Shown one piece after another: positions 1 through 64,000 of a DNA stretch of 64,000 bases. The notes beneath the pieces were generated by a model. It saw nothing but the letters and a program-made list of their open reading frames with translations. It was not told the DNA's origin and made no database searches. Within the stretch, counting starts at the first letter, position 1, and each line of letters starts with the position of its first letter. The position numbers and the translations under genes are program-made. The stretch is from Halomonas sp. (GTDB taxonomy: Bacteria; Pseudomonadota; Gammaproteobacteria; Pseudomonadales; Halomonadaceae), in the NCBI RefSeq assembly GCF_007625055.1, contig NZ_VMQS01000001.1, positions 35,154 through 99,153 of the forward strand, written 5' to 3'.

Positions 1-408
1 ATGAGCCGGTTTGCGGTGGCGCATGGCGCCAACCCGATGACCTTTCTGGGGTTGGCGGGTGTCGGTGACCTGATCGTCACCTGTTCTTCCCACCTGTCGC
101 GTAACTATAGAGTGGGTTTCGCCATGGGAGAAGGTCGCAGTCTTGATCAAGCTATAGAAGCATTGGGGCAGGTCGCCGAAGGGGTGAATACTGTACGGCT
201 GGTATGTGCCAAGGCTGCCCAGATGGGGGTCTACATGCCGATGGCAGAAGGTTTGTACCATGTATTGTTTGACGGCGTTCCGGCAAAGGAGATGGCAAGA
301 ATGCTGATGATGGGCGAGCAAAGCAGCGATGTTGAATTCGTGCTGCCACGTGAAGCTGTTCAACAGGCTCATCGAGAGACAGGAGATTGGCATGCAGGAA
401 ATCAATAA
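1..408 (+). CDS. gpsA: NAD(P)H-dependent glycerol-3-phosphate dehydrogenase, C-terminal part
   Basis: This is the last 135 residues of GpsA, the cytosolic enzyme that reduces dihydroxyacetone phosphate to sn-glycerol-3-phosphate for phospholipid synthesis. The substrate-binding helical domain is recognisable from [12 protein letters not shown] (residues 17-28 of the visible part) followed by SRNYRVG. The family is about 340 residues, so roughly 200 residues, including the Rossmann NAD(P) domain, lie left of the window. The ATG at base 1 is an internal methionine, not the true start. The stop overlaps or closely precedes the start of sixA, so the two genes are probably cotranscribed. Confidence 0.93.
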
Positions 409-409
409 C

Positions 410-892
410 ATGTCGCGATTATTACTGATGCGCCATGGCGAAGCAGTCGCTGGTGCGCCGGATAATCAACGCCGTTTGAGCACACAGGGTGAGCAGGAAG
501 TCACCCTGATGGCTCGCTGGTTGGCAGACCGTGTGGCCAGCAAGGAGTCAGGACAATTGCGGATCATCGCCAGCCCCTATACGCGCGCCCAGCAAAGCGC
601 TGATGCAGTTGCCTCGGCGTTAGGGGGGCAGGTGGAAACCTATGAGGGTATCACCCCTGACGACTCACCCAATGCCGTGTGTGACTGGCTGATGGCTCAG
701 CCTGATAGCGATACCCTGTTGCTGGTCAGCCATATGCCGCTGTTAGGCGAGCTGACCGGCGTTTTGACCAGAGGGCATGCAGGCTTTGGTGTCAGTTTTG
801 CCACGGCGGGGGTGGCGGAATTAAGTGCCGACGTCTGGGCATCCGGCTGTGCTGACCTGATCAGTATGACCGACCCTCGTCAGTTAAGCTGA
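410..892 (+). CDS. sixA: Phosphohistidine phosphatase SixA
   Basis: SixA is a small cytosolic histidine-phosphatase-superfamily enzyme that removes phosphate from phosphohistidine proteins; in E. coli it acts on the nitrogen-PTS carrier NPr. The RHG signature gives catalytic His9, and the second conserved histidine is H108 in LLVSHMPLLGEL; both fit the 161-residue E. coli protein (H8/H108). I chose the ATG at 410 (160 residues) because family members begin a few residues before RHG. An in-frame ATG at 392 has a better Shine-Dalgarno (AGGAGA at 381-386) and would add six residues and overlap gpsA. Its probable partners ptsO (NPr) and ptsN lie 16 kb away in this window. Confidence 0.9.
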   Translation: MSRLLLMRHGEAVAGAPDNQRRLSTQGEQEVTLMARWLADRVASKESGQLRIIASPYTRAQQSADAVASALGGQVETYEGITPDDSPNAVCDWLMAQPDSDTLLLVSHMPLLGELTGVLTRGHAGFGVSFATAGVAELSADVWASGCADLISMTDPRQLS

Positions 893-905
893 TCAAAATA
901 TAAAA

Positions 906-930
906 ACCGGCCCCTGATTGAGGGGCCGGT
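906..930 (-). terminator. Intrinsic terminator at the sixA/gatB convergence
   Basis: A perfect 10-bp stem, ACCGGCCCCT (906-915) and AGGGGCCGGT (921-930), has a five-base loop. Read on the minus strand it is followed directly by a T-rich tract (complement of 893-905), so it should end the gatCAB transcript. The plus-strand side has no good T-run, so termination of sixA here would be weaker. Confidence 0.85.
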
Positions 931-959
931 AGACGACTGCTTTACTTCACGCCTCACGC

Positions 960-2413
<1,454 letters not shown>

Positions 2414-2414
<1 letters not shown>

Positions 2415-3874
2415 CAGGCCTTCTCCTCAGCAAAACTGGGACGTTGTTGATGCCAATCAGTGGCTTTCTGGAACTGATGCGCCACGTTTAGCAGCTGGGC
2501 TTCTGCAAAATGTGTGCCCAGGATCTGCAGCCCTACCGGGCGGTGTCCGACCCTGCCAGCCGGTACGCTGATGCCGGGAATCCCGGCCAGGTTGACGGCA
2601 ATGGTATAGATATCCTGTAGATACATGGAAACCGGATCTTTTTTGGCACCTATATCAAAGGCTGGCGTCGGTGAGGCAGGTCCCATCAGGACGTCGACGT
2701 CTTCAAAGGCATCCAGGAAGTCCTGGCGAATCAGGCGGCGTACCTGCTGAGCCTTGGTGTAGTAGGCATCAAAAAAACCTTCTGACAGGGTATGCGTGCC
2801 AATCAGGATGCGTCGCTTGACTTCATCGCCAAAGCCTTCAGCGCGAGAGCGCTTGTAAAGGTCAACCAGGTCCTGAGGATCGTCGCAGCGATGCCCAAAA
2901 CGAACGCCATCAAAGCGAGACAGGTTGGAAGAGGCCTCAGCGGGGGCAATTACATAATAGGCGGGAATTGCAAAATGCGTATGTGGCAGGCTGACTTCCT
3001 TGACCGTCGCTCCCAATGCTTCATAAATTTTCACGGCCTCGCGCACTGCCTTTTCAACCCCGGGGTCGAGGCCATCACCGAAATACTCCTTTGGCAGGCC
3101 AATCTTGAGACCCGACAAGGGGGCATTCAGTGTCTCGGTATAATCAGGGACACCACGGGCAACGCTGGTCGAGTCACGCAGATCCTGGCCTGCCATAACG
3201 TTCAGCAAGTGGGCGCAATCCTCAGCGCTGCGTGCCATGGGCCCAGCCTGATCAAGGCTGGAGGCATAGGCAATCATGCCATAGCGTGAAACCCGCCCAT
3301 AAGTGGGCTTCAAGCCGGTAATACCACAAAAGGCGGCGGGCTGGCGGATTGAACCACCAGTGTCAGTGCCGAGTGCTGCAGGGGTTATGCCCGCCGCCAC
3401 AGCCGCGGCACTGCCGCCAGAGCTGCCACCGGGAACCGCCGTGACGTCCCAGGGATTCTTGACCGCGCCGTAATAGCTGTTTTCATTGGAGGAGCCCATG
3501 GCGAACTCATCCATATTGGTCTTGCCGAGGCTGACGCAGCCAGCGGCCTTCAGCTTTTCAACAACATGAGCGTCATAGGGGGCGATAAAGTTATCCAGCA
3601 TTCTGGAACCGCAGCTGGTTTTAACCCCCTGGGTACAGAAAATATCCTTGAGCGCAAGAGGAACCCCGGTCAACAGTCCTGCATCGCCACTGGCCCTGGC
3701 CTGGTCAGCCTGATCGGCCTGCTGCAATGCCTGCTCGCTGGTCACGCTGATAAAACTGTTGAGTTGGCGGTTGGTCTGTTCAATGCGCTTCAGGTAGTGC
3801 GCGGTGAGTTCGCGGCTGGATACTTCACCGCTGGCAAGTGCCGCGGCAACTTGCGTCAATGTCTTGTCATGCAT
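2414..3874 (-). CDS. gatA: Asp-tRNA(Asn)/Glu-tRNA(Gln) amidotransferase subunit A
   Basis: GatA is the glutaminase subunit that releases ammonia from glutamine and channels it to GatB. It is an amidase-signature protein of 486 residues. The Ser-cisSer-Lys triad is visible: K76 in PLALKDIF, the cis-serine at about S151 in [11 protein letters not shown], and nucleophile S175 in [10 protein letters not shown]. It is the middle gene of gatC-gatA-gatB, 49 bases after gatC and overlapping gatB by one base. Length and motifs are complete, with nothing unusual. Confidence 0.97.
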
Positions 3875-3923
3875 AACCCGGAAACTCCGTTCGGGTGACG
3901 ATTATCAGAAGAGAGGAAATAAC

Positions 3924-4211
3924 TTACTCAACCACTCGGGGAACCAGATAAAGACCATTTTCAACGGCCGGTGCACAGCGTTGGAAGTGATCACGCTGAT
4001 CGGTTTCGGTAACTTCATCGGCACGCAGGCGCTGAGTGGCATCAAGCGGGTGTGCCAGGGGCGTAACACCCTGGGTGTCAACGCGCTGTAACTGGTCGAC
4101 CATTTCCAGGATCTGGCTGAGGTCATCAACAAACCCCTTGGCCTGATCATCGCTAACCGCCAGCCGGGCCAGATGGGCAGCCCGGCGCACGTGTGTTTCT
4201 TCAAGCGCCAT
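3924..4211 (-). CDS. gatC: Asp-tRNA(Asn)/Glu-tRNA(Gln) amidotransferase subunit C
   Basis: GatC is the small belt-like subunit that holds GatA and GatB together. With the ATG at 4211 the protein is 95 residues, the usual family size, beginning MALEETHVRRAAHLARLAV, the canonical GatC N-terminus. An upstream in-frame start (4247) would add 12 residues unlike the family. A GAGGA element lies about ten bases upstream of the chosen start. It is the first gene of the operon, divergent from mreB, so the gatCAB promoter lies in the shared 236-base region. Confidence 0.93.
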   Translation of the reverse strand: MALEETHVRRAAHLARLAVSDDQAKGFVDDLSQILEMVDQLQRVDTQGVTPLAHPLDATQRLRADEVTETDQRDHFQRCAPAVENGLYLVPRVVE

Positions 4212-4284
4212 GGTGGGAACGTCCTCGTTAACAAGTGATAAGCGCATTCGTTTTGCGCCGTGTAAACAACGTCAGATCCTCCAG

Positions 4285-4314
4285 AATATAGGGATCAGCG
4301 TCATTTTGATCATC
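4285..4314 (-). promoter_or_regulatory. Candidate gatCAB promoter
   Basis: On the minus strand TATATT (4290-4285, 5/6 match to the -10 consensus) lies 17 bases downstream of a weak -35-like ATGATC. It would give a leader of roughly 70 bases before gatC. The -35 half is poor, so this is only a candidate. Confidence 0.3.
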
Positions 4315-4334
4315 AAATAGCGTTAAAATATACC
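4305..4334 (+). promoter_or_regulatory. Candidate mreB promoter with overlapping inverted repeat
   Basis: TTGATC (4306-4311) and TATACC (4329-4334) are separated by 17 bases, each matching 4/6 of the sigma-70 consensus. The -35 half sits inside a perfect inverted repeat TTTGAT-C-ATCAAA (4305-4317), a possible operator. The mreB leader would be about 105 bases. Confidence 0.35.
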
Positions 4335-4435
4335 ATATTTCCCTGAGTCGGGCAGTATCTGCCGCTGTTCTGCTTGCTGACGGTGGGTTGCGGTGATACC
4401 GTTTGCTTCCGCATAGGGTTCTCGGTCAGCACTAG

Positions 4436-5485
<1,050 letters not shown>

Positions 5486-5511
5486 CGCCAGCGCTTGATC
5501 TGCGGGGGGGA

Positions 5512-6465
5512 TTGATTATCAAGCCGCTGTTTTCACACGGTGCTCTGCCCGGCTATCGGCTGTTCTTCTGCGTATTGGCGGCGAGTGCCCTGATGTTTGT
5601 CGACCAACACTTCACGCGTATGGAAACAGTGCGTGCACAGCTGTCGATGGTGGTGGCTCCGATACAATGGGTGGTCAGCCTTCCCAGTGATCTGCTCAGC
5701 TGGGGGACATTGGCGCTGTCTGACCATCAGGCATTGCTGGATGAAAATCAGCGGCTACGGGAACAGATGCTGACACTGTCTCACCGTGGCCAACGTATCG
5801 CCAGCCTGGTGTCTGAAAACGCCGAGTTACGGCGTCTTCTGAACGCTGCTGAGTATCGCGACGTCGAGTTCATCAGCGCTGAGCTCATTTCCCTTGATAA
5901 TGATCCTTTTAGCCACCAGATGGTCATTGATCGGGGGCATCGAAACGGTGTCTATGTCGGACAGCCATTAATTGATGCCTATGGCCTTGTCGGCCAGGTA
6001 ACCGCTGTATCGGCCTACTCTAGCCGGGTCCTCCTGCTGGGAGACGCGAGTCATGCGCTGCCAGTCCGTATCAACCGAAATGGCCTGCGTTATATTGTTC
6101 AAGGCTCGGGCAACTACGATGCCCTTGACGTTCTCCATGTGCCGGATACGGCCGATGTGCGTGAAGGGGATCTGCTGACGACGTCAGGTCTCGCGGGACG
6201 CTTCCCTGCCGGCTACCCAGTGGCCAGAATCACTTCTGTGGTCCATGACCCAGGCGAGCCATTTGCCCAGGTGCGGGCCGAGCCGATGGCCCGTTTGCAG
6301 CGTTCGCGCTACTTCCTGTTACTGTTTCCTCAACCTTTGCCCTCGTCGCAAATCGCTATCTGGGATGCGTCATTTGCGCTGTCTTATGAGACACTTCAAG
6401 GGGTGCTGCAGGTCAACGGGCTTTTCCCGCTATTGGCCAACCCGTCTACCATGGAGCTTCCCTGA
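5512..6465 (+). CDS. mreC: Rod-shape-determining protein MreC
   Basis: MreC is a bitopic inner-membrane protein whose periplasmic part links MreB to PBP2-RodA. A signal anchor lies at about residues 15-33 and a coiled coil at about 65-110 (DENQRLREQMLTL, SENAELRRLL). The beta-barrel MreC domain fills the rest of the 317 residues. The start is unusual: family members begin near KPLFSRG, and the only start codon available there is TTG at 5512, directly after a run of seven G, so Shine-Dalgarno spacing is almost zero. The stop overlaps mreD by one base (TGATG). Confidence 0.93.
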   Translation: MIIKPLFSHGALPGYRLFFCVLAASALMFVDQHFTRMETVRAQLSMVVAPIQWVVSLPSDLLSWGTLALSDHQALLDENQRLREQMLTLSHRGQRIASLVSENAELRRLLNAAEYRDVEFISAELISLDNDPFSHQMVIDRGHRNGVYVGQPLIDAYGLVGQVTAVSAYSSRVLLLGDASHALPVRINRNGLRYIVQGSGNYDALDVLHVPDTADVREGDLLTTSGLAGRFPAGYPVARITSVVHDPGEPFAQVRAEPMARLQRSRYFLLLFPQPLPSSQIAIWDASFALSYETLQGVLQVNGLFPLLANPSTMELP

Positions 6466-6950
6466 TGGCGAAGGCATCGGTCGTACCGTTAGCTGTGGTA
6501 TGGATTACCTTGCTGTTTGCCCTATGCCTGCAAGTGATGCCGTTGGCTGAAGGGTGGCAGGTATATCGACCTGAATGGTTGGGGCTGCTACTCATTTACT
6601 GGTGCATGCGTACCCCTGATAGAGTCGGGGTCTTTCACGGCTTTGTACTCGGGCTGCTGCTTGACCTGATTGAAGGCGTGCCGCTGGGCCAGAATGCCCT
6701 GACACTGTCAGTGCTGGCTTTTCTGTGTGCCCTGGTCTATGGACGTTTTCGTACCTACTCACTGGTTCAGCAGGCGCTGTTGGTGATGCTGCTGCTGGGG
6801 CTGGTACAGCTGCTGGAACAATGGGTGCGTACCCTGTCGGGAGATTTTTCAATTCACCTGGCATTCCTGATCCCCTCTTTTATCAGCGCGGTACTCTGGC
6901 CCTGGTTGGCAACCATGTTTATGGCGCTGGAACGTCGTCTTTTTTCATGA
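6465..6950 (+). CDS. mreD: Rod-shape-determining protein MreD
   Basis: MreD is a polytopic inner-membrane component of the elongasome. The 161-residue protein is mostly hydrophobic, with about five predicted membrane segments, the usual size and topology for gammaproteobacterial MreD. Identification rests on position after mreC, length and the family pattern around RPEWLGLLLIYW and GFVLGLLLDLIEGVPLG. Its ATG overlaps the mreC stop by one base. Confidence 0.93.
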   Translation: MAKASVVPLAVVWITLLFALCLQVMPLAEGWQVYRPEWLGLLLIYWCMRTPDRVGVFHGFVLGLLLDLIEGVPLGQNALTLSVLAFLCALVYGRFRTYSLVQQALLVMLLLGLVQLLEQWVRTLSGDFSIHLAFLIPSFISAVLWPWLATMFMALERRLFS

Positions 6951-6974
6951 TCATCGTAGAGCCGAGGTAATAGG

Positions 6975-7571
6975 ATGTCTTCTGCCCGTCAACCCCTCGT
7001 GTGTCTGGCATCAGCATCGCCACGCCGACGGGACCTTCTGTCATCCATTGGCGTGGAAGTTGACGTTAAACCCTGCCATATTGATGAGACGCCTCAGCCC
7101 GGTGAATCTCCCGATGACTACGTTGTTCGTCTGGCAGTTGAGAAGGCACTGGAAGCCGACACCTTGACATCCTTGCCTACCCTGGGTTCTGACACGGCGG
7201 TGGTACTGGACGGTCGTATCCTGGGAAAACCACGTGACCAGGCGCATGGGGCTGAAATGCTGGCCGCGCTGTCCGGGCGCCGACATGAAGTACTGACGGC
7301 TGTTGCCCTGACAGGCCCTGCAGGAATGTTGAAATGTTGCGTGGCCACCCAGGTGTGCCTTGGCGATATCAGCGATAAGCAGATAGCTGCCTACTGGCAG
7401 ACGGGAGAGCCCCTGGATAAGGCGGGTGGCTATGCTATCCAAGGCTTGGCGGCCGTGTTTGTTGCCACTATCGAAGGCAGTTACTCTGCTGTTGTGGGCT
7501 TGCCGCTGTACGAAACAGCAACACTTCTTCGTGAGCAGGGCGTACCTATATGGAATAATATGCTTGAATAG
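6975..7571 (+). CDS. maf: Maf-type nucleoside triphosphate pyrophosphatase (YhdE-like)
   Basis: Maf proteins hydrolyse non-canonical or selected nucleoside triphosphates to monophosphates; the YhdE subgroup prefers dTTP and UTP. The N-terminal substrate loop [10 protein letters not shown] (residues 13-22) and the acidic motif [10 protein letters not shown] with D73 are visible. The length of 198 residues is normal. In many gammaproteobacteria yhdE sits between mreD and rng, exactly as here, which favours YhdE over the YceF paralogue. The gene begins 24 bases after mreD. Confidence 0.95.
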
Positions 7572-7652
7572 CAGCGGCCAGCCTTGGATGGAGTGTCTAG
7601 CCAAGTGTCAGCCACCCTGTCTTTGTACCCTTTTAACCAATAAGGAACGTGA

Positions 7653-9116
7653 ATGAGCGGTGAGGTTCTCATCAATCTGACACCGATGGAAACCCGCGTA
7701 GCGCTGGTTGAAAACGGTGTACTGCAGGAAGCGTTGATCGAAAGATCACGCCGTCGTGGCATTGTGGGCAATATCTACAAAGGCAAGGTGGTTCGGGTAC
7801 TGCCTGGCATGCAGGCTGCCTTTGTCGATATTGGCCTGGAACGCGCCGCCTTTATTCATGCTCATGAAGTGACGCCCTCAGGGACGCCCAGTGAGGAACA
7901 GTCAACCATTGGCCAATTACTGCAGGAAGGCCAGGCTCTGGTGGTTCAGGTCACCAAGGACCCTATTGGCTCCAAGGGAGCGCGCCTGACCACTCATCTG
8001 TCGGTACCGTCGCGCTATCTGGTGTATATGCCTGACTCGCCGCATCACGGTGTGTCTCAGCGCATTGAAGATGAGCGTGAACGTGAACGTCTGAAAGTGG
8101 CCCTGGACGCAGGCATTGCCCAGCAGAGCATTGAGGTCACTGGTGGGTTTATAGTGCGTACAGCCGCTGAAGGCGTCAGCGAAGAGGAAATTGCCAGCGA
8201 CATGTATTTCCTGTTGCGCTTGTGGCGAAAGGTCAGCCAACGCAAGGAAAACGCCGCGCCGTCTTCGGTCATCTATGATGATTTGCCGCTCTTTATGCGC
8301 ACCCTTCGGGATGTCATGCGCGATGACATTGAAAAGGTGCGTATCGATTCACGGGAAAATTTTACTCGCCTGGTCGAGTTTGCCGAAGAGTTTATGCCGG
8401 ACGCAGTGGAGCGAATAGAGTATTACCCCGGTGAACGACCGATTTTTGATCTCTACAGCGTTGAAGACGAGATTCACAAGGCTCTGGGACGCAAGGTGCA
8501 GCTGAAGTCAGGCGGTTACCTGGTCATTGATCCGACCGAAGCGATGACCACGATCGACGTCAACACAGGGGGTTACGTCGGTCATCGCAATCTGGAAGAG
8601 ACCATTTTCAAAACCAATCTGGAAGCTGCAACCGCGATTGCCCGGCAGCTACGCCTGCGTAACCTGGGGGGCATCATCATTATTGATTTCATTGATATGG
8701 AGGATGTCGAGCACCAGCGTCAGGTGTTGCGTGTGCTGGAGAAGGCATTGGAAAAGGACCATGCCAAAACCAAGTGTACCGGGGTAACCGAGCTTGGACT
8801 GGTGCAGCTGACCCGCAAGCGTACCCGTGAAAGCCTTGAGCAGACTCTGTGTGAAGCCTGCTCTATCTGTGCAGGTCGCGGAACGTTGAAAACCCCTGAA
8901 ACCGTCTGCTATGAAATATTTCGCGAGATTCTGCGTGAAGAGCGCGCCTACAGTGCTGAAACCTACATGGTGTTGGCGTCACAACCCGTGGTTGACCGCT
9001 TGCTCGACGAGGAGTCTTCCTCGGTGGCTGACCTGGAAATTTTTATCAACAAGACCATCCGTTTTCAGGTCGAACAACATTACTCGCAAGAGCAGTATGA
9101 CATCGTGCTAATGTAA
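7653..9116 (+). CDS. rng: Ribonuclease G
   Basis: RNase G is a single-strand endoribonuclease of the RNase E/G family that matures the 5' end of 16S rRNA and cuts selected mRNAs. The protein has 487 residues, like E. coli RNase G, and lacks the long C-terminal scaffold of RNase E. An S1 domain covers about residues 38-120. The metal-binding catalytic aspartates are D302 in TTIDVNTGG and D345 in IIIIDFIDM. The Zn-link region reads CEACSICAGRG (C400, C403, C406), with one more cysteine than the usual pair. A good AAGGA precedes the ATG. It follows maf by 81 bases and precedes yhdP by 4. Confidence 0.97.
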   Translation: MSGEVLINLTPMETRVALVENGVLQEALIERSRRRGIVGNIYKGKVVRVLPGMQAAFVDIGLERAAFIHAHEVTPSGTPSEEQSTIGQLLQEGQALVVQVTKDPIGSKGARLTTHLSVPSRYLVYMPDSPHHGVSQRIEDERERERLKVALDAGIAQQSIEVTGGFIVRTAAEGVSEEEIASDMYFLLRLWRKVSQRKENAAPSSVIYDDLPLFMRTLRDVMRDDIEKVRIDSRENFTRLVEFAEEFMPDAVERIEYYPGERPIFDLYSVEDEIHKALGRKVQLKSGGYLVIDPTEAMTTIDVNTGGYVGHRNLEETIFKTNLEAATAIARQLRLRNLGGIIIIDFIDMEDVEHQRQVLRVLEKALEKDHAKTKCTGVTELGLVQLTRKRTRESLEQTLCEACSICAGRGTLKTPETVCYEIFREILREERAYSAETYMVLASQPVVDRLLDEESSSVADLEIFINKTIRFQVEQHYSQEQYDIVLM

Positions 9117-9120
9117 ACAG

Positions 9121-12100
9121 ATGAGTTTTCATGTCTTGCGCAAATGGCTTGTTTTCTTCCTGGCGTCTTGCCTTGGCATTCTGGCCGGATTGCTGATGAT
9201 GCTCCGCCTGGCCATGAGCCAGGCGGGGTGGCTGGAACCCCATGTGGAAAGCCTGCTTGAAAGCCGCCTTGGCGCGCCGGTCGATATCCAGCACCTGGGG
9301 TTATCGCTGAGCGGTAATGATCCTTCCCTGACGCTGAGCAGTGTGAGCGCCATCACCCCGGCAGGGGAGCGGTTGTTTGCGCTGGATGAATTACACTTGC
9401 GGTTGGACAGCTGGCAAACGCTGAAAACCCTGACGCCGGTATTCAATGATGCTTATATGCAAGGTTTTGCAGTGCATCTTTACCAGGCATCGGGTATGGC
9501 CTGGGAGTGGCCCAAACCGGCCAAGCTGCCACTGGCTCTGGGGGCAGAGCCGACTATTGACCTGGCAGTGATTGATGCCTGGGTCGGCATGATTCTACGC
9601 CAGCAAATTCAGGTGGAGGATTCGCGCATCGTACTCCACGGTGTCCGTGAGCAACTAACCTTGCACGCTCCCTTGCTCAGCCTTTCCGGTGATCAACGCC
9701 GCACTCGCCTGCAAGGGCGGGTCAATATCGATACCCCTGGGCGTCAGGTGCAGGATTCCTCCTTGTCAGCGGCCCATCTGCGTGCCGAGGTTCAGCCGGG
9801 CAGTCAGGGCTTGCGTGATTTTTCTGCCGCCATGCAACTGGATATGCAGCTTGATCATCTGGCCCTGCTGACCAGCATTCTGCAGCCAGAAGATACGCCT
9901 CAATTTACCGACGCCGGCGGCGAGGTTCAGCTTTGGGGACGCTGGCAATCAGCAACACTGCAGGAAGCACGGCTGGGGTTGGACATGCCGCGTCTGACGC
10001 TAAAGCAGGATCAGCAAAGCGCCGTACTGAGCAATGTCCAGGCCAGGAGTATCTGGCAGCGCGAGGGCAAAGGCGGCAAGGCCTGGCTGAGCGGCGATGC
10101 TGAAAGTGTTGAGTGGGCGCAACCTGAGGCCGTTGGACAAGGCCCGGCATTGCCACGTCACTGGCAATTTACGCATCAGCCCGGTCGTTGGGAGCTGTTG
10201 ACCAGTGAGTTTGAACTCTCGTCTCTGGCGGCCTGGCGGGACTATATGTTGTTGCCTGAATCAGTGACCCGGGCACTGCGCACCCTTAATCCACGCGGTC
10301 AGGTAGATGGCCTGCGTCTGGGTCAGCGGAATGGTGAATGGCGTGTGGATGCCGCCATCAGTCGCCTGATGGCGTCTCCGTGGCAGCAGGCACCCGGTGG
10401 TGGGCCCTTTGATGCCTGGGTGCAGGCACGCGATGTTCGTGGTCGGGTACTTTTTTCAAGCGAGGAGAAAAGTACGCTAGGCCTGCCTGAACTGTTTCCT
10501 GCACCGCTTGATCTAGACCACGCAGAAGGCGAGATTCAATGGGTTTACGATGGTCCGACGGCACTGGTCAGTGGAAAACAGCTAAAGGTCAGTTGGAATG
10601 ATGCCGAGGTAAGTGGTGGTTTCGGCCTGGTGAATACCAAAGAGCAGGGGCGCTTTGGTCTGGATCTGGCCTTTAGCGATGTGGACGCGGTTAACCGTCC
10701 TCTGGATGAGTGGTTACCCGTCTCGGTCATTGATGCTGACCTGCGTGAATGGCTGTCCGGCGTCAATGGGGTCGTCGACCAGGGCAGTATTCAGGTTGGC
10801 CTGCCGCTCGGAGCGTCAGGGTTTGAGACGACGCCAACGGCGATCGTGGATCTGGATATCCGTCAGGCAAGCCTGCCCCTTTTACCCGACTGGCCCCGGC
10901 TGACCGATATCGCAGGAACGCTGAGCTGGCGCCCGGAAGAGGGGCTGATTGCTCAGGTTCGGCAGGCCTTCAGTCAGGGGATTGAGGTCCACCAGGGTGA
11001 GGTCAGGATGCAGGATGGACGGTTAGAGGTGAATGGCCAGCTGGGCAGCGATATGGCGTCCCTGCAGCAGTTTCTTTCTAAATCGCCGTTGCTCGACAAT
11101 GGTCAGCTGAATGATATTCGCGCTGACGGGCGGCTGGCAGCAGAGCTTGATCTGGGGCTGCCCATCAAGGCCCCAGAGCAACTTGATCTGGCAGTGCGTA
11201 TCACCCCCGATATACGTGAAGTGACCTATCTTCCCCATCAACTGAGTTTCAAGAATATAGGCGGTGAGCTGAACTGGCAGCAGGCCGCAGGCCAGCCAGG
11301 AGAGTTGCTGGGCAACCTGTCTGGGCGCTGGCTGGACGGCCCGGTGAATGCATCACTCGAGGCTGATCGTCAGGTGGTGCTTGAAGGGCAGTTGGGGGTC
11401 TCGGCATTGCTGGCGCGAATGAACGCTGAAGCACAGTTGCCATGGCTCTCGGGCACTACGCCTTGGCGAGGCCAGCTGGACTGGCGCGAGCAGCCCAGGC
11501 TCAAGGTTGAAAGTGCCCTGGAGGGTGTTCGTATAGACCTGCCAGCGCCATTTGCCAAGTCAGCTCGCGATGATTGGCCCTGGACACTGGACGTCGATAT
11601 GTCCAACGGGCGGATTGAAAGCGAACTGAATGGACGCGCACATTGGCGCAGCCAGCCGGTCAACGGTCAGATGGCGGCCACGCTGCAGTTAGGTAATGCA
11701 GCTGATAGTTCTGAGTGGCCTTCTAAGCCGGGCTGGCAACTGCATGCGGATCTTGAGCGCCTGGACGTGTTAGCTTGGCAGTCAGCGTTGGCACCACTGC
11801 GGCATGGCCCGTCTTCAGCTGCTGAGCCGTTGGCCGCTTTGCCTGACTGGCAGCTTTCCTTGAATACTGCTTGCCTTATGTGGCACGAAATCTGCCTGGG
11901 CCGCTTGTCAGCCAGCGGCGCGCAAACCGCTGACGGCATCCATCTGGACGTCGATGGGGAGGTGTTGTCAGGCCGGGGTTACTACCGTCCGCTGGCTCAG
12001 AACCCGTTGGATATAATGGTTGACCATATCGATCTGGATACCTTGTTGGATATGCCCACATCGCCGCTGGAGGATCAGCGATTGGTGCAGCCGGACGCCT

Positions 12101-12969
12101 GGTGGGACGAGGTGCAAACCCAAAAGCCACATTTGTTAGGGATCCCCGAGTGGCTTTCCAGACTGCCGGATGGGCGTCTCCGTCTGGCCGAACTGAGGGT
12201 TGTCGGGCAGCGTCTAGGGCCGATGACGGCCTACTGGCAAACTCAGGATGAACGCTTTACGCTCGCCCCGGTAGGCCTTACGTTGGGCCAGTTATCGATG
12301 CGTGGTGAGCTAGAGTGGACGGGCTCATCAGCCCGCAGTTCGACCAAGGCTGACGTGACGATTCAGGGCGGCGATGTGGGGACAGCACTCGAACGCCTTG
12401 GCCAGCCGGTGGTCATGCGCAGCCACAGCGCTGATCTACAGGCTGATCTGAACTGGCCTGGTGCTCCCTGGCAGTTTTCCCTGCTGCGTGCTGACGGACG
12501 CCTGACAACCGATGTACGCGACGGTCGTTTTGTCAGTTTGAACTCGACGACTGCCCGGCTGGTCGGTCTGTTGAACATGGACAACATTCTGCGTCGTCTG
12601 CGCCTGGATTTCTCCGATCTAACGGGTGAAGGCACTGCTTTTGACCGAGTTTACGGCAGCGCCAATGTGGATAATGGCCACCTGCGTCTTGAAGGCCCGT
12701 TAATCATCGATGCCCCCGCGACTCAGATCCGTATCACCGGGAGTGCCGATTTGCTCAGCCGAGAGCTTGACCAGCGTCTGTCGATTGCATTGCCTATCAG
12801 TCAGGGCCTGCCCATTGCCGCACTGGCGGTAGGGGCTCCCGTGGTGGGAGGCGCACTGCTGCTTGCACACTCCTTGTTCGGTGATACGCTGGGAGAAGTG
12901 ACAACGCTCAATTATCTTATTCAGGGCCCTTGGGCCGCACCGCAAGTAATTCGAAAAGGTTCTCAATGA
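9121..12969 (+). CDS. yhdP: AsmA-like phospholipid-transport protein YhdP
   Basis: YhdP is a very large envelope protein of the AsmA-like/TamB-like bridge family, implicated with TamB and YdbH in moving phospholipids to the outer membrane. The 1282-residue length matches E. coli YhdP (about 1266). There is an N-terminal inner-membrane anchor (about residues 8-30), then a long periplasmic region of repetitive beta-rich segments typical of a hydrophobic-groove bridge. The C-terminal AsmA-type segment includes [20 protein letters not shown] and a final hydrophobic stretch, [20 protein letters not shown]. Its stop overlaps the tldD start (ATGA). Confidence 0.93.
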
Positions 12970-14417
12970 CGCACTATGCTTCTGATCTTGATCAGGCTGT
13001 CTCGGTTTTGCTGACACCAGGCGGCCTGGATATTGATGCCCTGGATGTGGGGCTTGGCCACGCCATGGGTGCTGGCATTGATTATGCCGATCTGTATTTT
13101 CAGCGCACCTGGGAAGAAGGTTGGATGCTGGAAGACGGTAAAGTCAAGGAAGCCAGCTACAACATTGACGGCGGAGTGGGCGTGCGAGCATTGGCGGGTG
13201 AAAAAACCGGTTTTGCCTATTCCAACCAGATCACCGCGGATGCGCTGGTGGATACGGGTAAAACAGCCGCTGGTATTGTGCGCAGCGGTCAACAGCTGCC
13301 CGGGCAAGCGATGTCGATCGTTACTGCCATGCCGTTCTATGCCGCCATTGATCCGCTTGCCGGCTTGAGCGCCGATGAAAAGGTGGCAATGCTCAACCAG
13401 GCCGATCGCATTGCCCGTGCGGCAGATCCCGGTGTTATTCAGGTAAGCGCATCGCTTTCTGGTACCTATGAGGTGGTTCTGGTGCGAGCCAGCGACGGCA
13501 CCCTGGCAGCCGACATTCGCCCGCTGGTACGTTTCAATGTCAGTGTGATTGTCAGTAAGAATGGCCGTCGTGAACGCGGTAGCGCAGGGGGAGGTGGACG
13601 TTACTCAATGGCCAGGCTGCGGGATGACAATGTCGCTGAACGTTTCGCCAAGGAGGCAGTTCGTCAGGCGCTGGTAAACACTGAGGCCGTTGATGCGCCG
13701 GCAGGACAGATGCCCGTGGTCTTGGGCGCCGGTTGGCCAGGTATTCTGCTTCACGAAGCCGTCGGCCATGGGCTGGAAGGCGACTTCAATCGTAAGGGTA
13801 GTTCGGCCTTTGCCGGTAAAATGGGTCAGCGTGTTGCGGCGCGAGGTGTCACAGTCGTCGATGATGCAACCCTGGCTGATTCTCGAGGGTCGCTTAGCGT
13901 AGATGATGAAGGTACCCCAGGCCAGAGTACCATGCTTATCGAGGACGGCATCCTGACCGGCTACATGCAGGACAAGCTGAATGCCCGCTTGATGGGTATG
14001 ATGCCTACCGGCAACGCGCGGCGTGAATCCTTTGCCCATCTGCCTATGCCAAGGATGACCAATACCGTGATGCTCGCCGGTCAGGAGAGTCCCGATGACA
14101 TCATATCCTCGGTCAAACGCGGTATCTATGCGGTCAGCTTCGGAGGAGGACAGGTCGATATCACCTCCGGCAAATTTGTCTTTTCTGCCAACGAAGCTTA
14201 TCTGGTCGAGGATGGCAAGATTACCGCGCCGGTAAAAGGGGCTACCCTGATTGGTAACGGGCCAGAAGCCATGCAGCATGTTTCCATGGTGGGGCATGAT
14301 ATGGAAATCGACCCGGGCATTGGCGTCTGCGGCAAGGAAGGTCAGGGCGTGCCAGTCGGTGTGGGGCAACCTACCATCAAGCTTGATGAGCTGACCGTCG
14401 GCGGCACTCAGTCCTGA
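12966..14417 (+). CDS. tldD: Metalloprotease TldD
   Basis: TldD is the catalytic half of the TldD/TldE (PmbA) heterodimeric zinc protease, which degrades unfolded peptides and matures modified peptides such as microcin B17. The HExxxH zinc motif is [11 protein letters not shown] (H263, E264, H268). The ATG at 12966 overlaps the yhdP stop by four bases and has AAAAGG seven bases upstream, giving 483 residues, as in E. coli (481). Its partner pmbA lies 0.7 kb downstream, separated by the oppositely oriented darP. Confidence 0.97.
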
Positions 14418-14491
14418 TGGCCGCCTTAGCCGTTCATGATGACCACAAGGTACCAGCTTGCGACGCATGAAAAGCACTGATAGTGCCGGTT

Positions 14492-15013
14492 CTAGAGGGC
14501 TGCTGCCTCGCGCAGGTGCTTGAACAGCTTACGGGCACTGGTAGGGGGTTTTGACTGTTCTCGCTCACGCTGTGCATTGCGCACCAGCTGGCGCAGTGTC
14601 TGGCGGTCAGCGGCAGGGTAATCGTCAAGGAAGAGGTCAACCGCTGCGTCGCCTTCTTCAATCAGCCGGTCACGCCATTTTTCAAGACGATGGAAAGCAT
14701 GATCGCGCAGTTCACGCTCATTCTCGATGGCATCGAACTGGGCCCGTATGGCGTCAAGGTCTTCCTTGCGCATCAGCTTGCCCACGTATTGCATATGGCG
14801 CCGGCGCCCTTCATGGGAGCGAATACGCGCGGTCTCATCAATGGCCCTTAGCAGATCATCAGATAATGGAAAGCGGCTGCGCTCAGCCGGCGTCATGGCA
14901 ATCAGGGTTTCGCCTAACTGCTGGAGAGCGTGCATTTCCCGCTTGAGCTGCGATTTACTGGGCACAACGGGCTGGTCATCAATTTCATCGTGCTGCGGAC
15001 GTTTTTTGGGCAT
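14492..15013 (-). CDS. darP: Ribosome biogenesis factor DarP (YjgA)
   Basis: DarP, formerly YjgA (DUF615), is an alpha-helical protein that binds late 50S precursors and promotes their maturation. The 173-residue sequence is strongly charged and shows the family features KSQLKREMHALQ near the N-terminus and RRRHMQYVGKLMR in the middle. It is divergent from pmbA, the same neighbour as in E. coli. An extended -10 element on the minus strand lies just upstream. Confidence 0.93.
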   Translation of the reverse strand: MPKKRPQHDEIDDQPVVPSKSQLKREMHALQQLGETLIAMTPAERSRFPLSDDLLRAIDETARIRSHEGRRRHMQYVGKLMRKEDLDAIRAQFDAIENERELRDHAFHRLEKWRDRLIEEGDAAVDLFLDDYPAADRQTLRQLVRNAQREREQSKPPTSARKLFKHLREAAAL

Positions 15014-15045
15014 GAGTCATTCACAACGTGGATTTTAGAAACGGC

Positions 15046-15054
15046 ATTATAACA
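15046..15054 (-). promoter_or_regulatory. Extended -10 promoter for darP
   Basis: On the minus strand the sequence reads TGTTATAAT (15054-15046): a perfect TATAAT hexamer with the TGn extension. No convincing -35 lies upstream, as is usual for extended -10 promoters. Transcription would begin about 25 bases before the darP ATG. Confidence 0.55.
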
Positions 15055-15074
15055 GCCCGTTTTGAAATAACAGG

Positions 15075-15095
15075 TTATCTCGCCTATCGAGATAA
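15075..15095. repeat. Perfect inverted repeat between darP and pmbA
   Basis: TTATCTCG (15075-15082) and CGAGATAA (15088-15095) are exact 8-base inverted repeats separated by five bases. The repeat lies upstream of the darP -10 and just before the pmbA Shine-Dalgarno (AAAGGAG, ending at 15105). It could be a two-fold operator or an RNA hairpin in the pmbA leader; there is no T-run, so it is not a terminator. Confidence 0.6.
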
Positions 15096-15110
15096 GGTAA
15101 AGGAGACAGT

Positions 15111-16451
15111 ATGGCACAGGCATTTGAGGCAAACGCACAGCAAGCGCTGCTCGCTTCACGGGCTGAACAGGCACTGCAGCTTGCCAGACAGCTTGGGGCA
15201 GACAGTGCTGAAGTCGGCGCTAGTGTCGATCAGGGCGTTGGCGTTAGCGTGCGTCTGGGTGAAGTTGAAACAGTAGAGTTGTCCCGGGATCAAGGTATCG
15301 CCGTTACCGTTTATGTGGGCCAGCGCAAAGGCAGCGCATCATCAACCGATGCGGGGGCTGAATCCATCCGCGCAACGGTTGAAAAAGCCCTGTCGATTGC
15401 CCGCTACACCGGTGAAGATCCCGCGGCGGGGCTTGCCGAAGCTGAACTGATGGCGCGCGAGCTACCTGATCTTAAAGTACACTATCCATGGAAGCTGAGC
15501 ACCGAGGAAGCCACTGCCATTGCCCTCGAATGCGAACGTGCGGGGCGTGATTGTCCGGGCATTACCAAGTCCGACGGCGCCTCGCTGTCTACGGGTGAAG
15601 GTGTGCGGGTGTATGCCAACAGTCATGGGTTTCTGGGGACCCAGAAGGGCAGTCGCCATTCTCTCTCGTGTATGTTGATTGCCGAAGATGATAAGGGCAT
15701 GCAGCGCGATTACGACTATACCTCGGCGCGCGACCCCCAGGCGCTTAGATCTCCGGGTGCAGTGGGCGAGGAAGCGGCTCGGCGCACCCTGCGCCGTCTG
15801 GGCGCGCAGCGGCCTAAAACCGGCAGTTTTCCGGTGCTGTTTGATCCGATGCTGGCCAGTGGGCTGGTCGGTCATCTGATGGGGGCTCTGGCCGGCGGTG
15901 CCCTGTATCGAGAAGCGTCTTTCCTGTGTGATCGACTCGGTACACCGCTTTTCCCTGCATGGTTCAACCTTGAAGAACGTCCCATGGAAGTGGGCGCCGC
16001 GGCGAGTTCACCCTTTGACGGTGAAGGCGTACAGACGCGCAATAATCGTTTTATTGTGGATGGCCAGGTTGCCAGCTATATGCTGTCGTCCTACAGCGCA
16101 CGCCGCTTGAGTATGCAGACCACGGGGAATGCTGGAGGGGCGCGTAATTTGCGTCTGGCGGCTCCGTTGCGCTCATTCGAAGATTTGCTCAAGGAAATGG
16201 ATCGTGGTGTCTGGGTAACAGAACTGATGGGCCAGGGCGTGAATGGTGTGACGGGCGACTATTCCCGAGGAGCGGCCGGTTTCTGGATTGAAGATGGTCA
16301 GATTCAATACCCGGTGGAAGAATTCACCATTGCAGGTAATCTGAACACCATGTTCAGCGGGCTGGTGGCAGTAGGTAATGATAGCGATACGCGAGGCAGT
16401 ATTCACACGGGCAGTTGGTTGGTTGACAGTATGACGGTGGCGGGTGACTGA
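15111..16451 (+). CDS. pmbA: Metalloprotease subunit PmbA (TldE)
   Basis: PmbA/TldE is the non-catalytic partner of TldD. The fold is shared but the HExxxH motif is absent, as expected. The 446 residues match E. coli PmbA (450). Recognisable family stretches include GVGVSVRLGEVE at the N-terminus, and GNAGGARNLRL and GVNGVTGDYSRGAAGFWIE near the C-terminus. The start has an AAGGAG with five-base spacing. The gene converges on ptsO with only 17 bases between the stops. Confidence 0.96.
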   Translation: MAQAFEANAQQALLASRAEQALQLARQLGADSAEVGASVDQGVGVSVRLGEVETVELSRDQGIAVTVYVGQRKGSASSTDAGAESIRATVEKALSIARYTGEDPAAGLAEAELMARELPDLKVHYPWKLSTEEATAIALECERAGRDCPGITKSDGASLSTGEGVRVYANSHGFLGTQKGSRHSLSCMLIAEDDKGMQRDYDYTSARDPQALRSPGAVGEEAARRTLRRLGAQRPKTGSFPVLFDPMLASGLVGHLMGALAGGALYREASFLCDRLGTPLFPAWFNLEERPMEVGAAASSPFDGEGVQTRNNRFIVDGQVASYMLSSYSARRLSMQTTGNAGGARNLRLAAPLRSFEDLLKEMDRGVWVTELMGQGVNGVTGDYSRGAAGFWIEDGQIQYPVEEFTIAGNLNTMFSGLVAVGNDSDTRGSIHTGSWLVDSMTVAGD

Positions 16452-16468
16452 TGGACCAGGCCTGGCTA

Positions 16469-16738
16469 TCAGATATCTTCATCGAAGCGGGCATCGAGCA
16501 AAGCCTCTATGGCTTCCAGTGCCCGCTCCGCTTCGCTCCCTTCGGCCTTGAACTCCAGTTGAGTGCCACAGGGGGCGGCGAGCATGAGCAGTGCCATGAT
16601 ATTGCTGGCATCTGCCTCTTGAGTCCCTTTGCTTACCTTGATGCAGGCATCAAATGCCTGGCAGCAAGTGACGAGCTTGGTGGCGGCGCGGGCATGTAGG
16701 CCACGCTTATTGGTCAATGTCAGTGTTCTTTCAGGCAC
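16469..16738 (-). CDS. ptsO: Nitrogen-PTS phosphocarrier NPr
   Basis: NPr is the HPr-like carrier that passes phosphate from EI-Ntr (PtsP) to EIIA-Ntr (PtsN). The active-site histidine is H15 in KRGLHARAATKLV. I place the start at GTG 16738 because AAAAAGGA lies six bases upstream and the resulting 89 residues equal the family length; an in-frame TTG at 16756 would add six residues without a comparable ribosome-binding site. It is the last gene of the rpoN-hpf-ptsN-rapZ-ptsO block. SixA, encoded at the left end of the window, is the NPr phosphatase in E. coli. Confidence 0.93.
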   Translation of the reverse strand: MPERTLTLTNKRGLHARAATKLVTCCQAFDACIKVSKGTQEADASNIMALLMLAAPCGTQLEFKAEGSEAERALEAIEALLDARFDEDI

Positions 16739-16774
16739 CCTGGTTCCTTTTTCCAAGCGGTGTCGGCGGTCGGC

Positions 16775-17683
16775 TCATTGGGCAGTGCTGCTATCCGCCA
16801 TCTTTGCACCTGTCGTTGTTGAGTACGTCAGTCCCAGTTCCCGGTGTCGAATATGGGTTTCAATGCCATTGTCAGCCATGCGTTGAGCCAATTGCTCTAC
16901 GGTATACACCGACCTATGCTGCCCGCCTGTACAACCGATGGCAATGGTCATATAGCTGCGTTGGCTACTCTGGTAGGCGGGGAGCCAGCGACTGATCCAG
17001 GCATGAATATCGTCGCCCATTGCTTTGACAATCGGGTAATCATTAAGGAATGCCTGAACATCGCTGTCGCGTCCGGTGGATTCGCGTAGCATCGGATCCC
17101 AATAAGGGTTCGGCAGGCAACGCACATCAAACACCAGGTCGGCATCCAGTGGAACGCCGCGCTTGTAGCCAAAAGATTCAAAGGTGATCGTCAGTTTGTC
17201 GCTCTTGTGCAGCGCCACCTGGTCAGTGATTCGGCTACGCAGATCATGAGCGGTCATCCGGGAGGTATCAATCGTCAGGTCGGCAAGATCGCGCACAGCA
17301 CTCAGCGTGTTTTCTTCCTTGCTGATGGCTTCCTCAAGGGTGAGATCACTATGGCGGGTCAGCGGATGACGGCGGCGGGTTGCCGAATAGCGCTCAAGCA
17401 GGATGCGTGCGTCTGTGGTCAGGTAGACAATCTGAAAATGAATGTCGCGTTGATGCAGTTCAGTGAGCAGTCTGGGGAGTTTTTCAAGGGCCCCGGGCAG
17501 ATTCCGGGCATCAATGCTGACGGCCAGGCGTGACTGCTCCCCCTGGTCGCGTAGTTCATCAACCAAAGAAGCCAGAAGCATCGCTGGAAGATTATCAATG
17601 GCGTAATAACCAAGGTCTTCCAACGCTTGCAGGGCAATGGATTTTCCTGAGCCGGAACGGCCGCTGATAATGACCAGTTGCAT
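16775..17683 (-). CDS. rapZ: RNase adapter protein RapZ
   Basis: RapZ is a nucleotide-binding protein that in E. coli targets the sRNA GlmZ to RNase E and so controls glucosamine-6-phosphate synthase. The Walker A loop GRSGSGKS is at residues 8-15. C-terminal RNA-binding features include FGYKRGVPLDADLVFDVR and CTGGQHRSV. The ATG at 17683 gives MQLVIISGRSGSGKS, the family start (302 residues; E. coli 284). Whether this organism has a GlmZ-like RNA cannot be seen here. It lies between ptsN and ptsO, the conserved order. Confidence 0.95.
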   Translation of the reverse strand: MQLVIISGRSGSGKSIALQALEDLGYYAIDNLPAMLLASLVDELRDQGEQSRLAVSIDARNLPGALEKLPRLLTELHQRDIHFQIVYLTTDARILLERYSATRRRHPLTRHSDLTLEEAISKEENTLSAVRDLADLTIDTSRMTAHDLRSRITDQVALHKSDKLTITFESFGYKRGVPLDADLVFDVRCLPNPYWDPMLRESTGRDSDVQAFLNDYPIVKAMGDDIHAWISRWLPAYQSSQRSYMTIAIGCTGGQHRSVYTVEQLAQRMADNGIETHIRHRELGLTYSTTTGAKMADSSTAQ

Positions 17684-17743
17684 AGCGTCTCTCTTGCATG
17701 GGGACACCCTGAAAGTGTTTCGGGTGTACTGGAAGCATCTGGA

Positions 17744-18211
17744 TCAGAAGGCGCTATCGCGTATTTTCTCACTGATCAGGTCAAGTAGTTCCCGCTGACT
17801 ACCTGCCTTGCGAAGTTGAGCACGAACGTTTGCGTCATTCATGATAGTGGCTACCTGACCGAGCAGCGCAAGATGGGTGTCATCTGCTTGTTCGGGTACC
17901 AAAAGCACAAATACCAGATCGACCGGTTCGCCATCGATCGCATCAAAATCAACCGCTTCAGAAAGTTTCAGAAAGCTGCCAATCGGGGTTGAGCAGTGTG
18001 GGCTACGGGCATGCGGGATGGCCACACCATTGCCGATACCGGTACTGCCCAGGCGCTCCCGATTGATCAGACGGCCAAATACCTCCTGGCTGTCGAGGCT
18101 GGGGGTGTTCTGGGCAATAAAGGTGCTGAAAAATTCCAGCACCCGTTTTTTGCTGCCCCCAGGCACATCATAGAGAACGCGCTCCGGAGGCAGGATGGTT
18201 TCCAATGTCAT
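17744..18211 (-). CDS. ptsN: Nitrogen-PTS EIIA component PtsN
   Basis: PtsN (EIIA-Ntr) is the terminal phosphate acceptor of the regulatory nitrogen PTS; it controls potassium transport and stress responses. It is a 155-residue PTS EIIA type-2 domain, with the phosphorylated histidine H67 in GNGVAIPHARS. The ATG at 18211 gives the family N-terminus MTLETILPPERVL, and longer in-frame starts run into hpf. Only four bases separate it from the hpf stop, so the two are probably coupled. Confidence 0.95.
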   Translation of the reverse strand: MTLETILPPERVLYDVPGGSKKRVLEFFSTFIAQNTPSLDSQEVFGRLINRERLGSTGIGNGVAIPHARSPHCSTPIGSFLKLSEAVDFDAIDGEPVDLVFVLLVPEQADDTHLALLGQVATIMNDANVRAQLRKAGSQRELLDLISEKIRDSAF

Positions 18212-18215
18212 TGGT

Positions 18216-18524
18216 TTACCGCACACCTGCGCCTTGGGCGCGTGCTTGGGCTTTTTCCTTGTGTTTGACCAGCTGACGGTCAATCTTGTCTGCCAGGGCA
18301 TCGATAGCAGCATACATATCGACATCCGTAGCTTCAGCATGCAAGTCTGCGCCGGAAGCGTGCAGCGTACAGGCAGCTTGCTGACGCTCTTTCTCTACCG
18401 ACAGAGTGACCTGAACCGTAGTGATATTATCGTAATGGCGCTCTACCCGGGTGAGCTTCTCGTTGACATAGTCGCGCAGGGCGTCGGTCAATTCTACGTG
18501 ATGGCCGGTAATGTTGACTTGCAT
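18216..18524 (-). CDS. hpf: Ribosome hibernation promoting factor, short form
   Basis: HPF binds the 30S decoding site in stationary phase and promotes inactive 100S ribosomes. At 102 residues this is the short form, with the S30AE/YfiA domain only (MQVNITGHHVELTDALRDYV at the start) and a basic tail. It is the usual gene between rpoN and ptsN. A 140-base gap separates it from rpoN, room for an independent promoter, though I see no convincing one. Confidence 0.95.
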   Translation of the reverse strand: MQVNITGHHVELTDALRDYVNEKLTRVERHYDNITTVQVTLSVEKERQQAACTLHASGADLHAEATDVDMYAAIDALADKIDRQLVKHKEKAQARAQGAGVR

Positions 18525-18664
18525 TGACGTACTCCTTTCATCGGACTGATCTTTGATTGTAACCCTTTTTTTTATGAAGCAAAGCCCTTTGGGGCAAGTT
18601 TCCTTTGAACTCAGCCACTTCTTGACAAAACGATTGAGCCGGTTGCCATATAGCCGTTGAGGAG

Positions 18665-20080
18665 TCAGCTCAGATGGCGGCGTTCGCTGGAAGACGGAAT
18701 GCCCATGGCTTCACGGTATTTGGCCACGGTGCGTCGCGCCACGCTTACGCCATCCTTATTCAACAGCGTCACCAGACGGCTGTCGGATAGCGGTTTATGA
18801 GCCGGCTCTTCCTGGATCAGTTTTTTGATCCGTGCCCGAATGGCAGTGCTTGAGTGATGGTCTCCGTCCTGATTGCTGACGTGGCTTGAGAAAAAGTACT
18901 TGAGCTCGAATACTCCGCGCGGGGTATGAATGAACTTCTGGGTGGTGACGCGGGATATGGTCGATTCGTGCATATCCACGGCGCTGGCAATATCCGCAAG
19001 AATCAGCGGTTTCATGGCTTCTTCGCCCTGTTCCAGAAAGCCTATCTGGCGAACAATGATTTCCTGGCCGACACGCAGCAAGGTGTCGTTGCGGCTGGCC
19101 AGACTTTTGATCAACCAGCGCGCCTCCTGAAGATGATCCTTGAGGAACTGGTTATCTTCACTTTTGTCAGCACGCTTGATCAGGCTGGCATATTCCGGTT
19201 GTATGCGTAGTCGAGGAATGGCATCAGGATTAAGCGTCAGGTGCCAACCCTGATGATCATGATGCACCACCAGATCGGGTGTGACATAACCGCTGGCGGT
19301 GCTACCAAAGGTGCTGCCCGGACGAGGGTCCAGACTTCGTATCAGGCCAATCACTTCGCTGAGTTGGTCGTCGTCCAGATTAAGGCGGCGTTTCAGAGTG
19401 CGGCTATCATGTTTGCCGAGTATTTCCAGAAACTGCCTGACCAGGCGTTTGGCCGCAACAAGCAATGGCGTCGTGTCGGGTAGCGCTGCCAGCTGTAGCA
19501 TCAGGCACTCACGTAAATCGCGGGCAAATACGCCAGTAGGCTCAAACTGTTGTAGGCGTAACAGGACGCTCTCGATTTCACGTTGCTGTATACCTTCATG
19601 GGCAGTCATCTGCAGACTTTCACGAATCTCGCTTAACGTCAGTGACAGGTAGCCATTGTTATCCACCGCATCAATCAGGGTTTCGGCGATAATCTGTTCA
19701 CGGGGGCTGATATCTGTCATGGCAAGTTGCCACAAAAGATGTCCGTGCAGGCTTTGTACTGCCGTGTCACGCTCAAAGTCGGGGCCTTCCTGGCCAGGGC
19801 TGCCTGAACCGAATGAATCCTGGTATGTGTCTGACCAGTCACTATCGACCGAGAGTTCGCTGGGAATATCCTCTGACCAGTCAGCTTCCTTGTCTTCCTG
19901 GCTGGCGTGCTCGCCAAACTCTTCTTCCTGTTCCAGTAAAGGATTGGCATCCAGTGCGTTCTGGATTTCCTGACGAAGATCCAGAGTCGACAGCTGCAGC
20001 AGGGCGATTGCCTGTTGCAACTGGGGAGTCATCGTCAGTTGAGTGCCAAGACGCAGTTGAAGGGACGCTTTCATGACCAT
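18665..20080 (-). CDS. rpoN: RNA polymerase sigma-54 factor
   Basis: RpoN directs RNA polymerase to -24/-12 promoters, which need AAA+ enhancer-binding activators. The 471 residues contain the N-terminal region I with glutamine- and leucine-rich LQLRLGTQLTMTPQLQQAI, an acidic region II (about residues 55-100), and the C-terminal RpoN box ARRTVAKYREAMGIPSSSER. Two close starts are possible: ATG 20080, with GGTGG seven bases upstream, and ATG 20074, which gives the E. coli-like MKASLQLRL start. The gene follows lptB, as in most Proteobacteria. Confidence 0.97.
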   Translation of the reverse strand: MVMKASLQLRLGTQLTMTPQLQQAIALLQLSTLDLRQEIQNALDANPLLEQEEEFGEHASQEDKEADWSEDIPSELSVDSDWSDTYQDSFGSGSPGQEGPDFERDTAVQSLHGHLLWQLAMTDISPREQIIAETLIDAVDNNGYLSLTLSEIRESLQMTAHEGIQQREIESVLLRLQQFEPTGVFARDLRECLMLQLAALPDTTPLLVAAKRLVRQFLEILGKHDSRTLKRRLNLDDDQLSEVIGLIRSLDPRPGSTFGSTASGYVTPDLVVHHDHQGWHLTLNPDAIPRLRIQPEYASLIKRADKSEDNQFLKDHLQEARWLIKSLASRNDTLLRVGQEIIVRQIGFLEQGEEAMKPLILADIASAVDMHESTISRVTTQKFIHTPRGVFELKYFFSSHVSNQDGDHHSSTAIRARIKKLIQEEPAHKPLSDSRLVTLLNKDGVSVARRTVAKYREAMGIPSSSERRHLS

Positions 20081-20211
20081 TCGTGAACCACCCGTGGCAT
20101 ATAAAGCTTTACCCTAAAACCACCGGCTTTCAGGCGCAAGCAGCAATAAGCATGCCATCGAAAAAAATTACCTGTGAATGTGATGACTAACAGTCTGGGC
20201 GACGACTGACA

Positions 20212-20979
20212 TCACAGTTTAAAGTCCTCGCCAAGATAGATATCCCGGACTTGCTGATTGTCCAGAATCGTATCGGGGGAGCCGCTGGCAATGATGTGGC
20301 CGTCGCCGACGATATAGGCGGTATCACAGATATCCAAGGTTTCCCTGACATTGTGATCAGTAATCAATACGCCAATGTGGCGTGCCTTGAGTGCACGGAT
20401 GATGGTCTTGATATCACCAACAGAAATTGGGTCAACCCCGGCAAAAGGTTCATCAAGCAGGATGAAAAGCGGATCAGTGGCCAGCGAGCGGGCAATTTCA
20501 ACGCGACGCCTTTCACCGCCGGACAGGCTCATGCCAAGGTTGTCGCGAATGTGAGTGATATGAAAGTCCTCGAGCAGTTTCTCGAGATGATCTTTACGTT
20601 CGTTGCGGGAAAGCCCCTGGCGGGTCTCCAGAATCGCCATGATGTTGTCAGCGACGCTCAGTTTGCGAAAAATGGAGGCTTCCTGAGGCAGATAGCCGAT
20701 CCCGGCAATGGCGCGTTCATGCATGGGTGCCCGGCTAAGATTCAGGTCATCGATATATACCTTGCCAGCATCGGCTTTAACCAACCCGACAATCATGTAG
20801 AAAGATGTGGTCTTGCCTGCGCCATTGGGGCCAAGAAGCCCAACGATGCTGCCTTGGGCAATATCAAGATTGATATCCTTGACAACTCGGCGTCGCTTAT
20901 AGCTTTTGGCCAGGTGGCGTGCTGAAAGTGTTTTGCCGGGTGGGCTCAGTACTGCAGCCGTGACGTCATCGAAAGACAC
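20212..20979 (-). CDS. lptB: LPS export ABC transporter ATPase LptB
   Basis: LptB is the cytosolic ATPase that drives lipopolysaccharide extraction by LptFG. The 255 residues include Walker [10 protein letters not shown] (50-58), the signature LSGGERRR, Walker [15 protein letters not shown], and the switch histidine in ITDHNVRE. The N-terminus is about ten residues longer than in E. coli (241). Its start lies 9 bases after the lptA stop, within kdsD-kdsC-lptC-lptA-lptB. Confidence 0.97.
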
Positions 20980-20988
20980 TGAAGGCTC

Positions 20989-21498
20989 CTACTGCTGCTC
21001 AGGTTGCAAGATCATGCGAATGCGTTGGTTTTCACTGCCTTCGACATCCGATCGGGCCTGAATGACACCCCGATCGATGAAATATTCCAACTGGCCGCCG
21101 GTGAAACGGTCGTCTCCCTGACTGAGTTCAGCGCGATCTGTCAGCACCACCCGGCGTTCCGCGACATGGTAAGTGATGCGTTTGGCCTTGCCTTCGGTAA
21201 TCTCTTCCCGGCCTTCGAAACGATTACGGATATAGGCGCGGTCACCCGTGGCAATTGCCCTGGACAGTTCGCCATTGGCGTTACGTTGAATTTCTACTCG
21301 AGTGCCGTCTATACGCAGATCACCCTGACGTATGCGCACATCGCCAGTGTAAACGGCGGTGCCTGCGTTCTGGTCGATATCGAGCTGGTCGGCTTCTACT
21401 TCAACAGGATCGCCAGGGGCGGCATACAGCACCTGAAAACTGGCCGCGCTGAGCAAGAGGCTGAAAAACACACGAGTGGTCAAGGCAGGGATATTCAT
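20989..21498 (-). CDS. lptA: LPS-transport periplasmic bridge protein LptA
   Basis: LptA polymerises head-to-tail as a beta-jellyroll bridge carrying LPS across the periplasm from LptC to LptD. The 169 residues start with a signal peptide (about 1-26, ending VLYAAPGD). The OstA-like domain follows: VEVEADQLDIDQNAGTAVYTGDV. Its start lies 14 bases downstream of the lptC stop. Confidence 0.95.
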   Translation of the reverse strand: MNIPALTTRVFFSLLLSAASFQVLYAAPGDPVEVEADQLDIDQNAGTAVYTGDVRIRQGDLRIDGTRVEIQRNANGELSRAIATGDRAYIRNRFEGREEITEGKAKRITYHVAERRVVLTDRAELSQGDDRFTGGQLEYFIDRGVIQARSDVEGSENQRIRMILQPEQQ

Positions 21499-21512
21499 CG
21501 GGTAATACTCCT

Positions 21513-22094
21513 TTAAGGTGCCATCTCGGTCGGGTGATAACCACGCACCTGGCCCGCCAGCTGCATGCGGTCTTCGTTAAGCCATAAATCCATTCGTTGA
21601 GCCTGAATGGATTGAGGCGGTTGTTCCAGCATGACAGGGCGGTTGCTGAAGGCGTGCGCTTCTGCGCTGTGATAATCAAGCCGCTGTGTGGTCAGCAGCC
21701 AGGTTTCCTGAGGCTCCCTTAGGCGGACATTGCCGCGTAAAACAAGATGCTCCCCCTGATTGTCGATGTGGCCTTGCTGCGCACTTGCGTGCCACTCGCG
21801 CTGTTGACTATCGACCAGTAGGGCGCGCGGAGACTCAAGCTGAGTGGTCTGGCGTTGAGGCGTATGCGTCAGTTTTTTGACCGTCAGGCGCTGATGGCGA
21901 TCGCCTTGCTGGTCATACAGCGTGAGCACAGCATTATCGACCACATGTCCGGGTTCTTCAGCTCTGGCGTCCGGGTCGATTGTGTGACCTGAGTCTGCTT
22001 GCCAATCGAACCAGGCCAGCAACCCACCCAACGCAAGGATGAGACCGGCCAGAACCAGGCGTTGTAAGGTAACGAAAGAGCGGCTCTCGGTCAT
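21513..22094 (-). CDS. lptC: LPS-transport inner-membrane protein LptC
   Basis: LptC is a bitopic protein bound to LptBFG that receives LPS and hands it to LptA. The ATG at 22094 gives 193 residues, beginning MTESRSFVTLQRLVLAGLI with a single membrane segment (about 12-31) and then a periplasmic jellyroll domain. Longer in-frame starts would extend into kdsC. LptC sequences diverge strongly, so identification rests partly on topology and on position between kdsC (2-base gap) and lptA. Confidence 0.92.
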   Translation of the reverse strand: MTESRSFVTLQRLVLAGLILALGGLLAWFDWQADSGHTIDPDARAEEPGHVVDNAVLTLYDQQGDRHQRLTVKKLTHTPQRQTTQLESPRALLVDSQQREWHASAQQGHIDNQGEHLVLRGNVRLREPQETWLLTTQRLDYHSAEAHAFSNRPVMLEQPPQSIQAQRMDLWLNEDRMQLAGQVRGYHPTEMAP

Positions 22095-22096
22095 TA

Positions 22097-22639
22097 TCAG
22101 CGGCGACCGTGTAGATAAGTGTCTATCACAGTGCCCCAATGGCCCTGAGCATCGAGCAAGGCATCGCATACTTCGCGAACTGCGCCGTGCCCGCCCAGCC
22201 GCTCAGTGATCCAGTCAGCATGAGTGTGCAGGTAATCAGGGGCATTCGGCACCGTAATGCCGACGCCAGAGCGTTTTATAGTGGCCAGGTCTGGCAGGTC
22301 ATCGCCGCAGTAGGCGACTTGATCGAGCTCGAGATTCAAACGCTGGCAAAGCTTTCGGAGAGTGACAAGTTTATCTTCACAGCCTTGATAGACGTGGGGG
22401 ATGCCGAGTGCCGCTGCGCGTTGGCTGACCATGGGGGAATCCCGCCCGGTAATGATGGCAACATGCAACCCGGCCCGTTTAAGCAGCTTGAGACCCTGTC
22501 CATCCTGCGTATGAAAGGCTTTTATCTCCACGCCATCAGCCTGAAAATATAACCGGCCATCGGTCAGTACGCCATCGACGTCCATAGCAAATAAGCGCAC
22601 GCGGCGCAGGTGATCAACCAGGTTGGCGGGTTGGCTCAT
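22097..22639 (-). CDS. kdsC: 3-deoxy-D-manno-octulosonate 8-phosphate phosphatase KdsC
   Basis: KdsC removes phosphate from Kdo-8-phosphate, the last step before CMP activation in Kdo synthesis. It is a C0-type HAD phosphatase with catalytic D20 and D22 in AMDVDGVLTDG. It also has TGRDSPMV and the C-terminal metal motif YCGDDLPDL. The ATG at 22639 has GGAG five bases upstream and gives 180 residues; an upstream TTG at 22678 is less likely. It lies between kdsD and lptC. Confidence 0.95.
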   Translation of the reverse strand: MSQPANLVDHLRRVRLFAMDVDGVLTDGRLYFQADGVEIKAFHTQDGQGLKLLKRAGLHVAIITGRDSPMVSQRAAALGIPHVYQGCEDKLVTLRKLCQRLNLELDQVAYCGDDLPDLATIKRSGVGITVPNAPDYLHTHADWITERLGGHGAVREVCDALLDAQGHWGTVIDTYLHGRR

Positions 22640-22687
22640 GAAAACTCCATCTGAGAAGGCAGTTGATATTTTTGCCAAGTATGCTTG

Positions 22688-23677
22688 CTAGATAACGCCA
22701 CTGACGAGCAAGTCATGCATGTGAAGTGCGCCGATTGGGCGCTGCTCATCATCGACCACTGCCAGAGCGGTAATCTTGCTTTCCTCCATTAGCCGCACTG
22801 CCTCAGCGGCCAGCATGCTGGGCGCGATGCGTTTGCCAGGGCGAGTCATGACGTCATCCACCAGCACATCTCGCAGATCGTAATGGTGATCCAGAGTGCG
22901 GCGTAAATCACCATCGGTGTAAACCCCGGCAAGCCGACCTTGGGAATCGATCACGCAGGTAAACCCCAGCCCCTTTAGGGTAATTTCCAGCAGGGCATCC
23001 CGCAAAGGGCTCCCAAGGGGGATGCTTGGCAGACGCTCGCCGTCGTGCATTACATCCTTCACGCAAAGTAACAAACGCTTGCCGAGAGTGCCGCCCGGAT
23101 GTGAAAGGGCAAAATCTTCAGCCGTAAAACCACGTGCCTCAAGCAGGGCCACCGCAAGAGCATCGCCCAGGGCGAGCGCTGCCGTTGTAGAGCTGGTCGG
23201 TGCCAGGTCCAAAGGGCAAGCTTCTCGTTCAACCCCGCTGTTCAGGTGGGCATCGGCGTGACGAGCCAGGGTGGAATGCACTCGCCCAGTCATGCTTATC
23301 AAGGGGGCTCCCAGACGTTTGAGGAGGGGCAACAGGGCGGTCACTTCACTGGTTTCACCAGAGTTTGACAGGGCAATGACGACGTCGCTGCGAGTGATCA
23401 TGCCAAGGTCGCCGTGGCTGGCTTCTCCGGGGTGAACAAAAAAGGCGGGTGTACCGGTGCTGGCCAGGGTGGCCGCAAGCTTGCCCGCGATATGTCCGGA
23501 TTTGCCCATGCCCGTGACCACAACGCGTCCTTTGCAGGCGAGGATCAGTTCGCAGGCGCGGTCAAAGTGCTCGTCAAGCTTGGCTTGTAGATGACCAATC
23601 GCTTCCTGTTCTATCTGTAACGTGCGCAGTGCGCTTTCACGCATCAAGCTGGTAGTTGGGGGTATCGCATGGGGCAT
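22688..23677 (-). CDS. kdsD: D-arabinose-5-phosphate isomerase KdsD
   Basis: KdsD converts ribulose-5-phosphate to arabinose-5-phosphate, the first step to Kdo. An N-terminal SIS domain (VVVTGMGKSGHIAGKLAA and ALSNSGETSEV) is followed by two CBS domains (last about 120 residues; VMHDGERLP and YTDGDLRR). With ATG 23677 the protein has 329 residues (E. coli 328). An ATG at 23719 would add 14 residues; neither has a strong ribosome-binding site. It heads the minus-strand kds-lpt operon, divergent from mlaF. Confidence 0.94.
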   Translation of the reverse strand: MPHAIPPTTSLMRESALRTLQIEQEAIGHLQAKLDEHFDRACELILACKGRVVVTGMGKSGHIAGKLAATLASTGTPAFFVHPGEASHGDLGMITRSDVVIALSNSGETSEVTALLPLLKRLGAPLISMTGRVHSTLARHADAHLNSGVEREACPLDLAPTSSTTAALALGDALAVALLEARGFTAEDFALSHPGGTLGKRLLLCVKDVMHDGERLPSIPLGSPLRDALLEITLKGLGFTCVIDSQGRLAGVYTDGDLRRTLDHHYDLRDVLVDDVMTRPGKRIAPSMLAAEAVRLMEESKITALAVVDDEQRPIGALHMHDLLVSGVI

Positions 23678-23923
23678 GGCATGACTCACTTGACGATCAC
23701 CGATCGGTAAATGAAACATTTTATATTAACATCCGTAGCGAGGTGACCGCATATTTATTCCCGCTCACGTGCGACAATAGATGTTTTAGAAATTCTGAAT
23801 TGAGTTAGAATACAATGTTCGATTACGTTTTTGAACGCCCTTCAGCGTCAGATGTCTGTTTGCTACTGGGCTTTCGCCAGGTATCTGATGCTTTCTGCGC
23901 ACAAGGTGAGTGCCGGGTTTTAT

Positions 23924-24745
23924 ATGACTGATACTGCTTTTATTGAAATACAGGATCTGCATTTTACGCGGGGAGATCATGAGATCTTTCGTGGCGTTAA
24001 CATGTCCATTCCTCGTGGAAGGGTAACCGCTATCATGGGGCCGAGCGGCACGGGCAAAACAACATTGCTCAAGTTGATTGGCGGGCAGTTGACGCCAGAC
24101 AGTGGACGCATCCTGATCGATGGGCAGGATGTCAACAGGCTTTCCAGGAAGGCGTTGTTCAAATTGCGCCAACGCATGGGAATGTTGTTCCAGAGCGGCG
24201 CTTTATTTTCCGATCTGGATGTGTTCGAAAATGTGGCCTTTCCTCTTCGGGTACATACCAACCTGCCGGATGCGATGGTGCGCGATATCGTGCTTTTGAA
24301 ACTGCAGGCGGTAGGGCTTAGAGGGGCTCGAGAGCTGATGCCATCCGAGCTTTCGGGTGGAATGGCCCGTCGTGTGGCGCTTGCCCGTGCTGTGTCTCTG
24401 GACCCTGAATTGATTCTGTATGACGAGCCTTTTGTGGGTCAGGACCCCATTTCGATGGGGGTCCTTGTGCAGCTGATCAAGCGCCTCAATCAGGCGCTTG
24501 AACTAACCTCGGTGGTGGTGTCTCACGATATCAAGGAAACCTTGAGTATTGCAGATTACCTGTACCTGATCGCAGACGGCGAAGTTGTTGCTCACGGTAC
24601 GCCACAGATGCTGGATACGCATCAGGACCCCCGCGTCGAGCAGTTTATGCATGGCCAGCCGGATGGCCCCGTGCCCTTTCATTATCCCGCGCAGCCGTTT
24701 TACGACGACATTCTTAATCACGATGCAACCACAAGGATTGGTTAG
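23924..24745 (+). CDS. mlaF: Phospholipid-transport ABC ATPase MlaF
   Basis: MlaF is the ATPase of the MlaFEDB complex, which moves phospholipids between the inner membrane and the outer leaflet system to keep outer-membrane asymmetry. The 273 residues show Walker A GPSGTGKTT, signature LSGGMARR and Walker B LILYDEPFVGQDP. The ATG at 23924 fits the family N-terminus; an in-frame start at 23831 would add 31 unrelated residues. The stop codon is directly followed by the mlaE ATG. Unlike in E. coli, no yrbG-type antiporter separates mla from kdsD. Confidence 0.95.
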   Translation: MTDTAFIEIQDLHFTRGDHEIFRGVNMSIPRGRVTAIMGPSGTGKTTLLKLIGGQLTPDSGRILIDGQDVNRLSRKALFKLRQRMGMLFQSGALFSDLDVFENVAFPLRVHTNLPDAMVRDIVLLKLQAVGLRGARELMPSELSGGMARRVALARAVSLDPELILYDEPFVGQDPISMGVLVQLIKRLNQALELTSVVVSHDIKETLSIADYLYLIADGEVVAHGTPQMLDTHQDPRVEQFMHGQPDGPVPFHYPAQPFYDDILNHDATTRIG

Positions 24746-25546
24746 ATGGATGCAAACTTTTCCGACATCCTTGCACGGGTGACCAGGCTGGGACGCAAGG
24801 GGTCTGACCTGTTGGAAGCCCTGGGGCGTGCCGGTCTTTTTCTTGGTCAGTCGGCGATAAGCGTTCCGTCACGTGAAGGCTGGCGACTATGGATGCAGCA
24901 GATGCATTTTGTTGGCGTTTTGTCGCTAGCCATCGTGCTGGTTTCCGGCCTGTTTATAGGCATGGTGATTTCACTTCAGGGCTACACTATTCTGGTTGAG
25001 TTTGGCGCGGAGGAAGCCTTAGGCCAGATGGTCGCTTTATCATTGCTACGTGAACTGGCGCCTGTGGTGGCCGCACTCTTGTTTGCTGGTCGTGCAGGTT
25101 CAGCATTGACGGCTGAAATTGGCCTGATGAAAGCCACTGAACAGTTGTCAAGCATGGAGATGATCGGAGTGGATCCGCTACGCCGTGTAGTCGCCCCTCG
25201 CCTTTGGGCAGGGTTTGTGTCGCTGCCGATTCTTACGGTGGGCTTCAGTGTGGTAGGTGTCTGGGGGGGATATCTGGTAGGGGTGCAATGGCTAGGCGTA
25301 TTCGAAGGCTCCTACTGGAGCAATATGCAGGCCAGCGTTACCTTCTTGAATGATGTGGGCAACGGTATGGTCAAGAGTCTGGTGTTTGCCGTGGTGGTGA
25401 CCTGGATAGCCGTTTTTCAGGGATATGATCTGGTGCCAACATCGGAAGGGATTTCACGCGCGACAACGCGCACCGTTGTGTATTCTTCGCTAGCGGTACT
25501 CGGGTTGGATTTTGTCTTGACCGCCGTAATGTTTGGCGGCCTTTAA
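24746..25546 (+). CDS. mlaE: Phospholipid-transport permease MlaE
   Basis: MlaE is the inner-membrane permease of MlaFEDB. The 266-residue protein has five or so membrane segments and the family motifs [21 protein letters not shown] and [21 protein letters not shown], the coupling helix to MlaF. The gene begins on the base after the mlaF stop. Length equals E. coli MlaE (260). Confidence 0.96.
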
Positions 25547-25561
25547 CGTTGGAGCAGATAC

Positions 25562-26026
25562 ATGAAGCGTAGTAAAACCATGGAGTTGGGCGTTGGGCTT
25601 TTCATGCTGGCCGGTATTGTCGGGCTGATATTTCTCGGCTTGAGGGTCAGTGGCCTTTCGCTTGCTTCTTCAACGCAGACATTTCACCTCGAAGCTAACT
25701 TTGCCAATATTGGCAGCCTCAAACCGCGCGCCCGGGTCACCATGGCCGGGGTTACCGTGGGGCGGGTGGAATCCATTGAGCTGGACACCGAATGGTATGA
25801 TGCCCGGGTTGTCATGAAGCTTGACAGTGATCTGGAAGGACAGATCAGCCGCGATTCAACCGCTGCGATTCTGACGGCTGGCCTGCTGGGTGAACAGTAT
25901 ATTGGTCTGAGCATTGGTGGCGACCCGGAGACGCTGGCTGATGGCGAGACCATACGTGATACCCAATCAGCCGTGGTGCTGGAAGAATTGATTCAGCAGT
26001 TTGTATCGAGTATGGCGAACGGTTGA
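25562..26026 (+). CDS. mlaD: MCE-domain phospholipid-transport protein MlaD
   Basis: MlaD forms a hexameric ring of MCE domains anchored to the inner membrane and channels lipids to or from MlaC. A membrane anchor lies at about residues 8-28, followed by the MCE domain (about 39-120), including ANFANIGSLKPRARVTMAGV and LLGEQYIGLSIGG. The length of 154 residues is slightly shorter than E. coli MlaD (183), the difference being at the C-terminus. It begins 15 bases after mlaE. Confidence 0.95.
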   Translation: MKRSKTMELGVGLFMLAGIVGLIFLGLRVSGLSLASSTQTFHLEANFANIGSLKPRARVTMAGVTVGRVESIELDTEWYDARVVMKLDSDLEGQISRDSTAAILTAGLLGEQYIGLSIGGDPETLADGETIRDTQSAVVLEELIQQFVSSMANG

Positions 26027-26090
26027 TGTGGCGGCGTGTCTTATTTTTAGTGAATGACGCTGCGTGAAACAGTAATCAAAAAGGAAAAGC

Positions 26091-26762
26091 ATGATGATAG
26101 GAAGTGACAAAGGATTTCAAAAGCCGACTGCATGGCTGGCAACATTGTTTGCGCTCCTGCTGATGTTTGCGCCACCAACCCAGGCGCAATCCATGGGGCC
26201 GGAAGAGGTTGTGCGTAACAATATAGACACCTTTATGGGTGAGCTGGAATCGCGAAAGGACTACTACGCCGATAACGTTGATGAATTAAAAGAACTTGTT
26301 GATGAGAATCTTGAGAATGTGGCTGATTTTCGCTACATCGGGGCCAGCGTCATGGGCAGCTACTTTCGCAACGCGTCTCCCGAACAGCGCAGGGATTTTG
26401 TAGCGGTTTTTCGACAGACACTGATCGATACCTATACCCGTGGCCTTGTGACATTTGACTATGATGAAATACGCGTGACGGACACCCAGCGTGCCCAGCG
26501 TTATGATGACCAGGCCAGCGTGGACATGGAAATCGTGGCGAATGATGGCAATGTCTATCCCGTAAGTTATAGCCTTCGTCTCTCTGATGGTGAGTGGCGA
26601 GTCGTTAATGTGATTGTTAACGGCATTAACCTTGGGTTGACGTTCCGTAACCAGTTCGACCAGGCCATGCGTGATAATAACCGTGATTATGACGCGGTTA
26701 TCGATAACTGGTCGCCTGCAGTGGGTGTGGATGAGCTGGAAGAAGGCGGAGACGACGCGTGA
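26091..26762 (+). CDS. mlaC: Periplasmic phospholipid-binding protein MlaC
   Basis: MlaC shuttles phospholipids between the outer-membrane MlaA complex and MlaFEDB. It has 223 residues: a signal peptide of about 32 residues ending TQAQS, then the Tol-Tol-Ttg2 domain (ENVADFRYIGASVMGSYF, VNVIVNGINLGLTFRNQF). An acidic tail (ELEEGGDD) ends the protein. AAGGAAAA precedes the ATG. The stop overlaps the mlaB start by four bases. Confidence 0.95.
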   Translation: MMIGSDKGFQKPTAWLATLFALLLMFAPPTQAQSMGPEEVVRNNIDTFMGELESRKDYYADNVDELKELVDENLENVADFRYIGASVMGSYFRNASPEQRRDFVAVFRQTLIDTYTRGLVTFDYDEIRVTDTQRAQRYDDQASVDMEIVANDGNVYPVSYSLRLSDGEWRVVNVIVNGINLGLTFRNQFDQAMRDNNRDYDAVIDNWSPAVGVDELEEGGDDA

Positions 26763-27100
26763 CTGAGCTTTTCTCTCATCAGGGAGTGGCGCTTGAGCAG
26801 CGTGGCAATACCCTGTGGGTAAGCGGCGGTGTGGATGCTACAACGGCCGCCGCACTCGCGGCTGCAGGCAGTCAGTGGCTGGTCAGCACGTCCATCCGTG
26901 AGTTGCGAATCAGTTTTGAAGGTGTTGACAAGGCAAGCAGTGCCGCGCTCAGTGTGCTGCTTGAGTGGTTGCGCATCAGTCGCCAGTACTCTCTTGATGT
27001 TGTGGCGGTTGAACTCTCGGCACCGCTGCGTCGTCTGGCCAATCTGGCAGAGTTGGAAACCTTACTGGCATTTTCGGCCCCTCCCTCTGGCCCTGGCTGA
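26759..27100 (+). CDS. mlaB: STAS-domain protein MlaB
   Basis: MlaB is the small cytosolic STAS-domain subunit that stabilises and activates MlaF. The 113-residue protein has a STAS pattern (GVDATTAAALAAAG, LRISFEGVDKASSAALSVLLEWL). It starts at GTG 26759, which overlaps the mlaC stop (GTGA). It is the last gene of the mla operon, followed by an intrinsic terminator. Confidence 0.9.
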   Translation: MTELFSHQGVALEQRGNTLWVSGGVDATTAAALAAAGSQWLVSTSIRELRISFEGVDKASSAALSVLLEWLRISRQYSLDVVAVELSAPLRRLANLAELETLLAFSAPPSGPG

Positions 27101-27146
27101 GCATGAACCTGCCATTTAAAGGACCTGGAAACGCGCAATGCAATGG

Positions 27147-27175
27147 AGCAATCGCCAAAGCGGTTGCTTTTCTTT
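27147..27175 (+). terminator. Intrinsic terminator after the mla operon
   Basis: AGCAATCGC (27147-27155) pairs with GCGGTTGCT (27160-27168) over nine positions, with one G-T wobble and a CAAA loop, and is followed by TTTCTTT. It lies 47 bases after mlaB and 45 before ibaG, so ibaG-murA would need its own promoter or readthrough. Confidence 0.7.
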
Positions 27176-27219
27176 ATCATGAGCCCTGTTTTTTAGGCTA
27201 TTCCAACAGGAGTTTGCTA

Positions 27220-28745
<1,526 letters not shown>

Positions 28746-28772
28746 GTCATGCACTAACCATTGGCAACCAAG

Positions 28773-29429
28773 ATGAGTAAGCAATTGATTCTGGCGCTCT
28801 CCAAAGGGCGAATTTTGCAGGAAACCTTACCTTTACTGGCCGACGCTGGCATTACCCCTGTTGAAGATCTGGGGAAAAGCCGCAAGCTTTTATTTGATAC
28901 TAATCTGCCGGAGATAAAGCTGGTGGTTATCCGGGCGACGGATGTGCCCACCTATGTTCAGTTGGGTGCTGCCGACCTAGGGGTCGCCGGCAAGGATGTC
29001 CTGCTTGAACATGGTGAGCAGGGGCTCTATGAGCCACTGGATCTGGACATTGCTCGATGCAAATTGATGACCGCGGGTATCAAGGGAGAATTGCCAGGGC
29101 ATGCACGCCGTCGTGTGGCTACCAAGTTTGTCGACGTTGCGCGGCGTTACTACGCAGAGCAAGGCATCCAGGCCGAAGTGATCAAGCTGTACGGGGCGAT
29201 GGAACTGGCCCCTCTGATGAACCTGGCCGATGAAATTGTCGATATTGTCGACACCGGCAACACCCTGCGAGCCAACGGTATGGAACCACGTGAGCTGATC
29301 GCGTCCATCAGTACCCGTCTGGTTGTCAACAAGGCCGCCATGACCATGAAGCACCGCCAGATCAAGCCGCTCATCGAGCGCCTGCGTACGGCGGTTGAAA
29401 GTCGTCAAAGTGCGGCTGTGAGCAACTGA
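28773..29429 (+). CDS. hisG: ATP phosphoribosyltransferase, short form HisG
   Basis: HisG joins ATP and PRPP in the first step of histidine synthesis. At 218 residues it is the short form without the C-terminal regulatory domain, a form that works as a hetero-octamer with HisZ; hisZ is not in this window. Motifs include [16 protein letters not shown] at the start and the PRPP loop [13 protein letters not shown]. The ATG at 28773 is preferred over an in-frame TTG at 28761. It lies 27 bases after murA. Confidence 0.95.
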
Positions 29430-29468
29430 TCAACGAGAGCGAATCCGTTATCCATGAGCGAGGTAGCC

Positions 29469-30788
29469 ATGAGCGAAACCATGAAGATGTCATCGGTGGC
29501 GCGTTTTTCGACCCGCGATGCCGATTTTGATCAGCGCCTTGATGCATTGTTGGATTGGGAAGGCGTTTCGGATCGCGCCGTTCAGCAGCGCGTGGAAGAT
29601 ATCCTTCACCAGGTCAAGCAGCGCGGCGATGCCGCCGTTGTTGAAGCGACCAACCGCTTTGACCGTCTGTCGGCATCCTCCATGCAGGAGTTGTGCCTGT
29701 CTCAGGAGCAGTTGGAGACCGCCTACCACGCATTACCAGCTGACCAACGCGAGGCGCTTGCCTTGGCTGCTGAGCGCATTCGCCGTTATCACGAGCACCA
29801 GAAGCCGTCATCCTGGCAGTACACCGAAGAGGACGGAACCGTGTTGGGCCAGCAGGTGGCGCCACTTGATCGGGCGGGTATCTACGTACCGGGGGGCAAG
29901 GCGTCATATCCGTCATCAGTGTTGATGAATGCGATTCCAGCGCATGTGGCCGGGGTCAGGGAAATCGTGATGGTGGTCCCCACTCCTGACGGTATCCTTA
30001 ATGATATGGTGTTGGCAGCTGCATACCTGGCAGGAGTGGATTACGTTTTCACCATTGGCGGGGCACAGGCTGTTGCGGCACTCGCGTATGGAACCGAAAG
30101 TGTTCCACGGGTTGATAAGATTGTGGGTCCCGGCAATATCTATGTGGCAACCGCTAAACGTGCGGTATTTGGCCAGGTCGGGATCGACATGATCGCCGGA
30201 CCGTCAGAGATTCTGGTGATCTGTGACGGCCAGACCTCCCCGGACTGGATCGCCATGGACCTTTTTTCCCAGGCTGAACACGATGAAGACGCGCAGGCGA
30301 TTCTCGTCAGCTGGGATGAGGAGCACCTCAGTGCGGTTCAAGAGGCTATTGATCGCCTGATGCCAACGCTTGAGCGCCATGAGATTGTGCGTGCTTCAAT
30401 GAGCAAAAGGGGAGCGCTGATTTTATGTGACGATCAGGAGGAAGCGCTGGCATTGATCAACCGAATCGCTCCGGAACATCTTGAACTTTCGGTAAGCGAC
30501 CCTGATGCCTGGTTATCTGGCATTCGCCATGCCGGTGCGATTTTCATGGGGCGTTACACCGCAGAAGCCTTGGGTGATTATTGCGCGGGCCCGAACCATG
30601 TGCTGCCGACGTCAGGCACGGCTCGTTTTTCATCGCCGCTTGGCGTCTATGATTTTCAGAAACGCTCGTCGATTATTCATTGCTCGGCAGATGGAGCCAG
30701 CGCACTGGGTGAAGTGGCGTCAGTGCTGGCGAGGGGGGAGTCACTCACGGCCCATGCCCGCTCTGCGGAGTATCGTCTGAAGCGCTAA
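29469..30788 (+). CDS. hisD: Histidinol dehydrogenase
   Basis: HisD oxidises L-histidinol to histidine in two NAD-dependent steps. With ATG 29469 (GAGG five bases upstream) the protein has 439 residues. ATG 29454 is a possible start adding five residues. Signature stretches include [32 protein letters not shown] and the zinc-site region [11 protein letters not shown]. In Pseudomonas hisC follows; here a terminator follows instead. Confidence 0.97.
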
Positions 30789-30820
30789 CAAGCCGTCAGT
30801 CCAAATGTTCTGCCAAGACA

Positions 30821-30848
30821 ACACAGGCCACCTTGCGGTGGCCTGTGT
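30821..30848. terminator. Bidirectional terminator between hisD and algW
   Basis: A perfect 12-bp stem, ACACAGGCCACC (30821-30832) and GGTGGCCTGTGT (30837-30848), has a TTGC loop between the convergent genes hisD and algW. The flanking T-runs are short on both strands, so efficiency is uncertain, but the stem is very stable. Confidence 0.7.
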
Positions 30849-30873
30849 ATTTCGGGAGTAAGGTGACAAATTC

Positions 30874-32139
30874 TTATTCATCCGCATTCTGTTCGCTTCG
30901 CTCTTCGACCGGCACGCTGGGAATGGGGCGTTCAGCTACCTCCAGGGTCAGATCCTGGCGTTCCCCATTTCTGACAATGGTGACCGGCAGGCGAGTGCCC
31001 GGCTTGATGGCGGCAATATTACTCATGGTGGCACGTGCATCAAGTACTGGTTGGCCATCCACCGCCAGCAATACATCACCGGGTTGCAATCCTGCCTGAT
31101 CAGCAGGGCCACCCTTGATGGCACCGGCAATGATCATACCTTGAGGATTGCGTAACCCGAAGGAGGCGGCCAGTTCTCGGGACAGGGTCTGCGCTTCAAT
31201 ACCCAGCCAGCCCCGAATCACACGCCCCTGAGTCACCAGCTCATTCAGCACGCTATGCGCCAGGTTGGCAGGAATGGCAAAGCCGATCCCCTGTGATCCG
31301 CCCGAGCGTGAAAAAATGGCCGTGTTGATACCGACCAGTGCGCCGTTGGGGTTGATCAGGGCGCCGCCCGAGTTGCCTGGGTTTATTGCAGCATCTGTCT
31401 GTATGAAGTCTTCATAGGCATTAATGCCAAGGTGGCTACGGCCAGTCGCACTGATGATGCCCATGGTCACTGTCTGGCCAACGCCAAAGGGGTTGCCGAT
31501 AGCCAGGGCAACATCCCCGATGGCCGTGTTTTCGGAGTTGCTTAGCTTGATCACTGGCAGGTTATCCAGCGGAATCCGCAGTACCGCCAGGTCGCTTTCG
31601 GGATCGGTGCCGATCACTTCGGCAATGGATTCGCGTCCATCACGTAACGCTACCTGGATTTTGTCAGCCCCGTTGGTGACATGGTGGTTCGTCAATACAT
31701 AGCCGTCCGGGCTGACAATAACGCCAGACCCCAGGCTGGATAGCATGCGCTGTTGACTGGTGGCATCGTCGCCATTAAAGAACTGTTCGAAAAAAGGGTC
31801 GGAGCGTAGTGGGTGATCGTCGCGGTTGACTACCCGTGAAGAATAGATATTGACCACCGCTGGTGCCGCCGTGCTGACTGCATGGGAATAGCTGACAGGG
31901 CCTTTTTCGCGGCTAAGTGGTTCAGCACGGGTGACCTCTGGTAGGGGGCGTTTTGGAACCCGTCGCTCGGAACCGACAGTTGATACGAAGGCTCTGTCTT
32001 CAGGCGGTGGTGTTGTGGTCGTGCTCTCTTGCGCGGTAAATGGGTTAGGAATCTGCTCGGGAAACAGCGCCAACAGCAACACCGCCAGTAATATGCCAAT
32101 GATGATAGGGCCTATATACAGCGTTACATAGCGGTGCAT
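30874..32139 (-). CDS. algW: Site-1 periplasmic protease AlgW/DegS
   Basis: This is a membrane-anchored trypsin-like HtrA protease with one PDZ domain. DegS/AlgW senses misfolded outer-membrane proteins and makes the first cut in the anti-sigma factor RseA/MucA, releasing the envelope-stress sigma factor. A membrane anchor lies at about residues 7-26. The catalytic triad is H153 (TNHHV), D183 (ESDLAVLRI) and S257 (NPGNSGGAL); one PDZ domain occupies about 290-400. At 421 residues it exceeds E. coli DegS (355), mainly through a Thr/Pro/Glu-rich linker (about 36-80) after the anchor. One PDZ domain and a signal anchor distinguish it from DegP/MucD. Confidence 0.92.
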   Translation of the reverse strand: MHRYVTLYIGPIIIGILLAVLLLALFPEQIPNPFTAQESTTTTPPPEDRAFVSTVGSERRVPKRPLPEVTRAEPLSREKGPVSYSHAVSTAAPAVVNIYSSRVVNRDDHPLRSDPFFEQFFNGDDATSQQRMLSSLGSGVIVSPDGYVLTNHHVTNGADKIQVALRDGRESIAEVIGTDPESDLAVLRIPLDNLPVIKLSNSENTAIGDVALAIGNPFGVGQTVTMGIISATGRSHLGINAYEDFIQTDAAINPGNSGGALINPNGALVGINTAIFSRSGGSQGIGFAIPANLAHSVLNELVTQGRVIRGWLGIEAQTLSRELAASFGLRNPQGMIIAGAIKGGPADQAGLQPGDVLLAVDGQPVLDARATMSNIAAIKPGTRLPVTIVRNGERQDLTLEVAERPIPSVPVEERSEQNADE

Positions 32140-32362
32140 GAGTTCTTCCTTGCAGTGTATGCCTGGATGAAAATAGTGTTAATTCAAGCCTTGTTTCATT
32201 GGCTTTTTAAGCTACTGCGCTTTAATGCCATTATCATAACATTACATCATGATAGATTTGTGCATAGCAGAAAAAGAGCCCAGGTCCCTTTTAATACCAA
32301 TAGGCCCTGGCCTGCTGATCAAAATGCTTACCCACCCATACTGCATGAGGAGAACTGGCGCA

Positions 32363-33127
32363 ATGATTGAACGTGCTCGCCTGGTCGACATCTGTGATCA
32401 GGAATTGAAGGCACCCTGCTTCAAGGATTACACGCTTAATGGCCTGCAGGTAGAGGGTCGCGGTGAAATACAGCGAGTACTCAGCGGAGTGACGGCCTGC
32501 CAGGCATTGCTAGACGAAGCCGTTGAATGGCAGGCCGATGCGATTCTGGTGCATCACGGTTACTTCTGGAAAAACGAACCTGTCGCCTTGACCGGTATGA
32601 AACAGCGACGCATCCGTACCTTGCTGGCGAACGATATCAATCTGCTGGCCTATCATCTGCCCCTCGATGCACATCCCGTCCTTGGCAACAATGCCCAGCT
32701 TGCCAGGCGGTTTGGCTGGCAGTTCGAGCGGTGTCTGGATGGCGAGCAGGGCGTTGGCCTGCTGTGGCTTGGGCGCACAGCGGAATCCTGCAGCCTGGCG
32801 TCACTTGAAGCCCAGGCAACAAAGGTTCTAAACCGTTCACCGCTAACGATTGAGTCAGCCTTGGGTGCTGAACGCATCGAGCGTATTGCCTGGTGCACAG
32901 GTGGCGCGCAGGACATGATCATCCAGGCTTTTGAAGGGGGTGCTCAGGCGTTTGTGTCAGGTGAGATATCCGAACGCACAACGCATTTGGCCCGGGAAAT
33001 GGGCATTCATTATCTGGCTGCCGGTCACCATGCTACCGAGCGCTATGGGGTAGAAGCCCTGGGTGATTGGTTGGCGAACCGGTTTTCGATAGATCACCGT
33101 TTTGTCGATATTGACAACCCCGCATGA
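32363..33127 (+). CDS. Nif3-like dinuclear metal-centre protein (YbgI family)
   Basis: This is a Nif3/YbgI-type protein, a toroidal hexamer with a two-metal site; the E. coli member has been linked to GTP cyclohydrolase-like chemistry, but the function is not settled. The ATG at 32363 (GAGGAG ten bases upstream) gives 254 residues. Metal-site motifs are DAILVHHGYFWK, AYHLPLDAH and the C-terminal AAGHHATERYG. In-frame codons upstream (from 32249) lack family similarity. It is divergent from algW, a neighbourhood also seen in Pseudomonas. Confidence 0.9.
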   Translation: MIERARLVDICDQELKAPCFKDYTLNGLQVEGRGEIQRVLSGVTACQALLDEAVEWQADAILVHHGYFWKNEPVALTGMKQRRIRTLLANDINLLAYHLPLDAHPVLGNNAQLARRFGWQFERCLDGEQGVGLLWLGRTAESCSLASLEAQATKVLNRSPLTIESALGAERIERIAWCTGGAQDMIIQAFEGGAQAFVSGEISERTTHLAREMGIHYLAAGHHATERYGVEALGDWLANRFSIDHRFVDIDNPA

Positions 33128-33157
33128 TGTGAGCACGGTAAAGACACTGAACAAGCC

Positions 33158-33625
33158 CTAATAGCGAGGCGGTTGAGGTGCCTGCTCGCGCTCTTTCAGG
33201 CCAAAATCTTCCGAAAGGGTGCCATTCTTACCGTCAGCATAATCGCGGGGTACACCGCTTTTCAGAGTGCTTTCAGACGCGTTGAGCACGTTGGATGCTG
33301 GCGCGTCTCGATTGACAACATCGCTCAGGTTCAGACGTTGGAGTTTTTCATCATTGAGTTGCCAGTACCGGGCTTCATGAGCCAGCTGTTGTTCAAGCTG
33401 GTCGGCAGTTGTTCGCAGAGTATCAATATGCTGATGGGCATCAAGCAGATGAGTGCCCATGCGCGCTTTGAGCTCTTCAACCTGGCGTTCGCTTTCTAGT
33501 AGTTTTTGTTGCATCAGGTTGCTTTCACGGTGATTTCTACTGAGTAGACGATAGCCGAGAATGCCAAGGATGATGCCTGTAATGACGCCTGAAAGAGCAA
33601 ATATCAGTTCAGAACTTGCTTGCAC
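33158..33625 (-). CDS. zapG: Cell-division/envelope protein ZapG (YhcB)
   Basis: ZapG (YhcB, DUF1043) is an inner-membrane protein interacting with the divisome and elongasome. The 155 residues comprise an N-terminal membrane segment (about 7-27, GVITGIILGILGYRLL), a cytosolic coiled coil (about 38-95) and a conserved C-terminal stretch, PRDYADGKNGTLSEDFGLK. It converges on the Nif3-like gene with a 30-base gap and is divergent from zapE. Confidence 0.9.
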   Translation of the reverse strand: MQASSELIFALSGVITGIILGILGYRLLSRNHRESNLMQQKLLESERQVEELKARMGTHLLDAHQHIDTLRTTADQLEQQLAHEARYWQLNDEKLQRLNLSDVVNRDAPASNVLNASESTLKSGVPRDYADGKNGTLSEDFGLKEREQAPQPPRY

Positions 33626-33744
33626 ACTTATCTCCTAACGTCTGGGAATACTATGCGCCAATATCTGGGCCCGTTGACGTTTAATCGCTGGCATGAGGGA
33701 ACGTCGACAGGCCCTAAAACGGCTCATCAATCAGTTACCTGACT

Positions 33745-33775
33745 ATTATAGGCGCCACTGAGACGTTGAGGTCAA
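33745..33775 (-). promoter_or_regulatory. Candidate zapG promoter
   Basis: On the minus strand TTGACC (33775-33770, 5/6) is followed after 19 bases by a perfect TATAAT (33750-33745). The spacing is two bases over the optimum. The leader to the zapG ATG would be about 110 bases. Confidence 0.5.
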
Positions 33776-33908
33776 TCCATGATGTGCGTTATCCGTCGCC
33801 AGCGTATAAACTCTTGCCACTAAGTGGCTGGAAGCAAAAGAGGCTGACGTTGGTTCCGCCATGGCTTGCCAGGCCTGCAACCATTGACCTGTCGCCTATG
33901 GAGACACT

Positions 33909-35060
33909 GTGACAACACTTGCAACTCCCATAGAACGTTATCGTGCTGATCTACAGCGCGACGATTTTCAGTTTGATGCTGCTCAGCAAGCAGCTGTTGA
34001 ACACCTACAACGTCTATATGATGATCTGGTGGCGACGCAGCCGGCTCCTTCATCACCTGTGAGCACCAAGGGGGTCAAGGCGCGCTTGACTGGCTGGTTC
34101 GGTAAGCGTCATTCCAATGCCGCTTTCGGGGCTGGAGAGCCTGCTTTCCAGGGGCTTTATTTTTGGGGTGGGGTGGGAAGAGGCAAGACCTATCTGGTGG
34201 ATACCTTTTATGAATCCTTGCCATTTGCTGACAAAATGCGCACACATTTTCACCGTTTCATGCAGCGAGTACACAATGAGCTGAATCACTATAAGGGTGA
34301 AAAGAACCCGCTGCAGCTGATTGCCGGAAAGTTTGCTGCCGAGGCGCGGGTCATCTGCTTTGACGAGTTTTTTGTCAAGGACATAACGGATGCCATGATA
34401 TTGGCCAACCTGCTTGAAGCCCTGTTTGATAAAGGTGTTGTGCTGGTGGCTACCTCAAATATCGTGCCCGATGACCTCTACAAGGATGGTCTGCAGCGGG
34501 CACGTTTCATTCCGGCTATTGAGCTTTTGAACCGGCATTGCGAGGTGGTTAATGTAGATTCAGGAATTGATTACCGCCTGAGAGCCCTTGAGAGAGCCGA
34601 AATATTTCATTCTCCCCTGGATGAAGCAGCGGAAGTTCAACTGCTGAGAAGTTTTCGCGAAATTTCCGGCCATGAAGGTGAAGTGGATGTTCCTCTGGAA
34701 GTGAACCATCGTTCCATCAGGGCAAAGCGATTACATGATGATGTGCTCTGGTGCGAATTTCTGGAGCTATGTGATGGTCCGCGCAGCCAGAATGACTATA
34801 TTGAACTTGCCCGTGAATTCCATACTGTGCTGGTGTCTAATGTCAGTCAGATGGGCGCCAGCAATGAAGATCAGGCCAGGCGCTTTATTAATATGGTAGA
34901 TGAGTTCTATGACCGTGGCGTCAAGCTGCTGATGTCAGCCCAGGTGCCAATTGATGAATTGTATACCGACGGCAGGCTGAACTTCGAGTTTCAGCGAACA
35001 TTGTCACGTCTTCAGGAAATGCAGTCGCATGAGTATCTGGCGCTGGCGCACAAGCCTTGA
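33909..35060 (+). CDS. zapE: Cell-division ATPase ZapE
   Basis: ZapE is an AFG1-like P-loop ATPase that associates with the Z-ring late in division. The 383 residues contain Walker A GGVGRGKT (87-94), Walker B VICFDEFF (148-155) and the sensor-like VLVATSNIVPDDLY. The start is GTG 33909, with GGAG six bases upstream. The stop codon lies in the loop of a 7-bp hairpin (35051-35067) that has no T-run. It precedes rplM, a conserved neighbour. Confidence 0.95.
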   Translation: MTTLATPIERYRADLQRDDFQFDAAQQAAVEHLQRLYDDLVATQPAPSSPVSTKGVKARLTGWFGKRHSNAAFGAGEPAFQGLYFWGGVGRGKTYLVDTFYESLPFADKMRTHFHRFMQRVHNELNHYKGEKNPLQLIAGKFAAEARVICFDEFFVKDITDAMILANLLEALFDKGVVLVATSNIVPDDLYKDGLQRARFIPAIELLNRHCEVVNVDSGIDYRLRALERAEIFHSPLDEAAEVQLLRSFREISGHEGEVDVPLEVNHRSIRAKRLHDDVLWCEFLELCDGPRSQNDYIELAREFHTVLVSNVSQMGASNEDQARRFINMVDEFYDRGVKLLMSAQVPIDELYTDGRLNFEFQRTLSRLQEMQSHEYLALAHKP

Positions 35061-35104
35061 AGGCTTGCATGAGCTGACGCTGGATAAAAAAATCGGGCTG
35101 AGGG

Positions 35105-35133
35105 TTAACTTGTATGGGCAACTCCTGTAATAT
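35105..35133 (+). promoter_or_regulatory. Candidate rplM-rpsI promoter
   Basis: TTAACT (35105-35110) and TAATAT (35128-35133) are 17 bases apart, each 4/6 matches to consensus. A GC-rich discriminator (GCCGCC) follows, as is common for growth-rate-controlled ribosomal promoters. Transcripts would start near 35140 and carry a leader of about 125 bases. Confidence 0.45.
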
Positions 35134-35204
35134 GCCGCCTCGCTTGATGTTGTTGTGATGTGTCAGCAACTATGCTCATTTCAGCAACCAAAAAAAATAG
35201 GGAT

Positions 35205-35256
35205 GGTATCTGGCCTTATAAAAGGACACAGATACCCAATCAACTTTAATTGGTGA
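35205..35256 (+). promoter_or_regulatory. Structured rplM leader (candidate L13 operator)
   Basis: GGTATCTG (35205-35212) pairs with CAGATACC (35229-35236), and inside it CCTT (35214-35217) pairs with AAGG (35222-35225) around an ATAA loop. A second element, CCAAT (35236-35240), can pair with ATTGG (35249-35253) and so cover the first bases of the ribosome-binding GGTGA (35252-35256). E. coli rplM-rpsI is autoregulated by L13 through its leader, and this structure is the natural candidate for the same role. Confidence 0.5.
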
Positions 35257-35264
35257 TTTCATCC

Positions 35265-35693
35265 ATGAAGACGTTCAGTGCTAAGCCGCAGTCCGTCCAG
35301 CGCGACTGGTATGTTGTCGATGCTACGGACAAGACGCTCGGTCGTCTGGCAACCGAGATTGCTCGCCGCCTGCGCGGCAAGCATAAGCCCGAATTTACTC
35401 CTCACGTTGATACTGGCGACTATATTGTCGTAATCAACGCTGAAAAAGTGCATGTCACGGGCAATAAGGCCAAAGCCAAGACCTACTACCGCCATACCGG
35501 TTACCCGGGTGGTCTGCGTTCCATGACGTTTGACAAGATGATTGATCATGCGCCTGAGCGTATCATTGAATCAGCTGTCAAGGGCATGCTGCCAAAAGGG
35601 CCGCTAGGTCGCGCCATGTATTCAAAACTTAAAGTCTATGCTGGCGCCGAGCATCCGCACACTGCACAGCAGCCGCTTGAACTGAACATTTAA
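35265..35693 (+). CDS. rplM: 50S ribosomal protein L13
   Basis: L13 is an early-assembling large-subunit protein. With ATG 35265 the length is 142 residues, identical to E. coli, starting [20 protein letters not shown]. Motifs include [20 protein letters not shown] and [20 protein letters not shown]. It is the first gene of rplM-rpsI, preceded by a structured leader. Confidence 0.99.
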
Positions 35694-35706
35694 GGAAATC
35701 TTCGCC

Positions 35707-36096
35707 ATGACACAGCAGTATTACGGTACCGGGCGCCGCAAGACTTCCACCGCCCGTGTTTTCCTGAAGCCGGGTTCCGGCAAGATCACTGTCAATAATC
35801 GCGAGCTGGATCAATATTTTGGTCGCGTAACAGGGCGTATGGTGGTTCGCCAGCCGCTGGAACTGACTGAAACGCTGAATCAGTTTGACGTCTATGTCAC
35901 TGTAGAAGGCGGTGGTGGCTCTTCTCAGGCTGGGGCAATTCGCCACGGGATTACCCGTGCGCTGATGGTTTACAATGAAGACTTTAGGCCTGCATTACGC
36001 GAAGCGGGTTATGTTACACGCGATGCGCGTCAGGTAGAGCGTAAGAAAGTGGGTCTTCGCAAGGCGCGTCGTCGCCCTCAGTTCTCAAAGCGTTAA
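35707..36096 (+). CDS. rpsI: 30S ribosomal protein S9
   Basis: S9 binds the 30S head, and its C-terminal tail reaches the P-site tRNA. The 129-residue protein starts [20 protein letters not shown] and ends in the basic tail [11 protein letters not shown], whose last arginine is the conserved tRNA contact. It begins 13 bases after rplM and is followed by a strong terminator. Confidence 0.99.
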
Positions 36097-36115
36097 TTCC
36101 AGCGTTATTCAGCAC

Positions 36116-36148
36116 AACGCTCAGGTCATGCGCCTGGGCGTTTTTTTT
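36116..36148 (+). terminator. Intrinsic terminator after rpsI
   Basis: AACGCTCAGG (36116-36125) pairs with CCTGGGCGTT (36133-36142) over ten positions with one wobble. A run of eight T begins at 36141. It ends the rplM-rpsI transcript before petA. Confidence 0.9.
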
Positions 36149-36258
36149 GCACTATCAAAAAGTTATATAGCATCTACCACCATGGTCAATGGCGTTTGTT
36201 CTTGTGTAATGCGCCTTGTTTTTTTAATATAGGCAGTATTTGATATTCGTCGTCACGG

Positions 36259-36264
36259 TATACT
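36259..36264 (+). promoter_or_regulatory. Candidate petABC -10 element
   Basis: TATACT (36259-36264, 5/6) lies 39 bases before the petA ATG. The 17-base-spaced -35 position reads GTATTT, a poor match, so the promoter may need an activator or may be misassigned. Confidence 0.35.
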
Positions 36265-36303
36265 CTGGTGGCGGTGCGGGTAAGCTGATGGGAGAAACCA
36301 GAA

Positions 36304-36903
36304 ATGGCAGATAACGGCGTAAACAAAGGTCGGCGCCGCTTCCTTGTTGGTGCCACCTCCGTTGTGGGTGCGGTGGGCGCTGTTGGGGTTGCGGTTCCCT
36401 TTTTGGCTTCTTGGCAGCCTAGTGCCAAGGCAAGAGCGGCTGGTGCGCCGGTTCGAGCAGATGTGTCCAAGCTCGAAGTTGGTCAGCGTATGACGGTAGA
36501 GTGGCGCGGCAAGCCAGTATGGATTATCAACCGCTCTGCAGAAATGATCGAGCGGACAGAAGCATTGGATACCGGTCTTCTGGCAGATCCTGATTCAGCA
36601 GTACCGCAGCAACCTGCCTACGCGACGGGTACTCTGCGTTCTGTCAAACCCGAAATTGGCGTTCTTATTGGTATCTGTACCCATCTTGGGTGCTCACCAT
36701 TGTACCGTCCTGAACCGGACGCTGAAGGTGTCGGCGTTGATAATTGGCCGGGAGGATTCTTTTGTCCTTGCCATGGTTCACGCTTTGACTTGTCTGGGCG
36801 CGTCTATTCAGGAGTTCCTGCACCTACAAACCTCGAAGTTCCACCCTACCGCTTCGAGGGTGACGATTTCATTATCGTTGGCGAAGATGAGGAGGCTGCC
36901 TGA
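36304..36903 (+). CDS. petA: Ubiquinol-cytochrome c reductase Rieske iron-sulfur subunit
   Basis: This is the Rieske subunit of the cytochrome bc1 complex; its 2Fe-2S cluster takes the first electron from ubiquinol. The cluster ligands are C125/H127 in CTHLGC and C154/H157 in CPCHGS. The N-terminus carries a Tat-type twin-arginine signal anchor (RRRFLVGA, then a membrane segment about residues 14-37). The length of 199 residues is typical. The stop overlaps petB by one base. Confidence 0.97.
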   Translation: MADNGVNKGRRRFLVGATSVVGAVGAVGVAVPFLASWQPSAKARAAGAPVRADVSKLEVGQRMTVEWRGKPVWIINRSAEMIERTEALDTGLLADPDSAVPQQPAYATGTLRSVKPEIGVLIGICTHLGCSPLYRPEPDAEGVGVDNWPGGFFCPCHGSRFDLSGRVYSGVPAPTNLEVPPYRFEGDDFIIVGEDEEAA

Positions 36904-38162
36904 TGGCTAACCCGAACAAGGCCAAAGCTGAAAGCGGTGTCATGCGCTGGGTCGATGACCGCTTTCCAGCCACTCAGATGATGCAAGATCATCTGACTAA
37001 ATATTACGCACCCAAAAATTTCAACTTCCTGTACCTTTTTGGGGTACTGGCGTTGCTGGTGTTGATCAACCAGATACTGACCGGTGTCTGGCTGACAATG
37101 AGTTATAACCCTTCCGCGGAAGGTGCTTTTGACTCCATTGAGTACATCATGCGCGATGTGGAGTGGGGGTGGCTGATTCGCTACCTGCACACCACGGGCG
37201 CCTCAGCTTTCTTTGTTGTTATCTACATGCATATGTTCCGTGCCTTGATGTATGGCTCCTATAAGGCGCCGCGCGAATTGGTGTGGATTTTTGGCATGAC
37301 CATTTACCTGGCGCTGATGGCCGAAGCCTTTATGGGTTACCTGCTGCCGTGGGGGCAGATGTCCTACTGGGGCGCACAGGTTATTATTTCTCTGTTTTCT
37401 GCCATTCCGGGGATTGGTCCTGATCTGGCCCAATGGGTGCGTGGTGACTATCTGATCTCGGGAATTACCCTGAACCGTTTCTTTGCACTGCATGTGGTTG
37501 CATTGCCCATAGTTATTCTGGCGCTGGTTGTACTGCATATCATTGCCTTGCATGAAGTCGGCTCCAACAATCCGGATGGCGTTGACATCAAGCAGAAGAA
37601 AGATGAGACCGGCAAGCCGTTGGATGGCATTGCATTCCATCCTTATTACACCGTGAAAGATCTGGTTGGTATTGCGATTTTCCTGTTTGTCTTCTGCATT
37701 GTGGTCTTCTACTTCCCGGAAGGCGGCGGGTACTTTATTGAGAAGCCCAACTTTGAACCGGCGAACCCGCTCGTCACGCCTGATCATATTGCCCCTGTCT
37801 GGTATTTCACGCCGTTCTACGCCATTTTGCGGGCGATTACCTTCTCGCTGTTCGGTCTTGATGCCAAGTTCCTTGGTGTAGTGTTCATGGGCGGGGCGAT
37901 TGCTATCCTGTTTGTACTTCCATGGCTTGATCGCAGCCCGGTCCGTTCAATGCGTTACAAAGGATGGATATCCAGAACAATGCTGGCCCTTTTCTGCATC
38001 AGTTTCGTCATTCTGGGTATATTGGGCGTGTTGCCGTCAACTGAAGGACGTACACTTCTTGCACAGGCATGCACGGCCATGTATTTCGCATTCTTCCTGC
38101 TGATGCCGATCTATACCCGGCTGGAGAAGACTAAACCCGTTCCGGAAAGGGTGACTGGCTAA
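36903..38162 (+). CDS. petB: Cytochrome b of the bc1 complex
   Basis: Cytochrome b holds haems bL and bH and the two quinone sites. The 419-residue protein has eight or so membrane helices, with paired haem-ligand histidines in RYLHTTGASAFF / YMHMFR and in RFFALHVVALP / VVLHIIALHEVGSNNP, and the Qo-site signature PVWYFTPFYAILRA (a PEWY variant, PVWY). It overlaps petA and petC by one base each, indicating tight coupling. Confidence 0.98.
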   Translation: MANPNKAKAESGVMRWVDDRFPATQMMQDHLTKYYAPKNFNFLYLFGVLALLVLINQILTGVWLTMSYNPSAEGAFDSIEYIMRDVEWGWLIRYLHTTGASAFFVVIYMHMFRALMYGSYKAPRELVWIFGMTIYLALMAEAFMGYLLPWGQMSYWGAQVIISLFSAIPGIGPDLAQWVRGDYLISGITLNRFFALHVVALPIVILALVVLHIIALHEVGSNNPDGVDIKQKKDETGKPLDGIAFHPYYTVKDLVGIAIFLFVFCIVVFYFPEGGGYFIEKPNFEPANPLVTPDHIAPVWYFTPFYAILRAITFSLFGLDAKFLGVVFMGGAIAILFVLPWLDRSPVRSMRYKGWISRTMLALFCISFVILGILGVLPSTEGRTLLAQACTAMYFAFFLLMPIYTRLEKTKPVPERVTG

Positions 38163-38929
38163 TGAAAAAGCAACTATTCGCACTGCTCTTTGCACTGCTC
38201 CCGATAACGGCATTCGCTGCGGGTGGTGCCAGCGTGCCGCATTCCATGGATCCTGATCTGACCAACCAGGAATCGCTGCAGAATGGTATGCAGCTATACG
38301 TCAACTACTGCATGGGCTGCCATTCCATGGAGCATCAGCGCTTTGCGCGCTCAGCCGAGGATATTGGAATTCCACAGGATCTTGTCGAGGAAAATCTGAT
38401 TTTCTCGCCGGATCTGGCTTTCAATGATCAGATGCAGATTGCCATGCATGGCGAAGACGGTGAATCCTGGTTTGGTGTTGCGCCACCCGATCTGTCGCTG
38501 ATGAGTCGTCTACGTGGAACCGACTACATCTACTCATATCTGTTAGGGTTCTACCGGGATCCAGGTCAACCGCTTGGCGTGAATAATACAGTGCTTGAAG
38601 CCTCGGCGATGCCTAACGTACTTGAACCACTGCAAGGGGTTCAGGAAATGGTATGCGCTGAGACAGATCAGCCGGTAGAAGGGCAGTCGCCCGATCCACT
38701 GTCTGGTAAGTATCAATCCTGTGATGTTCTGAAGGTCACTCAAGAAGGTGCCATGGATCCAGACGAGTTTGAAGAGGCCATTTATGACCTCACGAACTTC
38801 CTGGCCTATGCAGGTGAGCCTTCCAAGCTGCAGGCTCAGGCACTAGCTCCCAAAGTTCTGATCTTTATCATCATCTTTGGTGTGGTAGCCTACTTCCTGA
38901 AACGTGAGTACTGGCGCGATGTTCACTAA
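38162..38929 (+). CDS. petC: Cytochrome c1
   Basis: Cytochrome c1 passes electrons from the Rieske protein to a soluble cytochrome c. The 255 residues include a signal peptide (about 1-20), the haem attachment CMGCH (C50, C53, H54), a probable axial methionine in EASAMPNVL and a C-terminal membrane anchor (about 229-248) ending KREYWRDVH. The presence of bc1 implies an aerobic respiratory chain with a cytochrome c oxidase branch. A terminator follows the gene. Confidence 0.97.
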   Translation: MKKQLFALLFALLPITAFAAGGASVPHSMDPDLTNQESLQNGMQLYVNYCMGCHSMEHQRFARSAEDIGIPQDLVEENLIFSPDLAFNDQMQIAMHGEDGESWFGVAPPDLSLMSRLRGTDYIYSYLLGFYRDPGQPLGVNNTVLEASAMPNVLEPLQGVQEMVCAETDQPVEGQSPDPLSGKYQSCDVLKVTQEGAMDPDEFEEAIYDLTNFLAYAGEPSKLQAQALAPKVLIFIIIFGVVAYFLKREYWRDVH

Positions 38930-38964
38930 GTGATCATCACCAGATACAGGTAAGACGTAACCTG

Positions 38965-38994
38965 AAGGCGCATGGCATCGGCTGTGCGCCTTTT
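38965..38994 (+). terminator. Intrinsic terminator after petC
   Basis: AAGGCGCA (38965-38972) pairs with TGCGCCTT (38985-38992) and runs into TTTT (38991-38994). The loop is 12 bases and the T-run short, so strength is moderate. Confidence 0.65.
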
Positions 38995-39045
38995 GCGTTA
39001 TGAGGCAAAGTCTGTTTCTGCTTTTACCCTCTTGGCCTGGTTGCG

Positions 39046-39054
39046 TGTTATGAT
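39046..39054 (+). promoter_or_regulatory. Extended -10 promoter for sspA
   Basis: TGTTATGAT (39046-39054) is a TGn-extended -10 with a 5/6 hexamer. It lies about 30 bases before the sspA ATG. No good -35 is visible. Confidence 0.45.
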
Positions 39055-39084
39055 GTCAAGTTGATTTGATGTGAGGATGATTTC

Positions 39085-39711
39085 ATGGGTGTTGTGGCCA
39101 AACGGTCGTCGATGATCTTCTATTCGGGCAATGATGATCATTTCAGTCATCGTGTGCGTATTGTGCTAGCTGAAAAAGGGGTAACGGTAGACATCGTTGA
39201 TGTTAACGACGAGCAGCCGCCGCAGGAACTCGCTGAGCTGAATCCTTATAACAGCGTGCCGACATTGCTGGATCGAGATCTTGTGTTGTACGAGTCCAAG
39301 GTGATGATGGAGTATCTGGATGAACGCTTTCCCCATCCTCCCTTGTTACCGGTTTACCCTGTGGCACGTGCACAAAGTCGTTTGTGGATGCATCGTGTAG
39401 AGCGAGAATGGTGTCCGCTGGTGGACACGATTAGAACGGGTAGCAAAAAAGAAGCGGATAAGGCACGCAAGGAATTACGTGAAAGCCTGGTGGGTATTTC
39501 ACCCATCTTTGAAGACATGCCGTTTTTCATGAGTGATGAATTTACTCTGGTTGACTGTTGTCTGGCACCGATTCTGTGGCGCTTGCCCGAATTGAATATT
39601 GAGCTGCCCGAAAAGCAGGTTCAGCCACTGATTGATTACATGACGCGGGTCTTTGAACGTGAAACCTTCCAGGCAGCATTGAACGAATTCGAAAAAGAGA
39701 TGCGCGCTTAA
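39085..39711 (+). CDS. sspA: Stringent starvation protein A
   Basis: SspA is a glutathione-S-transferase-fold protein without GST activity that binds RNA polymerase and alters promoter choice in stress and stationary phase. The 208 residues start [18 protein letters not shown], and show [13 protein letters not shown] and the [19 protein letters not shown] motif of the family. GAGGA precedes the ATG. It is followed by sspB after 64 bases containing a GC-rich hairpin. Confidence 0.96.
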
Positions 39712-39726
39712 CACACATTAACCGTG

Positions 39727-39749
39727 CCGCCCTGTTGCATGCAGGGTGG
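39727..39749 (+). other. GC-rich hairpin between sspA and sspB
   Basis: CCGCCCTG (39727-39734) pairs with CAGGGTGG (39742-39749), eight pairs including one wobble, with a seven-base loop. There is no T-run, so it is more likely an mRNA processing or stability element than a terminator. Confidence 0.5.
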
Positions 39750-39775
39750 GGCGGGCATTAAAACAGGGGAGCAAG

Positions 39776-40300
39776 ATGCACTCTAGTCGTCCCTATCTGG
39801 CAAGAGCCCTTTATGAGTGGCTGGTAGATAACGAATTAACCCCTTATTTGGTTGTCGATGCTACCCTGCCTGACGTTGAGGTGCCCCGTCAGTTCGTTCA
39901 GAACGGCCAGATCGTGCTGAATGTCGCGCCAACGGCTGTGCGTGATCTTATGATTGAAAATGATGCCATAAGCTTCAATGCTCGTTTTGGTGGTCATCCT
40001 ATGCAGGTAATGATTCCATTACCCGCCTTGATTGCTATCTATGCAAGAGAAAATGGTGCAGGCATGGTATTTGGTCATGAGCCAGAGCTTGATGCGCCTG
40101 ATAGCAAGTCTGAAGGGCCTTCGGTTGAAGGCAAGAGACAGGAACAGGATGATGATAAAGACCACAATCCAACGTTATCGATTGCTGAGTCTTCTCCACC
40201 AGGGGATAGCAACAAGCAAGGCCGGCGGGAGGCCAGAGACACAGAAAAGAAGGATGGCAAGAAAAGCGGCAAAAAGCCTACGTTGCGAGTCATCAAGTAG
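39776..40300 (+). CDS. sspB: ClpXP adaptor / stringent starvation protein B
   Basis: SspB binds ssrA-tagged proteins and delivers them to ClpXP. The substrate-binding domain spans about residues 1-110. It is followed by a long charged flexible linker, and the protein ends in LRVIK, the conserved ClpX-docking tail (LRVVK in E. coli). The ATG at 39776 has AGGGGAG five bases upstream, giving 174 residues. Confidence 0.96.
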   Translation: MHSSRPYLARALYEWLVDNELTPYLVVDATLPDVEVPRQFVQNGQIVLNVAPTAVRDLMIENDAISFNARFGGHPMQVMIPLPALIAIYARENGAGMVFGHEPELDAPDSKSEGPSVEGKRQEQDDDKDHNPTLSIAESSPPGDSNKQGRREARDTEKKDGKKSGKKPTLRVIK

Positions 40301-40316
40301 CCTATCAGTATAGCCC

Positions 40317-40346
40317 AAAAAAGCCTCATTCAACTGAGGCTTTTTT
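40317..40346. terminator. Bidirectional terminator between sspB and dolP
   Basis: A run of six A and GCCTCA (40317-40328) pair with TGAGGC plus six T (40335-40346) around a TTCAAC loop. T-runs occur on both strands, so it can end both convergent transcripts. Confidence 0.92.
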
Positions 40347-40384
40347 AATAAGACTGCATATTCAAGCATTTTAATTACATTGGG

Positions 40385-40957
40385 TTAATCCAGATAATCA
40401 AATACCTTAACAATACGCTGAACACCACGGACGGTGGATACTTCATTGACAATCATATCTGCTTCTGAGCGGGCGACGATGCCCATCAGGTAAACACTCG
40501 CGTTTTCTGTTGTCACCTCAATCTTGGAAGAATCAATGCGGTTATTGGTCGCCATCTGACTGACCACATTAGTGGTTATCCAGCTATCAGTCAGTCGTTG
40601 AGTCGCAGGTATGGTCGCTGCAATGGCCAACTCGTTGTGTACCTTGCTGACGCCGCGAATATCCTCAGTCACCTGCGTTGCCGTTGATTTAAGTTCTTCG
40701 CTGGGCACCTGGCCCACCAGAAGCACTTCGCCATTAAATACGTTTGCCTTGATTCTGGCCTGGGCAAGACGTCCATCAGTACGCTCGAGTGCGCGTTCGA
40801 CTTCTTTGGCAATTGTATTATCAATGGCTTCAACATCGCTTGAACGTGTGCCGTAATTATCTGGATCATGTGCTGATTGTGTGGCACAGCCCGTTAACAG
40901 CAAAACGGCAGTAATGATCAGAGCCAGAGGTAGGCGTGATGACAGCGTCTGTAACAT
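40385..40957 (-). CDS. dolP: Outer-membrane lipoprotein DolP (YraP), dual BON domain
   Basis: DolP is an outer-membrane lipoprotein that localises to anionic phospholipid and division sites and supports outer-membrane integrity and BAM function. The ATG at 40957, with AGGGA seven bases upstream, gives 190 residues. There is a lipoprotein signal with lipobox LLTGC (C24) and two BON domains (about 45-115 and 120-190; RIKANVFNGEVLLVGQV and IEVTTENASVYLMGIV). It follows diaA, the conserved order. Confidence 0.93.
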   Translation of the reverse strand: MLQTLSSRLPLALIITAVLLLTGCATQSAHDPDNYGTRSSDVEAIDNTIAKEVERALERTDGRLAQARIKANVFNGEVLLVGQVPSEELKSTATQVTEDIRGVSKVHNELAIAATIPATQRLTDSWITTNVVSQMATNNRIDSSKIEVTTENASVYLMGIVARSEADMIVNEVSTVRGVQRIVKVFDYLD

Positions 40958-41121
40958 AGTGAATTCCCTGTAATTGAAATGTGGGCCAAGCTGGCATTCA
41001 GGCATCGCTGTCGTTAGAAAAGAGTTTCGTGATGATACATCAAACGACAGTTGCCAACAGTGATCCATGCAAGATTGATGGTGTGTTCAAAATAGCCGAG
41101 TTTGCACAGGAACTGAAGTAA

Positions 41122-41730
<609 letters not shown>

Positions 41731-41737
41731 TTAAGCA

Positions 41738-42112
41738 TCAAAATGCGTCAAAGGCGGCTTTGACCCATTCAAAAGAAATATCGGGTGGGGTGCCCGTGAC
41801 GGCAAGAATATCAAATCGGCAAGGACAAGACAGCGCGTGTCTTGCCAGGTAAATAGTGGCTGCATGCACAAGGCGCTGCTGCTTTACTGGCGTTACGGTT
41901 TCCAGAGGATGTCCGTGATGACAATTTTCGCGATGTTTGACTTCGACAAAAACCAGTATGTCGCCATCCTTCATGATCAGATCCAGCTCACCGCCTTTAA
42001 CAAACTGGTTACGACCAACCAGGACAAGGCCCTGTTGTTGTAACCAGTTCGCAGCAAACCGCTCGACCAGGGCGCCACGTGCGCGTGCCGTCTGGGCATT
42101 ACGATTCGCCAT
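41738..42112 (-). CDS. yraN: YraN family endonuclease-like protein (UPF0102)
   Basis: YraN belongs to the UPF0102 family with a restriction-endonuclease-like fold; its role is not established. The 124-residue sequence shows RGALVERFAANWLQQQG and the core GELDLIMKDGDILVFVEVKHR, the D-ExK-type metal motif. The ATG lies inside the lpoA 3' end (14-base overlap), so expression is probably coupled. The neighbours lpoA, diaA and dolP match E. coli. Confidence 0.93.
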   Translation of the reverse strand: MANRNAQTARARGALVERFAANWLQQQGLVLVGRNQFVKGGELDLIMKDGDILVFVEVKHRENCHHGHPLETVTPVKQQRLVHAATIYLARHALSCPCRFDILAVTGTPPDISFEWVKAAFDAF

Positions 42113-43604
42113 CAGCCTGAAAGTCCGGGGTCATGATAGGGCTTGGAATGCCGTTTTGAAATTTTGCCCATGGAAGCTCACGGTAAATCCTGCCATCACT
42201 TGTCAGGGTCAACTGTCCAGTAGCCCCTGATATACGTTCACTTTCGATAAAGTCCTCAATACCTGTTGCAATTTCATAGGCATCAACCCCCATAGCCATC
42301 AATCTGAACATCGACATTTCGCCTTCCTCACGCAAAAGGCGATAGGACTCATAAGACGGCAGGACTTCCTCTCCGCCTACCGCCGCATCAGGAATCTGCC
42401 AGGGAATATCGACAAAGAACACGTCGTCAAGATCCTGATTGAGGCGTGGCTGCAGCAGGCCTTCATGCAGGTGTGAGGTTGCATAAATGGGTAAATCGGA
42501 TGCGTAATAAAAATCCAGCGTAGGTGGGACCTGGCGTGCATATTCAGGCAGTGCAAGCAAGAATAGCGCATCGATATTCTCCAGTTGAGCGCGCTCACCG
42601 CGAACGTTCAGCGCCGATTCGACCGCACGGGTGACGGCATCGTCTGGCGCATAGCTGACGGCGTTCGTTACGCGACCGCCTGCTTCGCTCCAGGTGTCCC
42701 AGAACGCTTCTCCAGCGCGGCGTCCCCAGTCGTTGTCGGGCACCATGATAGCTATCTGTCGGTGGCCGTCAGTCCAGGCACGCTGTGCAACCTGGCGTGC
42801 TTCATCTTCAGCAGAAAGCCCAAACTGAATCAACTTTTGTGCCTGATTGCGTTCGCTGCGGCCATAGTTGAGTGCCAGGGTAGGCAATGGCACGCTTTGT
42901 TGTGTTTCCAGTGTTGTCACGTTCTCCTTGCTCAAGGGGCCAATGACAAACTCAACCCCCTGTTGGCGAGCCAACTCATAGAGCTCGCCGAGTGAAGAGT
43001 CACTGGAGTCAAAAAAGCTCAGACGGATGGCATTATTCTGCAGGTCATGATGTGCTTTGATAACGTCTTCAATGGTTGAAGCAATGTTGGTCAGGGCGCC
43101 AGATTTTGGCAGGAAAACGCCAATGTGCCCAATAGTACCCAACTCTGTAAGGCCCAGCTGTTCGGCATTGAGCTGTCTGGAGGAGGACAAGGCCCAACGT
43201 CTGCGCTCCTGAAGTGTCTGAAGCTGGTCAGCTGACATGCCCGGTTCATCCTCAAGGAGCTCAGTCGCACGTAGCACTTCTTCTGGCTGGTCAGCAGATT
43301 GTGCCATTGCGGAATAGAAGAGTGCCCAGCGAATCCGGTCTTCCATCGACAGCAGGCTTTCATCAATGTCACCAGCGGTATCAAACGCCAATGATTGCTG
43401 CCCCTGGCGGTCAAAGGTGAAAGCGGCTTCCAGGCGTGTGATGGCCGCCTGTTCAGGGGACTGCTGTTCCGCTTCACGGAGCAGTTGCTCGGCGTTGGGG
43501 GGAGTGCGCTCAACGACTTCAGGGGGTGACGGCTGGCCGGCACAACCGCCAAGAAAAAGCGCCGTTAATACAATGCTGAATAAGCCACGATATAACTGTT
43601 TCAT
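42099..43604 (-). CDS. lpoA: Penicillin-binding-protein activator LpoA
   Basis: LpoA is an outer-membrane lipoprotein that reaches through the periplasm to stimulate PBP1A. The ATG at 43604 gives 501 residues with a lipoprotein signal (lipobox LGGC, C21). An N-terminal helical repeat-like part is followed by a C-terminal periplasmic-binding-protein-like domain (from about residue 185: GHIGVFLPKSGALTNIAS). E. coli LpoA has 678 residues, so the N-terminal helical module is clearly shorter here. It is divergent from rsmI, as in most gammaproteobacteria. Confidence 0.92.
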   Translation of the reverse strand: MKQLYRGLFSIVLTALFLGGCAGQPSPPEVVERTPPNAEQLLREAEQQSPEQAAITRLEAAFTFDRQGQQSLAFDTAGDIDESLLSMEDRIRWALFYSAMAQSADQPEEVLRATELLEDEPGMSADQLQTLQERRRWALSSSRQLNAEQLGLTELGTIGHIGVFLPKSGALTNIASTIEDVIKAHHDLQNNAIRLSFFDSSDSSLGELYELARQQGVEFVIGPLSKENVTTLETQQSVPLPTLALNYGRSERNQAQKLIQFGLSAEDEARQVAQRAWTDGHRQIAIMVPDNDWGRRAGEAFWDTWSEAGGRVTNAVSYAPDDAVTRAVESALNVRGERAQLENIDALFLLALPEYARQVPPTLDFYYASDLPIYATSHLHEGLLQPRLNQDLDDVFFVDIPWQIPDAAVGGEEVLPSYESYRLLREEGEMSMFRLMAMGVDAYEIATGIEDFIESERISGATGQLTLTSDGRIYRELPWAKFQNGIPSPIMTPDFQADGES

Positions 43605-43745
43605 GTATCCTTCCTTAGGTTCCAATGGCGCTACCGCTTTACGGGTGGTACATAAATTACTGGTATACAACTAATGGCGACGCAAGGTGTTAATCGGTTT
43701 GGCGTATGCATCGCGTTTTCAGAAGCTGCCATCAATAAATCCGTT

Positions 43746-43757
43746 TATGACGTCATA
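43746..43757. repeat. Perfect 12-base palindrome between lpoA and rsmI
   Basis: TATGACGTCATA (43746-43757) is an exact palindrome in the divergent lpoA/rsmI region, 32 bases before the rsmI start. It could be an operator for either gene; nothing else in the sequence assigns a regulator. Confidence 0.5.
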
Positions 43758-43788
43758 TGTTTCACAATAAGTCTGGTCAGGAGTAATG

Positions 43789-44661
43789 ATGACGCACGTG
43801 AAGTTGAACGCAGCATCTCAAGGTACATTGTACGTGGTTGCAACACCAATTGGGAATTTGGAAGACCTTTCTGCCAGGGCGGTCAAGGTGTTGGGGAGTG
43901 TGTCCGTGATTGCGGCAGAAGATACCCGTCATACCGGTCGGCTACTGGCCCATCTGGGTATCAATGTCACTATGCTGTCGTTGCATGATCATAATGAAAA
44001 ACAGAGACTTGAGCAGCTGGATGCCTATCTGCTGGCCGGACAGAGTATCGCCTTGGTTAGTGATGCTGGAACGCCATTGATCAGTGATCCTGGTTTTACA
44101 GTTGTTCATGAATTACGTGAGCGTGGGCGCACTATCGTGCCAGTGCCAGGTGCATCCGCTCTGATTGCTGCCCTGAGTGCGGGAGGTGTTCCCACGGATC
44201 GCTTTACCTTCGGTGGTTTTTTGCCTGCCAAGCCGACGGCACGTCGTCAGGCACTTGAGACGATCAAACTCCGAGAGGAAACCCAGGTGTTCTATGAGTC
44301 ACCCCACCGTATCATGCACACATTGTCGGCAATGGCCGAGGTACTGGATCAACGTCGGGTGGTGATTGCACGGGAGTTGACCAAAACATTTGAGACTTTT
44401 CTGTCAGGTTCGCCGGGAGAGTTGCTGTCAGCCATTCAGAGCGACCCCAATCAGGCGCGCGGCGAGTTCGTCATCATGATTGAAGGGGCCGAGGCCAGCG
44501 AACCGCAGACAGCGCTGGCTTTTTCAGAAGAGATGCTGCTGGAAGCCCTGTTGGCTGAGGGGGTTGGCGTCAAGCAGGGAGCCGCAGTAGCGGCAAGGTT
44601 ACTCGGTGGGCGTAAGCAAAACTGGTATACAAAATTGCAAGCAATCAAAAGCGGTGATTGA
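43789..44661 (+). CDS. rsmI: 16S rRNA (cytidine1402-2'-O)-methyltransferase RsmI
   Basis: RsmI adds the 2'-O-methyl group to C1402 of 16S rRNA; RsmH, encoded 0.5 kb downstream, methylates N4 of the same base. The 290 residues show the tetrapyrrole-methylase fold: TLYVVATPIGNLEDLSARAV, AAEDTRHTGRLL, SDAGTPLISDPGF and VPVPGASALIAALSAGG. Of two adjacent ATGs, the second (43789) has the better spacing (five bases) from AGGAG. Confidence 0.96.
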   Translation: MTHVKLNAASQGTLYVVATPIGNLEDLSARAVKVLGSVSVIAAEDTRHTGRLLAHLGINVTMLSLHDHNEKQRLEQLDAYLLAGQSIALVSDAGTPLISDPGFTVVHELRERGRTIVPVPGASALIAALSAGGVPTDRFTFGGFLPAKPTARRQALETIKLREETQVFYESPHRIMHTLSAMAEVLDQRRVVIARELTKTFETFLSGSPGELLSAIQSDPNQARGEFVIMIEGAEASEPQTALAFSEEMLLEALLAEGVGVKQGAAVAARLLGGRKQNWYTKLQAIKSGD

Positions 44662-44693
44662 GGCAGGACGGGGGCGCTGGTATGCTTACGTTC

Positions 44694-45045
<352 letters not shown>

Positions 45046-45061
45046 CATTTTTGCATCAGTA

Positions 45062-45096
45062 ACATATTAATATGTAAACAATGTTTGCATATGCAA
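45062..45096. repeat. Two tandem palindromes upstream of rsmH
   Basis: ACATATTAATATGT (45062-45075) is a perfect 14-base palindrome and TTGCATATGCAA (45085-45096) a perfect 12-base one. Their centres are 22 bases apart, about two helical turns, so proteins bound to both would lie on the same DNA face. They sit where mraZ and its promoter region would be expected, between rnpB and rsmH. Confidence 0.6.
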
Positions 45097-45099
45097 CGC

Positions 45100-45129
45100 T
45101 TGTCATCTCTGACGGGTACCGCGTTTATT
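45100..45129 (+). promoter_or_regulatory. Candidate rsmH/dcw promoter
   Basis: TTGTCA (45100-45105, 5/6) and TTTATT (45124-45129, 4/6) are 18 bases apart, directly downstream of the two palindromes. The transcript would begin about ten bases before the rsmH ATG, so the assignment is tentative. Confidence 0.3.
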
Positions 45130-45146
45130 TTAAGTGTGAGAACCAG

Positions 45147-46103
45147 ATGTCATCACCCGAAGCGGAAACGGCCGCTGACTCCTTTCGCCATACCAGTGTA
45201 TTGCTTCACGGAGCAATTGATGCCCTGGTGCAGGATGCGAGTGGCGTCTATCTTGATGGCACCTTTGGTCGTGGGGGGCACTCGCGACTGATCCTGGAGC
45301 ATTTGGAACCTCATGGACGCCTTATAGCCCTCGACCGAGATCCGGAAGCCATAAAAGCCGGCCAGCAGGTCAGTGACCAGCGTTTTCAGTTGGTGCAGCG
45401 TGATTTTGCCCGTTTAGGGGAAGTGGCGAGAGAGCAGGGTGTCCACGGCAGGCTGTCGGGTGTCCTGCTGGATGTTGGGGTTTCCTCCCCGCAGCTTGAT
45501 GATCCTTCACGCGGGTTCAGTTTCATGCGTGATGGCCCGCTGGACATGCGTATGGATCCTACCCGGGGTGAAAGTGCCGCTGAATTTCTGGCCCGTGCCA
45601 GTGAAGCGGAAATTGCCCGAGTCTTCAAAACCTACGGGGAAGAACGCTTTGCTAAACGCTTGGCCCGTGCAGTGGTTGATCGACGGTCAAAACAGCCTGT
45701 TACACATACGTTGGATCTGGCCGAGATTCTGAAAACGGCGCATCCGGCTTGGGAAAAGGGCCGCCACCCCGCCACCAAGGCGTTTCAGGGCTTGAGAATT
45801 TTTCTCAATGGTGAACTGGAGCAATTGGACGCCGCGCTTGACGAAGCACTCGAAGCATTGGCGCCCGGGGGGCACCTGGTGGTCATCAGTTTCCATTCCC
45901 TGGAAGATCGTCGGGTGAAACGTTTCATTCGCTATCACGTACGCGGAGACACTCATCTGCCCCGCGGCGTTCCGGTCCGAGACGACCAGCTTAACCGGCG
46001 CCTGGAAGCTGTCGGTAAAAGCCAGCGACCCAGTGCAGTTGAAATTGCCGACAATCCGCGTGCCCGCAGTGCTGTCATGCGAGTCGCCAGAAAACGAGCT
46101 TGA
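45147..46103 (+). CDS. rsmH: 16S rRNA (cytosine1402-N4)-methyltransferase RsmH
   Basis: RsmH (MraW) methylates N4 of C1402 in 16S rRNA. The 318 residues include [13 protein letters not shown], the SAM-binding [36 protein letters not shown] and the C-terminal [16 protein letters not shown]. The ATG at 45147 matches the family N-terminus better than an in-frame ATG at 45081. It is the first gene of the dcw cluster here because mraZ is absent. Confidence 0.96.
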
Positions 46104-46105
46104 AC

Positions 46106-46441
46106 ATGGAGAAAGTTGGCCTGAGACAATGGATCATGTCATTGCGCGCAGAGTGGCCCTTTCATCTGCGCCTTGGGTTGTGGCCCGTTTTGACGTGCCT
46201 GCTCTTTGTTGCCTGCCTGACAACAGGGTTGGCTATTGTCGCGACTACCCATCAAACGCGAATGCAGTTTGCAGAATGGCAACGACTGAATCAGGAAAAA
46301 AACCAGCTCAATACGGAGTGGGGGCAGCTGCTGCTTGAGGAGAGTACCTGGTCCTCTCCGGTGCGCATTGAACGTATCGCTGCTGAGCGATTGGATATGC
46401 GCATTCCCGATGTACATGATGTTGAGGTGATTCAGCCGTGA
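46106..46441 (+). CDS. ftsL: Cell-division protein FtsL
   Basis: FtsL is a small bitopic divisome protein that complexes with FtsB and FtsQ and activates FtsWI. The 111-residue sequence has one membrane segment (about 23-46) and a short periplasmic coiled coil (QTRMQFAEWQRLNQEKNQL), followed by the conserved AERLDMRIPD region. It is poorly conserved in sequence, and position between rsmH and ftsI secures the call. It starts two bases after rsmH and overlaps ftsI. Confidence 0.92.
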   Translation: MEKVGLRQWIMSLRAEWPFHLRLGLWPVLTCLLFVACLTTGLAIVATTHQTRMQFAEWQRLNQEKNQLNTEWGQLLLEESTWSSPVRIERIAAERLDMRIPDVHDVEVIQP

Positions 46442-48147
46442 CAGTGCATTCTGACCGCAACCCCAGGCGCAGCGCTTCTAACGCTTTGCCCCTGCGCGGT
46501 GGGCGATTTTTGCTGGTCGTTGTGTCGATACTGCTGGTCGCGGTTGTTCTGATTGGTCGTGTGACGTTGTTACAGCTGTTTGATCGGCCTTTCTTGCAGA
46601 ATCAGGGTGACGCGCGAACCCTCCGCCACGAAACAATCCCCGCCCACCGTGGAATGATTACCGATCGCAACGGTGAGCCGTTGGCTATTTCCACGCCTGT
46701 TGTCACCCTGTGGGCGAATCCGCAGGAACTGCCTGATGATGGCATTCAGCAGGTGCTTCTGGCGGGTGAGTTGGGAATCAACCTGGAAGCGCTCCAGGCG
46801 CGTCTTGAACGCTATCGTGAACATGAGTTCATGTATCTTCGCCGTCATATGACACCTGACGATGCACAGCGCGTGCTTGATTTGCGGTTGCCGGGTGTTT
46901 ATTCCCGGCCTGAGTACAAGCGTTACTACCCGGCCGGTGAGGTGGCAGCCCAGATATTAGGGGTTACCAATATCGATGATCAGGGGCAGGAAGGCATGGA
47001 GTTGGCTTACCAGCCTTATCTCGCTGGACATACCGGTCAGCGGCGGGTTGTCCAGGATCGCCGCGGTCGTCTGGTCAGGGAGTTGGGCGTGGCCAGGGAA
47101 GCTCAGCCTGGCGGGGAATTGGTACTGTCGATTGACCAGCGTCTGCAGTTCATGGCCTACAGGGAATTGCGTAGTGCGGTGATGGACAATGAGGCAGATG
47201 GCGGTGTTGCCATCATGATGGACGTTCGCAATGGCGAAGTGCTGGCCATGGCCAATTATCCGTCTTATAACCCCAATAATCGTGCTGGACTTGATCCTCA
47301 AGGGTTACGCAACCAGGCGGTGGTCGACGTGTTTGAGCCCGGTTCAGTTATGAAGCCGCTGGCGATGATGGCCGTACTGGAAAGCCGTGAGTTTTCAGCG
47401 GACGAGGTGGTTGATACTTCCCCTGGATGGATGCGTATTGATCAGTTTACCATTCGCGATATCCGTAATTACGGCAAGCTTGATTTTTCCGGTATTCTGG
47501 AAAAATCCTCTAATATCGGCATGTCAAAACTGGCACTGCAGATGCCAGACACCGCGATATGGGAAAAGTACAGCCAGCTGGGTTTTGGACTGGCGCCTGG
47601 TACAGGCTTTCCGGGTGAATCTGCTGGCAGCCTGCCTGCCCCGATTCGCTGGTCGCGCAGTGAGCGAGCGGCACTTTCTTATGGCTACGGGTTGTCAGTG
47701 TCGCCTTTGCAGCTGGCGAGCGCCTATACTGCCATAGCTAACCAGGGGCAGCGTATGTCGCCGTCCTTGTTACGTCTGAATGATATCCCACAGGGAACTC
47801 AAGTCGTGGCATCCAATACGGCAGAACAGCTGCTCGGTCTTCTGGAAACCTCTGTAGGCCCGGATACCGGAGGACGGCGTGCCAGGGTAGAAGGCTACCG
47901 TGTCGCTGGTAAAACAGGGACAGTACGCAAATCAGATGCATCGGGTTATTCACAAACCGCATATCGGAGCGTCTTTGCGGGCATTGCGCCGGTTTCTGAC
48001 CCAAGAGTCGTGACGGTTATCATGATTGATCATCCTAAAGCAGGTGATATCTACGGCGGCGCTGTTGCAGCGCCGGTGTTTTCCAGTATCACCGGCAACG
48101 CACTGCGTCTTCTGGATGTCCCGCCTGATGATGAATCAATTAACTAA
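46438..48147 (+). CDS. ftsI: Peptidoglycan transpeptidase FtsI (PBP3)
   Basis: FtsI is the septal transpeptidase partner of FtsW and a beta-lactam target. The 569 residues have an N-terminal membrane anchor (about 23-43), the pedestal domain with RGMITDRNGEPLA, and the transpeptidase motifs: nucleophile S303 in PGSVMKP, SSN at 357-359 and KTGT in VAGKTGTVRK. The start is GTG 46438, which overlaps the ftsL stop by four bases. There is no resistance-type insertion that I can recognise. Confidence 0.97.
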   Translation: MTVHSDRNPRRSASNALPLRGGRFLLVVVSILLVAVVLIGRVTLLQLFDRPFLQNQGDARTLRHETIPAHRGMITDRNGEPLAISTPVVTLWANPQELPDDGIQQVLLAGELGINLEALQARLERYREHEFMYLRRHMTPDDAQRVLDLRLPGVYSRPEYKRYYPAGEVAAQILGVTNIDDQGQEGMELAYQPYLAGHTGQRRVVQDRRGRLVRELGVAREAQPGGELVLSIDQRLQFMAYRELRSAVMDNEADGGVAIMMDVRNGEVLAMANYPSYNPNNRAGLDPQGLRNQAVVDVFEPGSVMKPLAMMAVLESREFSADEVVDTSPGWMRIDQFTIRDIRNYGKLDFSGILEKSSNIGMSKLALQMPDTAIWEKYSQLGFGLAPGTGFPGESAGSLPAPIRWSRSERAALSYGYGLSVSPLQLASAYTAIANQGQRMSPSLLRLNDIPQGTQVVASNTAEQLLGLLETSVGPDTGGRRARVEGYRVAGKTGTVRKSDASGYSQTAYRSVFAGIAPVSDPRVVTVIMIDHPKAGDIYGGAVAAPVFSSITGNALRLLDVPPDDESIN

Positions 48148-48156
48148 GGATATGCC

Positions 48157-49668
48157 ATGACAATACCCTCGCGCGATCTTATTCAGGCATTGCAGCAGGT
48201 CTGGCCCGGTTTGCCACTGGCGGAAGTGTTGTCTGATTTGCCTGATCACGTCCGCCTGATTGCCGATTCGCGCGAGGTACAGCCAGGTGACGTTTTTGTT
48301 GCCGTTCCTGGCAGTCAGCAGGATGGTCGCGACTTTATCGACACTGCTCTCGAGGCAGGAGCTGCGCTGGTGTTGAGTCACGCGCGTGATGGTGAAATTG
48401 ACTTTGAAGGTGGCATCTTGCCCCTGCCGTCTCTTTCCCTTCTTCTGGGTGAGTTCGGACGTACGCTGTTCAGGGTACCTGAAGGGCTCGATGTGATTGC
48501 GGTTACCGGCACCAACGGTAAGAGTTCGGTGACGCATTATATTGCTGAGCTGAGCGAACGTTTAGGTACGCCGGCAGGGCTGATCGGAACCCTTGGAGGC
48601 GGGCGTTGCGGCGATCTTTCCGAGAATGGTTTGACAACCCCTGGCCCTCTCGCGCTACAGGCAACTCTGGGTAGCCTGGCTTCCCAAGGGGTCAAACGCG
48701 TGGCGCTGGAGGCCTCGTCTCATGCGTTGGATCAGAATCGGCTTGGCGCTGTTAATGTCAACGTCGGTGTATTTACCAACCTGAGTCGTGACCATCTGGA
48801 CTACCATGGCAGCATGGCGGCCTATGCGGCGGCCAAGGCCAAGCTGTTCCGCCGAGCGGAGCTGTCTCTTGCCGTGGTGAACGGTGATGACCCATTGGCC
48901 CGCCTGATGCTTTCCGGCTGCGCTGACAAGGTACGTGTTCTGGCCAGCGGCCAGCATGAAGCAGTGACTCTCAGAGTGTTGGAGTGGCACCCACATGCTG
49001 ACGGCCAGCAGGCAGTTATTGCTACCCCCGATGAAGAGAAAGTGCTGGATCTGGCTCTGATGGGACGCTTTAATCTGGACAACGTGCTGCTGGCCATGGC
49101 AACGCTGTATGGTCTGGGTGAAAAAATCGATGACCTTGTGGCTGCGGCTAAACTGCTCACGCCTGTGCCAGGACGCATGGAGCTCCATCGAAAAACGGGT
49201 TCTCCAAGCATGGTTGTCGACTATGCACATACGCCTGATGCACTGCATAATGCTTTAGTGGCATTGAAAGCCCACCTGGGTACAAAGGCCAGGCTCTGGT
49301 GCGTGTTTGGCTGCGGGGGAGAGCGTGATGTTGGTAAGCGGGCTGAAATGGCCAAAAAAGCCGATCAACATGCTGATGCGGTTGTGGTGACAGATGATAA
49401 CCCTCGCAACGAAGCCCCTGACGTCATTCGCGCAATGATCATGCAAGGCTTCAGTGACGTCAGTATGGCTGATGGGAAAGTAGTGGAAATTGCTGATCGT
49501 CGACAAGCGATTGCCTACGCAGCGGCTAATGCGGCAGCTGAGGACGTCATTCTGGTTGCGGGCAAAGGCCACGAAGCCTATCAGGAAATCAACGGCCTGC
49601 GTCATCATTATCGGGACAGCGATGAGGTGAACAAGGCTCTGAATGGACGGAATGATGCATGCAACTGA
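48157..49668 (+). CDS. murE: UDP-MurNAc-tripeptide synthetase MurE
   Basis: MurE adds meso-diaminopimelate to UDP-MurNAc-L-Ala-D-Glu. The ATP loop is GTNGKSS (118-124), and the carbamylated-lysine/central region has HLDYHGSMAAYAAAKAKLF. The DNPR motif (TDDNPRNEAP, near residue 421) specifies meso-DAP over lysine, so the peptidoglycan is the DAP type. The 503 residues are normal. It overlaps murF by ten bases. Confidence 0.97.
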   Translation: MTIPSRDLIQALQQVWPGLPLAEVLSDLPDHVRLIADSREVQPGDVFVAVPGSQQDGRDFIDTALEAGAALVLSHARDGEIDFEGGILPLPSLSLLLGEFGRTLFRVPEGLDVIAVTGTNGKSSVTHYIAELSERLGTPAGLIGTLGGGRCGDLSENGLTTPGPLALQATLGSLASQGVKRVALEASSHALDQNRLGAVNVNVGVFTNLSRDHLDYHGSMAAYAAAKAKLFRRAELSLAVVNGDDPLARLMLSGCADKVRVLASGQHEAVTLRVLEWHPHADGQQAVIATPDEEKVLDLALMGRFNLDNVLLAMATLYGLGEKIDDLVAAAKLLTPVPGRMELHRKTGSPSMVVDYAHTPDALHNALVALKAHLGTKARLWCVFGCGGERDVGKRAEMAKKADQHADAVVVTDDNPRNEAPDVIRAMIMQGFSDVSMADGKVVEIADRRQAIAYAAANAAAEDVILVAGKGHEAYQEINGLRHHYRDSDEVNKALNGRNDACN

Positions 49669-51020
49669 CACTGGGTAAAATTGCTGAGGCAGTGGGTGGG
49701 TCTTGCCCACCGGATGCTGCAGAACAAACAATAACCTCGGTTGTCACTGATTCCCGTCAGATTGTTGCAGGCTGTCTGTTTGTAGCGCTCAAGGGAAAAC
49801 GCTTCGATGGTCACGCTTATATAGGCGAGGCATTCAGGCAGGGTGCAGTGGCGGCACTGGTCTCTGAACATGTTGACGGACTTGAGAATCCGCAGCTGGT
49901 ATGCGCTGACACTCGGTTAGCAATGGGCTTGCTGGCACGCTTCTGGCGTCAACAGTGGTCATCTGGGCCACTGGTGACCATTACAGGTAACAGTGGCAAG
50001 ACAACCGTCAAGGAAATCACCGCTACCCTTTTGCAGGCACTGGGGCCGGTACACGCGACGCACGGCAACCTTAACAACGATTTTGGCGTCCCCTTGACCT
50101 TGTTCGGGTTGGGTAAGCAGCATCGTGCGGCAGTGGTTGAACTGGGTGCCAATCATATTGGTGAAATCGCCTGGACGAGCTTGCTGGCCCAGCCCAGAGT
50201 GGCCGTCATTACCAATGTCACCGGTGCCCATTTGGGTGAGTTTGGGGGGATGGGCATGATTGCTCAGGCTAAAGGTGAAATCCTTAATGGGTTGCCGGTT
50301 GACGGCGTGGCGGTTCTTAATCGTGATGATCACTACTTTCCATTCTGGCAGCAGTGGGCATTGCCTCGCCACATCATAAGTTTCGGCTTTCATCCAGCGG
50401 CTGATGTCAGCGCGACTTCATTGGCCTGTGACCCCGAAGGGCATTATGGCTTTGAACTTCGTTGGAAAGACAAGGTCCTGGGGAAGGTCTCGCTAGAATT
50501 GATAGGCCGCCATAATGTGCTTAATGCCCTGGCATCAGCGGCTGTCGCGCTGAGTCTGGATGTGGCGCCAGAAGAAGTGGTCAATCGATTGAACAGTTTG
50601 CAATCCTTGCCGGGCCGTCTGAACCTCGTGCCAGGGTTGAGAGGAAGTCGATTGCTGGATGATTCTTATAATGCTAATCCGGGGGCGGTCAAGGCTGCCC
50701 TGGAGACGTTGATGAGTTTTTCCGGGCCTCGCTGGTGCGTACTCGGTGCCATGGGGGAATTGGGCGCCGACTCTGTTGCACTGCATGCAGAAGTGGGGGC
50801 CTATGCCGCCGCACTAGGGGTGGATAGGCTTATCACCTTGGGGGATCCAGCGCAGGCTGCCAGTCAGGCGTTTGGCAGTGACACACACTTCGACGACTAT
50901 GCTGATTTACAGGCATACCTGATTGAACACCTGCCCGCAGATGCCAATCTGTTGATCAAAGGCTCTCGTAGTGCAGGGATGGAGCGACTGGTCGCTGCCC
51001 TGCGCGTCAATAAAAAATAA
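49659..51020 (+). CDS. murF: UDP-MurNAc-pentapeptide synthetase MurF
   Basis: MurF attaches D-Ala-D-Ala to the UDP-MurNAc-tripeptide. The 453 residues contain the ATP loop GNSGKTT (110-116), ATHGNLNNDFGVPLTL, VELGANHIGEI and the C-terminal DDSYNANPGAVKAALE. Its start lies within the murE 3' end. Length equals E. coli MurF (452). Confidence 0.97.
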   Translation: MQLTLGKIAEAVGGSCPPDAAEQTITSVVTDSRQIVAGCLFVALKGKRFDGHAYIGEAFRQGAVAALVSEHVDGLENPQLVCADTRLAMGLLARFWRQQWSSGPLVTITGNSGKTTVKEITATLLQALGPVHATHGNLNNDFGVPLTLFGLGKQHRAAVVELGANHIGEIAWTSLLAQPRVAVITNVTGAHLGEFGGMGMIAQAKGEILNGLPVDGVAVLNRDDHYFPFWQQWALPRHIISFGFHPAADVSATSLACDPEGHYGFELRWKDKVLGKVSLELIGRHNVLNALASAAVALSLDVAPEEVVNRLNSLQSLPGRLNLVPGLRGSRLLDDSYNANPGAVKAALETLMSFSGPRWCVLGAMGELGADSVALHAEVGAYAAALGVDRLITLGDPAQAASQAFGSDTHFDDYADLQAYLIEHLPADANLLIKGSRSAGMERLVAALRVNKK

Positions 51021-51034
51021 GGTAACCGCCGCTC

Positions 51035-52117
51035 ATGTTATTTCATTTGGCGAATTTTCTAAGTCAGTTTCAAAGTGCATTTCAGGTCTTTAACTATTTG
51101 ACACTGCGCGTCATTCTCGCCGCGTTGACTGCACTCTTGTTGTGCCTGTGGCTTGGGCCCTGGGTCATCCGTCGCCTGGTAGAAGGTCAGATTGGCCAGG
51201 CAGTTCGCGATGACGGTCCGCAGTCACACCTCTCCAAGGCAGGAACGCCCACCATGGGAGGGGCAATGATTCTGATTGCCATGGCAGCCAGTACCCTTTT
51301 GTGGGGGGATCTGACCAATCTGTATGTATGGATTGTGCTGGGTGTTACCCTCGGCTTTGGCGCTGTTGGCTGGGTGGATGACTACCGTAAGGTGGTTGAG
51401 AAGAACCCGCGGGGGCTGCCAGCACGCTGGAAATACTTCTGGCAATCAGTGGTAGGGCTAGGGGCTGCGGTTATTCTGTACTGGACGGCTGGTTCTCCGG
51501 TTGAAACCAGCCTGTTGGTGCCACTGTTCAAGGATTTTGTGCTGCCATTGGGCGTTTTTTACATTGTTTTGACCTACTTTGTCATTGTGGGTAGCTCCAA
51601 CGCCGTCAACCTGACGGATGGTCTGGATGGGCTGGCGATCATGCCGACGGTGCTTGTTGCGATGGGATTGTCGATTTTTGCCTACGCGAGTGGTAACGCT
51701 GTTTTTGCCGACTATCTGCACATTCCCTTCATTCTTGGCACCGGTGAGCTGGCGGTGTTCTGTGCCACCATTGCTGGGGCGGGGCTGGGGTTTTTGTGGT
51801 TCAACACCTATCCTGCTCAGGTCTTTATGGGGGACGTGGGGGCGCTTGCGCTAGGAGCCGCCCTGGGTGTCGTGGCCGTGATTGTCCGCCAGGAAATTAT
51901 CCTGTTTATCATGGGGGGGATTTTCGTTCTGGAAACCATCTCGGTCATTCTGCAGGTCGGCTCTTACAAACTGACTGGTCGACGGATCTTCCGTATGGCA
52001 CCTCTGCACCATCATTATGAGCTAAAAGGCTGGCCTGAACCGCGGGTTATCGTGCGCTTCTGGATAATTACTGTTGTGTTGGTGCTGCTGGGTCTGGCCA
52101 CCCTGAAAATCCGTTAG
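51035..52117 (+). CDS. mraY: Phospho-MurNAc-pentapeptide translocase MraY
   Basis: MraY transfers phospho-MurNAc-pentapeptide to undecaprenyl phosphate, forming lipid I at the inner membrane. The 360-residue protein has about ten membrane segments. Catalytic-site motifs are KAGTPTMGG, the aspartate pair in [23 protein letters not shown], and the HHHYE loop in [15 protein letters not shown]. It begins 14 bases after murF and precedes murD by nine. Confidence 0.98.
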
Positions 52118-52126
52118 GAGTCCCAG

Positions 52127-53521
52127 ATGTTGCGTATTCCCCAAGGAACAACGCTGGTGATAGGGCTGGGGGTGTCCGGTCAAGCGATCTGCCGTCATCT
52201 GGCTCGGTTGGGCAGGTCGTTTATGCTGGCAGATACGCGCGATAAGCCCCCCGGGCTTGCCGCCATGCAAGAGCGTTACCCTGGCGTTGAAATTTACTGT
52301 GGCCCGCTGACCGGGCTGGATCTTCAGGATGCCGAGGAAATCGTGCTCAGCCCTGGCGTCGACCCAGGTACGCCAGGCCTTGAAGGGCTGCAGAACACTT
52401 TCAATCCCCGAACAGGAGAGCCTCGGCTGGTGGGCGAGATTGCCCTGTTCAGGCGCGCTGCCAAAGCACCGATCGTGGCGATTACCGGCTCCAATGCCAA
52501 GTCTACCGTCACTACATTGGTTGGTGAGATGGCGCATGCATCAGGAATAAAGGCGGCTGTTGGCGGTAATCTGGGGACAGCAGCCCTGGATTTATTGGCG
52601 GATTGCCCGCAGGCAGAGCTTTACATTCTGGAGCTTTCCAGTTTCCAGCTGGAGACCACGCCTGCGCTTGGCGCATTATGCAGTGTCTTTCTCAATCTGA
52701 GCGAAGATCATCTTGATCGCCATGCTGGAATGAATGCTTATGGGGCTGCCAAACGACGCATTTTTATCGACGCATCCAGCGCTGTCGTCAATGGTGATGA
52801 CCCAGCGACCTGGCCTGAAACAGGGCATATACCGCCAAGCATCAGCCGCTTTACCCGAGAGTCACCCCGTGAGGATTGTCAGTGGGGGCTGGGTATTCAA
52901 GACGGCGAGGTGATGTTGATGCAGGGCCAGCGCCCATGGCTCAGGGCCTGTGAGCTTGGCCTGGACGGGGAGCACAATTTTCTTAACGCCCTGGCAGCAC
53001 TGGCGGTTGGTGAACACTGCGGTTTCAAGCGCGATGCCATGCGACAAGTGCTGCGTGATTTCAGAGGCCTGCGCCATCGTAGCCAGCGAGTGGCAGTGGT
53101 CAACGGCGTGCTCTGGATTAACGACTCCAAAGCCACCAATGTGGGGGCAACCCTGGCCGCTGTTCAGGGCTTGGGTCCTCGACTGGACGGCAAGCTGATT
53201 CTGCTGGCAGGTGGCGTGGGGAAGGGTGCGGATTTTTCGCCTTTGGCTGAACCCTTGGCCGTTTATGCCCGTGAAGTGCTGCTGTTTGGCAGGGATGCTG
53301 AAGAGCTCGAAAAAGTTTTGTGCCGGCACCTGCAAACCCGTCGCCTGGAGGATTTGACAAGCGCCATGCAGACTGCATACGAGATTGCTCAGCCGGGTGA
53401 CTGTGTGCTGTTATCCCCGGCCTGCGCAAGCCTTGATCAGTTTGTTGATTACCAACAGCGCGGTGATGTGTTTTGTCAATGGATTGAAAGCAGGCAATGC
53501 ACGGCCGGAGGGCCATCATGA
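52127..53521 (+). CDS. murD: UDP-MurNAc-L-alanine:D-glutamate ligase MurD
   Basis: MurD adds D-glutamate to UDP-MurNAc-L-Ala. The 464 residues start with the UDP-binding Rossmann part (VIGLGVSGQAICRHLA). The ATP loop reads GSNAKST (121-127), a variant of GTNGKST that I associate with pseudomonad MurD. Further motifs are LELSSFQLE, NLSEDHLDRH and NDSKATNVGAT. The last four bases overlap the ftsW start. Confidence 0.96.
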   Translation: MLRIPQGTTLVIGLGVSGQAICRHLARLGRSFMLADTRDKPPGLAAMQERYPGVEIYCGPLTGLDLQDAEEIVLSPGVDPGTPGLEGLQNTFNPRTGEPRLVGEIALFRRAAKAPIVAITGSNAKSTVTTLVGEMAHASGIKAAVGGNLGTAALDLLADCPQAELYILELSSFQLETTPALGALCSVFLNLSEDHLDRHAGMNAYGAAKRRIFIDASSAVVNGDDPATWPETGHIPPSISRFTRESPREDCQWGLGIQDGEVMLMQGQRPWLRACELGLDGEHNFLNALAALAVGEHCGFKRDAMRQVLRDFRGLRHRSQRVAVVNGVLWINDSKATNVGATLAAVQGLGPRLDGKLILLAGGVGKGADFSPLAEPLAVYAREVLLFGRDAEELEKVLCRHLQTRRLEDLTSAMQTAYEIAQPGDCVLLSPACASLDQFVDYQQRGDVFCQWIESRQCTAGGPS

Positions 53522-54699
53522 AGGCAATGCTCGAGCAGCTGTATAACAAGGTCAGTACGCGTCACTTGAGCTGTGATATCTGGCTGGTCATGACGGCCGC
53601 CGCTCTTGCAGCCATCGGCTGGGTAATGGTCAGCTCGGCTTCCATTGGCCTGCTTGACAATAGTTATCACTACGTGCGTCAACACGGCTTGTATCTCGCG
53701 GTATCGGTAATCGCCACTGTGCTGGTGGTCAGCTTGCCCACAGAGGCTTGGCGACAGAATGCCGGCTTGCTGATGGTGATCAGCATCGTGATGCTGCTGC
53801 TGGTGCTGTTCATCGGTCAGGAGGTGAATGGCAGTAAGCGCTGGATTGCCTTGCCGGGGCCGCTACCCAGCATTCAGGTGTCCGAGTTTGGCAAGCTGGG
53901 GCTGATTGTTTATATGGCGGCATTCATGAGCCGGTTTGTTCTAGAGTTACGTCAACACCATTTGAGCATCATACGTCCGCTAATGATTCTGGCGGTTCCA
54001 GGGCTCCTGTTGCTCAAGGCACCAGATTTTGGAGGAGTGGTCGTTTATACCGTCTGTGTGATCGGGATGCTGATCATGGCGGGGGCTTCTCTGTTGATCA
54101 TTATCGGCATCTCCCTTCTGTTGGGAGGTGCCTTTACTCTTCTCGTCATCATGGAGCCTTATCGATTGGCGCGCTGGACAAGCTTTCTTGATCCATGGGC
54201 TGACCAGTTTGCCACCGGTTACCAGTTGACCCAGGCGTTGATTGCCTTTGGTCGCGGTCAGGTGACCGGCACCGGGCTAGGTAACAGTGTGCAAAAGCTC
54301 CACTATCTGCCTGAAGCACATACCGACTTTATCTTTGCTGTACTGGCAGAAGAAATGGGCATGCTGGGAGCGATCAGTCTGATCATTCTGTTCACACTCT
54401 TTATCCTGCGTGCGTTGTTGATTGCCCGCCGTGCTGAGCTTGCCGGGCACCTGTTCGGCGCCTATGTCGCTTACGGCATTGCCTTTGTCATTGCGGCCCA
54501 GGCATTTATCAATATGGCTGTCAGCTCTGGTCTGCTGCCAACCAAGGGCTTGACCCTGCCTTTGATCAGTTATGGCGGGTCAAGTCTCCTGGTGACGGGT
54601 GTGATGATCGGGCTTTTATTGCGCATAGACGTGGAAACACGTCAGCATCCCAAGCGAGCGCCTATTGCCAGGAAGATGCCTCGGCAAGTGCGCCGTTGA
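53518..54699 (+). CDS. ftsW: Septal peptidoglycan glycosyltransferase FtsW
   Basis: FtsW is the SEDS-family glycosyltransferase of the divisome. It is a polytopic protein of 393 residues with about ten membrane segments. It shows the SEDS signatures NGSKRWIALPGPLPSIQVSE, EAHTDFIFAVLAEEMG and TKGLTLPLISYGGSSLL; the catalytic aspartate region is LKAPDFGG. The ATG at 53518 has GGAGGG five bases upstream and a four-base overlap with murD; an upstream ATG at 53497 is less likely. Confidence 0.96.
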   Translation: MKAMLEQLYNKVSTRHLSCDIWLVMTAAALAAIGWVMVSSASIGLLDNSYHYVRQHGLYLAVSVIATVLVVSLPTEAWRQNAGLLMVISIVMLLLVLFIGQEVNGSKRWIALPGPLPSIQVSEFGKLGLIVYMAAFMSRFVLELRQHHLSIIRPLMILAVPGLLLLKAPDFGGVVVYTVCVIGMLIMAGASLLIIIGISLLLGGAFTLLVIMEPYRLARWTSFLDPWADQFATGYQLTQALIAFGRGQVTGTGLGNSVQKLHYLPEAHTDFIFAVLAEEMGMLGAISLIILFTLFILRALLIARRAELAGHLFGAYVAYGIAFVIAAQAFINMAVSSGLLPTKGLTLPLISYGGSSLLVTGVMIGLLLRIDVETRQHPKRAPIARKMPRQVRR

Positions 54700-54727
54700 T
54701 GATGCCTTCAACGATGATGGAGTACAG

Positions 54728-55825
54728 ATGATAATGGCAGGTCAGCGCATATTGATTATGGCAGGGGGAACGGGCGGACATGTTATTCCTGCGCTATCGC
54801 TTGCCAAGGCACTGCGCCAGCAGAGCATCGAGGTGGAGTGGCTGGGAAGCCCGAGGGGCATTGAAAACCAGCTTGTTCCAGCCGCTGGGATAACATTACA
54901 CCCGTTGAAAATCAGCGGTCTGCGTGGCAACGGCCTGGTGGGCTGGTTGACGGCACCGCTTAACATATATCGGGCAGTGGGTGAGGCACGTCGCATCATT
55001 CGCGACTTCAACCCGGATGTCGTGGTGGGTCTGGGAGGTTTTGCCAGCGGCCCGGGGGGCATTGCCGCCTGGCTGTCCCGGACTCCTCTGGTTATTCACG
55101 AGCAGAATGCCGTGGCGGGGCTTACTAATCGGGTCTTGAGCTATCTGGCCAAAAGAACCTACGCGGCCTTCCCTCAGGCATTTGGGACGCGAGCGGAAGT
55201 AATCGGCAATCCGGTGCGCGATGAGATTGCCACACTCGGTGAGCACCCTCGTCAAGCAGATGCCATGCGCGGTCGCAAACTGCGACTGCTGGTCGTGGGT
55301 GGCTCCCTGGGGGCTGTTACACTGAATGAGCGCCTGGCTCCGGCGTTGGCAGGGCTCGATGCAGACGCCCGTCCAGAAGTCTGGCACCAGGCCGGAAGAG
55401 GCCGTGAAGAGGCGACCCGTGCGCACTACGCCGAGTACGCCGTAGATGCCAGGGTAAGTGCTTTCATAGATGATATGGCAGCGGCTTATCAATGGGCTGA
55501 CCTGGTGGTCTGCCGCTCGGGCGCCCTGACAGTGGCCGAGCTGGCGGCCGCTGCCAAGCCGGCCTTGTTTGTGCCTTTCCCCCATGCGGTAGATGACCAT
55601 CAAGCGGTCAATGCCCAGGCGCTGGTCAGGGAATCAGCAGCGGTTTGCGTGGTACAGTCCGAGTTGACCCAAGAACGTTTGCTAAGCGAACTGAAACAGC
55701 TGTTATCCCCCGAGGTGCTGGCAGGCAAAGCGGCCAATGCGCGTCGGGCGGCTTATCTGGATGCAACACAGCGGCTGATGGAAGGCTGCTTAATGCTTGC
55801 TGACAAGGAGCATAAGCGTGACTGA
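54728..55825 (+). CDS. murG: Lipid II synthase MurG
   Basis: MurG adds GlcNAc to lipid I on the cytosolic face of the inner membrane. The 365 residues (E. coli 355) show the N-terminal [17 protein letters not shown], the membrane-contact loop and [16 protein letters not shown]. The UDP-GlcNAc site follows: [16 protein letters not shown] and [18 protein letters not shown] 54728 has GGAG five bases upstream. Its 3' end overlaps murC by eight bases. Confidence 0.97.
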
Positions 55826-57287
55826 AGTGAATTTAGCAGAAGCGTCGCTGTCAGGCCGTATCAGTGGCCCTGGCATGCGACGTATCCGGCGAATCCATTT
55901 CGTCGGAATCGGTGGTGCAGGCATGTGTGGCATAGCGGAAGTGCTGGCCAATCAGGGTTATCAGGTCAGCGGTAGCGATCTGAAGCTGTCTCCCGTGGTT
56001 GAACGTCTGCGTAACTGCGGTGTGATGGTGGCCATTGGCCATGCACAACAGAATGTCGTGGGTGCCGACGTTGTCGTGGTGTCGACTGCTATTGATGCAA
56101 CCAACCCTGAAATCCACTGGGCCCATGAGCACCGTGTGCCTGTTGTCAGGCGGGCAGAAATGCTCGCAGAGTTAATGCGCTTTCGCCATGGCATTGCTGT
56201 AGCCGGTACTCACGGCAAAACCACTACCACGAGTATCACGGCGACCCTGTTGGCTGAAGGCGGGCTTGACCCGACCTTTGTGATTGGCGGTAAGTTGACA
56301 AGCGCAGGGACCAATGCCCGGCTGGGCGAGGGTGACTACCTGGTGGCAGAAGCGGATGAATCGGACGCCTCTTTTTTGCATTTGCAGCCTTTGGTATCGA
56401 TTGTTACCAATATTGATGCTGATCATATGGCGACCTATGGAGGCGATTTCGAGCGCCTGAAAACGACTTTCATCGAGTTTCTGCACAACCTGCCGTTTTA
56501 TGGCTTGGCCGTGCTGTGCCTGGATGATGGTCATGTTCGTGACCTGTGTGGTCAGGTTAAACGCCAGTTTGTCACTTATGGGTTTGCTGCTGACGCTGAC
56601 TATCGAATCACTGACTTTACCCAGTATCAGGGGGATGTCACCTTTACGGCGCTACGTCCTGGCAATGCCGCCCCTCTGAAAGTGCGCCTGGCCATGCCGG
56701 GAAGGCACAATGCCCAGAACGCCATGGCAGCCATAGTGGTGGCCAGCGATGCTGGCGTGAGCGATGCGGCCATTTTGCGTGGGTTGGAAAGTTTTGCCGG
56801 GGTAGGACGACGCTTTCAGGTGCATGGTCACTATTCGTTATCCGGACAAGACGGCGATGTCATGCTGGTGGATGATTATGGTCACCATCCTCGTGAAGTT
56901 GATATGGTCATACAGGCCGTCAGGGCCGGTTGGCCCGAAAGACGTCTGGTTATGCTCTATCAGCCCCATCGCTATTCGCGCACCCGGGACCTTTACGATG
57001 ACTTTGTGCGCGTTCTGTCCAAGGTCGATACTCTGGTGCTATTGGATGTCTACAGTGCTGGAGAAAATGTTCTCCCCGGTGCCGAAGGCCGTTCACTGGC
57101 CGGTTCAATTCGTCAGCGCGGTGAAATTGATCCATTGTTTGTAGAAGGCAAGCAGGAGCTGCCGGGTATCCTGCAAAATGTATTACGCCCGGGAGATATT
57201 CTGATAACACAGGGAGCGGGAGATATAGGCGGTATCGCCCAGTCGCTTGCTCAGGCGCAGCTAATGCTTGATGAGGTGTCATTTTGA
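55818..57287 (+). CDS. murC: UDP-MurNAc:L-alanine ligase MurC
   Basis: MurC adds L-alanine to UDP-MurNAc. The start is GTG 55818, with AAGGAG seven bases upstream, inside the end of murG; the product has 489 residues (E. coli 491). Motifs are [18 protein letters not shown] for UDP binding, the ATP loop GTHGKTTT (130-137), EADESDASF and [11 protein letters not shown] longer TTG start (55797) lacks a proper ribosome-binding site. Confidence 0.97.
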
Positions 57288-58258
57288 GTAGTCATCCAGC
57301 GATGCAAACAATCAGTGCATCAGAGACAGATGTACAGGAGAGCCGTGTTGTTGTTGTCTATGGCGGCACATCAGCAGAAAGGGATGTCTCGCTAAAAAGC
57401 GGGCAGGCCGTTCTTGCGGCGCTTCGCCGTCAGGGAGTTGACGCTGTTGGCTATGACCCCCATGAAGCCGGGCTGACAGGTCTTGAACAGCTGGCGCCCG
57501 AGCAGGTGTTTATCGCTCTGCACGGTCGAGGAGGAGAAGATGGCTGCCTGCAGGGCGCGCTTGAACTGCTGGATATACGCTACACCGGAAGCGGCGTGAT
57601 GGCGTCTGCCCTGGGGATGGACAAACAGCGCACCAAGCAGGTTTGGCAGGCGCTGGGGTTGCCCACTCCGGGAAGTGTCATTCTCAGTGGCTCAAGTGAC
57701 TGGCAGGATGTCGTCAATCAGCTTGGGCTGCCGCTGATCGTCAAGCCCGTCCATGAAGGGTCCACGCTGGGTATTACTATTGTGAATTCCCAGGATGAGC
57801 TGGTGTCTGCCTACCATGAAGCAGCACGTTTTGATGCTCAGGTCATGGCTGAGCGTTTTGTTGTCGGTGATGAATACACGGTTGCACTGTTAGGCGAGCA
57901 GGTACTGCCAGCCATCAGGGTTGAGGTGCCCGGTGGCTTTTATGATTATGAGGCCAAGTATCTCTCCAATACGACTCAATACCATCTGCCTTGTGGCCTT
58001 TCGGGCGACGATGAGCAAGCCCTTGCGGAGCTTTGCCAACAGGCGTTTGCCGCAATTGGTGGCTTTGGATGGGGGCGCGTCGATGTAATGCGCGATTCAA
58101 CTGGCCAGTTTTGGTTGCTGGAAGTCAATACCGTGCCTGGTATGACGGATCATAGCCTGGTGCCTCAGGCGGCCGCTCATGCAGGTATCGACTTTGATCA
58201 GCTGGTAATGGAAATTCTTGCCACGGCAGGTTGGCAGAGTGACCATGAAGCAGCGTAG
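57284..58258 (+). CDS. ddlB: D-alanine:D-alanine ligase DdlB
   Basis: Ddl joins two D-alanines for MurF. The 324 residues form an ATP-grasp enzyme with [53 protein letters not shown] and the metal-site [19 protein letters not shown]. The likely start is TTG 57284, which overlaps the murC stop (TTGA) and has GAGGTG seven bases upstream; the first ATG in frame (57302) has no ribosome-binding site and would shorten the extra N-terminus. Confidence 0.96.
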
Positions 58259-58946
58259 TAGCTGGCTCGGGGTGGCATTATTGACCCTTCTACTCGTCGC
58301 GGGTGGACGCGCGCTGTGGTTGTGGCTTGATCGTCCGATTGAGCGTGTCTCTATTCGAGGAGATTGGGATTATGTCAATGCTGACTATCTGCGAACCCAG
58401 CTGGCTCCTTTGGTAAGTAATACGACCTGGCTGTCTGCTGACCTGGGTAAGCTGCGTGATGACGCTCTGGATATTGGTTGGCTGCATGAGGTGCGACTCT
58501 CCAGAGAGTGGCCTGATACTCTGGTGTTTGAACTGGTCGAACAGCTTCCCGTGGCTCGCTGGAATGACCGCTATTTGCTGAATGAACAGGGGGTGCCCTT
58601 TGTTTTTGCCCCCATGGCGGCGCCAGATGGGCTGCCTGATCTGGGAGGGCCAGACGGCAGTAGCCAGGAAGTATTGAGTTATTATCAGAGCCTTCAGCCG
58701 GCATTTTCTTCCCTGGAGCTTTCACTGGATCAGTTAAGGTTGGAGCCGCGTGGTGCCTGGCGTCTGCAGTTTGATGATGACATGTGGGTGATGTTGGGGC
58801 GTCAGCAGCATGATATTCGCCTTGCCCGCCTGGTTTCCTCCTGGGAGCGCGAACTGAAACGTTTCAAGGGAAGCATCCGTTATATTGATCTGCGTTACCC
58901 TAATGGCGTTGCGGTCTCCTGGCATGGTGATGAAAATTACGAATAG
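58245..58946 (+). CDS. ftsQ: Cell-division protein FtsQ
   Basis: FtsQ is a bitopic divisome protein that recruits FtsLB. ATG 58245 gives 233 residues: a cytosolic tail of only about six residues, a membrane segment (about 7-25), the POTRA domain (RPIERVSIRGDWDYVNADYL) and the beta domain with WPDTLVFELVEQLPVARWND. It overlaps ddlB by 14 bases. The cytosolic tail is shorter than the roughly 24 residues of E. coli FtsQ. The gene is followed by a 344-base gap rather than directly by ftsA. Confidence 0.94.
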   Translation: MKQRSSWLGVALLTLLLVAGGRALWLWLDRPIERVSIRGDWDYVNADYLRTQLAPLVSNTTWLSADLGKLRDDALDIGWLHEVRLSREWPDTLVFELVEQLPVARWNDRYLLNEQGVPFVFAPMAAPDGLPDLGGPDGSSQEVLSYYQSLQPAFSSLELSLDQLRLEPRGAWRLQFDDDMWVMLGRQQHDIRLARLVSSWERELKRFKGSIRYIDLRYPNGVAVSWHGDENYE

Positions 58947-59290
58947 TTGTCGAAATTAGCTTGATGATCGAAGGCGGAAGGTGATTTAAGCGACGCAGGC
59001 TGTAAATGCTTTTTCCAGAAACGGATTGTGCATCAGGGTTGCGACATACAAAAAAATAATTTCTTTAGTTTAGTTTTCTTGTATTTACTCATTGATCTTA
59101 TAATATGGGTAGACAGAAAATGATGTTATTGTTAAGCGATGTTTTCAGAGCAGCCTCTTTGTATCGGCTCGACGCGATTAGCAAACAACTAACAGCACTG
59201 CAGTTATACGTGAGCATTTGACTATTGCTCGAACAATTATTGATCGGTTCATTTTTTCATTCAGCCACTTCCAAGGAGATTTCCCGACTC
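58947..59290. other. AT-rich intergenic region between ftsQ and ftsA
   Basis: No convincing gene is visible in these 344 bases. The central part (59050-59130) is strongly AT-rich and holds a perfect -10 hexamer. A 33-codon ORF (59120-59221) is present but has no ribosome-binding site. The ftsA Shine-Dalgarno AAGGAG (59273-59278) sits unusually far (12 bases) from the ATG. The gap breaks the usual ftsQ-ftsA coupling. Confidence 0.8.
59099..59104 (+). promoter_or_regulatory. Candidate ftsA-ftsZ promoter (-10)
   Basis: A perfect TATAAT stands at 59099-59104 in the AT-rich ftsQ-ftsA gap. The 17-base-spaced -35 position (59076-59081) reads TTCTTG, a poor match; TTGTAT at 59079 is only 14 bases away. 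The resulting leader would be about 180 bases. Confidence 0.45.
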
Positions 59291-60577
59291 ATGGCAGATA
59301 CACCTAACGCTTCAGATATGGTGGTCGGGTTGGACATAGGTACGTCCAAGGTAGTGGCTATTGTCGGCAAGCCTACCGATGATGGCAGTATTGAGATTGT
59401 GGGTATCGGGGCTCATCCATCGCGCGGCATGAAACGCGGTGTGGTTATTAATATAGAATCTACGGTTCAATCGATTCAACGGGCCGTTGAAGAAGCTGAA
59501 TTAATGGCGGGTTGTGAAATACATTCAGTCTATGTGGGGGTGGCGGGTAGCCATATAAGCTCAATGAATTCTGATGGTGTGGTGGCCATCAAGGAGCGCG
59601 AGGTTACCTCTTCCGACATTGATCGAGTGATTGATTCAGCCCGCGCTCGAGCCATATCTGAAGGTCAGCGAGTCTTGCATGTACTGCCACAGGAATTTGC
59701 CATAGACAATCAGGGTGGTGTCCGCGAACCGCTGGGCATGTCTGGTGTCAGGCTGGAGGCACAGGTTCATCTTGTGACAGCTGCCCTCAATGCGGTTCAG
59801 AACATCGAAAAATGTGTTCGACGCTGTGGTCTGGAAGTTGATGCCATCATCCTTGAACAGCTTGCCTCAAGCATGGCAGTGTTGACAGAAGACGAACGTG
59901 AATTGGGTGTGTGTATGGTGGATATTGGTGGAGGTACCACGGATATGGCCATTTTTACTGAAGGCGCCATCCGTCATACCGCAGTGATTCCCATTGCCGG
60001 AGATCAGGTAACCAATGATATTGCCATGGCATTGCGGACACCGACCCAGCATGCAGAAGAAATCAAGGTCAAATATGCGTGCGCACTCACGCATTTGGCC
60101 TCTTGTGATGAAATGATCAAGGTGCCAAGCGTTGGTGACCGCCAATCCCGTGATCTGTCGCGACAATCATTGGCTGAGGTCGTCGAGCCACGCTATGAAG
60201 AGTTGTTTACACTGGTGCGAGACGAACTGCGTCGCAGTGGTTATGAAGACATGGTGGCCGCAGGCATTGTCCTGACAGGCGGCACATCACGGATGGAAGG
60301 AGTGAGCGAACTTGCCGAAGAAATTTTTCATATGCCGGTAAGGATTGCTGCTCCGCAAAATGTTAAGGGTTTATCTGACGTAGTGCGCAACCCGATTTAT
60401 GCCACAGGGGTGGGGTTATTGCACTATGCTTTGCAGGAAGCGCGTCATGGCCAACGCTATGGGAGCGCAAGCAGTGATAGATCGACAGCTCGGCGCCAGA
60501 GTAGCTCTCGGCACGAATTGACAATCGATGTATCACCGCTGGCAAAAATCAAGGGCTGGTTTAAAGGAAATTTCTGA
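59291..60577 (+). CDS. ftsA: Cell-division actin homologue FtsA
   Basis: FtsA tethers FtsZ to the membrane and recruits later division proteins. ATG 59291 gives 428 residues (E. coli 420). Actin-fold motifs are [16 protein letters not shown] at the N-terminus, [13 protein letters not shown] in the middle and [13 protein letters not shown]. The C-terminal amphipathic membrane helix is [10 protein letters not shown]. In-frame codons back to TTG 59225 lie in non-coding-like sequence and are rejected. ftsZ follows after 34 bases. Confidence 0.97.
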
Positions 60578-60611
60578 CAGGATCGTATATACGATTCAGG
60601 AGACGGGGCTT

Positions 60612-61784
60612 ATGTTCGAATTGGTAGATAGCGCACCCTCGAGCAGTGCGGTCATAAAAGTTGTTGGTGTTGGCGGTGGCGGCGGTAATGCTGTTAATCA
60701 CATGGTGGAAAGCAGTATTGAAGGCGTGGAATTCATTTGTGCCAATACGGATGCCCAAGCACTTAAACGCGTCTCCGCCAAGACAGTCCTCCAGTTGGGT
60801 AGTGAAATCACCAAGGGGTTGGGGGCCGGCGCTAATCCTGATGTTGGCCGCCAAGCTGCCATGGAAGACCGCGAGCGTATTGCTGAACTGCTCGATGGGG
60901 CCGATATGGTCTTTATCACTGCCGGCATGGGCGGTGGAACTGGAACCGGTGGAGCCCCTGTCGTCGCCCAGGTGGCCAAGGAGCTCGGTATACTGACTGT
61001 TGCAGTTGTTACCCGGCCATTCCCGTTTGAAGGCCCCAAACGGATGCGTGCAGCAGAAGAGGGCATGAAAGAGCTCTCCGAGCACGTTGATTCCCTTATC
61101 ACTATTCCCAATGAAAAGCTTCTCTCGGTGCTGGGCAAGAATGCCACCTTGCTGACTGCCTTCAGTGCTGCCAATGACGTGCTCTTAGGGGCAGTACAAG
61201 GCATTGCTGAACTGATTACCAGTCCGGGTATTATTAACGTCGATTTTGCAGACGTACGTACCGTTATGTCTGAAATGGGCATGGCGATGATGGGTACCGG
61301 CGGTGCAACAGGTGAAAGCCGTGCCAGAGAGGCCGCGGAGAAAGCTATCCGTAGCCCACTGCTGGAAGATATCGACCTTCATGGTGCCCGCGGTATCCTG
61401 GTTAACATTACCGCAGGCCCTGATCTTTCCATTGGCGAGTTCAACGATGTGGGGGCTACTGTTCAGGAGTTTGCTTCCCAGGAAGCTACGATTGTTGTTG
61501 GTACGTCGATTGATATGGAAATGACCGACGAGCTTCGGGTGACGGTCGTTGCAGCTGGTCTTGACAATAATAAAGCCAAGGCACCCCCCGCGCGGGAAGC
61601 ACTGCGTCGCACGGCCGCCGATGCCGCAGACTATCGTAAACTTCAGCAACCTACCGTTATGCGCCAGCAACAAGCGGCGCGTTCCGAGGAATCAGAGCAG
61701 CAGCCTCGTACTGAAAAACGTCGTGCTCCCGAAGCTGATGATTATCTGGATATTCCCGCTTTTCTGCGCCGCCAGGCCGATTAA
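60612..61784 (+). CDS. ftsZ: Cell-division tubulin homologue FtsZ
   Basis: FtsZ is the GTPase that forms the Z-ring. ATG 60612 has CAGGAG nine bases upstream and gives 390 residues. The tubulin signature GGGTGTG lies at 107-113 and the T7 loop is in [16 protein letters not shown] variable linker (about 320-370) is followed by the conserved C-terminal peptide [14 protein letters not shown], which binds FtsA, ZipA and others. The gene is followed by a large hairpin and a 200-base gap before lpxC. Confidence 0.98.
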
Positions 61785-61807
61785 GCCTCAACATGAGTGT
61801 CATCTAG

Positions 61808-61851
61808 GCAGCAAGCGTCGTTTTCAATTAGTTAAAACGTACGTTTGCTGC
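61808..61851 (+). other. Large hairpin between ftsZ and lpxC
   Basis: GCAGCAAGCGT plus CGTTTT (61808-61824) pair with AAAACG (61834-61839) and ACGTTTGCTGC (61841-61851), giving 17 pairs with one wobble, one bulged T and a nine-base loop. It starts 23 bases after the ftsZ stop. There is no following T-run, so a simple intrinsic terminator is unlikely; an mRNA stabiliser, an RNase site or an attenuator are alternatives. Confidence 0.65.
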
Positions 61852-61984
61852 TAAAATGAACGCTGTTCGATTACTGTTGCCTTGTCTTTCTTCCATGTCA
61901 GATTTCCATGACCAGCCTTCATGTCGCAGCAGTTCTCCATCAATCATCTGTCTTTCATAAATAATTAGAGTATGACCACTGACC

Positions 61985-62896
61985 ATGATCAAACAACGCA
62001 CCCTGCAGAACGTTATTCGTGCCACTGGAGTGGGTCTGCACTCCGGTAAAAAGGTCAACATGGCGTTGCGTCCTGCTCCCGTTGATACGGGAATTATTTT
62101 TGTCAGAACGGATATTGAACCTGCTGTAGAAATTCCCGCGCGTGCCAATCTGGTAGAAGACACCATGCTGTGTACGGCGCTTTCCTTTGAAGGCGTGAAA
62201 GTGGCAACGGTAGAGCACTTGATGTCAGCTCTGGCTGGGTTGGGTATTGATAACGCTTACATTGATGTCAACGCACCTGAAGTGCCGATCATGGATGGCA
62301 GTGCCAGCCCATTCGTATTTCTCATTCAGTCTGCAGGTATCATGGAGCAGCCGGCAGCCAAGAAATTCATGCGTATCAAACGCCCGGTGTCCGTGGTTGA
62401 AGACGATAAGGAAGCCCATTTTCTGCCTCATCAAGGCTTCAAGGTATCGTTTTCCATCGATTTTGATCATCCTGCTTTTGATCGTCAGAACCAGACCACA
62501 CGGATTGACTTTTCCACCACTTCTTTTGTCAAAGAGGTCTCCCGGGCGCGGACATTTGGCTTCATGCGCGATATTGAATTCTTGCGTTCGAACAACCTTG
62601 CGCTGGGAGGTAGCCTGGAAAATGCTATCGTTGTTGATGACTATCGCATCGTCAACGAGGGCGGTTTGCGCTACGACGACGAGTTTGTCAAGCACAAGGT
62701 GCTGGATGCCATTGGCGACCTTTACCAGTTGGGTTACAGTCTGATCGGTGAGTTTCGTGGCGTAAAATCAGGCCATGCGTTGAATAATCAGCTATGCCGT
62801 GAATTGCTGGCACAGCCTGATGCCTATGAAATCGTCACCTTTGAAGAAGCATCATCAGTGGCGCCGATTTCGTATTCAGCGCCGGCAATGGCTTAA
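61985..62896 (+). CDS. lpxC: UDP-3-O-acyl-GlcNAc deacetylase LpxC
   Basis: LpxC catalyses the committed step of lipid A synthesis, a zinc-dependent deacetylation. The 303 residues (E. coli 305) have zinc ligands H78 in [12 protein letters not shown] and the His and Asp of [12 protein letters not shown]. The catalytic histidine lies in [11 protein letters not shown]. In E. coli LpxC is degraded by FtsH through its C-terminal tail; here the tail ends ISYSAPAMA, with a similar hydrophobic, alanine-containing character. It ends the dcw region. Confidence 0.98.
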
Positions 62897-62937
62897 CCTA
62901 GAAGGTGAGGTTCCCAGGGCTTTGAATCGTTATGTCT

Positions 62938-62962
62938 AAAGCACCGCCTTGGCGGTGCTTTT
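62938..62962. terminator. Bidirectional terminator between lpxC and dciA
   Basis: GCACCGCC (62941-62948) pairs with GGCGGTGC (62951-62958), flanked by AAA on the left and TTTT on the right, between convergent genes. The end of dciA overlaps the T-run by two bases. Confidence 0.8.
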
Positions 62963-63419
62963 AACGTTTTCTGGCATGCGATGCCAATCTGCTCAGAGCG
63001 TCTTTGAGTGCCGGGTCACCGGTCTCTTGTGCACAGGCCGCCAGGGTTTCGCCAGCATCTTTAGAGAGCTCGCGGGTGTTACGCTCAGGTACCTTGACGG
63101 GATGAACCGGTCGTACCTTGAATACCAATGCGCTAACGCCCTCGAACCCTGGTAGCTGGTGCAGTAGCCTCAACAGATTTGACTGCTCAAAGCGTAACCA
63201 GGTTATCCAGCTGGCCTGGCTACTGATGATGGTCAATTTTCCCTGACGAAATCCGCCCACATAAACATGTGCGCGCATTTCTTGCGGCAGATGAGCTCTG
63301 ACATGGCGCTGCGCCTGGTCAATCAGACGCGATTGGCGAATCAGGAGGCTGGCACCGCTGCGTTGTTCGAGGAGTTTCCCGATGGGCTGTGCTCGCGAAC
63401 GCTTAACCTTTATACTCAT
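62961..63419 (-). CDS. dciA: DnaB-helicase loader DciA (DUF721)
   Basis: DciA is the ancestral bacterial helicase operator that loads DnaB in species lacking DnaC. The 152-residue protein from ATG 63419 shows the KH-like DUF721 core: LEQRSGASLLIRQSRLIDQA, then LTIISSQASWITWLRFEQSNLLRLL. A TTG start (63446) would add nine residues. Gene position between lpxC and secA is the usual one in pseudomonads and relatives. It is divergent from the small ORF before secA. Confidence 0.88.
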   Translation of the reverse strand: MSIKVKRSRAQPIGKLLEQRSGASLLIRQSRLIDQAQRHVRAHLPQEMRAHVYVGGFRQGKLTIISSQASWITWLRFEQSNLLRLLHQLPGFEGVSALVFKVRPVHPVKVPERNTRELSKDAGETLAACAQETGDPALKDALSRLASHARKR

Positions 63420-63522
63420 GCGCTTGGCTCTTCGGCTGATCCTCAAATGGGCGTTTGGGGAGGAAACATGATGTTTGCCGTTTAAAAATAAAGCCTAACA
63501 CGCTCAGGAGTTTAGCCACAGC

Positions 63523-63894
63523 ATGTCTTTGCCATCTTTATCGCGACCTTTGTCAGAGCGCCGTTCACGTCGCCATGGGGTTGCGCGATGGTGGTTGGCA
63601 GGCCTCTTGGTGGGCTGTCTGCTGCCGGCTACCTTTTCCCCGGTTGATGTCACGCGCAGCGGCGAGCGCAGCGCTTGTGTGGTGTTATTTGTGCCCGCGG
63701 TGTTGAGAGCCCACTCCCGCCATATTGCCTGGGTGCGGCGGGTTTATCAGCGCTGGCTGGGTAGTGCGCCACCCGACGCGGATGTTCAAGTGACGTCTGG
63801 AAAACGATCCGGTGTCATTATTGTATGGTTGGTAGCCGCTCAAGATGTTTTCACGCGTCGTGGTCCACCGTCCAATCGACGTCAGACAATATGA
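63523..63894 (+). CDS. Small secretory protein upstream of secA; candidate SecM-like arrest peptide
   Basis: I do not recognise the family from overall sequence. The 123-residue product has a basic N-terminus (ERRSRRHGVARW), one hydrophobic segment (about residues 24-40) like a signal sequence, and a basic, low-complexity remainder. The C-terminus reads GVIIVWLVAAQ, then DVFTRRGPPSNRRQTI: R112-R113-G114-P115-P116 followed by seven residues. E. coli SecM ends VWISQAQGIRAGP plus four residues, so W, AQ and R-x-G-P recur, though W-R spacing differs by two or three. Codons after RRGPP form one arm of a hairpin over the secA ribosome-binding site. CAGGAG lies 12 bases before the ATG. Role as a secretion monitor is inference. 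Confidence 0.75.
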   Translation: MSLPSLSRPLSERRSRRHGVARWWLAGLLVGCLLPATFSPVDVTRSGERSACVVLFVPAVLRAHSRHIAWVRRVYQRWLGSAPPDADVQVTSGKRSGVIIVWLVAAQDVFTRRGPPSNRRQTI

Positions 63895-63948
63895 TCCTGG
63901 TAACATCATTTCTATTAGGCTCCTTGAGCTAAGCTACGTCAATTGGAC
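63870..63948 (+). promoter_or_regulatory. Hairpin covering the secA ribosome-binding site
   Basis: GTCCAATCGACGT (63870-63882) pairs with ACGTCAATTGGAC (63936-63948) at 12 of 13 positions, with a single C-A mismatch. The 3' arm contains GGA (63945-63947), six bases before the secA ATG and the only visible Shine-Dalgarno. The 5' arm lies in the last codons of the small upstream ORF, starting at the third base of P116. A smaller stem, GCTC/GAGC (63919-63929), sits in the loop. Confidence 0.75.
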
Positions 63949-63953
63949 AGTTC

Positions 63954-64000
63954 ATGATTAATAATTTATTGCGCAAGGTGGTCGGTTCGAAAAACGACCG
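63954..64000 (+). CDS. secA: Preprotein translocase ATPase SecA, N-terminal fragment
   Basis: The last 47 bases encode MINNLLRKVVGSKND and the start of an Arg codon, matching the SecA N-terminus (E. coli MLIKLLTKVFGSRNDR). SecA is the motor that drives secretory proteins through SecYEG. About 900 residues continue beyond the window. GGA six bases upstream is the likely ribosome-binding site and is held in the hairpin described for 63870-63948. Confidence 0.93.
   Translation, partial: MINNLLRKVVGSKND

Follow-up and report, generated by a model that had tools for sequence, protein, structure and literature searches.

A short open reading frame (uORF) directly in front of secA probably encodes a conserved, predicted-exported peptide that stalls its own ribosome at a C-terminal RGPP motif and thereby exposes the Shine-Dalgarno region of secA. 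The uORF occupies positions 63523..63894 on the forward strand of the window, by which we mean the whole analysed stretch of 64,000 nucleotides of Halomonas DNA. Judged by its sequence, the peptide fits the class of RGPP/RAPP arrest peptides in each feature that can be checked in this way; it would work like SecM and is not a SecM homologue. In the mechanism that we propose, the ribosome making the peptide would stall at the C-terminal RGPP while codon 115 occupies its P site. Predicted base-pairing between the mRNA near the RGPP codons and the Shine-Dalgarno region of secA would hold secA translation down, and a stalled ribosome would cover the RGPP-side arm, freeing the Shine-Dalgarno region. 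By analogy with SecM, active Sec machinery would pull the nascent chain and release the stall, returning secA to low expression; slow export would make the stall last and SecA rise.

The uORF starts with ATG and comprises 123 codons plus the stop. A Shine-Dalgarno-like AGGAG, assigned from the sequence, lies 12 nt 5' of the start codon (63506..63510, forward strand), and a scan of the region 5' of the uORF returned no promoter-like site. A gap of 59 nt separates the end of the stop codon at 63894 from the start of secA at 63954. Only the first codons of secA (63954..64000, forward strand) fall within the window; as the gene continues past its end, we checked its identity by reading further along the window's own contig (MINNLLRKVVGSKNDREVKR...). 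The coordinates and the contig reading agree with the original prediction, which had described a 123-residue ORF with a hydrophobic N-terminus 59 bases upstream of secA. The C-terminal stretch of the product reads ...DVFTRRGPPSNRRQTI, also written ...IIVWLVAAQDVFTRRGPPSNRRQTI, and is followed by the 59 nt up to secA. The C-terminus is made up of VWLVAAQDVFTRRGPP and SNRRQTI, the latter being the seven residues that had been said to follow the motif. Upstream, the divergent neighbour is dciA (62961..63446, reverse strand; PF05258, E 1.2e-9), mentioned for context only, with lpxC next beyond it. Searches with the uORF product returned no match in Pfam or NCBIfam, none among the solved structures of the PDB and none among the RNA families of Rfam. 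One locus of a complete genome (L062, G081:C1, forward strand) shows an unusual arrangement, in which the reading frame runs from the uORF at 530 via RGPP to secA at 1000 with no stop between.

The uORF is a real, conserved gene, kept in most of the relatives examined. Homologues (E<=1e-3) were found in 255 of 275 genomes of the family, representing 19 of its 24 genera; a first sample of the window's genus had the uORF in all 37 genomes, the window's own included. Among the 20 family genomes with no match, two (G187 and G295) do carry the uORF upstream of secA when read, and in two incomplete ones (G261 and G275) no secA was found either. We read 120 loci closely: 40 were the best matches from the genus and family searches, all from the window's genus; 68 from other genera were picked by their position upstream of secA (72 genomes searched, 70 with secA, 68 fetched); and 12 came from about 90 genomes of one further genus. 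The uORF is present in 105 of the 120 loci, with RGPP in 101 and RAPP in 4, as counted by a search pattern that itself required R[GA]PP and a Cys. Two checks were free of this selection. R[GA]PP is present in 89 of 90 loci found by profile, many of them from genomes already among the 120, and stands at most 40 residues from the end in 110 of 111 homologues that were retrieved from the database by whole-protein similarity, the exception being a 93-aa protein. A broken ORF or a C-terminus conserved no better than the remainder, which the original prediction had named as evidence against itself, is thus not what the homologues present. In the sole exception among the profile-found loci (L182, AP019416), the match extends only to residue 69 and the frame contains no R[GA]PP beyond it, probably as a result of a frameshift in the assembly. 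Among the database homologues shown, the names are hypothetical, uncharacterised or secreted protein.

Conservation along the peptide is strongly uneven. Over the 105 motif-picked rows, RGPP carries 4.24 bits per column, residues 22-36 3.77, residues 104-112 2.64 and residues 49-66 2.57, against 1.33 for the spacer (residues 67-103) and 0.59 for the tail; a C-terminal motif conserved above spacer and tail is what had been anticipated. The codons in use at RGPP in these uORFs include all six for Arg, all four for Gly and all four for Pro at each of the two Pro positions. Since every synonymous codon is used, the constraint acts on the peptide. We place the putative arrest motif, VAAQDVFTR-RGPP, at residues 104-116 (63832..63870, forward strand) on the basis of conservation. 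Its RGPP codons span 63859-63870, and toeprints of RQH peptides suggest codon 115 (63865-63867) as the P-site codon and codon 116 (63868-63870) as the A-site codon. Upstream of the motif Arg, Asp stands at -5 in 96 of the 105 uORFs, Val at -4 in 90 and Leu at -3 in 79, and the window's uORF has Phe at this last position. The motif Arg itself lies at residue 103-139. Residue 112 varies (R in 71, Q in 24, P in 8 and C in 2), so the motif is R-G-P-P and not R-x-G-P. Consequently, of the two registers suggested originally, R112-R-G-P115 read as R-x-G-P has to be given up, and R113-G-P-P116 is retained, all 105 uORFs having the R-[GA]-P-P end.

In genera other than the window's, mRNA close to RGPP has a predicted pairing with the Shine-Dalgarno region of secA. 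For this analysis the RGPP segment was defined as beginning 15 nt upstream of the Arg codon and ending 24 nt downstream of that codon's start, positions in front of secA were counted from its start (A), and the segment was dinucleotide-shuffled. Over 87 unique sequences the segment pairs with A-25..A-6 at 0.36-0.48 vs 0.14-0.17 for shuffled segments; its pairing with A-50 to A-31 or with the first 35 nt of secA is not above shuffles. When each of the 46 clusters outside the genus (under 65% identity) was represented by a single sequence, the values were 0.39 and 0.16, respectively (p 6e-8), and with 0, 30 and 60 nt of upstream RNA the test gave p 0.011, 4e-6 and 8e-7. Of eight control tests outside the genus, one, on the secA codons with 60 nt of upstream RNA, gave p 0.033. 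The opening-energy test was significant in 26 of 64 sequences outside the genus.

Over 80 sequences, two stretches account for most of the pairing. The first is R-12 to R-7, the Val-Leu codons at -4/-3, with the Shine-Dalgarno sequence, and the second is R+15 to R+23 with A-26 to A-16. At the first stretch the Val at -4 is encoded by GTC in 48 of 71 cases, compared with 170 of 575 Val codons elsewhere in these ORFs (odds ratio 5.0); as the sequences are related, the accompanying p 1e-9 is too small. In two loci (L050 and L053), GATGTCCTGA, which spans Asp-Val-Leu, perfectly complements TCAGGACATC, which spans the Shine-Dalgarno sequence, and a perfect stretch of 6 or more occurs at this arm in 19 of the 87 sequences vs 7% of shuffles. 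Relative to a ribosome stalled at RGPP, the Val-Leu arm sits at the 5' edge of the footprint, 13-18 nt upstream of the P codon, and its masking by the ribosome is therefore less sure than that of the arm after RGPP. A simpler duplex test over all 103 sequences gave a mean z of -0.23, with 11 sequences at p<=0.05; the arm window of that test opened 9 nt upstream of the Arg codon, truncating the Val-Leu arm, and the window's genus was pooled with the rest. The fold-based tests, of pairing and of opening energy, were made after it. The pairing arms differ between genera, the gap between uORF and secA ranges from 15 to 207 nt, and RNAalifold runs on four genus groups gave nothing useful. A cross-pairing test of arm co-variation showed an excess of -1.07 kcal/mol over 77 clusters and failed its two controls (-0.80 and -0.89), so we do not count it as support.

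In the window, GTCCAATcGACGT (63870..63882, forward strand) starts with the third base of codon 116 and is complementary to ACGTCaATTGGAC (63936..63948, forward strand). The latter includes the Shine-Dalgarno-like TTGGA of secA (63943-63947), and from this complementarity we predict the two to be the 5' and 3' arms of a helix masking the Shine-Dalgarno sequence. Stalling at codon 115 would place the ribosome over the 5' arm. In the two nearest relatives (L002 and L003) the 5' arm differs and pairing is kept, largely via G-U pairs, with one broken pair in L002 and 13 consecutive pairs in L003. The duplex z values of the trio against shuffles are -4.5, -3.6 and -6.0. The mean probability of the window helix varies with the length of upstream RNA included, being 0.98-0.99 for 0 or 15 nt and only 0.00-0.09 from 30 nt upwards; with longer upstream RNA it falls in both relatives too, less so in L003 (0.01-0.59). 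With 30 nt upstream, the opening-energy test was positive only for L002 (window p 1.0, L003 p 0.2). As modelled, then, the window helix competes with other folds, and the equilibrium depends on the upstream RNA; whether that RNA is free would in turn depend on following ribosomes.

For the window's genus, the pairing results lend some weight to a reading that we regard as unlikely: that the peptide stalls and monitors Sec there, but acts via translational coupling, mRNA stability or local re-initiation, no longer via masking of the Shine-Dalgarno sequence. Besides the context dependence of the window's helix, it can draw on the remaining 60 sequences of the genus (the trio aside), whose pairing of 0.08-0.10 vs 0.10-0.11 for shuffled segments is not above shuffles, and on a Shine-Dalgarno region that in 38 sequences of the genus has less structure than its shuffled versions (-0.49 vs -1.31 kcal/mol). 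Set against it is the strong complementary arm that the window and its two nearest relatives have exactly at the site of the stalled ribosome. The low structure of this region also led us to reject a local Shine-Dalgarno hairpin in the genus. In L004-L040 and relatives, the last 22 nt before secA have little structure, as if kept open.

The N-terminal part of the peptide is conserved nearly to the level of RGPP. After an Arg-rich start comes a predicted hydrophobic signal segment, WWLAGLLVGCLLP (residues 23-35; 63589..63627, forward strand), which is conserved in the family and contains an invariant Cys within a lipobox-like LVGC (63607-63618). The Cys follows LVG, LVS or similar in 105 of 105 signal segments, where the search pattern includes it, and in 111 of 111 database homologues, which were not so picked. 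The lipobox pattern [LVI][ASTVI][GAS]C fits 96 of the 105 segments, and Leu comes right after the Cys in all of them. A literature search for arrest peptides or monitoring substrates with a lipobox or lipoprotein signal gave no Sec monitor of that type among the matches listed. This Cys, together with the lipoprotein signals detected for CruR, a precedent on a stall-type uORF (PMC9973294), could mean that the peptide monitors the lipoprotein route, comprising Sec, lipid attachment and signal peptidase II, and not SecA activity as such. We consider this improbable: the controlled gene is secA, not one for lipoprotein processing, and hydrophobic residues run on past the Cys.

Between signal and motif lie a conserved middle block (R..xxx..P..xRAxSR; residues 49-66, 63667..63720, forward strand) and a spacer. 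The middle block sits about 50-60 residues before the arrest site, where the chain would just have exited the tunnel. The spacer (residues ~73-107) is Arg-rich, almost free of acidic residues and variable in sequence, with a length that is nearly fixed across the family. From the Cys to the motif Arg there are 75-82 residues in all 105 uORFs; the stretch from -40 to -6 is basic (mean net charge +7.7), with no acidic residue in 69 of the 105, and the pI of the whole product averages 11.9. Conserved signal segment and middle block would also be expected if the product were simply a small secreted protein or lipoprotein without any regulatory function, a possibility to which we give very little credence given the variable Arg-rich spacer and tail between and after the conserved blocks, the lack of a family or structure match and the place before secA. 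The motif itself speaks against it too, as RGPP is reported to give the most robust arrest in several contexts and to be strongly avoided in proteomes because it stalls (PMC12992588). Within the window, stop-to-stop frames of at least 100 residues (35,926 residues in six frames) contain RGPP once, in the uORF, and RAPP once, elsewhere on the opposite strand.

The uORF looks like an invention of the family Halomonadaceae. When 390 genomes of the order were searched by profile, the 18 strong matches all fell within the family, and three weak partial matches lay outside it (E 3e-4 to 3e-3). A scan of named genomes yielded 159 relatives, and the best 80 of these include Halomonas, Vreelandella, Halovibrio, Aidingimonas, Billgrantia and Litchfieldella. 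All 15 family loci that lack the uORF (L094-L100, L102-L109) have, by eye, an M23-type peptidase gene directly before secA, typed by a GPHVHxEV-like motif that we take to mark this gene; in the loci read, uORF and M23-type gene are mutually exclusive. For other families of the order we obtained 62 loci from 65 genomes and called the secA start in 54, evidently wrongly in two (L256 and L267); two loci (L244 and L249) are under 200 nt long. An M23-type gene precedes secA in 30 of these 54 loci by eye, and an RAPP-like pattern occurs in short frames of 7, none of them a signal-bearing uORF by eye. Because the M23-type gene precedes secA in the family loci without the uORF, and no signal-bearing uORF was seen in the loci read from other families, the uORF occupies the place of another gene. 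By eye, its product has no likeness to the start of the M23-type protein.

What is new here is the family-wide anatomy, the predicted RNA lock, which most of the window's genus has apparently lost, the M23-type exchange and the Cys. Tentatively, and with rather less than even confidence, these can be joined into one account: a Halomonadaceae-specific, lipoprotein-type monitor may have arisen at the site of a former M23-type gene, its Asp-Val-Leu and post-RGPP codons doubling as an anti-Shine-Dalgarno arm by which secA is kept shut; later the lock may have been lost, and the peptide retained, in most of the window's genus. If so, some 40 nt would serve at once as arrest peptide and RNA lock. 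The family forms a natural series, with RGPP and RAPP versions, members that have the RNA lock and members that lack it, and sister genera in which a different gene occupies the place. Such a series allows tests of how arrest peptides originate and of how stalls become secA control, and it makes two questions testable: whether a lipoprotein-type signal can report on Sec, and whether arrest codons can themselves be anti-Shine-Dalgarno.

The closest known system comes from a 2024 screen of uORFs of sec genes by Fujiwara et al., which grouped RAPP-like ends as the RQH family (PMC10987492). The R-A-P-P-type stalling class of the original prediction had accordingly already been described and tested there in the form of RGPP/RAPP uORFs preceding secA. 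One group, uA_RQH_Pseudomonadales, is located upstream of secA and carries R109GPP; it arrests ribosomes of both E. coli and B. subtilis, the arrested fraction exceeding 0.9, and in the tested RQH peptides the third motif residue occupies the P site of the halted ribosome (PMC10987492). As presented in that paper, regulation was tested for a secDF member, not for uA_RQH_Pseudomonadales. The RQH features recur in the window's family: a small uORF of unknown function co-oriented in front of secA, secDF or yidC (here secA, with 123 aa and 59 nt in the window; 105 of 120 loci), an N-terminal secretion signal or TM segment (here the predicted, conserved hydrophobic segment), an RAPP-like motif conserved near the C-terminus (89/90 loci, 110/111 homologues, 105/105 motif-picked uORFs) and, between signal and arrest site, a spacer that RQH criteria set at >30 residues (PMC10987492), a length exceeded by the 75-82 residues from Cys to Arg seen here. 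Like the window's family, uA_RQH_Pseudomonadales combines a small secA uORF with an N-terminal localisation signal, a variable middle and a C-terminal RGPP; its Arg 109 falls in the range of 103-139 observed here and is matched exactly in 7 of the 105 uORFs. GTDB release 202 puts Halomonadaceae in Pseudomonadales, and NCBI taxonomy puts the family in Oceanospirillales. From these shared features and the distribution found here we infer that uA_RQH_Pseudomonadales is very likely the Halomonadaceae family described here. The main text of PMC10987492 does not name Halomonas. A literature search on Halomonas arrest peptides gave nothing on the window's peptide among the matches listed.

ApdA and ApdP share with the window's peptide the R-A/G-P-P core, on which alone we compare them, and hold peptidyl-RAP-tRNA in the P site and Pro-tRNA in the A site (PMC10951233, PMC7897499); they differ in lying upstream of secDF, in Actinobacteria and Alphaproteobacteria. 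In RAPP peptides the Pro-tRNA is reported to be accommodated, and the peptide bond does not form (PMC10951233). The CutF/CruR-type uORFs are alike in having an exported peptide, a proline-rich end and a stem-loop masking the Shine-Dalgarno sequence, but serve metal sensing, and CutF is a DUF2946 protein, a domain with no match in the window's ORF (PMC9973294).

With E. coli SecM the window's system shares the monitor layout before secA and an arrest near the C-terminus. In E. coli the secA Shine-Dalgarno sequence is masked by RNA structure; in Halomonadaceae such masking is a prediction, with pairing above shuffles outside the window's genus, context-dependent in the window and absent in the rest of the genus. 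SecM arrests at RAGP with Gly in the P site, whereas the window's peptide has RGPP with Pro predicted there. The upstream arrest residues of SecM are absent: FxxxxWIxxxxGIRAGP does not describe the window's family, RGPP replacing RAGP, and the proposed likeness to SecM VWISQAQ is not shared by its members, W102 occurring in about 2% of the weighted family. That the product is a strongly diverged true SecM is the least credible reading, for although position before secA, signal sequence and R-[GA]-P-type end agree, and the spacer in short SecM variants is comparable (median 71 residues), none of 38 members matches the SecM Pfam family at E<=0.1, the Trp-Ile and Gly-Ile positions are not conserved, RGPP/RAPP stands in place of RAGP, the uORF is found in one family only of the sampled order, and no intermediate sequences linking the two were found. 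Of the SecM-type monitor originally proposed, then, the sequence features uphold a secretion-monitor-type arrest peptide, one that is independent of SecM.
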